From Burkholderiaceae bacterium (GTDB taxonomy: Bacteria; Pseudomonadota; Gammaproteobacteria; Burkholderiales; Burkholderiaceae_C), in NCBI GenBank assembly GCA_016790175.1, contig JAEUPI010000108.1, positions 1 to 35,127 of the forward strand: a stretch of 35,127 nt of DNA. The letters run 5' to 3'. Shown in pieces: positions 1 to 35,127 of this stretch. Numbering within the stretch: position 1 is the stretch's first letter; each line of letters begins with the position of its first letter. Below the pieces are notes generated by a model. The model had not been told where the DNA came from, made no database searches, and saw only the letters and a list, made by a program, of their open reading frames with translations. The translations under genes were made by a program, and so were the position numbers.

Positions 1-1176
1 CGTGAGCGTGCCCGGCACGAAGGCCTCCTCGCCCAGTGCCGAAAACCGCAAACGCTCCGCCTGCACGCCGCTGACACCGCGCCATGCGCCGACCGCCTGC
101 TGCAGCAACTCCACACGCGCATCGTGTCCGCGGCTCGCGAAACGGGTGCCGATCTCGCCTGTGCCTTCGACCTCGTCATGCTGGTAGCGCGTCGACGACA
201 GGCTTCCGGACAGCTCGGCAAGGGGCCCCGCCAACTGCCAGGCCCCTGCAGTGGCGACCCGTTCGCGTCGCATGCGGATCGTCACGTCGGGCTCGACCGT
301 CACGCCGTAGGTGTTGCGGTAGGTGTCCGCCGACAGGCCGACACGTGAGGACGAGCCGATCCATGCGCCTCCGACGGCGCCGCCGTGGCTACGCCCCGCC
401 GAGTTGCGCACCCGCTCGGTCGGCTCCAGCGGCGTGCCGTCCTCGAGCGGCGTGTACCGCGGCACGCGCAGATCGTCGCTGTCGCGCCCGTAGGCGTCGG
501 CGTGCCAGGCCCACGGGCCCTGCCCCGCCTCCAGAACGGCAGCACCCGATCGCTCGCGTGCGGCACCACCCAGGCGCAACTCGGCACGCCCGAGAAGGCC
601 TCCGATGCGGTCGCGCGGTATCCGGTTGTCGATCGTGTTGACCACACCACCGGTGGCGTTGCCGCCGTACATCAGCGCGGCCGGACCACGCAACACCTCG
701 ATCCGCTCGACCACCAATGGGTCGACGGCGGGCGCGTGATCGAAGCTGAGGTTCGACGCGTCGACCGATGCGCCGCCGTTGTCGAGCAGTCGCACCCGAT
801 CGCCATCGAGGCCGCGGATCACGGGGCGACTGCTGTTCGGGCCGAAACCGGACCCGGACACTCCGGGCAGACCATCGACGGTCTCGCCGAGCGTGGCCGC
901 CTTGCGCAAGGTGAGCGCGTCGCCGCCGAGAGTCGCGCTGGGTTGCACCGGGTCCACGCTGCGCAGCGGGTTGCCGGTGATGACGACGGTGGCTGTCGCC
1001 GGCTGCACGCCCGAGCTCGCAGCCGGCGCAGCGGTCTGCGCCTGCGCAGAGGGTGCCAGCGGTGCGGCGATGGTGCAGGCCAGCAGCATCGGTGCAGGAC
1101 GTCGGACCCGACAGAGGCGACGCAGTCGGCTGGCCGTACGCATAAATGCGCCGGAGCGCAAGGGGAGGACATTCAT
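1..1176 (-). CDS. TonB-dependent outer-membrane receptor, ZnuD-like (3' end outside window)
   Basis: N-terminal 392 residues of an outer-membrane TonB-dependent receptor; the frame stays open to base 1, so the rest of the barrel lies outside. A signal peptide ends near residue 46 (APSAQAQ). A TonB-box-like stretch ATVVITG (62-68) follows, then the plug domain: VIRGLDGDRVRLLDNGG (119-135) and VERIEVLRGPAALMYGG (156-172), followed by GVVNTIDNRIP (177-187). That last motif is characteristic of ZnuD-type zinc/haem receptors as I remember them. The start at 1176 was chosen because GGAAG lies 6 bases upstream; an in-frame ATG at 1143 would also leave a signal peptide. It follows a histidine-rich protein and an ABC/DUF3299 set in the same direction, which supports zinc as the substrate by context. 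Receptor class is certain, substrate is inference. Confidence 0.88.
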   Translation of the reverse strand, partial: MNVLPLRSGAFMRTASRLRRLCRVRRPAPMLLACTIAAPLAPSAQAQTAAPAASSGVQPATATVVITGNPLRSVDPVQPSATLGGDALTLRKAATLGETVDGLPGVSGSGFGPNSSRPVIRGLDGDRVRLLDNGGASVDASNLSFDHAPAVDPLVVERIEVLRGPAALMYGGNATGGVVNTIDNRIPRDRIGGLLGRAELRLGGAARERSGAAVLEAGQGPWAWHADAYGRDSDDLRVPRYTPLEDGTPLEPTERVRNSAGRSHGGAVGGAWIGSSSRVGLSADTYRNTYGVTVEPDVTIRMRRERVATAGAWQLAGPLAELSGSLSSTRYQHDEVEGTGEIGTRFASRGHDARVELLQQAVGAWRGVSGVQAERLRFSALGEEAFVPGTLT

Positions 1177-1285
1177 GTTGGACTTCCATGCAGCGGCGCG
1201 CCGCGTCGCAGCGCGTCGCCGGTTCGATCGGTTCAGGATGCAGCCGGCCTGTGCGTTCGCAACGGCCGGCCGACGATGGGCTCGC

Positions 1286-1675
1286 TCAGGCGCGACGCGG
1301 TGGCGCGCGGGCGAGTGCCGCTTCGCTCGCTGCGCCTATCGGCTGCGACGCCGGCTCGACCCCGGGCGCGGGCGCAACGGCGAGCCGCATCGCCGGCAGC
1401 GGCATTGCCGGCAGCGGCGCATCGTGCGCAAGTTGATCGACCAGGCGACATGACGATGGGTCGTCATCGTGGTGGCTGAACAGTTCGCCGTGATGAACAT
1501 GACCCCGTTCGTCGTGGGCCACGCCGTGCAGGAGCGCCAGAGTCTGCGATGCCCACAAGGCCAGCGCGCAGGCCAGCAGCGCGCACCAGCGCGCCGCGCC
1601 GGCGCGTGCAGGCTCATGCCGTCGGGCGTGAAACCGCCCGCCGTTCTTCGACAGCCGAGCAACGCCTTCCGGCAT
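1286..1675 (-). CDS. small histidine-rich membrane/secreted protein, putative metal binder
   Basis: About 129 residues. A hydrophobic segment at roughly 29-50 (CALLACALALWASQTLALLH) is a signal peptide or single membrane anchor. It is followed by a His/Asp-rich stretch, GVAHDERGHVHHGELF then SHHDDD (51-72), with eight histidines between 50 and 84. The rest is Pro/Ala-rich and ends APPRRA. Similar small His-rich proteins stand beside DUF3299 and FtsX-type ABC genes in Burkholderiales and beside the Zur-regulated PA4063-PA4066 genes of Pseudomonas (family recollection, not searched). A periplasmic zinc-binding or zinc-buffering role is inference. The start is uncertain: 1675 has no clear ribosome binding site, and the open frame extends to 1735, inside the DUF3299 gene. 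It lies between the DUF3299 gene and the TonB receptor in one transcription unit. Confidence 0.68.
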   Translation of the reverse strand: MPEGVARLSKNGGRFHARRHEPARAGAARWCALLACALALWASQTLALLHGVAHDERGHVHHGELFSHHDDDPSSCRLVDQLAHDAPLPAMPLPAMRLAVAPAPGVEPASQPIGAASEAALARAPPRRA

Positions 1676-1688
1676 CGCGCGCGCGGGC

Positions 1689-2237
1689 TCAGGGCTGAGC
1701 CGGTTGCGCATCGACGACACGGTAGTACAGGCCATACGGGTCGTTGCTCAGCACCGAGAGGCGCCCTTCGACGATCACCGATTCCAGCGAGTACTTCACC
1801 GGTGTGCGCGTACGCACCTCGACCAGGCCCTCGGGACCGGCCGGCACGCAGAACGAGCAGGTGGTGGGCACCGACGACAGCAGGAAATGCCGCTGCTTCT
1901 CGCCGGGCTCCAGCGGCATCATGAAGCCTTCGATCTTGACGGTGCGATTGTTCAACGCCTGCACCGGCTGCGGAAAGATCGGCACGATCCGGTTCTTCTC
2001 GTTCTTCGTGGACACCGACGACAGCAGCTGCCACGGCACGACGCCCTCGCGCGCCACGATGGGCTTGAACGCACTGCGCGGATCGTGAAAGCCCGGGCCC
2101 TGGCCCGGAATGGGCGATCCGAGCACCGGCGATGTGGCATCGGCGCTCGGCTTGGTGGCATCGAGTGCTGCGGCACCGGCTGAGAGGGCTGCGCAGACGG
2201 CAGCGGCAACGAGTCGCAGCAGTGATTCAGTGTTCAT
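1689..2237 (-). CDS. DUF3299 family secreted protein
   Basis: 182 residues with an N-terminal signal peptide (about 1-24, hydrophobic, ending GAAA). The core matches DUF3299 as I know it: VKIEGFMMPLEPGE (100-113), then HFLLSSVPTTCSFC (117-130) with a CxxC pair at C127/C130, and a C-terminal VIVEGRLSVL...YGLYYRVVDA. DUF3299 proteins commonly accompany FtsX-like permease and ATPase genes; their molecular role is unknown. The CxxC could bind metal or be redox-active (inference). The start overlaps the end of the upstream four-cysteine gene by 11 bases, which implies translational coupling. The downstream His-rich gene follows closely. Confidence 0.85.
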   Translation of the reverse strand: MNTESLLRLVAAAVCAALSAGAAALDATKPSADATSPVLGSPIPGQGPGFHDPRSAFKPIVAREGVVPWQLLSSVSTKNEKNRIVPIFPQPVQALNNRTVKIEGFMMPLEPGEKQRHFLLSSVPTTCSFCVPAGPEGLVEVRTRTPVKYSLESVIVEGRLSVLSNDPYGLYYRVVDAQPAQP

Positions 2238-2532
2238 GACGCATCCCGCAGTACTTGCCGATCGCCAGGCCCTTGCACAGGGTCTGCAACTCCTTCTGGC
2301 ACTGGTCTTCGTCCTTGCCGGACTCGAGGCAGCGTGCGGCCGCCTCGTGCGCAGCGGCCATCGCGCGATGGCGCTCGATGTCCTTCTTCACATGCGCCGA
2401 CAGCGGCTTGGCCGTGCCTTGGGCCCTGGGCTCGAGAGGCCAGGCAGCCAGCGCAAATGCGGCTGCGATGGCGAGCATCGGTGCGCCTGCATGGGTCCGT
2501 TGGCATGACATGTCGAACAACCTCGTCATCAT
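2227..2532 (-). CDS. small secreted four-cysteine protein, unrecognised
   Basis: 101 residues. The N-terminus is a signal peptide (hydrophobic about 18-32, likely cleaved after PRAQG). The mature part is helical and charged and carries exactly four cysteines, C68, C78, C86 and C95, plus scattered histidines, ending MRHEH. I do not recognise a family. The spacing of the cysteines suggests two disulfides or a metal site in a helical hairpin, similar in style to small periplasmic Cys-rich proteins. It lies 7 bases after the permease gene and overlaps the DUF3299 gene, so it is part of the same operon. It has no counterpart in the Pseudomonas four-gene set that I recall. Confidence 0.72.
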   Translation of the reverse strand: MMTRLFDMSCQRTHAGAPMLAIAAAFALAAWPLEPRAQGTAKPLSAHVKKDIERHRAMAAAHEAAARCLESGKDEDQCQKELQTLCKGLAIGKYCGMRHEH

Positions 2533-2539
2533 GACCTCT

Positions 2540-3745
2540 TCACCTCGGCGACTGCAGCAGTCGCGTCACATCGAGCCGATTGGCCCGCCATGCCGGCCAG
2601 GCCGATGCCGCCAGCGCCAGCCCCAGCACGCCCACGATGCACCAAAGCTCCTCCGGCGTCCAGTACAGGCCGTGCACCGCCAGCGAGCGGTCACGCGCCA
2701 GCATCAAGCCTAGCAAATGTGTCAAGCCGTGGCCGAGCGCCAGCCCCAGCACCAGACCCAGCGCCGCCAGCCAGAGCGCCTCGGCGGTCACCAGCCAGGC
2801 CAGCCGGCCCGGAGGCGCGCCGAGCATGCGCATCATCGCCAGGTCGGGTTCGCGCTCCCGCACGGCATGGAGCAGCGCAACGAACACCGAGACGCCGGCC
2901 ACCACCAGCAGCAGCACCGCGAAGCCGCGCAGCACGTCCACGCCGACCCCGATCAGGCGAAACAGCCGCGCGCTCTCGACCGCGGGCGAGGCTGCCTGCA
3001 GGGCATCTTGTGCGTTGACCCATCGTGGCAGCGTCGCCGCGGCGATCGGTGAGCGATAGGTGACCAGAAGCACCGTCACCTCGCGCTCCTCGCGCAAGGC
3101 CTTCAGGTCATCGTCGTCCTGCGCCTGGGCCTGTTCGTGCACGGCCCACACCGACTCCACGCCGGTAAGCACCAGGCGGTCGACCACGCAGTCGCATCGC
3201 GCCATCCGGCCGACCACGGTGTAAGGCGTGGCCTCGTGCGCCTCGCCATCGCGGCCCAGTCCATGCGAGCCGACGAATCGAGCGCCGACGCCCAGGCCGA
3301 GCTCGGCCGCCGCACGATCGCCCAGCACGGCCTCCAGCGGCGCGGACCAGAGCCGACCGTCGGCGGTGCGCACGCCGTAGAGACCGAGGTACTCCGACGA
3401 CGTGCCGACGATGCGATAGCCGCGCAGGCTGTCGCCGAGCGCCATCGGGACCACGCGGGCCACGAGCGGATGCTCACGCAGCAACGATTCGGTCTGCAAG
3501 GGCACGTTGCCCGTCGGCACGTCGAGATGAAACACGCCCGCGAGGATCAGCTGCAGCGGGCTGCCCTTGGCTCCGACGACGAGGTCGATGCCGGCCAGAT
3601 CGCGCTGCAGCGACCGCTCCACCTGCGCATCGACCGTCAGCAACAAGGTCATCGCTCCGGTGCCGAGCGCGAGAAGCGCCAGATTCAGCGCGGCCACCAG
3701 CGGTCGCGCCCACAGCAGCCGCCAGGCCAGGCCGGCCAGGCTCAA
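2540..3745 (-). CDS. FtsX/MacB-like ABC transporter permease
   Basis: 401 residues. The architecture is that of the LolCE/MacB/FtsX group: an N-terminal membrane helix (about 16-37, PLVAALNLALLALGTGAMTL), a large periplasmic domain (about 45-265), then three C-terminal helices in an FtsX domain (for example GFAVLLLVVAGVSVFVALL and ALWLAALGLVLGLALGHGL). Such permeases usually do mechanical work on periplasmic or outer-membrane cargo rather than import. The start overlaps the stop of the ATPase gene by 4 bases (ATGA), so the two are coupled partners. Neighbouring DUF3299, His-rich and ZnuD-like genes suggest a zinc-limitation function; the actual cargo is unknown. Confidence 0.88.
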   Translation of the reverse strand: MSLAGLAWRLLWARPLVAALNLALLALGTGAMTLLLTVDAQVERSLQRDLAGIDLVVGAKGSPLQLILAGVFHLDVPTGNVPLQTESLLREHPLVARVVPMALGDSLRGYRIVGTSSEYLGLYGVRTADGRLWSAPLEAVLGDRAAAELGLGVGARFVGSHGLGRDGEAHEATPYTVVGRMARCDCVVDRLVLTGVESVWAVHEQAQAQDDDDLKALREEREVTVLLVTYRSPIAAATLPRWVNAQDALQAASPAVESARLFRLIGVGVDVLRGFAVLLLVVAGVSVFVALLHAVREREPDLAMMRMLGAPPGRLAWLVTAEALWLAALGLVLGLALGHGLTHLLGLMLARDRSLAVHGLYWTPEELWCIVGVLGLALAASAWPAWRANRLDVTRLLQSPR

Positions 3746-4401
3746 GGCGACACCTCCGCGAGCAATCGCGAAAGCCGCAATGTGCGGGCCGTCGGCAGCG
3801 CGGCCAGCACGCGGGTGTCGTGGGTGGCAATCAACAGTCCGGCACCGACCCGACCCGCCGCGTCGGTGAGCAGGTTCATCACGCCTGCGGCCGATTCATC
3901 GTCCAGGTTGGCGGTCGGCTCGTCGACCAGCAGCAATCGCGGTCGCCGCACCAGCGCTCGGGCCACGGCCACGCGCTGGCATTGGCCCATGCTGAGCTGG
4001 TGCGGATGCCGGGCGCCGAGGCCGTCGATCGCGAGTTCCTGCATCAGGCGATCAATGCGCGCACCATCGACCGGCAGGCCGACGCTGACGTAAGGCATCG
4101 CCAGGTTCTGGCGCACGGTGAGACTGGCGCTGAGGTGCAGGCGCTGCGGCACGACGCCGAGGTTTGCTCCCCGCCACGCGTCGCGTTGCGCCGGCGTCAA
4201 AGCTGTCAGATCGGTGTCGGCGACCCGCAGGTCGCCGCGTTGCGGCTCCAGCAGGCCCGATGCCAGTGCGATCAGCGTCGACTTGCCGCTGCCCGACGGC
4301 CCCGACAGCACGACGCAGGCCGCATCGCCGGCGTCGAAGTCGGGGAACGCGATCTCGGCCGCGCCCGGATAGTGGTGTCGCAGGCCGCGGATGGTGAGCA
4401 T
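3742..4401 (-). CDS. LolD/MacB-type ABC transporter ATP-binding protein
   Basis: 219 residues. Walker A is GPSGSGKST (34-42), the Q-loop lies near VPQRL, the signature is LSMGQCQR (136-143, a variant of LSGGQ), Walker B is LLLVDEPTANLD (156-167), and the H-loop histidine is in ATHDTR. The length matches LolD-type subunits (about 220-230). It powers the adjacent FtsX-like permease, whose start overlaps its stop. The ATG at 4401 is one base after the msrA stop (TGACATG), so msrA and the transporter are translationally linked. The longer open frame to 4563 is msrA sequence read out of frame and was rejected. Confidence 0.9.
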   Translation of the reverse strand: MLTIRGLRHHYPGAAEIAFPDFDAGDAACVVLSGPSGSGKSTLIALASGLLEPQRGDLRVADTDLTALTPAQRDAWRGANLGVVPQRLHLSASLTVRQNLAMPYVSVGLPVDGARIDRLMQELAIDGLGARHPHQLSMGQCQRVAVARALVRRPRLLLVDEPTANLDDESAAGVMNLLTDAAGRVGAGLLIATHDTRVLAALPTARTLRLSRLLAEVSP

Positions 4402-4402
4402 G

Positions 4403-4933
4403 TCAGGTCTTGCGCAGCCGCGCCGAAAAAGTGCGTTTGAACTTCTCGACCTTGGGTGCCACCACGAATGCGCAGTAGCCCTGCCCTGGATTGCGCGCGA
4501 AATAGTGCTGGTGATACGCCTCGGCTCGCGAATAGTTGGCCAGCGGAGCCAGCTCGGTGACAACGCGACCCTTCAACTGTGCATTGACCTCGGCCAGCAC
4601 CTCGCGTGCCACCGATTCCTGCTCGGCATCGGTGGTGTAGATGCCCGATCGGTATTGCGTCCCGATGTCGTTGCCCTGGCGGTTGCGCGTGGTCGGGTCG
4701 TGGATGGTGAAGAAGATCTCGAGCACCTCGCGCAGGCTGATGCGCTGCCGATCGAACGTCACGCGCACGACCTCGGCATGGCCGGTCTGCCCGCTGCACA
4801 CCTGCTCGTAGCTCGGCTCGGCCACGTGCCCGTTGCTGTAACCCGACTCGACGGCGATCACGCCATCGACCTGTTCGTACACGGCTTCGAGGCACCAGAA
4901 GCAGCCACCGGCCAACGTGATGACGTCGTTCAT
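4403..4933 (-). CDS. msrA: peptide-methionine (S)-S-oxide reductase MsrA
   Basis: 176 residues, full length for MsrA. It reduces the S epimer of methionine sulfoxide in proteins and free methionine. The catalytic motif GGCFWC is at residues 9-14 with the nucleophile C11, followed by GYSNG and the conserved GHAEVVRVTFD and FFTIHDPTTRNRQGND segments. No signal peptide is visible, so it acts in the cytoplasm. A good ribosome binding site, GAAGGA, stands 6-7 bases before the ATG. It is the first gene of the run that continues with the ABC/DUF3299/TonB-receptor genes and is separated from them by a single base, which is an unusual partnership. Confidence 0.96.
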   Translation of the reverse strand: MNDVITLAGGCFWCLEAVYEQVDGVIAVESGYSNGHVAEPSYEQVCSGQTGHAEVVRVTFDRQRISLREVLEIFFTIHDPTTRNRQGNDIGTQYRSGIYTTDAEQESVAREVLAEVNAQLKGRVVTELAPLANYSRAEAYHQHYFARNPGQGYCAFVVAPKVEKFKRTFSARLRKT

Positions 4934-4961
4934 GGTCGTCCTTCAGGTAGGGTCATCGAAC

Positions 4962-4979
4962 TGCGGCGTAGTCGCCGCA
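4962..4979 (-). promoter_or_regulatory. inverted repeat in the msrA leader
   Basis: Perfect 7-base inverted repeat TGCGGCG/CGCCGCA with a 4-base loop, 29 bases upstream of the msrA start codon. It can form a hairpin in the leader RNA or be a dyad operator. No T-run follows, so it is not a typical terminator. I see no AT-rich Zur-type palindrome in this interval. Confidence 0.4.
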
Positions 4980-5131
4980 AGTGCGGTCACGCTTACAGCG
5001 CCCGCCATTGTGCCCAGCCAGACCACAGGCGGTAACAGCGGGTTTCTGCGCGGCCTTTTTTCACGCGTTGTGATCCGGGCCGCAGCGCAGAATCGCCGTC
5101 CACGATCGCTGCAGCTCGCAACAGAAGAACC

Positions 5132-5950
5132 TTGAACGACATCCTCGTCCTCGTCGGCGCACAGACCTGGAAGCCCGTGTTGACCGCACTGGCGCTGCCG
5201 CCGGTGCCATGGCTGCTGCTGATGCTGTTCGGCGCGCGCCTGATGTTCTGGAAGCGCTCGATCGCCTGGCTGACGATGCTGCTGAGCGCTGCGCTGATCT
5301 GGCTCAGCTGCACCTCGGCAGTGGGCGAATGGTTGGAACGGTTGATCCTGCGGCCCGCCCCTGCGCTTCAGGCCGAGCGGCTTGCCGAGATCAAGCGCGC
5401 CGTCGGCAGCGGCAAGAAGATCGCCGTCGTGATTCTCGGCGGCGGACGCGACGCGCGGGCGCCTGAGTACGCCTTGTCGCATCTGAGCGAGCCGGCCCTG
5501 TTGCGCCTTCACTATGGCGTGTGGCTGTCGCGGCAGACCGGCGCACCGATGCTGTTCTCTGGGGGCGTCGGCTATGGTCAGGCCGTGGGCGCGGCCGAGG
5601 CGGAGACGGCGGCGCGCATCGCCGAGCGCGACTACGGCCGGCCACTCACCTGGACGGAGTCGGAATCGCGCGACACACGCGAGAACGCGTCGCACAGCAC
5701 AGCCATCCTGAAAGGCGCCGGCATCACCGAGATCCTGCTGGTCACGCACGGCTGGCATATGCGGCGTGCGGTTCGAGCCTTTGAACAGGAGGCGCAGCGC
5801 TCGGGCTCGGGCATCCAGGTGGTTGCTGCACCGATGGGCCTGGCGGCGTCCAGCGAAGGTGCGCTGCTGCGATGGATGCCCTCGCTGCCCGGGATGACAC
5901 GCGTGCGACATGTCCTGCGCGAGGGGCTCGGGCTGTTGTTCGGCGCCTGA
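5132..5950 (+). CDS. YdcF/SanA/ElyC family (DUF218) membrane protein
   Basis: 272 residues. There are two N-terminal membrane helices (about 22-38 and 45-62), then a DUF218 domain with the family motifs AVVILGGG (98-105), ESRDTRENA (178-186, acidic/basic active-site-like cluster) and LLVTHGWHMRRA (202-213). The family includes SanA, ElyC and YdcF; ElyC affects peptidoglycan and enterobacterial common antigen, but the reaction is not established. The start is TTG at 5132, chosen because AGAAGA lies just upstream and the first membrane helix follows directly. It is divergent from msrA and convergent with ubiD. Confidence 0.88.
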   Translation: MNDILVLVGAQTWKPVLTALALPPVPWLLLMLFGARLMFWKRSIAWLTMLLSAALIWLSCTSAVGEWLERLILRPAPALQAERLAEIKRAVGSGKKIAVVILGGGRDARAPEYALSHLSEPALLRLHYGVWLSRQTGAPMLFSGGVGYGQAVGAAEAETAARIAERDYGRPLTWTESESRDTRENASHSTAILKGAGITEILLVTHGWHMRRAVRAFEQEAQRSGSGIQVVAAPMGLAASSEGALLRWMPSLPGMTRVRHVLREGLGLLFGA

Positions 5951-5977
5951 GCCGAATGCCACGGCCCTGAAACAGAA

Positions 5978-6007
5978 ACCCCTCCACACCTTGCCAGTGG
6001 GAGGGGT
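5978..6007. terminator. hairpin between convergent genes, possible bidirectional terminator
   Basis: An 8-base stem ACCCCTCC/GGAGGGGT with a 14-base loop, starting 28 bases after the DUF218 stop codon. No long T-run follows, so its efficiency as an intrinsic terminator is doubtful. Its position between two converging genes is the main argument. Confidence 0.4.
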
Positions 6008-6028
6008 GGGCGGGGTGGACCGCCTAGT

Positions 6029-6058
6029 GAAGCTCCGGAGTTTTTCGTCCGGGGCTTC
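6029..6058. terminator. second hairpin between convergent genes
   Basis: A 10-base stem GAAGCTCCGG/CCGGGGCTTC with one T-G pair and a 10-base loop that contains TTTTT. It lies 22 bases after the first hairpin in the same convergent gap. It could be a second terminator or part of a structured RNA. Confidence 0.4.
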
Positions 6059-6086
6059 TGCCGCGCAGTGACTGCACGGACTCCAA

Positions 6087-6104
6087 TGCCTGTCACGACA
6101 GGCA
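6087..6104. repeat. perfect inverted repeat, 8-base arms
   Basis: TGCCTGTC-AC-GACAGGCA is a perfect dyad with a 2-base spacer, 59 bases beyond the ubiD stop codon. The near-absent loop suits a protein-binding dyad or a tight hairpin. No function can be assigned from sequence alone. Confidence 0.4.
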
Positions 6105-6162
6105 AATGAAAGATACGCCTCGCCGGACGCGAAAGCAAGAGCCGGGCAGGCTCGGTCGGGTC

Positions 6163-7722
6163 TCAGGCCTTGCGGCCGGTCAAGCGCTCGACGAGCAGAT
6201 CCATTCGCGCGCGCACCGCCGGGTCCTGGGTGATCGGCCGGCCCCATTCGCGTGACGTTTCGCCGGGCCATTTGCGCGTGGCGTCCAGCCCCATCTTCCC
6301 GCCCAGCCCGCTGGCCGGCGATGCGAAGTCGAGATAGTCGATTGGCGTCTGATCCACCAGGGTCGTGTCGCGCACCGGGTCGACGCGGGTGCTGATCGCC
6401 CAGACCACCTGTGGCCAATCGCGTACGTCGATATCGTCGTCGGTGACGATGATGAACTTGGTGTACATGAATTGGCGAAGAAAGCTCCAGATACCGAACA
6501 TCAGCCGCTTGGCATGGCCCGGATAGGCCTTTCGCATGGAGATCACGGCCACACGATAGCTGCAGCCTTCGGGCGGGAGGTAGAAGTCGACGATCTCCGC
6601 GAACTGCCGCTGAAGAATCGGCACGAACACGTCGTTCAGCGCGAGCCCCAGGATGGCCGGCTCGTCGGGTGGCCGCCCCGTGTAGGTGGAGTGGTAGATC
6701 GGATTCGACCGGTGCGTGACCCGGTCGACGCGAAACAAGGGGAACCACTCCTGTTCGTTGTAGTAACCGGTGTGGTCACCGAACGGGCCCTCCAGGGCAT
6801 GCAAGTAGCCACCGATGGCTTTGCATCGCACACCGTGTTCGCTGACGCACTCGACGCCATCGGCCGCCGGCGGAATGTGCCCCTCGAGCACGATTTCCGC
6901 CGTCGCCGGCACCTGCAGGGCACGACCACCGTCGCCGACGCCGGCATCGACCACTTCGGTCGGTGAACCGCGCAACAGCCCGGCGAACTGGTACTCCGAA
7001 AGACTGTCGGGAACCGGCGTCACCGCGCCGAGCGTGGTGGCCGGGTCGGCACCGAGCGCAACTGCGATCGGAAACGGCTCGCCCCGGTGGGCGAGTGCGA
7101 AATCGCGAAAGTCCAGCGCTCCCCCGCGATGCGGCAGCCAGCGCATGATTAACTCCCGTCGCCCGATCACCTGCTGCCGATAGATGCCCAGGTTCTGCCT
7201 CAACCGTGGTCGGGCAATCCGTTGGGGGCCTCGCGTGATGACGAGGCCCCAGGTGATCAAGGGTCCCGCGTCATCCGGCCAGCAGGTCTGGATCGGCCAG
7301 GTCGTCAGGTCGATCGCGTCGCCATCGAGGCGGACTTCCTGACACGGCCCATCACGACGGTGGGTGGGTCGCATGTTCCATAGGCTGCGCGCCATGTCGA
7401 GGAGCCGTCCTGCGTCCTTCAGTCCCCGGGGTGGCTCGGGTTCCTTGAGCCCTGCAAGGAGTTCGCCAATGAGCCGCAGCGCCGTGGGATCGTCGGCCCC
7501 CATCCCAAGGGCCACCCGGCTGGTGGTGCCGAACAGATTCGCGAGAACCGGCCAACGGTAACCAGCTGGATTCGTGAAAAGCACCGCCGGTCCCGCCGAC
7601 TGCAGCAAGCGGTCGGCAAATGCCGTCATCTCCAGCCGCGGCGACACCGACTCGGCCACCCGCAGCAGTTCTTTGCGCTGTTCCAGCGCGTCCAGAAAGC
7701 CGCGGAGATCGGGATACCTCAA
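6163..7722 (-). CDS. ubiD: UbiD family decarboxylase (4-hydroxy-3-polyprenylbenzoate decarboxylase)
   Basis: 519 residues, slightly longer than E. coli UbiD (about 497). It removes the carboxyl group of polyprenyl-4-hydroxybenzoate in ubiquinone synthesis, using prenylated FMN supplied by a UbiX partner that is not in this window. The N-terminus [19 protein letters not shown] aligns with the usual UbiD start. Later family segments include [72 protein letters not shown] (trimmed here) and the C-terminal [17 protein letters not shown]. The start is TTG at 7722 with no clear ribosome binding site, chosen by the alignment of the N-terminus. It is transcribed alone and divergently from the transglycosylase gene. 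Other UbiD-type substrates cannot be excluded, but the resemblance to the ubiquinone enzyme is strong. Confidence 0.93.
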
Positions 7723-7753
7723 GATTTTTGTCTAAGAGTATTAGGTCTTATGA

Positions 7754-7783
7754 TTGACCAGTTATTTGTGGGATCCATAGAAT
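7754..7783 (+). promoter_or_regulatory. predicted sigma-70 promoter for the lytic transglycosylase gene
   Basis: TTGACC (7754-7759), an 18-base spacer, then TAGAAT (7778-7783): five of six matches to each consensus box. It lies in a clearly AT-rich pocket between the divergent ubiD and transglycosylase genes. The expected transcript would begin near 7790 with a leader of about 160 bases to the start chosen here. Confidence 0.5.
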
Positions 7784-7949
7784 TCGGCCGCATCGACAGC
7801 TCAAGGGTTTACCCGATGGGCTGGAGCTATGGAACTCTCGATCCGGCCGGCGCATTATGTTCGGCATGGCGAGCGGGCCGAAGACCCACCGAGAACCTCG
7901 TCACACACTCAGCAGTGCGCACGTGAACGATAAACCCGTCCGACACCGA

Positions 7950-8855
7950 ATGAACACCGTGGCTCGAGCCTGCGCTCGCGCCGCGGGTACGTTCACGCGC
8001 GATGTCGGCATGGGCATGCTCGAGGTCAGCCACAACAGCCTGGCCATGGTGGGCTTGGCGGTGGTGGTCGGTGCGCTCGCGTTTTCCACAGTCAGGCCAG
8101 ACCTGCGAGCGGGCGCCGAGCGGCACGCGCTCGACTGGCTGCTGGCCCGCCAGGAAGCCCGCGAAACGGCCCAGGGCGCGCTGCCGAAGGACCCAGCCGC
8201 ACCCGATGCGGTCACGCGGGCCACGGCGGCCGATCCGTCGCAGTTGCCTCGTCAGCAGGCGTCGGTGGCCGGTTGGCTGGCGCGCCGCTACCGCGTGGCG
8301 CCCGAACCGATCAGCCGCCTGGTGCAAGAGGCTTGGACGGTGGGCGTGCGCGTCGGTCTGGATCCGACATTGATACTGGCCATCATGGCCATCGAGTCGA
8401 GCTTCAACCCGTTTGCGCAGAGTCCTGTCGGGGCTCAGGGCCTGATGCAGGTGATGACCCGTGTGCACGACGAGAAGTACGAACCTTACGGCGGCATTCA
8501 CGCTGCGTTCGACCCGGTGACCAACCTTCGTGTCGGCGTGCAAGTGCTCAAGGAGTGCATTGCTCGCGCCGGCAGCCTGGAAGACGGCCTGAAGTACTAC
8601 GTGGGAGCCGCAAACCTCGCCGATGACGGGGGCTATGTCGCCAAGGTTCTTGCCGAACAGGGTCACCTGCGAAAAGTGGCCGAAGGCAAGGTCGTGGCCG
8701 TGAACGCACCGCTGCCCGTACCCGTGCCTGCCGTTGCGCCCAGCCGCCCGATGTCGACGATACAGGAGCCGGTGCAGCCGCCCGCGAGCCAGGCGCCGCA
8801 GACGCCCGAAGACGACAAGACCGAGGAACGCGTGGCGCTGCTGCGGTCACGCTGA
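7950..8855 (+). CDS. membrane-anchored lytic transglycosylase, SLT domain
   Basis: About 301 residues. One membrane helix (about 32-48) anchors the protein. The SLT (goose-lysozyme-like) domain covers about 125-235: AIMAIESSFNPFAQSPVGAQGLMQV is split by the catalytic glutamate E149, and NLRVGVQVLKECI and YYVGAANL are later family motifs. The C-terminal 70 residues are Pro/Ala-rich and disordered. It should cleave the MurNAc-GlcNAc bond of peptidoglycan at the outer face of the inner membrane. The start is uncertain: the same frame has an ATG at 7857 and a GTG at 7923, none with a clear ribosome binding site; 7950 gives the spacing to the membrane helix usual for the family. It precedes the glyA riboswitch by about 75 bases. 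Confidence 0.87.
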   Translation: MNTVARACARAAGTFTRDVGMGMLEVSHNSLAMVGLAVVVGALAFSTVRPDLRAGAERHALDWLLARQEARETAQGALPKDPAAPDAVTRATAADPSQLPRQQASVAGWLARRYRVAPEPISRLVQEAWTVGVRVGLDPTLILAIMAIESSFNPFAQSPVGAQGLMQVMTRVHDEKYEPYGGIHAAFDPVTNLRVGVQVLKECIARAGSLEDGLKYYVGAANLADDGGYVAKVLAEQGHLRKVAEGKVVAVNAPLPVPVPAVAPSRPMSTIQEPVQPPASQAPQTPEDDKTEERVALLRSR

Positions 8856-8928
8856 CCCGTCGCCACTCGCTTTCGGCTTGGTTGGCCGGTTCTGGCGCAC
8901 TCGGGGCGTCGGCTAGACTTCCCTTCTC

Positions 8929-9030
8929 GCGCAACTGGCGACTGCGCCCCGAGCAACCGGGGCCCGAGGTGGGACACCACCGGGGAGCGCGACCGGCACT
9001 CTTGCCGGGTTCCGCCGTTCGCCTGGGCAG
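8929..9030 (+). ncRNA. ZTP riboswitch (pfl motif) upstream of glyA
   Basis: The region holds the conserved parts of the pfl/ZTP aptamer in order: ACTGGCG near 8933, the GTGGGACACCAC hairpin with CCGGGGAGCG (about 8969-8990), a variable hairpin (GGCACTCTTGCC), and the 3' conserved CCG..CGCCTGGGCA ending at 9029. The class senses ZTP/ZMP, the alarmone of 10-formyl-tetrahydrofolate shortage, and turns on one-carbon genes; glyA is a known target. The glyA start codon lies 76 bases beyond. The mechanism (translation or termination control) cannot be read with certainty; I see no strong T-run after the aptamer. A weak -10-like TAGACT is at 8914-8919. Confidence 0.88.
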
Positions 9031-9105
9031 CCCGAGCCATGCGCGGCCATCGTGCCGGAGGCATGCCTCGTCGGCAGACCAACCGCAGCGACAGGCCATA
9101 ACACC

Positions 9106-10353
9106 ATGTTCGATCGCAAGACGCACACCCTCGCCGATGTGGACCCGCAGATCTGGGCGACGATCAACGCCGAAAACCAGCGCCAGGAAGATCACATCGA
9201 ACTGATCGCATCGGAGAACTACGCATCGCCGGCCGTGATGGCGGCGCAGGGCTCGCAACTGACCAACAAGTACGCCGAAGGCTATCCCGGCAAGCGCTAC
9301 TACGGCGGCTGCGAACATGTCGATGTCGTCGAACAGCTTGCGATCGATCGCGCCAAGCAGATCTTCGGTGCCGAGCATGCCAACGTGCAGCCGAACTCGG
9401 GCTCGCAGGCCAATCAGGGCGTGTTCTTCGGCCTGCTGCAGCCCGGCGACACGATCATGGGCATGAGCCTGGCCGAAGGCGGCCACCTCACTCACGGCAT
9501 GCCGCTGAACATGAGCGGCAAGTGGTTCAAGGTCGTGAGCTATGGGTTGAACGGCCGCGAAGAGATCGACTACGACGCGATGCAGCGCCTGGCGCAGACG
9601 CACCGCCCAAAGCTCATCATCGCCGGCGCCTCGGCCTACTCGCTGCAGATCGACTTCGCGCGCTTCGCGAGCGTCGCCCGTGAAATCGGCGCGATCTTCA
9701 TGGTCGACATGGCGCACTATGCCGGGCTGATCGCCGCCGGCGTCTACCCCAACCCCGTTCCGCATGCCGATGTGGTGACCTCCACCACCCACAAGACGCT
9801 GCGCGGGCCGCGCGGCGGCCTGATCCTGATGAAAGACGCGACCGCCAAGGCGATCAACAGCGCCATCTTCCCCGGCATCCAGGGCGGCCCGCTGATGCAC
9901 GTGATCGCGGCCAAGGCGGTGGCTTTCCAGGAGGCGCTGTCGCCGGACTTCAAGCGCTACCAGCAACAGGTGGTCCGCAACGCCGCGGCGATGGCCGCGA
10001 CACTCGCCTCGCGTGGGCTGCGCATCGTCTCGGGGCGCACCGAAAGTCACGTGATGCTGGTCGACCTGCGCGCCAAGCAGATCACCGGCAAGGACGCCGA
10101 AGCTGTGCTCGGACAGGCTCACATCACCTGCAACAAGAATGCGATCCCGAACGACCCACAGAAGCCGATGGTCACGAGCGGCATCCGCCTGGGCTCGCCG
10201 GCGATGACCACCCGCGGCTTCGGCGAGCCCGAGGCCGTGAAGACGGCCCACCTCATTGCCGACGTGCTGGACGCGCCGCAGGACGCCGCACGCATCGCAG
10301 CCGTGCGCGAGCAGGTCGGCGCGCTGACGCGCGCGTTCCCGGTCTATCGCTGA
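9106..10353 (+). CDS. glyA: serine hydroxymethyltransferase
   Basis: 415 residues, the usual length. It converts serine and tetrahydrofolate to glycine and 5,10-methylene-tetrahydrofolate with PLP, in the cytoplasm. The signature around the PLP lysine is [14 protein letters not shown] with K230. Other conserved parts are [14 protein letters not shown] (31-44), [15 protein letters not shown] (56-70) and NSGSQANQ. The ATG at 9106 is chosen by alignment to the family start; upstream in-frame codons lie in the riboswitch-RBS interval. The ZTP riboswitch upstream predicts induction when 10-formyl-tetrahydrofolate is short. nrdR follows after 29 bases. Confidence 0.97.
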
Positions 10354-10382
10354 CGCGCGCCCCAGCGCGATCGCCGTACGCC

Positions 10383-10826
10383 ATGCGCTGTCCGTTCTGC
10401 AGCCACGACGAGTCCCAGGTCGTCGAGACCCGCGAGTCGGATGAAGGCGATGTGATCCGCCGGCGCCGGCGCTGCCTCGGCTGCGACAAGCGCTTCACGA
10501 CCTACGAACGCGCCGAGGTCTCGCTGCCGGCGATCGAGAAGAAGGATGGCTCGCGCGTCGAGTTCGACCTCGCCAAGCTGCGCGCATCGATGCAGCTGGC
10601 GCTGCGCAAGCGTCCGGTCAGCACCGAACAACTCGACGCGGCGCTCGATCGCATCCAGGACAAGCTCAGGGCCACCGGCGCGCGCGAAGTCAGCAGCGCC
10701 CGCGTCGGCGAGCTGGTGATGCGCGAGCTCAAGCGCCTCGACAAGGTGGCCTACGTCAGGTTCGCTTCGGTGTACCGCAGCTTCGAAGACGTCGACGAGT
10801 TCCGCCGGCTGATCCGCGACATCTGA
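10383..10826 (+). CDS. nrdR: transcriptional repressor NrdR
   Basis: 147 residues. An N-terminal zinc ribbon has C3/C6 and C31/C34 (MRCPFC and CLGC), followed by the ATP-cone domain (about 49-139, [18 protein letters not shown]). NrdR binds ATP/dATP and represses ribonucleotide reductase genes through NrdR boxes. The glyA-nrdR order is frequent in beta- and gammaproteobacteria. It is probably co-transcribed with glyA. Two hairpins follow the stop codon. Confidence 0.97.
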
Positions 10827-10865
10827 GCGTTCTCGACGCCGGCCCGATGCGTCGGCCCACCGCGA

Positions 10866-10888
10866 GCCGCCGCAAACACCGCGGCGGC
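10866..10888 (+). terminator. hairpin after nrdR
   Basis: Perfect 8-base stem GCCGCCGC/GCGGCGGC with a 7-base loop AAACACC, about 40 bases after the nrdR stop. There is no T-run; it may be a Rho-assisted or weak terminator. Confidence 0.4.
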
Positions 10889-10935
10889 ACGCCCTGCGAG
10901 GCTCCCCCGACCGGGTGCCCCCATCCGGGTCCACC

Positions 10936-10964
10936 GCTGGTGGCGTGGGTCCGAGCCCACCAGC
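10936..10964 (+). repeat. inverted repeat upstream of the pilin genes
   Basis: GCTGGTGG/CCACCAGC arms, with nested alternatives (CCACC-GCT-GGTGG and GTGGG/CCCAC). It is located between nrdR and the first pseudopilin gene, so it may terminate the former or be a control site for the latter. Neither can be decided from sequence. Confidence 0.3.
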
Positions 10965-11034
10965 GGGCGAAGCGGCGCGGCAGCGTGATTCCTACAGTGG
11001 TCTGCATCCCAACCCCGCACGACAGGAGCAGACC

Positions 11035-11580
11035 ATGAACACCCCTCGCATACTCCGCAGCCGCCAACGCGGCGTCAGCGCCGTCGAAGCCATGATCGTC
11101 ATCGCCATCATCGGCATCCTTGCCGGCGTGACCATGCCCGAGCTCGAGCCCCTGCGCGAACGCGCGGAGCTGCTGGGTCTGGCCTCGCAGGTCGAGACCG
11201 ATGTACACCTTGCGCGCAGCGAGGCCGTGTCGCGCAATCGGACCGTCCGTCTCACGGTTCGGGCGACGAATGGCGCGACCTGCTACCTGGTACACGAAGG
11301 CCCTGCACCGTCGTGCACCTGCCTCGATGTCGCCGGCGGACGATGCAACGCGCCGGGCGTGATCCGGACTCTGGGCCTGCCGGCAGACGGCCGCGTGCAG
11401 TTGCGGGCCAACACCGGCAGCCTGACCTTCGACCCGCTGAAGGGGACCGTCACGCCGGCCGCCACGCTGCGGGCCGAAGCGCGCACGGGCCACACGGTTC
11501 ACCAGGTGGTGAGCCTGCTGGGTCGCGTGCGCAGTTGCAGCCCGGGCGGCAGCGCCACGCTCGGCATGCCGGCTTGTTGA
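11035..11580 (+). CDS. FimT/GspH-type pseudopilin (first copy)
   Basis: 181 residues. It carries a type IV prepilin leader: RQRG at 10-13, then VSAVEAMIVIAIIGILAG with the conserved E5 of the mature protein, to be cut after G13 by PilD. The hydrophobic helix is followed by a GspH/FimT domain. Cysteines follow the pattern CYLVH...CTC...C and end CSPGG...MPAC, almost certainly disulfides. FimT-like minor pilins prime pilus assembly and can bind DNA in some species. The ATG at 11035 has ACAGGAGC just upstream; it opens the pilin cluster. The gene at 12134 is a paralogue with the same cysteine layout. Confidence 0.86.
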   Translation: MNTPRILRSRQRGVSAVEAMIVIAIIGILAGVTMPELEPLRERAELLGLASQVETDVHLARSEAVSRNRTVRLTVRATNGATCYLVHEGPAPSCTCLDVAGGRCNAPGVIRTLGLPADGRVQLRANTGSLTFDPLKGTVTPAATLRAEARTGHTVHQVVSLLGRVRSCSPGGSATLGMPAC

Positions 11581-11669
11581 TTCAGACGGGTCGACGAGCG
11601 GTCGCCGGCGGTTGATGAGCGGCCGTTCGTCCTCTTCGTCGAAATCGGACGGTTACAGATAATCGTGAC

Positions 11670-12128
11670 ATGCGTCACAGCCCACGAGCCGAACGCTTCG
11701 ATGAGGGATTCACCCTGATCGAGCTGATGATCGTGGTGGCGCTCGCCGCCTTGCTGCTGACGATTGCGCTGCCGATGTACCAGGAGTCGACGCGCAAGGG
11801 GCGCCGTGCCGAGGCCGTCGCGGCGCTGACCCAGCTGTCGCAGGCTCAGGAGCGGTATCGGGCCAACAACACCGCGTATGCCACGACGTTCGCGGCCATG
11901 GTGCCGCAGCCTGCCAGCTCGACGCCGCACTACACGCTGAACATCGCTGCCGCGGCGGCGAGCAGCTACACGCTGACCGCCACGGCCAAGGCCACGTCAC
12001 CTCAGTTTGCCGACACGAACTGCCGCGTGTTGTCGCTGGCCGCCGCGGCCGGCAATATGGTGTACGAGTCGACCGACGCCGGCGGAACCGTCGACACCAC
12101 CAACGCCAAGCGCTGCTGGGCGCGCTGA
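11670..12128 (+). CDS. pilE: PilE-like type IV minor pilin
   Basis: 152 residues. The leader is MRHSPRAERFDEG, then FTLIELMIVVALAALLL with E5, the standard class III signal cut by PilD. The body has the PilE-like helix (YQESTRKGRRAEAVAALTQL) and a short beta domain with two cysteines at the C-terminus (C in TNCRV and KRCWAR) that mark the D-loop. No ribosome binding site is visible, and a -10-like GATAAT ends only 6 bases before the ATG, so a leaderless message is possible. It lies between the two FimT-like genes and 5 bases before the second. It may be a minor rather than the major pilin, because of its cluster position. Confidence 0.85.
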   Translation: MRHSPRAERFDEGFTLIELMIVVALAALLLTIALPMYQESTRKGRRAEAVAALTQLSQAQERYRANNTAYATTFAAMVPQPASSTPHYTLNIAAAAASSYTLTATAKATSPQFADTNCRVLSLAAAAGNMVYESTDAGGTVDTTNAKRCWAR

Positions 12129-12133
12129 CCCTC

Positions 12134-12682
12134 ATGCCACGCTCGCACGGTGTCACGATGATCGAGCTGTTGATCGTGCTCGTCGTGCTGGGCGTGCTCG
12201 CCGCCGTGGTCGGCCCGTCGTTCCGGGGCATGATGGTGCGCCAGCGCGTGCAGGGCGTCCACGACCAGCTGGTCACCGACCTGCAGCTGGCGCGCTCGGA
12301 GCTGGCCGCACGGGCGAACGCGACAGCGCCGACCGATGTGGCCGTCACCTTCGGCGGCAATGCGGCACTGAGCTGCTACACGATCCACACCGCCGGTGCC
12401 GCTTGTGACTGCACCGCCGCGCCAGGTTCGGCCTGCGCGCCGGGCGCCCAAGAGATCAGGACCGTGCAGATCCAGCGCGCGCAGGGCATCAGCCTCGCGG
12501 CATCGAGCACCAGCGGCACGGTTCTCCGGTTCCAGCCACCGCAAGGCACGATCACACCGACCGACCTGACCGTCACCGTGTCAGGCGACCCGAGCGGCCA
12601 GCTGCGCACGCAGCTGAGCGTGGTGGGCCGCCCGAGCGTCTGCTCGCCCGACGGCTCGATGAAAGGAGTTCCCACATGTTGA
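12134..12682 (+). CDS. FimT/GspH-type pseudopilin (second copy)
   Basis: 182 residues. A very short leader MPRSHG precedes VTMIELLIVLVVLGVLAA with E5. The body follows the FimT/GspH plan, with QLVTDLQLARSELAARAN and cysteines in CYTIH...CDC...C, ending VCSPDGS..VPTC. It matches the first copy over its full length at the level of cysteine spacing and the terminal CSP motif. The last 7 bases overlap the start of pilW, whose ribosome binding site (AAAGGAG) lies inside this gene. Confidence 0.85.
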   Translation: MPRSHGVTMIELLIVLVVLGVLAAVVGPSFRGMMVRQRVQGVHDQLVTDLQLARSELAARANATAPTDVAVTFGGNAALSCYTIHTAGAACDCTAAPGSACAPGAQEIRTVQIQRAQGISLAASSTSGTVLRFQPPQGTITPTDLTVTVSGDPSGQLRTQLSVVGRPSVCSPDGSMKGVPTC

Positions 12683-13368
12683 TGCATGGAACGGATCGCG
12701 CGCACCCCGCACGTCGACAACGCGGACTGTCGCTCGTGGAGCTGATGGTCGGCGTCGCCGTCGGATTGTTCGTGGTGGCTGGCGCCACGATGCTGGTGGC
12801 CAACCAGCTCGGCGACAACCGCCGCCTGCTGCTCGAAACGCAGATCCAGCAGGATCTGCGCGCCGCCGCCGACATCGTCGCGCGCGATATCCGGCGTTCC
12901 GGTTACTGGGGTGCCGCGCAGACCGGCGTCTGGTACGCCGGCTCGCCTGGTGTGACCGCGAATCCGTACACCAACCTGGCGCCTGCCGTCAGCGGCAGCG
13001 CGGCCAGCAGCGTGGCCTTCAACTACTCGCGCGGTGTCGAGAACAACACGATTGACGCCGCCGAGCAGTCGGGCTTCCAGCTCAGCAATGGCGTGATCCA
13101 GATGCGCGTCGGCGGCAATTGGCAACCGCTGACCGACGACCGCACGTTGCGCATCACGAACTTCCAGGCCACGATGACGGCAAACCCGATCACGTTGTCG
13201 TGCTTCCTGCCCTGCGGCGCGATGGCCAACTGCCCGCCGACCCAGACGGTGCGTGAAGTCGAAGTCGTGATCGAGGGCCGGGCCGTGGCCGACGCCAACG
13301 TGCGGCGCTCGGTGCGCAGCAACGTGCGGCTGCGCAACGATCTGGTCGCCGGCGCCTGCCCCACCTGA
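12676..13368 (+). CDS. pilW: PilW-like minor pilin
   Basis: 230 residues. Leader ...ARRQRG then LSLVELMVGVAVGLFVVAGA with E5. The next segment, QIQQDLRAAADIVARDIRRSGYWG, is typical of PilW proteins (the IRRAGY motif). The C-terminal part has three cysteines (LSCFLPC and NCPP) and a late beta segment VREVEVVIEGRA. PilW is a minor pilin of the priming complex at the pilus tip. It overlaps the second FimT-like gene and is followed after 14 bases by pilX. Confidence 0.9.
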   Translation: MLMHGTDRAHPARRQRGLSLVELMVGVAVGLFVVAGATMLVANQLGDNRRLLLETQIQQDLRAAADIVARDIRRSGYWGAAQTGVWYAGSPGVTANPYTNLAPAVSGSAASSVAFNYSRGVENNTIDAAEQSGFQLSNGVIQMRVGGNWQPLTDDRTLRITNFQATMTANPITLSCFLPCGAMANCPPTQTVREVEVVIEGRAVADANVRRSVRSNVRLRNDLVAGACPT

Positions 13369-13382
13369 TGCGGGAGACAGCC

Positions 13383-14666
13383 ATGCAGACCCAGATTTAC
13401 CGCTCCTCGCATCGGCAACGCGGCGCTGCCGCGCTGCTGGTGGTCGTCGTGCTGTTCTTCATCCTCGCGCTCGTGTCCGCCTACGCGAGCCGCAACCTGA
13501 TCTTCGAGCAGCGCATCTCGGCCAACAACCAGCGCGCCACGCAGGCCTTCGAGGTCGCCGAGGCGGGTGTCGAGTTTGCGATCGCGTCGTTGGGAGCGGG
13601 ACGTGTCGACGCTGCCTGTGTCGCGACCACCAATACGGCCTACACGTCGTTCCGCCAACGCCACGTGACGGTCGACAGCACGGGTACCTTCAGCGTGGCG
13701 CCGGCGCAGACCAACCGTCGACCGACCTGCATGGTGCTGGCCGCCGGCACCGACTGCAGCTGCCCGGACGGCAATCCCTCGCTGGTGGTGCCTGTGGGCA
13801 CTGCTGTGGCGCCGACATTCCAGCTGCGTTTCGACGCCCCCGTCGCGCAGCCGGGCGTGGTGCGCGTGACCTCGCGTGGCTGCAGCAGCATCGGCACGCA
13901 GTGTTATGCGGGTGCTGCGGCCGCCGCCGATGCCGAAGCCGAGGTGTCAGTCCTGCTCGGCCTGAACTCGGCACTGGCGACGCCGCCGAGCGCGGCACTC
14001 ACCGCGAAGGGCAGCGTCAACCTCAGCGGCGGCGGCGCCTCGATCGCCAACACCGACGCACCGAGCGGCGGCATTACCGTCAATGCCGGCGGCGCGCTCA
14101 ACAACGCGGGCGCAGCCACGCTGCGTGGCCTGCCCGGCACGCCACCCGCGAATACCGTGCAGGCGAACGACAACTCGCTGTCGGTCCTCACCGCGGACAG
14201 CCTGTTCGTTTCGTTGTTCGGCATGGACCGCGCGACCTACCGCTCCCAGCCGGCCGTCGTGCGTGTGACCTGCGGCGCCGACTGCGACCTGCAGATCGCG
14301 CAGGCGGTATCCGACAACCCCGGCCGCGTCGTGTGGGCCGAAGGCGACGTCACTTTCGATGCCAACCGCGTGCTCGGCACGGCGGCCGAACCGGTGCTGT
14401 TGTTCGTGCGGGGCAACGTCACCGTGTCGGCCAATCTGCAACTGACGGGCATGCTGTACCTGCACTCGGCAGGGGGCGCCAACACGCTGAGCGTCACGGC
14501 GGGGACTACACAGCTGTTCGGCGCGGTCGTGACCGAGGGCGCACTCACGGTCACCGGCGCGCCGACGATCTCGTTCGATCCGGCCATCCTGCGCACGATC
14601 GGTCTGACCCAGGGCTCGCTCGTGCGCATTCCTGGGAGCTGGCGCGACTTCGCGGCAGGGAGCTGA
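13383..14666 (+). CDS. pilX: PilX-like minor pilin with long C-terminal domain
   Basis: 427 residues, about twice the usual PilX length. The N-terminus HRQRG-AAALLVVVVLFFILALV lacks the E5 of other pilins, as PilX/GspK-type proteins often do, and is followed by NLIFEQRISANNQRATQAFEVAEAGVEFA, the PilX-N motif (given here only by its ends: NLIFEQ to GVEFA). From about residue 200 onward the sequence is Ala/Gly/Asn/Thr-rich with repeated beta-type segments (GNVTVSANLQLTGMLYL, VTEGALTVTGAPTI), suggesting a beta-helix-like surface domain. The ATG at 13383 was preferred to 13368 because GGGAGA lies 6 bases upstream. pilV starts 2 bases after it. Confidence 0.85.
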   Translation: MQTQIYRSSHRQRGAAALLVVVVLFFILALVSAYASRNLIFEQRISANNQRATQAFEVAEAGVEFAIASLGAGRVDAACVATTNTAYTSFRQRHVTVDSTGTFSVAPAQTNRRPTCMVLAAGTDCSCPDGNPSLVVPVGTAVAPTFQLRFDAPVAQPGVVRVTSRGCSSIGTQCYAGAAAAADAEAEVSVLLGLNSALATPPSAALTAKGSVNLSGGGASIANTDAPSGGITVNAGGALNNAGAATLRGLPGTPPANTVQANDNSLSVLTADSLFVSLFGMDRATYRSQPAVVRVTCGADCDLQIAQAVSDNPGRVVWAEGDVTFDANRVLGTAAEPVLLFVRGNVTVSANLQLTGMLYLHSAGGANTLSVTAGTTQLFGAVVTEGALTVTGAPTISFDPAILRTIGLTQGSLVRIPGSWRDFAAGS

Positions 14667-14668
14667 GC

Positions 14669-15940
14669 ATGACGATGCAACACCCATCCCAACGCTCCCG
14701 TGGCGTCTCACTGATCGAGGCGATGGTCGCACTGGCGATCATGGGTTTCGGCATGCTCGCGGTCGTCGGCGTACAGGCCACGCTGCGGCTGAATGCCGAC
14801 ATCGCCAAACAGCGCTCCGAGGCGACGCGCCTCGCGCAGGAGGCGATGGAGGATCAACGGGCGTTCCGGCCCATCGACGCCACGGCCGGTCAGTTCGCAT
14901 TTGCCGACATTGCGACTTCGGCGCCGCAGACGGTGACGCTGCCGACGACGAACACGACCTACACCGTCAGCCGCGACGTGGTGGAGTACGGCAATCCGCC
15001 GTCGAAGGCGTTGACGGTCACCGTGGCCTGGAACGACCGTACCGGGCAGGGACAACAGGTGCTGCTGCGCAGCGTGATCGCGGCCGCGGCCCCCGCGCTG
15101 TCCGGCACGTTGGCCGTGCGGCCCGGCGCCGCGGGCGGCGGCCCGGTGCGCCGGCCGTTCGCCCGGCATCCGACCATTCCGGTGCAGGCCAAGGACTTCG
15201 GCACGGGGCGCAGTGCGTTCGTGCCGCCCTGGCAGTCGCGTTACGTGTTCGTGTTCAACAACATCACCGGCGTCATCACCGGCGTGTGCGACTTCGGATT
15301 CTGGGCGTCGGGCCTGACCAACGACACGATCACGCCGTCCGACGTGGCCTCGTGCGATGACAACACGCAGGCGCAGTTGCTGAGCGGCTTCGTTCGCTTC
15401 TGGCGCACAACGAGCGGCCCGGATCTCGTTGCGGCCGATGTCGAGAACCCGCCGGGGCCGGCGCTTCGCCTGCGCATGAGGCTCACGCTCACCAGCACCG
15501 GTCACCCGACCGGGTCGTTCTGCATCGACGACGCCGGCGGCTCGTCGACGCCGCTGTTCAACCAGACGCTGCTGTTCGTCAGCTACTTCTGCGTGATCCA
15601 GTCGAACACACCCGCGTTGTGGTCGGGAACGACCGAAGTCGAGGCGCAGAACACCAACACATCCGGTGGCGACATCGACTGGCGCATCAGCGACAGCACG
15701 TCGGGTCCGAGCGATGAACCGCCGTTCCGCATCTGCCGCTACACACCGGCCACGAGCGACGCCGACACCGTGCCCAATCGCGATCATCCGCGCAACTACG
15801 CCGATGTCAGCGGCAACCTCACCGATCAGAACTTCGTTGCCATTCCGACGCAGAAGCACTGCCCGACCGACGCGGCCGCAAATCCGACCACCGGCGACCT
15901 GGTCAACAGCAACACACTGCAGCACCAGCCGGCGCCCTGA
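14669..15940 (+). CDS. pilV: PilV-like minor pilin with large C-terminal extension
   Basis: 423 residues. Leader MTMQHPSQRSRG then VSLIEAMVALAIMGFGMLAV with E5; the PilV-like part runs to about 150, ending in the usual AVAW-type strand (VTVAWNDRTGQGQQVLL). About 270 further residues follow that ordinary PilV proteins lack: Pro/Thr-rich at first, then a beta-rich section with paired cysteines (VCDFGFW, SCDD, FCID, YFCVI, ICRY, HCPT). This would make a big disulfide-rich tip domain, possibly an adhesin (inference). It ends the pilin cluster; ribD starts 3 bases later. Confidence 0.85.
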   Translation: MTMQHPSQRSRGVSLIEAMVALAIMGFGMLAVVGVQATLRLNADIAKQRSEATRLAQEAMEDQRAFRPIDATAGQFAFADIATSAPQTVTLPTTNTTYTVSRDVVEYGNPPSKALTVTVAWNDRTGQGQQVLLRSVIAAAAPALSGTLAVRPGAAGGGPVRRPFARHPTIPVQAKDFGTGRSAFVPPWQSRYVFVFNNITGVITGVCDFGFWASGLTNDTITPSDVASCDDNTQAQLLSGFVRFWRTTSGPDLVAADVENPPGPALRLRMRLTLTSTGHPTGSFCIDDAGGSSTPLFNQTLLFVSYFCVIQSNTPALWSGTTEVEAQNTNTSGGDIDWRISDSTSGPSDEPPFRICRYTPATSDADTVPNRDHPRNYADVSGNLTDQNFVAIPTQKHCPTDAAANPTTGDLVNSNTLQHQPAP

Positions 15941-15943
15941 GCG

Positions 15944-17071
15944 ATGCCGCTCGACGAGCACGACCTGCAGCAACTGCAGCGGGCGCTGGAGCTGGCCGAA
16001 TCGGCCATCGGTCGCAGCGACCCCAATCCACGCGTCGGCTGCGTGCTGCACGACGCCCAGGGCCGTCTGGCCGGCGTGGGTGCCACACAGGCAGCGGGTT
16101 CCGACCATGCCGAGGTCGTGGCGTTGCGGCAGGCGCAGGAGCGGCAGATTCCGGTGGGCGGCGGCACGGCCTGGGTGTCGCTCGAACCCTGCTCGCATCA
16201 CGGTCGCACACCGCCATGCTGCGAAGCGCTCGAACGGGCCGGCGTCGCCCGCGTGGTTGTCGCCTCGGTAGACCCGAACCCGCTGGTCGCCGGTGGCGGC
16301 ATCGCCCGGCTGCGTGCGGCAGGCATCCGCGTCGATGTGGCCGACGGCGCCGTCGCACGTCAAGCGCGCGAGCTGAACATCGGCTTCTTCTCACGCATGG
16401 TCCGGCGCACGCCCTGGGTGCGATTGAAGATCGCTGCGTCGCTCGACGGCAAGACCGCGATGAGCGATGGCGAAAGCCAATGGATCACCGACGAAGCCGC
16501 GCGCGCCGATGGCCATGGCTGGCGCCGTCGCGCCGGCGCGGTGCTCACCGGCGCCGGCACCGTGCAGCAGGACAACCCGCGACTGGACGTCCGATCGGTG
16601 CCCACCGAGCGTCAACCGCTGCGCGTGGTCGTCGATTCGCGTCTGCAATGCCCGCCGGCGTCGCGCATCTTCGATGCACCGGGCTCGGTGCTCGTGTACT
16701 GCACGCGGGCACAAGGCCCGGCGGCCGATGCGCTGCGGCGGCGGGGTGTCGAGCTCGCCGAGCAGCCCGGTCCGCACGACAAGGTGGATCTTCCGGCCAT
16801 GCTGGCCGACCTGGCTGCGCGCGGCATCAACGAGCTGCACGTGGAGTCCGGCGAACGGCTCAACGCATCGTTCCTGCGCGAGAGCCTGGTCGACGAGTTG
16901 TTGCTGTACCTCGCGCCACGGCTGATCGGCACCGGTCGCGACATGTTCGCCGGCGCCGCCTTCACCGGCCTCGCACAGACGCCCGAGCTGCGCATCTTCG
17001 AGGCCACGATGATCGGCCGCGACTTGCGCCTCGTCGCACGGGTCGCTGGGCGCGACGCCTTTCTGGCCTGA
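15944..17071 (+). CDS. ribD: bifunctional riboflavin deaminase/reductase RibD
   Basis: 375 residues, normal length. The N-terminal deaminase domain has the zinc site H55-A-E57 and C83/C92 in PCSHHGRTPPC. The C-terminal reductase domain starts about 150 with WVRLKIAASLDGKTA and has the TGAGTV motif and a late ELHVESGERLNASFL. It carries out steps two and three of riboflavin synthesis (pyrimidine deamination, side-chain reduction with NADPH). It opens the riboflavin gene cluster and is separated from pilV by only 3 bases, so read-through from the pilin genes is possible. No FMN riboswitch precedes it. Confidence 0.97.
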   Translation: MPLDEHDLQQLQRALELAESAIGRSDPNPRVGCVLHDAQGRLAGVGATQAAGSDHAEVVALRQAQERQIPVGGGTAWVSLEPCSHHGRTPPCCEALERAGVARVVVASVDPNPLVAGGGIARLRAAGIRVDVADGAVARQARELNIGFFSRMVRRTPWVRLKIAASLDGKTAMSDGESQWITDEAARADGHGWRRRAGAVLTGAGTVQQDNPRLDVRSVPTERQPLRVVVDSRLQCPPASRIFDAPGSVLVYCTRAQGPAADALRRRGVELAEQPGPHDKVDLPAMLADLAARGINELHVESGERLNASFLRESLVDELLLYLAPRLIGTGRDMFAGAAFTGLAQTPELRIFEATMIGRDLRLVARVAGRDAFLA

Positions 17072-17084
17072 GACAATTGCGGCC

Positions 17085-17729
17085 ATGTTCACCGGGATCA
17101 TCACCGCCATCGGCGAAATCGTCGACGTCCAAGCACTCGGCACGTCGGCCGCACATGGCAAACGGCTGCGGGTCCGCACACCCGAGGCCTATCTGGCTCG
17201 CGTGCAGCTCGGCGACAGCATGGCACTGAATGGTGCCTGCATGACGGTCACCGCATTCGACGCGGCCGCCTCGTGGTTCGAGATCGAGATCTCGGCCGAG
17301 AGCCTGGCCCGCACGGCCGGACTGGACGCTCCGGGCGCCGTCAATCTCGAGCTCGCGCTTCGCGCCGACGACCGTCTTGGTGGTCACTGGGTCACCGGCC
17401 ATGTCGACGGTCTGGGCCGGGTGGCGGCGTTCGAGCCGGTGGGCGAGTCGTGGCGCCTGGCCGTGCGGGTTCCGCGCACGCTTGCCGCCTACATGGCCGT
17501 CAAGGGATCCGTCGTCGTGCAGGGCGCCAGCCTGACGATCAATCGCGTCACTGACCTGCCCGATGCCTGCGAGGTGGAGATCAATCTCATTGCGCACACG
17601 CTGCAGTGCACCACGCTCGGAAGTCTGCGCGTCGGTCAGGCCGTGAACATCGAAGTCGACCTGATCGCGCGATATGTGGCGCGCATCCTCGAGGTTCGGG
17701 CCACCGGCGCAGCGGAATCCCCGAACTGA
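17085..17729 (+). CDS. ribC: riboflavin synthase, alpha chain
   Basis: 214 residues in two lumazine-binding repeats. It begins MFTGIITAIGEIVDV, the family start, and has GACMTVTAF and later GASLTINRVTDL, equivalent segments of the two repeats. It joins two dimethyl-ribityllumazine molecules to give riboflavin. No ribosome binding site is seen; a -10-like GACAAT ends 7 bases before the ATG. It lies 13 bases after ribD. Also called ribE in many annotations. Confidence 0.97.
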   Translation: MFTGIITAIGEIVDVQALGTSAAHGKRLRVRTPEAYLARVQLGDSMALNGACMTVTAFDAAASWFEIEISAESLARTAGLDAPGAVNLELALRADDRLGGHWVTGHVDGLGRVAAFEPVGESWRLAVRVPRTLAAYMAVKGSVVVQGASLTINRVTDLPDACEVEINLIAHTLQCTTLGSLRVGQAVNIEVDLIARYVARILEVRATGAAESPN

Positions 17730-17870
17730 AGGGATGAACTAGGGGGCATTCACGCTGCACATCCTCAATCGAACGCAAGTTGAAACAAAAACGACGTCGC
17801 GCTGGCCGATACTTCGGGGCATGACGCAGTGCACGCCACGCAGCGGGCACTAGAGGGAGATTTCCTCACC

Positions 17871-18629
17871 ATGCAGGACTTCGACGACTCAACCCTGTGG
17901 CGGATCAGCGAGTTCGAGCGCGTCCGCTACCAGACCGGCAACAGCGGCTATGTACGGCTCGGTGGGCCGACGGTGCTGCCCACCACGCTGGTCAGCGAAC
18001 TGGCCAAGCTCGAATACTCCGCCACCGGGTCCGAACCGCTCGAGGTCATCGCGGCTTGCATGCGGCATCGCGAGCCTGCACTCATCTACATGCAGCACAT
18101 CGGCCTGATCTGGCCGATCACGATCTTCCCGCGCGAACGCCTGTATCACTCGCCTCGCGACCTGACGCCCGAACTCGCCAGGGGCGTGCGAGAGCTCAAG
18201 GTGCACAGCGTCGAGCCGCCCGGCGTGCGGGCGCCCGGCCATTTCATGACCGAGCGCGTGGCCGAGGAAAAGCACTACCGCCCGCTCGATCCGCTGCTGT
18301 GGAACCTCGGCCTCATGGGCCCGCGCGGCACGCTGCTCGACGAGATCAGCGGCAATGCGGCCTATCGCGTGGCACCCGACTTTCACGTCGGCACGCTGCC
18401 CATGTCCGGCGCCATCGGGCCGGCGTTCCAGCGGCTGCGACACGAGGCCGCATCGCTGAAGAGCATCTCGAAGTGGCCCGGCATGAACCTGGACCGCGCG
18501 ATCCGCCTGCTCAACGCGCTGTACCTGTTGTCGGGGCTGATGGTGCTGCGCATGCATCCGGCCGCACGCAAGGAGCCGACGGCGGGCGTGAGTTCGGGCT
18601 TCTTCGGCTGGATCCGCAAGAGCCGCTGA
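17871..18629 (+). CDS. unrecognised protein between ribC and ribBA
   Basis: 252 residues. No signal peptide or clear membrane helix; one moderately hydrophobic segment at the C-terminus, LLNALYLLSGLMVLRMHP. That last part, preceded by LDEISGNAAYRV, recalls helix-turn-helix-like tail modules (GTLLDEI...ALYLLSGLMVL), but the resemblance is weak. Other striking segments are SGYVRLGGPTVLPTT and MQHIGLIWPITIFPRERLYHS. The start at 17871 follows AGGGAG at 17854-17859; a GTG at 17829 in the same frame is an alternative. It has normal codon use and sits inside the riboflavin cluster, with 141 bases before it and 103 after. I cannot assign a function. Confidence 0.8.
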   Translation: MQDFDDSTLWRISEFERVRYQTGNSGYVRLGGPTVLPTTLVSELAKLEYSATGSEPLEVIAACMRHREPALIYMQHIGLIWPITIFPRERLYHSPRDLTPELARGVRELKVHSVEPPGVRAPGHFMTERVAEEKHYRPLDPLLWNLGLMGPRGTLLDEISGNAAYRVAPDFHVGTLPMSGAIGPAFQRLRHEAASLKSISKWPGMNLDRAIRLLNALYLLSGLMVLRMHPAARKEPTAGVSSGFFGWIRKSR

Positions 18630-18732
18630 TCGATCTGCGGCAACGCCTGCCGGCGCCTGCAGGGGCAGCCAGTGCACGCATGGCGGTCGCCCGCGCGATG
18701 GTGTGCCGGCACCCCCCGCCTACAATCGGCAC

Positions 18733-19833
18733 ATGCCGATCGCACCGATACCGGAGCTCGTGACCGAACTCGCCGCCGGCCGGATGATCATCCTGGTCGA
18801 CGAAGAGGACCGCGAGAACGAGGGTGACCTGATCCTCGCGGCCGATCACGTCAGCGCCGAAGGCATCAACTTCATGGCCAAGCATGGCCGCGGGCTGATC
18901 TGCCTGACCCTGACGCGCGAGCGTTGCGAGCGCCTGGCCCTACCGCCGATGACGGCGCGCAACGGCACGGCGCATGGCACCGCCTTCACGGTGTCGATCG
19001 AGGCCGCCCGCGGCGTGACCACCGGGATCTCGGCGGCCGATCGGGCGCGCACCGTGCAGGCTGCCGTGGCCCGGGACGCGCGGCCGAGCGACCTGGTGCA
19101 ACCGGGCCACATCTTTCCGCTGCAGGCCCAGGAGGGCGGCGTGCTGATGCGCGCCGGGCATACCGAGGCCGGCTGCGATCTCGCTGCAATGGCCGGCCTG
19201 ACGCCCGCCTCGGTGATCTGCGAGATCATGAACGACGACGGCAGCATGGCGCGCCTGCCCGATCTGGAACGGTTCGCGAAGACCCATGCCCTGAAGATCG
19301 GCACCATCGCCGACCTGATCGCGTTTCGCAGCCATAACGAATCGCTGATCGAGCGTCGTGGTGAACGCGAGATGGTCACGCCGGCAGGCAGGTTCACCTG
19401 CACCGTCTTCCGCGATCGGGCGCACGGCCTGCATCTGGCGCTGGTCAAGGGCCGCTGGCAGCCGGGCGACGAGGTGTTGGTGCGTGTCCACGAACCGTTC
19501 ACGGCGATGGATCTGCTCGACATCGGCGCCGCACGGCACTCCTGGCCGCTGCACGCCGCGCTCGAGCGCCTGCAGCACGCGCCCTGCGGCGTGGCCGTGC
19601 TGTTGAACTGCAGCCACGACGCGGCCCGCCTGCTGCCGTTGCTGGAGCCGGCTGGCGCCGGCGATGAGCGTAGCGCCGGCAGCGCCGCCGACCTGCGCAC
19701 CTACGGCATCGGTGCCCAGATCCTGCGTGAACTCGGCGTCACGCGCATGCGGCTGCTCGGCAGCCCGCGGCGCATGCCCAGCATGGCCGGCTATGGCCTT
19801 GAAGTCACCGCATTCGAAGCCCTGAAGGACTGA
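18733..19833 (+). CDS. ribBA: RibBA: DHBP synthase with degenerate GTP cyclohydrolase II domain
   Basis: 366 residues. The N-terminal DHBP synthase (RibB, about 1-200) is intact: [12 protein letters not shown] (23-34), and [12 protein letters not shown] with the active histidine. It makes dihydroxybutanone phosphate from ribulose 5-phosphate. The C-terminal domain aligns with GTP cyclohydrolase II, but where RibA has a zinc-binding three-cysteine motif (C-LTGD-x-RCDC) this protein has [14 protein letters not shown] (252-265) with no cysteine. It is therefore a RibBX-type protein, and a true RibA must be elsewhere. A -10-like TACAAT ends 6 bases before the ATG. ribH follows after 11 bases. Confidence 0.95.
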
Positions 19834-19844
19834 CGAGAACCGAC

Positions 19845-20312
19845 ATGCAGCATGCCGACCAGGGCGACGACGACGCCGACAAGCTCGATGGCGAAGGCCT
19901 CGTCATCGGCATCGTGCAGGCACGCTTCAATGCCAGCATCACCGACAAGCTGGCCCAGGCGTGCCGCTACGAGCTCGGCGCCTTGGGCGTCACGGACAAG
20001 CACATCGTGCATGTCAGGGTACCCGGCGCACTCGAGATCCCGGTCACCTTGAAGACCATGGCCGACAGCGACGACTTCGATGCGCTGATCGCCATCGGCT
20101 GCGTGATCCGCGGCGAGACCTACCACTTCGAGCTGGTGGCCAACGAGAGCGGCGCCGGCGTCACGCGCGTGGCCCTGGACCACCAGATCCCGGTGGCCAA
20201 TGCCATTCTCACGGTCGACACGGAAGCCCAGGCCTGGGAACGGGTGGAGGACAAGGGCCGCGATGCCGCCCGCGTCGCCGTCGAGATGGCCAATCTGCTG
20301 GCCGACCTGTAG
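19845..20312 (+). CDS. ribH: 6,7-dimethyl-8-ribityllumazine synthase
   Basis: 155 residues. Family motifs are ARFNASIT (24-31), [12 protein letters not shown] (59-70) and [16 protein letters not shown] with the catalytic histidine. It condenses the RibD product with the RibB product and assembles as a 60-mer or decamer. The N-terminus has an acidic stretch ([12 protein letters not shown]) typical of betaproteobacterial forms. The TAG stop shares a base with the GTG start of nusB (TAGTG). Confidence 0.97.
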
Positions 20313-20809
20313 TGGCTGCCGCCGGAAAGTCTGCCGCGTCGTCCCGCCGTGTTGGCGCCCGCTCGGCGCGCCGCCGGTCGCGCGAGTTCGCGCTGCAGGG
20401 GCTGTACGAGTGGCTGGTCGGCCGTGGCGAACCAGCCGCCATCGACGCCCACATGCGCGAGCAGGAGGGCTTCGAGCGCAGCGACAGCGTGCACTTCGAC
20501 GCGCTGCTGCACGGCTGCACACGCGAACACACCGAGCTCGATGCCCTGCTTGCGCGCCACATCGACCGCAAGACCAGCGAGCTCTCCCCAGTGGAGCATG
20601 CGGTGCTGCTGATCGGCGCGTACGAACTGCGGCATTGCGTCGACGTGCCGTACAAGGTCGCGATCAACGAGGCCGTCGAGTTGGCCAAGGCCTTCGGGGG
20701 CACCGACGGCCACAAGTACGTCAACGGCGTGCTTGACAAGCTGGCACCTTCGCTGCGTGAGACCGAGGTGAGCGCGACGCGAGCGGCTCGGACCCCCCCC
20801 GAACGCTAA
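20312..20809 (+). CDS. nusB: transcription antitermination factor NusB
   Basis: 165 residues from a GTG that overlaps the ribH stop codon. After a basic N-terminus ([20 protein letters not shown] broken at the helix start) comes the NusB fold: [30 protein letters not shown] and [20 protein letters not shown], then [10 protein letters not shown], all signature segments. NusB binds boxA RNA with NusE during rRNA antitermination. Linkage to ribH is ancient and common. The C-terminal tail after LAPSLRE is about 15 residues of unconserved sequence. The aminotransferase gene begins 7 bases later. Confidence 0.96.
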
Positions 20810-20816
20810 ACGCACG

Positions 20817-22007
20817 ATGAAGGTCGCCCGCCGGCTCGATCACATCGAGCCCTTCTACGTGATGGAGTGCGCCAAGATCGCATCGGGCATTGCCGAGAGC
20901 CCGGCCTGCGATCCGGCTCAAGGCGGCACGCCGATGATCTGGCTGAACATCGGCGAGCCCGACTTCGGCGCGGCGCCGCTGGTGCGCGAGGCGGCACAAC
21001 GCCTGATCGCCGACGGTCGCACGGCCTACACGCAGGCCACCGGCATTCCCGAACTGCGCGAGGCGATCGCCGCTTGGTACGCACAGCGATTCGGCGTGCA
21101 AGTCGATCCGGCGCGCATCGTCGTCACGGCCGGCGCGTCGGCGGCGCTGCAGCTGTTGTGTGCCGCACTGTTCGAGGCCGGCGACGACGTGTTGATGCCC
21201 GACCCTTGTTATCCGTGCAACCGGCATTTCGTGGCCGCGGTCGATGCGCGGCCGGTGCTGCTGACCACCGACGCCGCATCGCGCTTCCAGCTCGATGCCG
21301 CAGCGGTGGACGCCGCCTGGTCGGCTCAGACACGCGGTGTGCTGCTCGCCTCGCCATCGAATCCGACCGGCACCTCGATCGCCCGCGACGAACTCCGGCG
21401 CATTGTCGACATCACGCGTCGACGGCGCGGCGTGTGCGTCGTCGACGAGATCTACCTCGGGCTGAGTTACGAAGAGGCCTTTGGCCACAGTGTGCTCGAG
21501 GCCGGCGGCGACGATGAAGACGCCATCGTCTCGGTCAACAGCTTCTCCAAGTACTTCGGCATGACCGGCTGGCGGCTCGGCTGGCTGGTGCTGCCGCCAT
21601 CGCTGGTGGCCCCGGTGGAACGGCTGGCGCAGAACCTCTACATCTGCCCGTCGACGATCGCTCAGCATGCGGCGCTCGCGTGCTTCGAACCCGATTCGAT
21701 CGCCGAATTCGAACGGCGCCGGGCCGAGTTGCACCGCCGACGCGACTATGTCGTGCAGGCGCTGGCCGGGCTGGGTCTGCCCACACCGGTGGTGCCGGAC
21801 GGTGCGTTCTATGCGTATGCCGACTGCTCGCGCCACAGCGACGACAGCTGGGCTTTCTGCATCGACCTGATGCATCGCGCCCATGTGGCGCTGACCCCGG
21901 GGCGCGACTTCGGCAGCCACGACACAAAACGGTATCTGCGGCTGTCGTTCTCCAACTCGATGGAGCAACTGCAAGAGGCCATGCATCGGCTGCACCGGGC
22001 GCTGTGA
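20817..22007 (+). CDS. PLP-dependent class I/II aminotransferase
   Basis: 396 residues. Fold-type I aspartate aminotransferase family: NIGEPDF (44-50), YTQATGIPELREAI (71-84), SNPTGT (181-186), D210 in VVDEIYLGL, and the PLP lysine K245 in NSFSKYFGMTGWRLGW. The C-terminal arginine for the substrate carboxylate is in YLRLSFS. The substrate is not evident; the NSFSK motif and overall pattern resemble broad amino-acid/aromatic aminotransferases. The ribH-nusB-aminotransferase order recurs in Burkholderiales. It probably ends the riboflavin transcription unit, with a hairpin just after the stop. Confidence 0.93.
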   Translation: MKVARRLDHIEPFYVMECAKIASGIAESPACDPAQGGTPMIWLNIGEPDFGAAPLVREAAQRLIADGRTAYTQATGIPELREAIAAWYAQRFGVQVDPARIVVTAGASAALQLLCAALFEAGDDVLMPDPCYPCNRHFVAAVDARPVLLTTDAASRFQLDAAAVDAAWSAQTRGVLLASPSNPTGTSIARDELRRIVDITRRRRGVCVVDEIYLGLSYEEAFGHSVLEAGGDDEDAIVSVNSFSKYFGMTGWRLGWLVLPPSLVAPVERLAQNLYICPSTIAQHAALACFEPDSIAEFERRRAELHRRRDYVVQALAGLGLPTPVVPDGAFYAYADCSRHSDDSWAFCIDLMHRAHVALTPGRDFGSHDTKRYLRLSFSNSMEQLQEAMHRLHRAL

Positions 22008-22017
22008 CAAATCGGCC

Positions 22018-22036
22018 CCGACCGCCCCACGGTCGG
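22018..22036 (+). terminator. hairpin after the aminotransferase gene
   Basis: Perfect 7-base stem CCGACCG/CGGTCGG with a 5-base loop, 11 bases after the stop codon. There is no T-run, so it may be a weak or Rho-assisted terminator between the rib/nusB unit and the kinase gene. Confidence 0.45.
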
Positions 22037-22118
22037 TGACAGAGCGTTACTCCTGCACGCCCGGCCACGCATCTTGTCGCGCGGGCGCGCCTTTCAGCGC
22101 CTAAGCTCACCAGTTGAT

Positions 22119-23732
22119 ATGAGCTCCAGCGAACCGCCGGGTCCGCCCACTGCGGGCACGCCCGCACGGGCCCCGACCCCTGTCGACCTGAATCCGGAAC
22201 AGCCTTCGCAGGCGGCGGCCGGAACCGACTCGTCCGCGCCGGATTCCGCACCCGACACGTCGCAGCCCCAGGCAGCGACGATCGGCCACATCGGCCGCTA
22301 TGCGCTGAAGCAGCGGCTCGGCGAAGGTGGTCTTGGCACGGTCTACGCGGCCTACGACCCGATCCTGTCGCGCACCATCGCCGTCAAGACGTTGCATCTG
22401 AGTGCGGTGGAAGGCGACCGTGCGGCGCTCGATGCGCTGTTCCTCAACGAGGCACGGGCCGCGGCCGGCCTGAATCACCCGAACATCGTCACGGTCTACG
22501 ACGCGGGCCTGTCCGAGCAGGGTGTCTACATCGCGATGGAGCGCCTGCGCGGTCGCGATCTGCGCCAGCTGCTGGCCAACGGCTGGCACCCCGACATCGT
22601 GCAGGCCGCGCAGATCGTCCGCCGCGTGGCCGATGCACTGTCCTATGCGCACAGCAAGGGCGTGATCCACTGCGACATCAAGCCGGCCAATATCTTCATG
22701 GTCGGGCGCACCTTGCCCAAGGTGGTGGACTTCGGCATCGCGCGGGTGGCGCATGGTCAGGCCATTCCGGCGCTGGAGGGCGTGGTGGCCGGATCGCCGC
22801 ACTACCTGGCGCCCGAACAACTGCGCGGCGAAACCATCGACCGGCGTTGCGATGTGTATTCACTGGGCGTCGTGATGTACGAGCTGCTCGCACAGCGCAA
22901 GGCGTTCACCGGCCAGTCGCTGCCCGAGATCGTCGAGGCGGTCGAGCGCGGCAACGCGCCGGCCGTGTGCGACCTCCGGCCCGAAGTGCCGGCGTCGCTG
23001 TCGCGCATCGTGCAACAGGCGATGGCGCGCGAGCCGGCCCAGCGCTACCGGTCTGCGCGGGTGTTTGCCCGCGAGCTGCGCGATTGGATCGATCAGGAAG
23101 GCGCGGAGCTTGCCGACGAAACGCCGTCTGCGAACCCGTGGCTCGCACCGCGGCGCCTGGCCGCCGTTGCCGCGTCGCTGGTCGTCGTGGGTGTGCTGGC
23201 CTGGGGCCTGCGAGACGCAACCCGGGTCGATGCGACCGACATCGCTGCCACCCCGGGAACAACGACGGCCGTGGTCGCCGACCCTGCACCTGTGGCCGCG
23301 TCGAACGCAGCCGGGTCCGTTGTCGCGGTGACCACGGCAGCCGCTGCGGCGTCAGTGCCCGCGGCACCGGCCACATCGACGGTCGCAGTGGCACAACCGG
23401 TGACCGAGAAGGTCAAGCCCGCGACACCCAGGCCGCGCGCTGCTCCCGACACGCATCGAGAGCGAGCCAAAGCGCCGGCCAAGACCGCGGTCGCCACCAA
23501 GCCGGACAGCGCAGCGCCGCCGACCGGTGTGGTGCAACTGGCCATCAGCCCATGGGGCCGGGTCGAGGTCAACGGTTCGTCGGCCGGCATCACCCCGCCG
23601 ATGGCCAAGCTCACGCTGCCCGCCGGCGAGCATGTGGTGACCGTGCGCAACGAGGACTTTCCGCCCTACACCGCACGCGTCAAGGTCACACCCAACGAGC
23701 CGGTGACCGTGCGGCACCGCTTCGGCTCCTGA
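22119..23732 (+). CDS. serine/threonine protein kinase with PEGA domain
   Basis: 537 residues. After a Pro/Ser-rich cytoplasmic tail (1-55) comes a Hanks-type kinase: glycine loop LGEGGLGTVY (67-76), K90 in IAVK, catalytic loop HCDIKPAN (184-191), DFG at 204-206 and APE at 231-233. The catalytic motif is HCD, not HRD, so it is a non-RD kinase. One membrane helix lies at about 347-364, then an Ala/Thr/Pro-rich periplasmic linker, and a C-terminal PEGA domain (about 470-537, ISPWGRVEVNG...LPAGEHVVTVRNEDF). This makes it an inner-membrane sensor kinase. The substrate is unknown. The lipoprotein gene 4 bases downstream is probably a functional partner. Confidence 0.93.
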   Translation: MSSSEPPGPPTAGTPARAPTPVDLNPEQPSQAAAGTDSSAPDSAPDTSQPQAATIGHIGRYALKQRLGEGGLGTVYAAYDPILSRTIAVKTLHLSAVEGDRAALDALFLNEARAAAGLNHPNIVTVYDAGLSEQGVYIAMERLRGRDLRQLLANGWHPDIVQAAQIVRRVADALSYAHSKGVIHCDIKPANIFMVGRTLPKVVDFGIARVAHGQAIPALEGVVAGSPHYLAPEQLRGETIDRRCDVYSLGVVMYELLAQRKAFTGQSLPEIVEAVERGNAPAVCDLRPEVPASLSRIVQQAMAREPAQRYRSARVFARELRDWIDQEGAELADETPSANPWLAPRRLAAVAASLVVVGVLAWGLRDATRVDATDIAATPGTTTAVVADPAPVAASNAAGSVVAVTTAAAAASVPAAPATSTVAVAQPVTEKVKPATPRPRAAPDTHRERAKAPAKTAVATKPDSAAPPTGVVQLAISPWGRVEVNGSSAGITPPMAKLTLPAGEHVVTVRNEDFPPYTARVKVTPNEPVTVRHRFGS

Positions 23733-23736
23733 AGAC

Positions 23737-24126
23737 ATGGACATCAAGTCCCTGCTGTACGCCGCCCTGGCGACCGCTGTGCTCGGCGGCTGCGCGGTGC
23801 CGCCGGCTCAACCGGTGGGCCTGGTCGACGTGATCGAACGCCCTGCCGAGCGCGCGCTGCTGACCGGCATGCGCGCCTACGACGACGCGCAGTATCCACA
23901 GGCCGAACGTGCGCTCACCACCGCGCTCGGCGCGGGCCTCGCGAGTCCGCGCGACCGCGCCAGCGCACACAAGCTGCTGGCCTTCATCTATTGCAGCAGC
24001 GCGCGGATCAACGAGTGCGAGGCTGCGTTCCGCGCGGCGCGCCAGGCCGACCCGACGTTCGCGCTCAGCCGCTCCGAGGCGGGACACCCCGCCTGGGGCC
24101 CGGTGTACCGCCGCACCACGAATTGA
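23737..24126 (+). CDS. small TPR-like lipoprotein, TssQ-like
   Basis: 129 residues. Signal peptide with lipobox LGGC (C19). The mature part has a TPR-like helical hairpin (GMRAYDDAQYPQAERALTTAL) and a second one (ASAHKLLAFIYCSSARINECEAAFRAA) with two cysteines. It resembles the TssQ/TagX-type lipoproteins that in Burkholderia accompany kinases and type VI secretion genes, although no type VI genes are seen here. It is translated directly after the kinase (4-base gap). Outer-membrane anchoring with exposure to the kinase PEGA domain is an inference. Confidence 0.78.
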   Translation: MDIKSLLYAALATAVLGGCAVPPAQPVGLVDVIERPAERALLTGMRAYDDAQYPQAERALTTALGAGLASPRDRASAHKLLAFIYCSSARINECEAAFRAARQADPTFALSRSEAGHPAWGPVYRRTTN

Positions 24127-24201
24127 CACATCCGCGGCACGCGGCGCCGACGCCCGGCGAGGTCGAATCGGCCGAGGGCCTCACGTATCATCCGCGGGTC
24201 C

Positions 24202-24612
24202 ATGACGAGCCCCGCCACGCGCCCGTTCGCCCACCCGATCCGCGTCTACTGGGAAGACACCGACGCCGGCGGCATCGTCTACTACGCGAACTACCTGAAG
24301 TACTTCGAACGCGCGCGCACCGAGTGGTTGCGCAACCTCGGCATCGAGCAGCAGACGTTGCGCGAGCATACGGGCGCGATGTTCGTCGTCAGCGAGAGTA
24401 CGCTGAAGTGCCACCTGCCGGCTCGCCTCGACGACCGGCTCGACGTGACGGTCGACCTGAGGCATTCGGCGCGGGCCTCGCTGGTGCTGCACCAGCAGGC
24501 GCTGCGCCGGGGTGAACTCCTGGCCGACGGCGAGGTCCGAATCGCATGCGTCGATGCGCCGACGCTGCGCCTGCGGCGAATTCCCGAAGACATCCTGGAA
24601 CTGCTTGCATGA
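24202..24612 (+). CDS. ybgC: tol-pal-associated acyl-CoA thioesterase YbgC
   Basis: 136 residues, hotdog fold. The active-site region YWEDTDAGGIVYYANYL (16-32) carries the catalytic aspartate (D21), followed by KYFERARTEWLR, identical in plan to E. coli YbgC. It hydrolyses short acyl-CoA or acts on acyl-ACP and is linked with phospholipid synthesis at the division site. A -10-like TATCAT (24186-24191) precedes the ATG by 10 bases and probably starts the tol unit. Its stop overlaps the tolQ start (ATGA). Confidence 0.95.
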   Translation: MTSPATRPFAHPIRVYWEDTDAGGIVYYANYLKYFERARTEWLRNLGIEQQTLREHTGAMFVVSESTLKCHLPARLDDRLDVTVDLRHSARASLVLHQQALRRGELLADGEVRIACVDAPTLRLRRIPEDILELLA

Positions 24613-25319
24613 CCCAAGACCTGTCGATCATCCAGCTCGTTCTGCACGCCAGCTTCGTCGTGCAGATCGTCATGGTGGGCCTGCTCGCGGTGTCGCTCGT
24701 GAGCTGGTCGATGATCTTCGGCAAGGTGTTTGGCCTGCGTCGCGTGCGCGACCAGAACGACGGCTTCGAGCGCGAGTTCTGGTCGGGCAAGAACCTGGCC
24801 GAGCTGAACCAGTCGGTCGGCGCCAAGCGCAGCAGCGCGCCGATGGAGCGCATCTTCGCCTCCGGCATGCGCGAGTTCCTCAAACTGCGCGAGCGGCGCC
24901 TCGATGCGCCGGCGCAGCTCGACGGCGCGCGTCGCGCGATGCGCGCGAGCTTCCAGCGCGAGCTCGATGCCATCGAAGGGAACCTCGGCTTTCTGGCCTC
25001 GGTGGGCTCGGTCAGCCCGTACGTGGGCCTGTTCGGCACGGTGTGGGGCATCATGCACGCCTTTGTCGGCCTGTCGAACCTGCAGCAGGTGACGCTGGCC
25101 ACCGTAGCGCCCGGCATTGCCGAGGCGCTGGTGGCCACCGCGATCGGGCTGTTCGCGGCCATTCCGGCGGTGGTGGCCTACAACCGCTTCGCGCGCGACA
25201 TCGACCGCATCGCCACGCAGCTCGAGACCTTCATCGAGGAGTTCCTCAACATCCTGCAGCGCAATGCCGGCGCACCGATCACCGGCCCGGCAGCGACCGC
25301 GCCTGCGCCGCTGAGGTGA
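24609..25319 (+). CDS. tolQ: Tol-Pal system protein TolQ
   Basis: 236 residues. Three membrane helices of the MotA/TolQ/ExbB family: the first at about 12-34 (VLHASFVVQIVMVGLLAVSLV), the other two around LASVGSVSPYVGLFGTVWGIM and IAEALVATAIGLFAAIPAVVA. With TolR it forms the proton channel of the inner membrane that drives TolA. The ATG at 24609 overlaps the ybgC stop by 4 bases and fits the family N-terminus (MTQDLSII); an in-frame ATG at 24546 was rejected. Six bases separate it from tolR. Confidence 0.96.
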   Translation: MTQDLSIIQLVLHASFVVQIVMVGLLAVSLVSWSMIFGKVFGLRRVRDQNDGFEREFWSGKNLAELNQSVGAKRSSAPMERIFASGMREFLKLRERRLDAPAQLDGARRAMRASFQRELDAIEGNLGFLASVGSVSPYVGLFGTVWGIMHAFVGLSNLQQVTLATVAPGIAEALVATAIGLFAAIPAVVAYNRFARDIDRIATQLETFIEEFLNILQRNAGAPITGPAATAPAPLR

Positions 25320-25325
25320 CCCGCC

Positions 25326-25748
<423 letters not shown>

Positions 25749-25751
25749 GCG

Positions 25752-26621
25752 ATGGTGGCGATGGACAGCACGCTCAAGCGGCGCGACCTGCTGATGCCGC
25801 GGCGGCCCGATCGCATGGGCCGGGGCGCGGCGCTGGCGGTCCTCGCCCACACGCTGTTGATCGTCGCCCTGGCTTTCGGCGTGTCGTGGCGCAGTCAGGA
25901 GCCGGCCGGTGTGAGCGCCGAGCTGTGGGCCGCGACGCCGCAGGTCGCTGCGCCAGCCGCGGTGGAGCCGACGCCCAAGCCCGCCCCGAAGCCCGAGCCG
26001 CCACCACCACCACCGCCGAAGGCTGCCGAGCCGCCGCCCAAGCCCGCGCCCAACGAGGCGCAGATCGCGATCGAGAAGGAAAAGGCCGAACGCGCCCGCC
26101 AGGAGGCCGAACGCAAGGAGCTCGAACGCAAGGAACAGGAGCGCAAGGAGCGCGAGCGGCTGGAGCGCCTGGAGCGGGAAAAGGCCGAGAAGCTCGCCGC
26201 GCAGAAGGAGCGCGAGAAGGAGCTGAAGCGCCAGAAGGAAGAAGAGCAGCAGCTCGCGAAGCTGCGCGAAGAGAACCTCAAGCGCGTGCTCGGCGAGGCG
26301 GGCGGTACCGGCGCGCCGTCGTCCACCGGCACCGCAGCACGCGAGGCCGGCCCGTCGGCGAGTTATGCCGGCCGCATCAAGGCGCGCATCAAGCCCAACA
26401 TCATCGTCACCGACGACATCCCCGGCAACCCCACGGCGACCGTCGACGTTCGCGTGGGACCCGACGGCACGATCATCAGCCACCGCTTGCTGAAGTCCAG
26501 CGGGGTCGGCGCGTGGGACGAGGCGGTGCTGCGCGCGATCGACAAGACCGGACAGTTGCCCCGCGACGTGGACGGCCGGGTGCCGCCGGCAATGGTCATC
26601 GAGTTTCGGCCACGCGAATGA
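25752..26621 (+). CDS. tolA: Tol-Pal energy transducer TolA (TonB-like C-terminus)
   Basis: 289 residues. Inner-membrane helix at about 26-44 (ALAVLAHTLLIVALAFGVSW), a Pro-rich segment (about 75-98, including a run of seven prolines), then a long charged coiled-coil (about 100-180) made of E/K/R repeats, a Gly/Ser/Thr linker, and a C-terminal TolA/TonB-type domain (about 205-289, YAGRIKARIKPNI to VIEFRPRE). It spans the periplasm and pulls TolB-Pal. An alternative start is the ATG at 25761. It ends only 15 bases before the stop codon of the converging oxidoreductase gene, where tolB and pal would normally follow. Confidence 0.94.
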   Translation: MVAMDSTLKRRDLLMPRRPDRMGRGAALAVLAHTLLIVALAFGVSWRSQEPAGVSAELWAATPQVAAPAAVEPTPKPAPKPEPPPPPPPKAAEPPPKPAPNEAQIAIEKEKAERARQEAERKELERKEQERKERERLERLEREKAEKLAAQKEREKELKRQKEEEQQLAKLREENLKRVLGEAGGTGAPSSTGTAAREAGPSASYAGRIKARIKPNIIVTDDIPGNPTATVDVRVGPDGTIISHRLLKSSGVGAWDEAVLRAIDKTGQLPRDVDGRVPPAMVIEFRPRE

Positions 26622-26623
26622 GT

Positions 26624-26635
26624 GCGCCGCGGCGC
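26624..26635. other. 12-base palindrome between convergent stop codons
   Basis: GCGCCGCGGCGC is a perfect palindrome that fills almost the whole 15-base gap between the tolA and oxidoreductase stop codons. It could fold into only a very short hairpin; in this GC-rich genome a chance origin is quite possible. Confidence 0.3.
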
Positions 26636-26636
26636 G

Positions 26637-27758
26637 TCAGCGTTTGGGCTGCGGCGGCGTCGAGAACGCGCGGATGAAGCGGCGGTCGATCCAGTCCTTC
26701 CACAGCCACGCCCAGCGCCCTTGCGCCGACCAGTCGCCCCAGGCCGCAATGGCCCGGCGCTCGCCGCACGACAGCAGGTACAACGAGCGCTCCTGCGCCC
26801 GCCATGGCAGCAGTTGCCCGCCGGCCAGTGCCCGGCGCAGGTTCAGTGCCAGTGCCGGGCCGGCGCGCACGGCGTAGACACCGCTGCGCGGCACCGCGTG
26901 GTCCTGCCGTGAGGCGACGTCGCCAGCGGCGAACACCTGCGGATGCGACGTGCTTTGCAGCGTCGTGCCGGTGGCGACGAAGCCGCGCTCGTCGAGCGCC
27001 AGGCCGCTGCCCTGCAACCAGGCCGGCGCGCTCGCCGGCAATGCCATCACCGGCACGTCGCACACCACACGCGCGCCGTTGTCGAGCAGCAGGTGTGTAT
27101 CGCCGACCTCCACGCAGCGCTGGTTGATCACGGTGATCCGTGCGCGCCGCAGGCGATCGAGCGCACGCTGCCGCGTTGCGGCCGGAAAGCCGGGCAGCAC
27201 CGATGCGTCGCCGGTGACCAGGCACACGCGCACGCGCGAGCCGTCGTCGCCGCCGAGCCGGTGCTGCAGTGCCATCGCCACCTCGAAGCCCGCAGCGCCA
27301 CCGCCGACCACCACCACGTCGAGCACGCGTGCGCGCGCCAGTTCGATCACACCGTCGAACAGCTTCACGAAGTGCTCGATCGGCCGGATGAAGAGCCCGC
27401 GTTCGCGCGCACCCGCGATCAGACCACGGTCCTGCGTCGCGCCGACATCGATCGAGAGCATGTCGTACTCGGCGACGCGTCCGTCGGAGAGCGTCACCGT
27501 GCGCTGCGCCGCATCGATGGCGGTCGCGGTGGCCAGCGCCAGCTCGACCTGCGCGGCCCGGGCCATCGGCTCGAGCGGTATCGCGCATTCGTCGATGCCG
27601 TAGTGGCCGGCAATGAAACCGGGCACCATGCCGCTGTAGACCTGCCGGGCAAACGGCGTCACCAACACCGCATGCACCCCGGGCATCGGCTCGCGTGCCA
27701 TTGCCGCGAGCACGTGCACATGCGCGTGCCCTCCCCCTACCAGCACGAGTCGCTTCAT
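26637..27758 (-). CDS. FAD-dependent pyridine nucleotide-disulfide family oxidoreductase (SelD-associated type)
   Basis: 373 residues. The N-terminal FAD motif is LVLVGGGHAHVHVLAA (4-19), a GGGHAH variant seen in the TIGR03169 group that is often fused to or placed beside selenide-water dikinase SelD. A second nucleotide-binding motif is VVVVGGGAAGFEVAMAL, and the FAD end motif is VFAAGDVAS. No redox CxxxxC is present, so it is NDH-2/sulfide:quinone-reductase-like rather than a dithiol enzyme. The electron donor and acceptor are unknown. It is the last gene of the minus-strand run 35127-26637; the upstream DUF3047 gene ends 25 bases before its start. Confidence 0.87.
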   Translation of the reverse strand: MKRLVLVGGGHAHVHVLAAMAREPMPGVHAVLVTPFARQVYSGMVPGFIAGHYGIDECAIPLEPMARAAQVELALATATAIDAAQRTVTLSDGRVAEYDMLSIDVGATQDRGLIAGARERGLFIRPIEHFVKLFDGVIELARARVLDVVVVGGGAAGFEVAMALQHRLGGDDGSRVRVCLVTGDASVLPGFPAATRQRALDRLRRARITVINQRCVEVGDTHLLLDNGARVVCDVPVMALPASAPAWLQGSGLALDERGFVATGTTLQSTSHPQVFAAGDVASRQDHAVPRSGVYAVRAGPALALNLRRALAGGQLLPWRAQERSLYLLSCGERRAIAAWGDWSAQGRWAWLWKDWIDRRFIRAFSTPPQPKR

Positions 27759-27783
27759 CGGATCGCGGTGTTGTTGTGCGTTT

Positions 27784-28506
27784 TCATTGCAGCGCCAGAT
27801 CCCCCACCAGGGCCAGACTGCGACCCAGCGTATTGTCGGCGTCTCCGGCCACCAGCACGGCCTTCAGCGGCGGCAGATTGCGCGATTCGTCGCCGAACAG
27901 GTGCACGAAGTCTTCGCGCAGATCGCGCTGCTCGCGCCGCCACGACTGGAGCGGCTCGTCGCTGCCGCGCAGCACCAGCCAGCGCACGCGGCGTGTGTAG
28001 GGACTGTCGAGCACCGTGCCGGCGCGCTGGCGTGGATCCCACGCGTAGCACAGCGTAGCGGCCGGCAGGTCTTCCCCAGAGAACACGCGCGCCAACCGCA
28101 GCAGCTGGCGCTCGAAGAACGGGATCGCCTCGAGCGGATGATCGAACAGCACGCACACAGCCGCCGCGTGGTCGTCGCCGCTCTTCTGGCGCAGATCGGT
28201 CTGCGGATTGTCGCGCTCGATGCGCCAGCGCCACGACAGCTGCGTCGCCTTGACCGGCGTCGCCCATTCGTGCACCAGGTTGCCATAGGAGCCCTGCGCG
28301 TCGATCTCGATGGCGCGTCCGCCCTCGGTGCTGACCACGCGATAGCGCGTCAGCGGCAGCTTCTGCTTCGGCAGGCCGACGAGCCGCCAGGGTGGCGCCG
28401 GTTCGGATGCGGCGCCGGCCGGGTCAGACACCAGACCCGCCGATGCAGACCAGACGGCGCTCGCGCCGAGCACACCGACCCCGACTGCCTTCGCCCAACC
28501 CTTCAT
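27784..28506 (-). CDS. DUF3047 family secreted protein
   Basis: 240 residues with an N-terminal signal peptide (hydrophobic about 6-23). DUF3047 features that I recognise are LSWRWRIERDNPQTDLRQKSGDD (only the ends shown: LSWRWRIE and KSGDDHAAAVCVLF), LCYAWD near the centre, and RWLVLRGSDEPLQSW. The C-terminus VLVAGDADNT is also conserved in the family. Its fold and role are unknown; a periplasmic ligand-binding function is a guess. It lies 39 bases after the VTT/FAD fusion gene and 25 bases before the next gene, so it is part of the same unit. Confidence 0.85.
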   Translation of the reverse strand: MKGWAKAVGVGVLGASAVWSASAGLVSDPAGAASEPAPPWRLVGLPKQKLPLTRYRVVSTEGGRAIEIDAQGSYGNLVHEWATPVKATQLSWRWRIERDNPQTDLRQKSGDDHAAAVCVLFDHPLEAIPFFERQLLRLARVFSGEDLPAATLCYAWDPRQRAGTVLDSPYTRRVRWLVLRGSDEPLQSWRREQRDLREDFVHLFGDESRNLPPLKAVLVAGDADNTLGRSLALVGDLALQ

Positions 28507-28545
28507 CGGGCGCAGGATAACCCGCCGTGCCCGTGGATCATGTCG

Positions 28546-30696
28546 TCAGCCGCGCCGCCACGCATGCACGCGCTCCACCCAGCGCAACAGCGCCACCGGC
28601 TGATGCGCACGCTTCCACTCGCCGGCAGCGTACTTGTTGGCCTCGGCGAGCGTGGGATAGGTGTGGATGGTGCCGAGGATCTTGTTGAGCCCGATGCCGT
28701 GCCGCATCGCGAGCACGTATTCGGCGAGCAGGTCGCCGGCGTGCTCGCCGACGATGGTGACGCCCAGAATACGGTCCTTGCCGGGCACGGTGAGCACCTT
28801 GACCCAGCCGTGCGCCGCCGAATCGGCGATCGCGCGGTCGAGGTCGTCGATGCCATAACGCGTCACCTCGTACGGAACGCCCTTGTCCTTCGCCTCTTGC
28901 TCGTTGAAGCCGACGCGTGCCACCTCGGGGTCGATAAAGGTCGCCCACGGGATCACCGAGTAGTCGGCCTTGAATCGCTTGAGCCAGCCGAACAGACCGT
29001 TGACCGATGCATACCAGGCCTGGTGCGCCGCCGTGTGCGTGAACTGGTACGGACCGGCCACATCGCCGCAGGCCAGGATGTTCGGATAGATCGTCTGCAG
29101 GTACTCGTTGGTCTCGATCGTGCGCTGCGCCGGGATGCCCAGCTCCTCGAGGCCGTAGCCCTTGAGCCGGGCGACGCGGCCGACGGCGCAGATCAGCGCA
29201 TCGAACTCGATGCGCGTCTCGCGCCCTGAGGCCTCGACGACGATCGCCTTCACGCCGCCGGCCGACTCGCAGCGCAGCGCCTTGTGACCGGTGAGCACGC
29301 GCACGCCGTCGGCCTCGAGCGCGCGCTGCGAGAAGGCCGACACCTCCTCGTCCTCGCGCACCAGGACGCGCGGCAGCATTTCGATCTGCGTCACCTGCGA
29401 CCCGAGCCGCGCGAAGGCCTGCGCCAGCTCGCAGCCGATCGGCCCGCCGCCGAGCACGACCAGGCGCCCAGGCCGCTCCCGCAGCTGCCACAGCGTGTCG
29501 CTCGTCAGCACGCCCGCCTCGGCCAGCCCGGGCAGCGGCGGCACGAAGGGCGCGGCACCGGTGGCGACGACGATGGCGCGGGTGGCGAGCAGCTGCGTGC
29601 TGCCGTCGGCCCGCGTGATCTGCACATGCCAGGGATCGACGATCTTCGCGCTGCCCTGCACCACGTCGACGCCGAGCCCGGTGTAGCGTTCGACCGAATC
29701 GTGCGGTTCGATCTCGCGCACGACCTGCGCAACGCGATCCATCACCTGCGCGAAGTCCATGCGCGCGTCGGCCTGCGCGATGCCGTACTTGGCGCTCCGG
29801 CGCATCTGGTGCATCAGCTTCGCGGTCTTGATCAGCGCCTTGCTCGGCACGCAGCCGTAGTTCAGGCAGTCGCCGCCCATCTTGTGGGCCTCGACCAGCG
29901 TCACCTTGGCCTTCACCGCCGCGGCGATGTAGCTCGACACCAGACCCGCCGCACCGGCGCCGATGACCACGAGGTTGCGGTCGTAGCGTGCCGGCCGGCG
30001 ATCGGCCCAGCGCGCATAGACCTTTCGCGCCTGGACCCACTCGATGATCTTCTTGGCGACCAGCGGAAACACGCCAAGCAGCACGAAGGAACCCAGCAAG
30101 GCCGGCGACAGGATGCCCTTGAGCGATTCGATCTTCGCCAGCTGCGTGCCCGCATTCACGTAGACGATCGTGCCGGCCAGCATGCCGAGCTGGCTGACCC
30201 AGTAGAAGGTCGCGGCCTTCATCTTCGTCAGCCCCATCAGCAGATTGATCACGAAGAACGGGATCAGCGGCACCAGCCGCAGCGTGAAGAGGTAGAACGC
30301 GCCGTCGCGCTGCACGCCCTTGTCGATCTCGGCCAGCCGCGCGCCGAATCGCGACTGCACACTGTCGCGCAGCAGGAAGCGCGCCACCAGGAAGGCCAGC
30401 GTCGCACCGATGCTGGAGGCGAACGACACGACCACCGTGCCGACGACCAGGCCGAAGATGCCGCCGCCGGCCAGCGTGAGGATGGCCGCGCCCGGCAGCG
30501 AGAGCGCGGTCACGGCCACGTAGACGGCGAAGTAGGTACCGATCACCAGCGCGGGCTTTGCGGCGTACAACGCCGCAAAGTCGGCCTGACGCGCCTTGAC
30601 GTACTCCAGGCTGAAATAGCGCCCGAGGTCGAACGCGAAGAAGGCGACCACCAGCGCCGCCAGGATCGCCCACATCAGCAGCTGGTTCTTCTTCAT
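28546..30696 (-). CDS. fusion: TVP38/VTT membrane domain plus FAD-dependent dithiol oxidoreductase (mercuric reductase-like)
   Basis: 716 residues. Residues about 1-220 hold a VTT (SNARE-associated, DedA/TVP38/YdjX-type) membrane domain with several helices and the AGGGIFGLVVGTVVVSFASS-type motif (76-95). Residues about 238-716 are a class I pyridine nucleotide-disulfide reductase: FAD site G246-x-G248-x-x-G251, redox pair C277/C282 in GGDCLNYGCVPSKA, and C-terminal H678 in HTYPTLAEA, the active-site base. The protein lacks the extra N-terminal HMA and C-terminal cysteine pair of MerA, so mercury is not implied. It should place a dithiol-reducing flavoenzyme at the inner membrane. The ATG at 30696 follows AAAGG; upstream in-frame codons lie in the spacer. 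Neighbours resemble the E. coli ydjX-ynjF locus. Confidence 0.92.
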   Translation of the reverse strand: MKKNQLLMWAILAALVVAFFAFDLGRYFSLEYVKARQADFAALYAAKPALVIGTYFAVYVAVTALSLPGAAILTLAGGGIFGLVVGTVVVSFASSIGATLAFLVARFLLRDSVQSRFGARLAEIDKGVQRDGAFYLFTLRLVPLIPFFVINLLMGLTKMKAATFYWVSQLGMLAGTIVYVNAGTQLAKIESLKGILSPALLGSFVLLGVFPLVAKKIIEWVQARKVYARWADRRPARYDRNLVVIGAGAAGLVSSYIAAAVKAKVTLVEAHKMGGDCLNYGCVPSKALIKTAKLMHQMRRSAKYGIAQADARMDFAQVMDRVAQVVREIEPHDSVERYTGLGVDVVQGSAKIVDPWHVQITRADGSTQLLATRAIVVATGAAPFVPPLPGLAEAGVLTSDTLWQLRERPGRLVVLGGGPIGCELAQAFARLGSQVTQIEMLPRVLVREDEEVSAFSQRALEADGVRVLTGHKALRCESAGGVKAIVVEASGRETRIEFDALICAVGRVARLKGYGLEELGIPAQRTIETNEYLQTIYPNILACGDVAGPYQFTHTAAHQAWYASVNGLFGWLKRFKADYSVIPWATFIDPEVARVGFNEQEAKDKGVPYEVTRYGIDDLDRAIADSAAHGWVKVLTVPGKDRILGVTIVGEHAGDLLAEYVLAMRHGIGLNKILGTIHTYPTLAEANKYAAGEWKRAHQPVALLRWVERVHAWRRG

Positions 30697-30766
30697 CGCG
30701 CTGCAGCCTTTCGTCGTCGTGTGTCCGGGCTTCTCGGTCGCCGGCGGCGGGCGCACCTTACAGCAA

Positions 30767-31372
30767 TCAGCCGAACGCGCGCCAGCCCGCAAACACCCGG
30801 GTCACGAAGGTCAATGCGCACAGCACGGCGAAGCCATAGGCGAACACATCGAACCAACCCGGCAGCACGCACATCAAGGCAAAGCAGATCAGCGTCTCGC
30901 TCGCCTCGGTGAGGCCGCCCAGGTAGAAGAAGCCCTTGCGCGGAAACGCCGCGCTGGCGAGACCTCGACGCTCGGCCAGCACGGCAAACGCGAGAAAGCT
31001 CGAACCGGTGCCGACGAAGGCGGCCAGCAGCACCGCGGCCGGCAACGCGCGCGTGGCCGGTTCGGCAATCGCAAAGGCCAGCGGGATGCTGGCATAGAAC
31101 ACGAAGTCGAGCACGATGTCGAGGAACGCACCACGATCGGTGGGCTGGGTGCAGCGCGCCACGGCACCGTCGAGCCCGTCGCACAAACGGCTGGCGAGCA
31201 TGAGGGCCAGACCGGCGGCGTAGGCCCCCCGTGCGATCGCGGTGGCCGCGGCGACACCGAGCGCGAAGCCTGTCCAGGTGACCCCATCGGCCCCGATGCC
31301 GAGCCGATGCAGCACACCGCCGGCCCGGTCGAGCGCCGGACGCAGCAGCGCGATCGCGGCGCGGTCAAGCAT
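30767..31372 (-). CDS. ynjF: CDP-alcohol phosphatidyltransferase family protein, YnjF-like
   Basis: 201 residues, almost the length of E. coli YnjF (206). Several membrane helices surround the CDP-alcohol transferase motif DGLDGAVARCTQPTDRG followed by AFLDIVLDF. The consensus has eight residues between AR and G; this protein has seven, so one residue is missing compared with PgsA. The family moves a phosphatidyl group from CDP-diacylglycerol to an alcohol, but the alcohol here is unknown. The start ATG at 31372 overlaps the end of the ATPase gene by 8 bases. Gene symbol by position and similarity only. Confidence 0.85.
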   Translation of the reverse strand: MLDRAAIALLRPALDRAGGVLHRLGIGADGVTWTGFALGVAAATAIARGAYAAGLALMLASRLCDGLDGAVARCTQPTDRGAFLDIVLDFVFYASIPLAFAIAEPATRALPAAVLLAAFVGTGSSFLAFAVLAERRGLASAAFPRKGFFYLGGLTEASETLICFALMCVLPGWFDVFAYGFAVLCALTFVTRVFAGWRAFG

Positions 31373-32024
31373 CGCGTATCTCCGCGGGCCGGGGCCGCAG
31401 GTTCGCGAGATCGATGACTGCACCGCCCGCGGGCACGTCGGCCGCGTCGTGCGTCACCAGCACCGCGCACACCTGCGAGCGGCGCAGATGGCTCCAGACG
31501 AACTCGCGCATCTGCGCGCGCAAGGCCGCATCGAGCCGCGAGAACGGCTCATCGAGCAACACCACCCGCGGTGCCGCCAGCAGCGCACGCAGCAGCGACA
31601 CGCGGGCACGCTGCCCGCCGGAAAGCGTGTGCGGACAGCGCGCGCCGAATCCGGCGAGCCCAGCCTCGGCCAGCGCGGCCTCGGCGCGCGCCACGCGCTC
31701 GGCACGGGCGCCCTTCGGCAATGCGAACAGCAGGTTCTGCAGCACGCTCATGTGCGGATAGAGCAGATCGTCCTGGAACAGCAGCGCCACGCGGCGCTGC
31801 TCGATCGGCCGTGCGCCAAGATCATGCCCGTCCAACCGCAGCTCGCCCTGGGCCACCAGCGGCGGCTGCAGGCTGCCGGCAATATGGGCGAGCAGCGAAC
31901 TCTTGCCGCTGCCGCTTTCGCCCATCAGCGTGAGCACCTCACCCGGCTCGATGCGCGCATGCAGGCCCTCGACCAGCACCCGACCGGGCAGCGCGAGCGA
32001 GAGATCGATCAGCTCGAGCGCCAT
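31365..32024 (-). CDS. ynjD: ABC transporter ATP-binding protein, YnjD-like
   Basis: 219 residues (E. coli YnjD 217). Walker A GESGSGKSS, signature LSGGQRARVSLLRALL, Walker B VVLLDEPFSRLDAAL, and H-loop VLVTHDAADV are all present. It is of the thiamine/sulfate/iron-type importer ATPase group. It starts 8 bases after the permease gene ends. The longer open frame to 33518 is permease sequence out of frame and was rejected. Confidence 0.92.
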   Translation of the reverse strand: MALELIDLSLALPGRVLVEGLHARIEPGEVLTLMGESGSGKSSLLAHIAGSLQPPLVAQGELRLDGHDLGARPIEQRRVALLFQDDLLYPHMSVLQNLLFALPKGARAERVARAEAALAEAGLAGFGARCPHTLSGGQRARVSLLRALLAAPRVVLLDEPFSRLDAALRAQMREFVWSHLRRSQVCAVLVTHDAADVPAGGAVIDLANLRPRPAEIRDA

Positions 32025-32032
32025 TGCTTCGT

Positions 32033-33688
32033 TCAGGCGCTGCGCCTGCGCAGCCAGCCCGCGACACCGAATGCCGCCAGCGGCAGGACCGCCTGCCACA
32101 GCGCATAGACGGCCGCCACCTGCCGCTGACCGCCGGCCGACAAGGTGACGGCCTCCGTGGTCACCGTGGCGAAGCGTCCGGCGCCGATGAACAGCGTCGG
32201 CAGATACTGCGCCAGCGCAACGGCAAAACCCACCGCCAGTGCCGCGCCGATCGGCGAGCGTTGCATCGGCCATTTGGCAAGCCACCAGTAGGCGAACCGG
32301 CTGCGCCCGAGCGATCGCGCCGTGGTCTCGTAGCGGCCATCGAAACCGCGCCACGATGGTGCCAGCACGATCAGCGCATAGGGCAGCACGACGATCACGT
32401 GCACCCACAGCAGACCGACGAGGCTGCCGTCGAGCCGCAGCGCCAGCGCGCCCTGGTACAGCCCCACCAGCAGCAGCAGCGGCGGCACGGCCAGCGGCGC
32501 CAGCAACACGGGCGCCAGTTTGGCGTCGCCATGCGCCGGCACGCACTCGAGCCAGGCCACCGCGAGCACGAGCGCGAGCGCGCTGGCGGCGGCCGCCAAA
32601 GCCGCGCTGAAGGCCAGCGTGGCGGGTACCGCAGCGTGCCACCAGCCGAGCGCATTCCAGTCGTCGGGCAGCAGACGCGGAAACGGCCACGGGCCGGCGC
32701 CGGCAGCCAGCAACAGCAATGCGAGCGCCAGCGCATAGCTCGTGATCACGATCGCCAGCACCGCCCGCACACCGGCGCGACGCCAGGCATCGACGATCGA
32801 CGACGTCGTGCGCGGCCCGCGACTCGCGGCCCGCAGCGCCATGCGCCGCCACCACGCGATCGCGGCAATACCGAGAAGGGCGGCCACCAGCAGCGTGGCC
32901 GTCAACGTGATCACCTGAGCCGCACCGACGGCCTGCGCCTGCACGTCGCCGTCGAGCAGGGCCTGCCAGGCCAGCACGGCGAGCGGCGGCGGTGCCAGCG
33001 GGCCCACCACGAGGGCCACGTCGACCACCGACAGGCCATACGCCAGCACCGCCAGCAGCGGCCAGCCGAGGCGCGGCAGCAGCCAGGGCCACCAGACGCG
33101 CCACCACAGCGCGGTCGGCCGCCAGCCGAGCGTCTGCGCCTGCAGCCGATGGCGCTGCAGCTGCTCGGCCAGTTCGGGACGCGCCAGCAGCGCGACCATG
33201 TTCCACAACAGGAACGGAAACTCCTTGAGCACGAGCACCGCGGTCATCGCGAGGCCGGTCTGGTCGTGCACCGTGTGCCAGTCCGGCGGCGCCGATTGCC
33301 CCAGCGCGTGCGCCAGCAAGCGCGCCAGCAGACCGCTCGGCATCACCAGCAGCGCACAGCCGATCGCGAAGGCGGCATGCGGCACCGCGAGCATCGGGGC
33401 CAGCGCCGCATCGAGCCATGCCCATGCGCGGCTGCCGTGCAGATGCGCGGTCAGCAGCATCGCGAGCAGCAGCGACAGCAAGGTACTCGTGATCGCGATG
33501 CGTACACTGGCCCACCACGAAAGCACGAGCTGCGGGTCAGCCACCATCGCGATCCAGGCCGATACGCTGCTGCCTTCGCGCAACGCAAGCACCAGGCCGG
33601 CACCGAGCGGCACCACGAACACCGCGGCGAACAGCGTCAGCGCGACGGCACGGCCGACGCGCCAAGCCCGGCTCTGAGGCGCCGTCAT
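32033..33688 (-). CDS. ynjC: ABC transporter permease with two fused permease modules, YnjC-like
   Basis: 551 residues, about twice a single permease, with roughly twelve hydrophobic segments in two halves (E. coli YnjC 511). The first half runs from AVALTLFAAVFVVPLGAGLVL to about 290; the second starts near VLAIVITSYALALALLLL. It forms the complete channel for the YnjB-type binding protein. The ATG at 33688 (MTAPQSR) was chosen; the frame upstream to 33841 overlaps the binding-protein gene and lacks membrane features. Confidence 0.9.
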   Translation of the reverse strand: MTAPQSRAWRVGRAVALTLFAAVFVVPLGAGLVLALREGSSVSAWIAMVADPQLVLSWWASVRIAITSTLLSLLLAMLLTAHLHGSRAWAWLDAALAPMLAVPHAAFAIGCALLVMPSGLLARLLAHALGQSAPPDWHTVHDQTGLAMTAVLVLKEFPFLLWNMVALLARPELAEQLQRHRLQAQTLGWRPTALWWRVWWPWLLPRLGWPLLAVLAYGLSVVDVALVVGPLAPPPLAVLAWQALLDGDVQAQAVGAAQVITLTATLLVAALLGIAAIAWWRRMALRAASRGPRTTSSIVDAWRRAGVRAVLAIVITSYALALALLLLAAGAGPWPFPRLLPDDWNALGWWHAAVPATLAFSAALAAAASALALVLAVAWLECVPAHGDAKLAPVLLAPLAVPPLLLLVGLYQGALALRLDGSLVGLLWVHVIVVLPYALIVLAPSWRGFDGRYETTARSLGRSRFAYWWLAKWPMQRSPIGAALAVGFAVALAQYLPTLFIGAGRFATVTTEAVTLSAGGQRQVAAVYALWQAVLPLAAFGVAGWLRRRSA

Positions 33689-33716
33689 CGGGATCGCGGC
33701 CGCATGCACGCCGCGG

Positions 33717-34910
33717 TCAGGACACCCCGTAGCGCCGCGTCCACTCGCGTTCGAGCGGCTCGACCCAGCTGCCGTGCGGCTCGGGCACCGTGGGTGCGGC
33801 CCGTTGCACGGCGCCAGCCACGCGGGCGGCGTCGAAGGCACCGCGCAGCCCGGCCGGCAACTTGTCGATCGCCAGCACCGTGGGGTCGCCCCAGACGGCC
33901 ACGTCGGCCTTGCGCGCCTGGGCCGCGGGCGACATCAGGAAGTTGATCGCCACCTGCGCACCCTCTTTCGCCCGGGCGTTGAACGGGATCGCGAGGAAGT
34001 GCGTGTTGCCGATCGTGCCGCTGCCATGCTGATAGGCCTGCACCGACGCGGGCAACGCCTTGGTCGCGATCAGGTTCGCCGCCTCGTTGGGATTGAAGCT
34101 CAGCGCAATCGCGATCTCGCCGTCGGCCAGCATCTGCCGGGCGGCGGCGGGTGTGGCCGGGAACTGCTTGCCCTGCCGCCACAGGTGTGGATGCAACGCG
34201 TCGAGGTAGGTCCACAGCGCCGGCGTCAGTGCGTCGAAGGCCTCGCGTGTCATCGGCTTGCCTAGCGGCTGTCGATCACCGCCCTGCTCGACCAGCACCT
34301 GCTTCAGGAAGGTGGTACCGATGAACTGCGGCGGCCGCGGATAGGTGAAGCGCCCGGGGTTGGCCTGGGCCCAGGCCAGCAGCTCGCTCATGCCGTCGGG
34401 CAACTTGGACACACGCGCACGGTCGGCCATGAAGGTGAACTGCGCCATGCCCCACGGCGCCTCGAAGCCGTCGACCGGCTCGGAGAAATCGAGTCGCGTC
34501 GTCGGCTTGCCGGCGGTGTCGACGAACGCGAACGACGGCAGCGACTCGGCGAACGGCCCGAACAACAGCGCCTCGCGTTTCATTGCGAGGAAGTTCTCGC
34601 CGTTGATCCAGACCATGTCGACCGAGCCGTCGCTGCGGCCGGCGGCCTTCTCGGCGCGCACGCGGCGCACGGCCTCGGCGGTGTCGGTGACCTTCACATG
34701 TTCGAGCTGGATGCCCTGCAGACGCTTCAGCTCGCCCGCCGCCCACTGCAGATAGGCATTGACGCGCTCGCTGCCGGCCCAGGCATTGAAGTAGACGGTC
34801 TGCCCTCGGGCCGCCTGCTCGATGCGCGACCAGGCAGCCTGTGCGCGCGCGGCCAGCGGCAGCCCGAGGCCGCCGAGGATCAGCTGCCGTCGACTCAGTG
34901 AATGGATCAT
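33717..34910 (-). CDS. ynjB: ABC transporter substrate-binding protein, YnjB-like, Tat-exported
   Basis: 397 residues. The N-terminus has a twin-arginine motif SRRQLILGG (6-14) and ends in AARAQA (20-25), a Tat signal peptide. The mature part is a class of iron/sulfate/spermidine-type solute-binding folds: AWAGSERVNAYLQWAAGEL, VDMVWINGENFLAMK, GTIGNTHFLAIPFN. It matches YnjB in length (388 in E. coli). Tat export suggests folding with a cofactor or metal in the cytoplasm (inference). Its ligand is unknown. It starts 19 bases after the DoxX-like gene and is followed by the permease gene after 28 bases. Confidence 0.92.
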   Translation of the reverse strand: MIHSLSRRQLILGGLGLPLAARAQAAWSRIEQAARGQTVYFNAWAGSERVNAYLQWAAGELKRLQGIQLEHVKVTDTAEAVRRVRAEKAAGRSDGSVDMVWINGENFLAMKREALLFGPFAESLPSFAFVDTAGKPTTRLDFSEPVDGFEAPWGMAQFTFMADRARVSKLPDGMSELLAWAQANPGRFTYPRPPQFIGTTFLKQVLVEQGGDRQPLGKPMTREAFDALTPALWTYLDALHPHLWRQGKQFPATPAAARQMLADGEIAIALSFNPNEAANLIATKALPASVQAYQHGSGTIGNTHFLAIPFNARAKEGAQVAINFLMSPAAQARKADVAVWGDPTVLAIDKLPAGLRGAFDAARVAGAVQRAAPTVPEPHGSWVEPLEREWTRRYGVS

Positions 34911-34929
34911 CGGGCGATTTTCATGCCCC

Positions 34930-35127
34930 TCAGACCGGCAGCGCGCCGGCGCCGCGGCCGCGCATCCAGCGGGGCGCCAGCCACGTGCCGTCGACCGACC
35001 ACCGCCCCGGCCCCCACAGCACGATGCCGAGCAGCAGGCTGCCCCAGAACACATGCTGCTGGAGCGCGGCGTCGGCCACCTCCATCAGGCTGATCACGGC
35101 CACCGCATTCAGCATGAACAGGCCCAA
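34930..35127 (-). CDS. DoxX-like membrane protein, C-terminal part (starts outside the window)
   Basis: The 65-66 C-terminal residues of a frame that is open to the right edge. Two hydrophobic segments (LFMLNAVAVISLM and HVFWGSLLLGIVLWGPG) and the pattern FMLNAVAVIS...ALQQHVFWG...GPGRWSVD match DoxX/TQO-small-subunit proteins. DoxX members include subunits of thiosulfate:quinone oxidoreductase and redox-linked membrane proteins. It lies 19 bases upstream of the binding-protein gene, in the same direction, so it is probably the first visible gene of this operon. Confidence 0.72.
   Translation of the reverse strand: MGLFMLNAVAVISLMEVADAALQQHVFWGSLLLGIVLWGPGRWSVDGTWLAPRWMRGRGAGALPV

Follow-up and report, generated by a model that had tools for sequence, protein, structure and literature searches.

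The YnjB, YnjC and YnjD proteins form an ABC importer for which, to our knowledge, no ligand is known, and their genes raise the question of what is imported when they are read together with redox enzymes. Such a case was found in the window analysed here, i.e., the whole 35,127 nt stretch of contig JAEUPI010000108.1 (assembly GCA_016790175.1, Burkholderiaceae bacterium), at positions 26637–35127 of the minus strand. A sequence-only reading had described there eight co-oriented genes of named families, and profile matches and coordinates recovered all of them: the 3' end of doxX (BufD/HvfX-like, 34930–35127), ynjB for a periplasmic binding protein (33717–34910), ynjC for a fused permease (32033–33688), ynjD for an ABC ATPase (31365–32024), ynjF for a CDP-alcohol phosphatidyltransferase (30767–31372 from an ATG, or to 31423 as a GTG-started ORF), a fusion of a VTT (TVP38/DedA-like) domain with an FAD-disulfide reductase (28546–30696), a DUF3047 gene (27784–28506), and a TIGR03169 (SelD-associated) FAD oxidoreductase gene (26637–27758). 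The spacing it had described, gaps of 8 to 70 bases or small overlaps, was also borne out, with gaps of 25, 39, 70, 8, 28, and 19 bases from position 26637 upward, and a single overlap between ynjD and ynjF, of 59 bases from the GTG start or 8 bases from the alternative ATG start at 31372 (ATGCTTGA, read by eye from the sequence). No sigma-70-type promoter was found in 26400–35127, where 0.4 were expected.

The ynjB product belongs to family NF008633 (518.7 bits, cut-off 203) and matches E. coli YnjB with an E value of 8.1e-109; its AlphaFold2 model (mean pLDDT 91.6) shows a fold that equally resembles binding proteins whose ligands are sugars, polyamines, metal-citrate, or nucleotides, and no ligand was identified from it. 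YnjC was recognized by homology to E. coli YnjC (phmmer, E 5.7e-58), with no match in the Pfam search and with ThiP as its best NCBIfam match (39.1 bits, far under the cut-off of 679). YnjD gave 111.4 bits with PF00005 and an E value of 2.6e-52 to E. coli YnjD, its similarity to ThiQ/PotA/PhnT-type ATPases scoring below cut-off in every case, and YnjF gave 6.6e-56 to E. coli YnjF and, as the longer ORF, 30.9 bits with PF01066 (cut-off 22). The fusion matched PF09335 (VTT, 80.5 bits) and PF07992 (FAD-disulfide reductase, 198.7 bits). Like the mercuric reductase MerA, of which a C-terminal Cys pair is a feature, it is an FAD-disulfide reductase with the active site CLNYGC; unlike MerA, it has an N-terminal VTT domain and no Cys in its last 30 residues, and with 352.6 bits against the TIGR02053 cut-off of 454.45, its assignment as MerA was rejected. 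The DUF3047 protein (PF11249, 178.3 bits, cut-off 27) is apparently secreted, as judged by reading its start, and has two residues, Cys118 and Cys153, that characterize the subgroup linked to the operon. Finally, the TIGR03169 oxidoreductase (360.3 bits, cut-off 310) is not fused to SelD.

The window contains no more of doxX than its final 65 codons; the remainder is located on contig C21 (L004:1-426), whose first 141 bases are identical to the last 141 of the window in an exact overlap. The joined DoxX protein matched PF07681 (60.9 bits, cut-off 23.6) and scored 55.4 bits with the HvfX model NF050144, below its cut-off of 80. Upstream of the window genes and on the same strand, C21 carries a bufferin cluster in the order DUF2282-DUF692-DUF2063-DoxX, with the DUF2282 bufferin precursor gene bufA at 2144–2419 (PF10048, 90 bits, cut-off 22.4), the DUF692 gene for an MNIO maturase at 1257–2102 (PF05114, 311.8 bits, cut-off 25; 308.6 bits against a cut-off of 310 for the narrower BufB model), and the DUF2063 gene at 439–1260 (PF09836, 59.9 bits, cut-off 27.2). 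By reading, the precursor shows four Cys after a hydrophobic, signal-like N-terminal stretch, and with the maturase, the DUF2063 partner, and DoxX, the genes expected of a type-1 bufferin cluster are all present; in published work on the family, bufferins are copper-binding peptides. Divergent from these genes is one for an ECF sigma factor (2539–3099, plus strand), adjoined by a gene whose product looks like zf-HC2 (20.4 bits, slightly under the cut-off of 22.2). Thus, doxX, previously read as an operon member, does share strand and close spacing with ynjB, but it ends an upstream bufferin cluster that extends beyond the window.

An ECF-type promoter motif, TGTAAG-N16-CGAC, was found on the minus strand before bufA (C21, 2480–2505) and again in the window (30737–30762), within the gap between ynjF and the reductase fusion and 40 bases before the ATG of the latter. 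As the motif stands before a bufferin gene and before the fusion, the two halves are probably co-regulated, and one sigma factor probably reads the window genes from two promoters. The proposal of a single system gains from the motif common to both halves, with two probable promoters and the bufferin genes as further members. In 80 YnjB loci, 36 sites of the motif were counted versus 6 each for its reversed and complement forms, 28 of them with N16 and 8 with N17 spacing, and no more than two for each of the remaining spacings between 8 and 26. These sites lie upstream of DUF2282 (6 of 7), the reductase fusion (7 of 21), and ynjB (10 of 80), and none was found in the 80 loci upstream of ynjC, ynjD, ynjF, DUF692, DUF2063, DoxX, DUF3047, or TIGR03169 genes. 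In addition, the motif precedes MsrP in seven genomes, MsrB types (six sites), msrA in the window genome and in G238, and genes for EgtD (two), the putative selenate-binding protein TIGR04553 (two), SelD (one), and SenA (one), this list being in part circular, as several of the families were themselves found through the motif. The msrA site has N17 spacing (4971–4997, minus strand) and lies 37 bases before the gene (4403–4933, minus strand), a candidate co-regulated one encoding a methionine-S-sulfoxide reductase (TIGR00401, 196.1 bits, cut-off 108.1). Because the motif is not over-represented genome-wide (9 sites versus 13 reversed in the window's own genome, 81 versus 223 in 12 other genomes), its evidence is one of position only.

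The expected co-occurrence of the ABC set with the redox genes held within Burkholderiales and failed outside. Among loci with ynjC and at least 8.5 kb available on either side of ynjB, those of Burkholderiales type carried the fusion in 14 of 20, DUF3047 in 9 of 20, and a TIGR03169-like gene in 8 of 20 (in two cases, L058 and L071, this gene lies on the opposite strand and also matches SelD), versus 0, 0, and 1 of 19 for the other loci; the combination is lineage-limited. DUF692 was present in 13 of the 80 YnjB loci, all of them with ynjC, and five (L032, L035, L038, L042, and L057) contained DUF692, ynjC, the fusion, DUF3047, and TIGR03169 together. The combined set recurs in Burkholderiales in differently named genera, and in G107, from the window's own family, a single contig of 4.39 Mb carries all of it, with the strict motif before the fusion and none before the bufferin genes. 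In Roseivivax, YnjF-YnjBCD adjoins PqiA/MlaD-type genes. Furthermore, an IncC plasmid carries a cassette in which all of these families but DUF3047 (none annotated) recur in a rearranged order, with 32–53% identity to the window for ten shared proteins and 26% for the sigma factor, and no strict motif was found before its genes. The stretch appears in 24 plasmid records including this one, 21 of them with at least 80% of it, so that a version of the module moves among enterobacteria.

Regarding the cargo, a sulfur or selenium compound had been guessed; selenium has since gained independent support from a SelD fusion, from the motif at selenoneine genes, and from an E. coli expression module, while the identity of what YnjBCD carries is something we infer. 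In a class sample of 229 genomes, SelD was present in 7 of 8 YnjB genomes versus 42 of 221 others (p 9.6e-5), and TIGR03169 exceeded its cut-off in 7 of 8 versus 20 of 221 (p 1.1e-6), two tests that are not independent, as many TIGR03169 proteins are SelD fusions. In the window's own genome, senA, senB, and selD do not share a cluster with the operon and are located on contig C272 (SelD 426.5 bits; SenB 428.4, cut-off 300; SenA 503.8, cut-off 420), along with genes for EgtD (366.6 bits) and TIGR04553 (406.9 bits), between which the motif lies. Among 46 genomes searched, 16 YnjB genomes have SenA above the cut-off, and in five of these (G107, G233, G236, G238, and G239) it lies no more than about 25 kb away from the operon or from the bufferin half. 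The motif occurs within 2 kb of SenA in 5 of 11 YnjB-bearing genomes versus 0 of 21 genomes of the order that have SenA but no YnjB, and therefore, selenoneine genes do not use it generally. As for E. coli, passages of a published analysis group ydjXYZ-ynjABCD with yedEF, a putative selenium transporter, in one expression module that is more active anaerobically (PMC7888660), an activity that is not copper-like.

Taken together, the genes very probably form one co-regulated module, and we favour, with reasonable confidence, the view that the eight genes make up the downstream portion of an ECF-controlled envelope-stress operon, itself one arm of a regulon that links the buffering of copper with methionine-sulfoxide repair and the handling of selenium. 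A functional link of the module to selenium seems somewhat probable as well, and a selenium or sulfur compound as the cargo of YnjBCD is put forward tentatively. Periplasmic copper, a related soft metal, or an oxidant would free the sigma factor from the small zinc-finger-like anti-sigma, and the factor would then transcribe bufABCD-ynjBCDF from one promoter and VTT/reductase-DUF3047-TIGR03169 from a second, the same motif being in place at both. Copper would be buffered by the bufferin, as published for the family, and the regulon would add methionine-sulfoxide reductases and, in this lineage, SelD, SenA, EgtD, and the selenate-type binding protein, as the placement of the motif in some genomes suggests. 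YnjBCD would import the selenium or sulfur compound, which the VTT/reductase and the TIGR03169 enzyme may help to reduce or keep reduced for SelD. YnjF may alter a lipid head group, the weakest step of the scheme.

A purely copper- and oxidant-directed regulon, in which selenoneine, Msr, and bufferin each give a protection of their own and YnjBCD carries something unrelated to selenium (a thiol, cofactor, or metal complex), appears rather unlikely to us. It would agree with bufferin and YedY being known under an ECF factor without selenium genes, according to sections of a Caulobacter study (PMC3511200), with SenA reaching its cut-off in only 16 of 25 YnjB genomes assigned to Burkholderiales, and with the weak, sub-cut-off resemblances of YnjC and YnjD to other importers, but it leaves unexplained the frequency of SelD among YnjB genomes, the TIGR03169-SelD fusion, and the co-expression with yedEF. 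The same TIGR03169 and SelD link is left unexplained if the locus is a lipid head-group system, where YnjBCD imports an alcohol or sugar that, once activated by APH/choline-kinase-like and DUF2064 nucleotidyltransferase-like enzymes, is attached by YnjF to a lipid to protect the envelope. We hold this improbable. In its favour, YnjF is present in 36 of the 80 loci, APH-type kinases in 7, and GT2-DUF2064 in 8, one APH gene (L110) is preceded by the motif (Choline_kinase 23.6 bits, below the cut-off of 29), and the Roseivivax neighbours would suit it; however, neither an APH nor a DUF2064 gene was seen among those of the window operon, and YnjF was not seen in 44 of 80 loci, many of which end at contig ends. 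That two operons without any relation simply adjoin here, doxX being read together with the ABC genes by accident, is very improbable given the rearranged plasmid cassette, the recurrence in differently named genera, and the common motif, even though YnjBCD has other neighbours too and 67 of the 80 loci lack DUF692 in the stretch covered.

The probable envelope-stress module places YnjBCDF genes with a bufferin set and redox enzymes, and the motif of its putative promoters is found also before Msr and selenium genes. The shared motif, the SelD fusion, and the E. coli expression module provide one testable idea on YnjBCD, for which the bufferin link supplies an inducing condition, copper. Its furthest extension, which we consider unlikely, is that one ECF sigma factor couples copper defence with selenium metabolism, and that YnjBCD, plasmid-borne and conserved between Burkholderiales and E. 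coli, is a dedicated high-affinity importer that supplies a selenium compound to SelD and, within this lineage, to selenoneine. If true, selenoneine, for which we know of no established role in bacteria, would help to defend the envelope against metals and oxidants. A 2022 review states that no high-affinity selenium transport system had been identified (PMC9312934).

Among known systems, the E. coli ydjXYZ-ynjABCDE/ynjF genes share with the window homologues of YnjB, C, D, and F as well as VTT-domain proteins, unfused in E. coli and fused to the reductase here. Bufferin, TIGR03169, and DUF3047 genes are absent from the neighbourhood of the E. coli ynj locus, and an assignment of the window to the ydjXYZ-ynjABCDE operon type was rejected, as ydjY, ynjA, and ynjE are not among the eight genes; among 81 loci (phmmer E < 1e-5, flanks up to 10 kb), these three matched the E. 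coli locus only. The selenoneine cluster (senABC with egtD), in which no YnjB-type gene was seen on C272, has the ECF-type motif in some genomes, and in a Variovorax (L245) its TIGR03169 protein is fused to SelD, adjoining SenB. Membership of YedY, which we take to be MsrP in Caulobacter, is common to the sigmaF regulon of that organism and to the present motif set. The portion of the Caulobacter work on sigmaF describes its control of two bufferin-type operons and YedY through GTAACC-N16-CGAA (PMC3511200), to which TGTAAG-N16/17-CGAC is related while falling outside the Caulobacter criterion, and the anti-sigma candidate beside the sigma factor gene looks zf-HC2-like here, where Caulobacter has NrsF (DUF1109). 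A survey of bufferin clusters, which set a limit of 10 bases on gaps for unrelated genes, reports extra conserved genes in no more than an extremely small share of them (PMC12452194). The Cupriavidus gigPABT and Caulobacter bufferin (gig) clusters have the DUF2282-DUF692-DUF2063-DoxX order and an ECF gene, as on C21. What sets the present locus apart from those clusters is that ynjBCDF continue in the same orientation, that the fusion, DUF3047, and TIGR03169 genes are preceded by a further copy of the motif, and that selenium genes have the motif in front of them too.

The eight minus-strand genes that the sequence-only reading had placed at 26637..35127, as a YnjBCDF importer with redox partners, were all present there. 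From the 3' end, they are a TIGR03169 (SelD-associated) oxidoreductase (26637-27758), DUF3047 (27784-28506), a fusion of a VTT domain and an FAD-disulfide reductase (28546..30696), YnjF, YnjD, YnjC, YnjB, and the last 65 codons of DoxX. The proposed spacing was also borne out, YnjD and YnjF overlapping by 8 bases if the ATG at 31372 is the YnjF start. The module is real and larger than that reading saw, consisting of a bufferin cluster, YnjBCDF, and redox partners. The window is one entire contig, C222, of a genome assembly of 3.93 Mb (283 contigs, 82% complete), and its end is identical over 141 bases to the start of contig C21, no other contig matching over that length. C21 carries the operon onward on the same strand with DoxX, DUF2063, DUF692, and a DUF2282 protein of 91 residues; divergent from it lies an ECF sigma factor gene assigned to TIGR02943 (244.2 bits, cut-off 162.2), and behind that gene is one for a small protein resembling zf-HC2 (20.4 bits, slightly under the cut-off of 22.2). 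The join is supported by G107, a genome of the same family, as it has the whole set on one strand of a single 4.39 Mb contig, in the order SelDox(TIGR03169)-DUF3047-fusion-YnjF-YnjD-YnjC-YnjB-DoxX-DUF2063-DUF692-DUF2282, plus a P-type ATPase between fusion and YnjF on the opposite strand and a TlpA-like gene ahead of the divergent ECF gene.

Together, DoxX, DUF2063, DUF692, and DUF2282 with a divergent ECF gene make up a bufferin cluster. PMC12452194 describes bufferins as copper-chelating modified peptides, and PMC10304878 describes the Cupriavidus gig operon as copper-induced and divergent to an ECF gene. PMCA-type cation P-type ATPases were also seen within or adjoining YnjBCD clusters (L227:7773-10487; L055, L046, L066, L087). 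Elsewhere in the window, a ZMP/ZTP riboswitch (8921-9035, plus strand; 50.9 bits, gathering 39) was the sole Rfam match at the gathering threshold.

Recurrence was surveyed with an alignment built from nine YnjB sequences, which was scanned against genome contigs; the best 80 of at least 571 confirmed stretches were kept, and partner genes were scored with profiles built in this analysis. Contig ends cut many loci. Among these best 80, we found YnjC in 68, YnjD in 58, YnjF in 36, the fusion in 21, ECF factors in 17, DUF692 in 13, TIGR03169-like proteins in 12, and DUF3047 in 11. The loci with YnjC and at least 8.5 kb on each side were then divided by reading their titles. In the Burkholderiales-type ones, the fusion was present in 14/20, DUF3047 in 9/20, and TIGR03169-like, DUF692, and ECF genes in 8/20 each, versus 0/19, 0/19, 1/19, 0/19, and 2/19, respectively, in other lineages. 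On these counts, the proposed combination stands, but as a lineage-limited one. YnjC was absent from the stretch in 12 of the best 80; two of these, L033 and L036, carry a lone YnjB in another, chromosomal setting that on reading the ORFs appears to include a CoaD-like ORF, with the ECF motif 28 bases upstream of ynjB in L036. In L074, L077, and L079, the fusion was divergent from ynjB. GT2-DUF2064 genes (8/80) and APH-kinase genes (7/80) were also noted near ynjBCD (L059:13390-15845, L055, L046, L110, and others), one APH gene having an ECF motif.

The fusion protein has retained the disulfide centre CLNYGC. Its identification as MerA was rejected by the tested features, since the C-terminal Cys pair is absent. 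In alignment A3, operon-linked DUF3047 proteins carry two Cys, residues 118 and 153 of the window protein. Among 12 DUF3047 ORFs from the best 80 loci, eight showed both Cys patterns, two showed one (L035, L038), and two neither (L032 and the shorter ORF of L037). Both Cys were absent from eight DUF3047 proteins of genomes without YnjB (L114-L121) and from that of G074 (L228), near ynjB on the opposite strand. As judged from the alignment, these two Cys set the operon-linked DUF3047 proteins apart from the nine others, in which they are absent.

YnjB relatives were present in 95 plasmid records. The IncC plasmid pYDC637 of E. coli (NZ_KP056256.1, 2898-13581, with an IS66-type element immediately upstream) carries DUF2282-DUF692-DUF2063-DoxX-fusion-FAD oxidoreductase (TIGR03169-like)-YnjB-YnjC-YnjD-YnjF plus a sigma factor. 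It differs from the window operon in gene order and has no DUF3047 annotated. Identities to the window's proteins were 53% for the fusion, YnjD, and YnjF, 49% for YnjB, 45% over 69 residues for DUF2282, 39% for YnjC, 38% for TIGR03169 and DoxX, 37% for DUF692, 32% for DUF2063, and 26% for the sigma factor. This 10.7 kb stretch occurred in 24 plasmid records, all at 99% identity or more and 21 of them carrying at least 80% of it, from Klebsiella, Salmonella, Providencia, Escherichia, and Citrobacter. Of 5426 complete E. coli genomes, 3 had the stretch. That the same families are kept together in changed order suggests selection for the set. As annotated, YnjBCD lies beside hrpB and ActS/ActR on S. 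meliloti pSymB (L132), and YnjF-YnjBCD beside PqiA/MlaD-type genes on a Roseivivax plasmid (L133).

A motif of the ECF type, TGTAAG-N16/17-CGAC, lies upstream of the DUF2282 gene on C21, with a second copy in the ynjF/fusion gap (window 30762-30737). The best 80 of at least 571 loci (1.33 Mb) held 36 sites, versus 6 for the reversed and 6 for the complemented motif; 28 had N16 and 8 had N17, every other spacing from 8 to 26 giving at most 2. Of the 36, five fall inside the ECF gene in its own orientation and are artefacts, and another two sit in the same ORF on the opposite strand. In the same best 80, the motif stood at most 260 bases ahead of DUF2282 in 6/7, of the fusion in 7/21, and of ynjB in 10/80, and never ahead of ynjC, ynjD, ynjF, DUF692, DUF2063, DoxX, DUF3047, or TIGR03169. 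In stretches without a bufferin gene, it may precede ynjB (L046, L074, and the deltaproteobacterial L106); in G107, it precedes the fusion and is absent before the bufferin genes. The sequence-only reading had counted unrelated promoters for the two halves as evidence against a single system; with one motif type before DUF2282 or ynjB and also before the fusion, the putative promoters point the other way.

The window's own genome had 9 motif sites versus 13 in the reversed control: upstream of the DUF2282 gene (bufA), within the ECF gene, upstream of the fusion, 37 bases before msrA in the window, upstream of msrP (C111), upstream of a gene for a putative selenate binding protein (TIGR04553) that diverges from egtD (C272), upstream of one for a TIGR03169-related protein (C179; 155.2 bits, under the cut-off), and two without clear target. 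Twelve further genomes gave 81 sites versus 223 reversed. Across all loci, 60 of 99 distinct sites had a query family 5-220 bases downstream, a count that is partly circular because several query families came from the motif search itself; independent families account for 28 sites (fusion 11, after one distant reductase was dropped, ynjB 10, DUF2282 6, DUF692 1). Other families downstream of the motif were MsrP in 7 genomes, MsrB types (6 sites), TlpA-like proteins (4), EgtD, TIGR04553, MsrA, and an ATP-grasp protein (2 each), and SelD, SenA, DUF547, and APH (1 each). The ATP-grasp protein (L080:18202-19551; L189:273-1640; L242:13813-15252) has the motif in two genomes, and a homologue adjoins DUF547 on the own genome's selenoneine contig.

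Contig C272 encodes SelD, SenB, SenA, EgtD, and the TIGR04553 protein, each scoring above its cut-off, and its SenB has a match in 8fbx, a selenosugar synthase of solved structure (E 4e-98); the SenC, SenB, and SenA reactions are summarised in PMC9814287. In a Variovorax locus (L245), a TIGR03169-SelD fusion immediately follows SenB. The sen genes adjoin the operon in G107, and SenA lies within about 25 kb of it in G233, G236, and G238, and of the bufferin-YnjF-fusion half in G239; these five are among 16 YnjB genomes with SenA over cut-off, of 46 searched. The motif occurred within 2 kb of SenA, a distance chosen post hoc, in 5/11 YnjB-bearing genomes versus 0/21 genomes of the order with SenA and without YnjB, and within 7 kb in 6/11 versus 2/21. 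Given the 5/11 versus 0/21, the selenium wiring, where present, accompanies YnjB-bearing genomes and is not a general trait of selenoneine clusters. In a class sample of 229 genomes, SelD was found in 7/8 YnjB genomes versus 42/221 others, TIGR03169 in 7/8 versus 20/221, and DUF3047 in 7/8 versus 59/221. In E. coli, an independent-component analysis of expression groups ydjXYZ-ynjABCD (printed as ynjXYZABCD), ynjE, yjiLM, and yedEF, for which its authors propose molybdenum and selenium use (PMC7888660); ynjA and ynjB are mildly raised by BaeR, according to PMC2731931.

The analysis shows which genes the module contains, that they recur and co-occur, and where the motif lies; its regulation, the YnjBCD cargo, and the YnjF role are inferred. 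We regard the module as a probable ECF-bufferin stress regulon. The predicted fold of YnjB is of a binding-protein type spanning many ligand classes. The module stands behind one type of putative ECF promoter motif and has links to genes for methionine repair and selenium handling. Bufferin genes and YedY under an ECF-type motif have a known precedent in the Caulobacter sigmaF regulon, where, as reported in PMC3511200, two bufferin-type operons and YedY are controlled from GTAACC-N16-CGAA.
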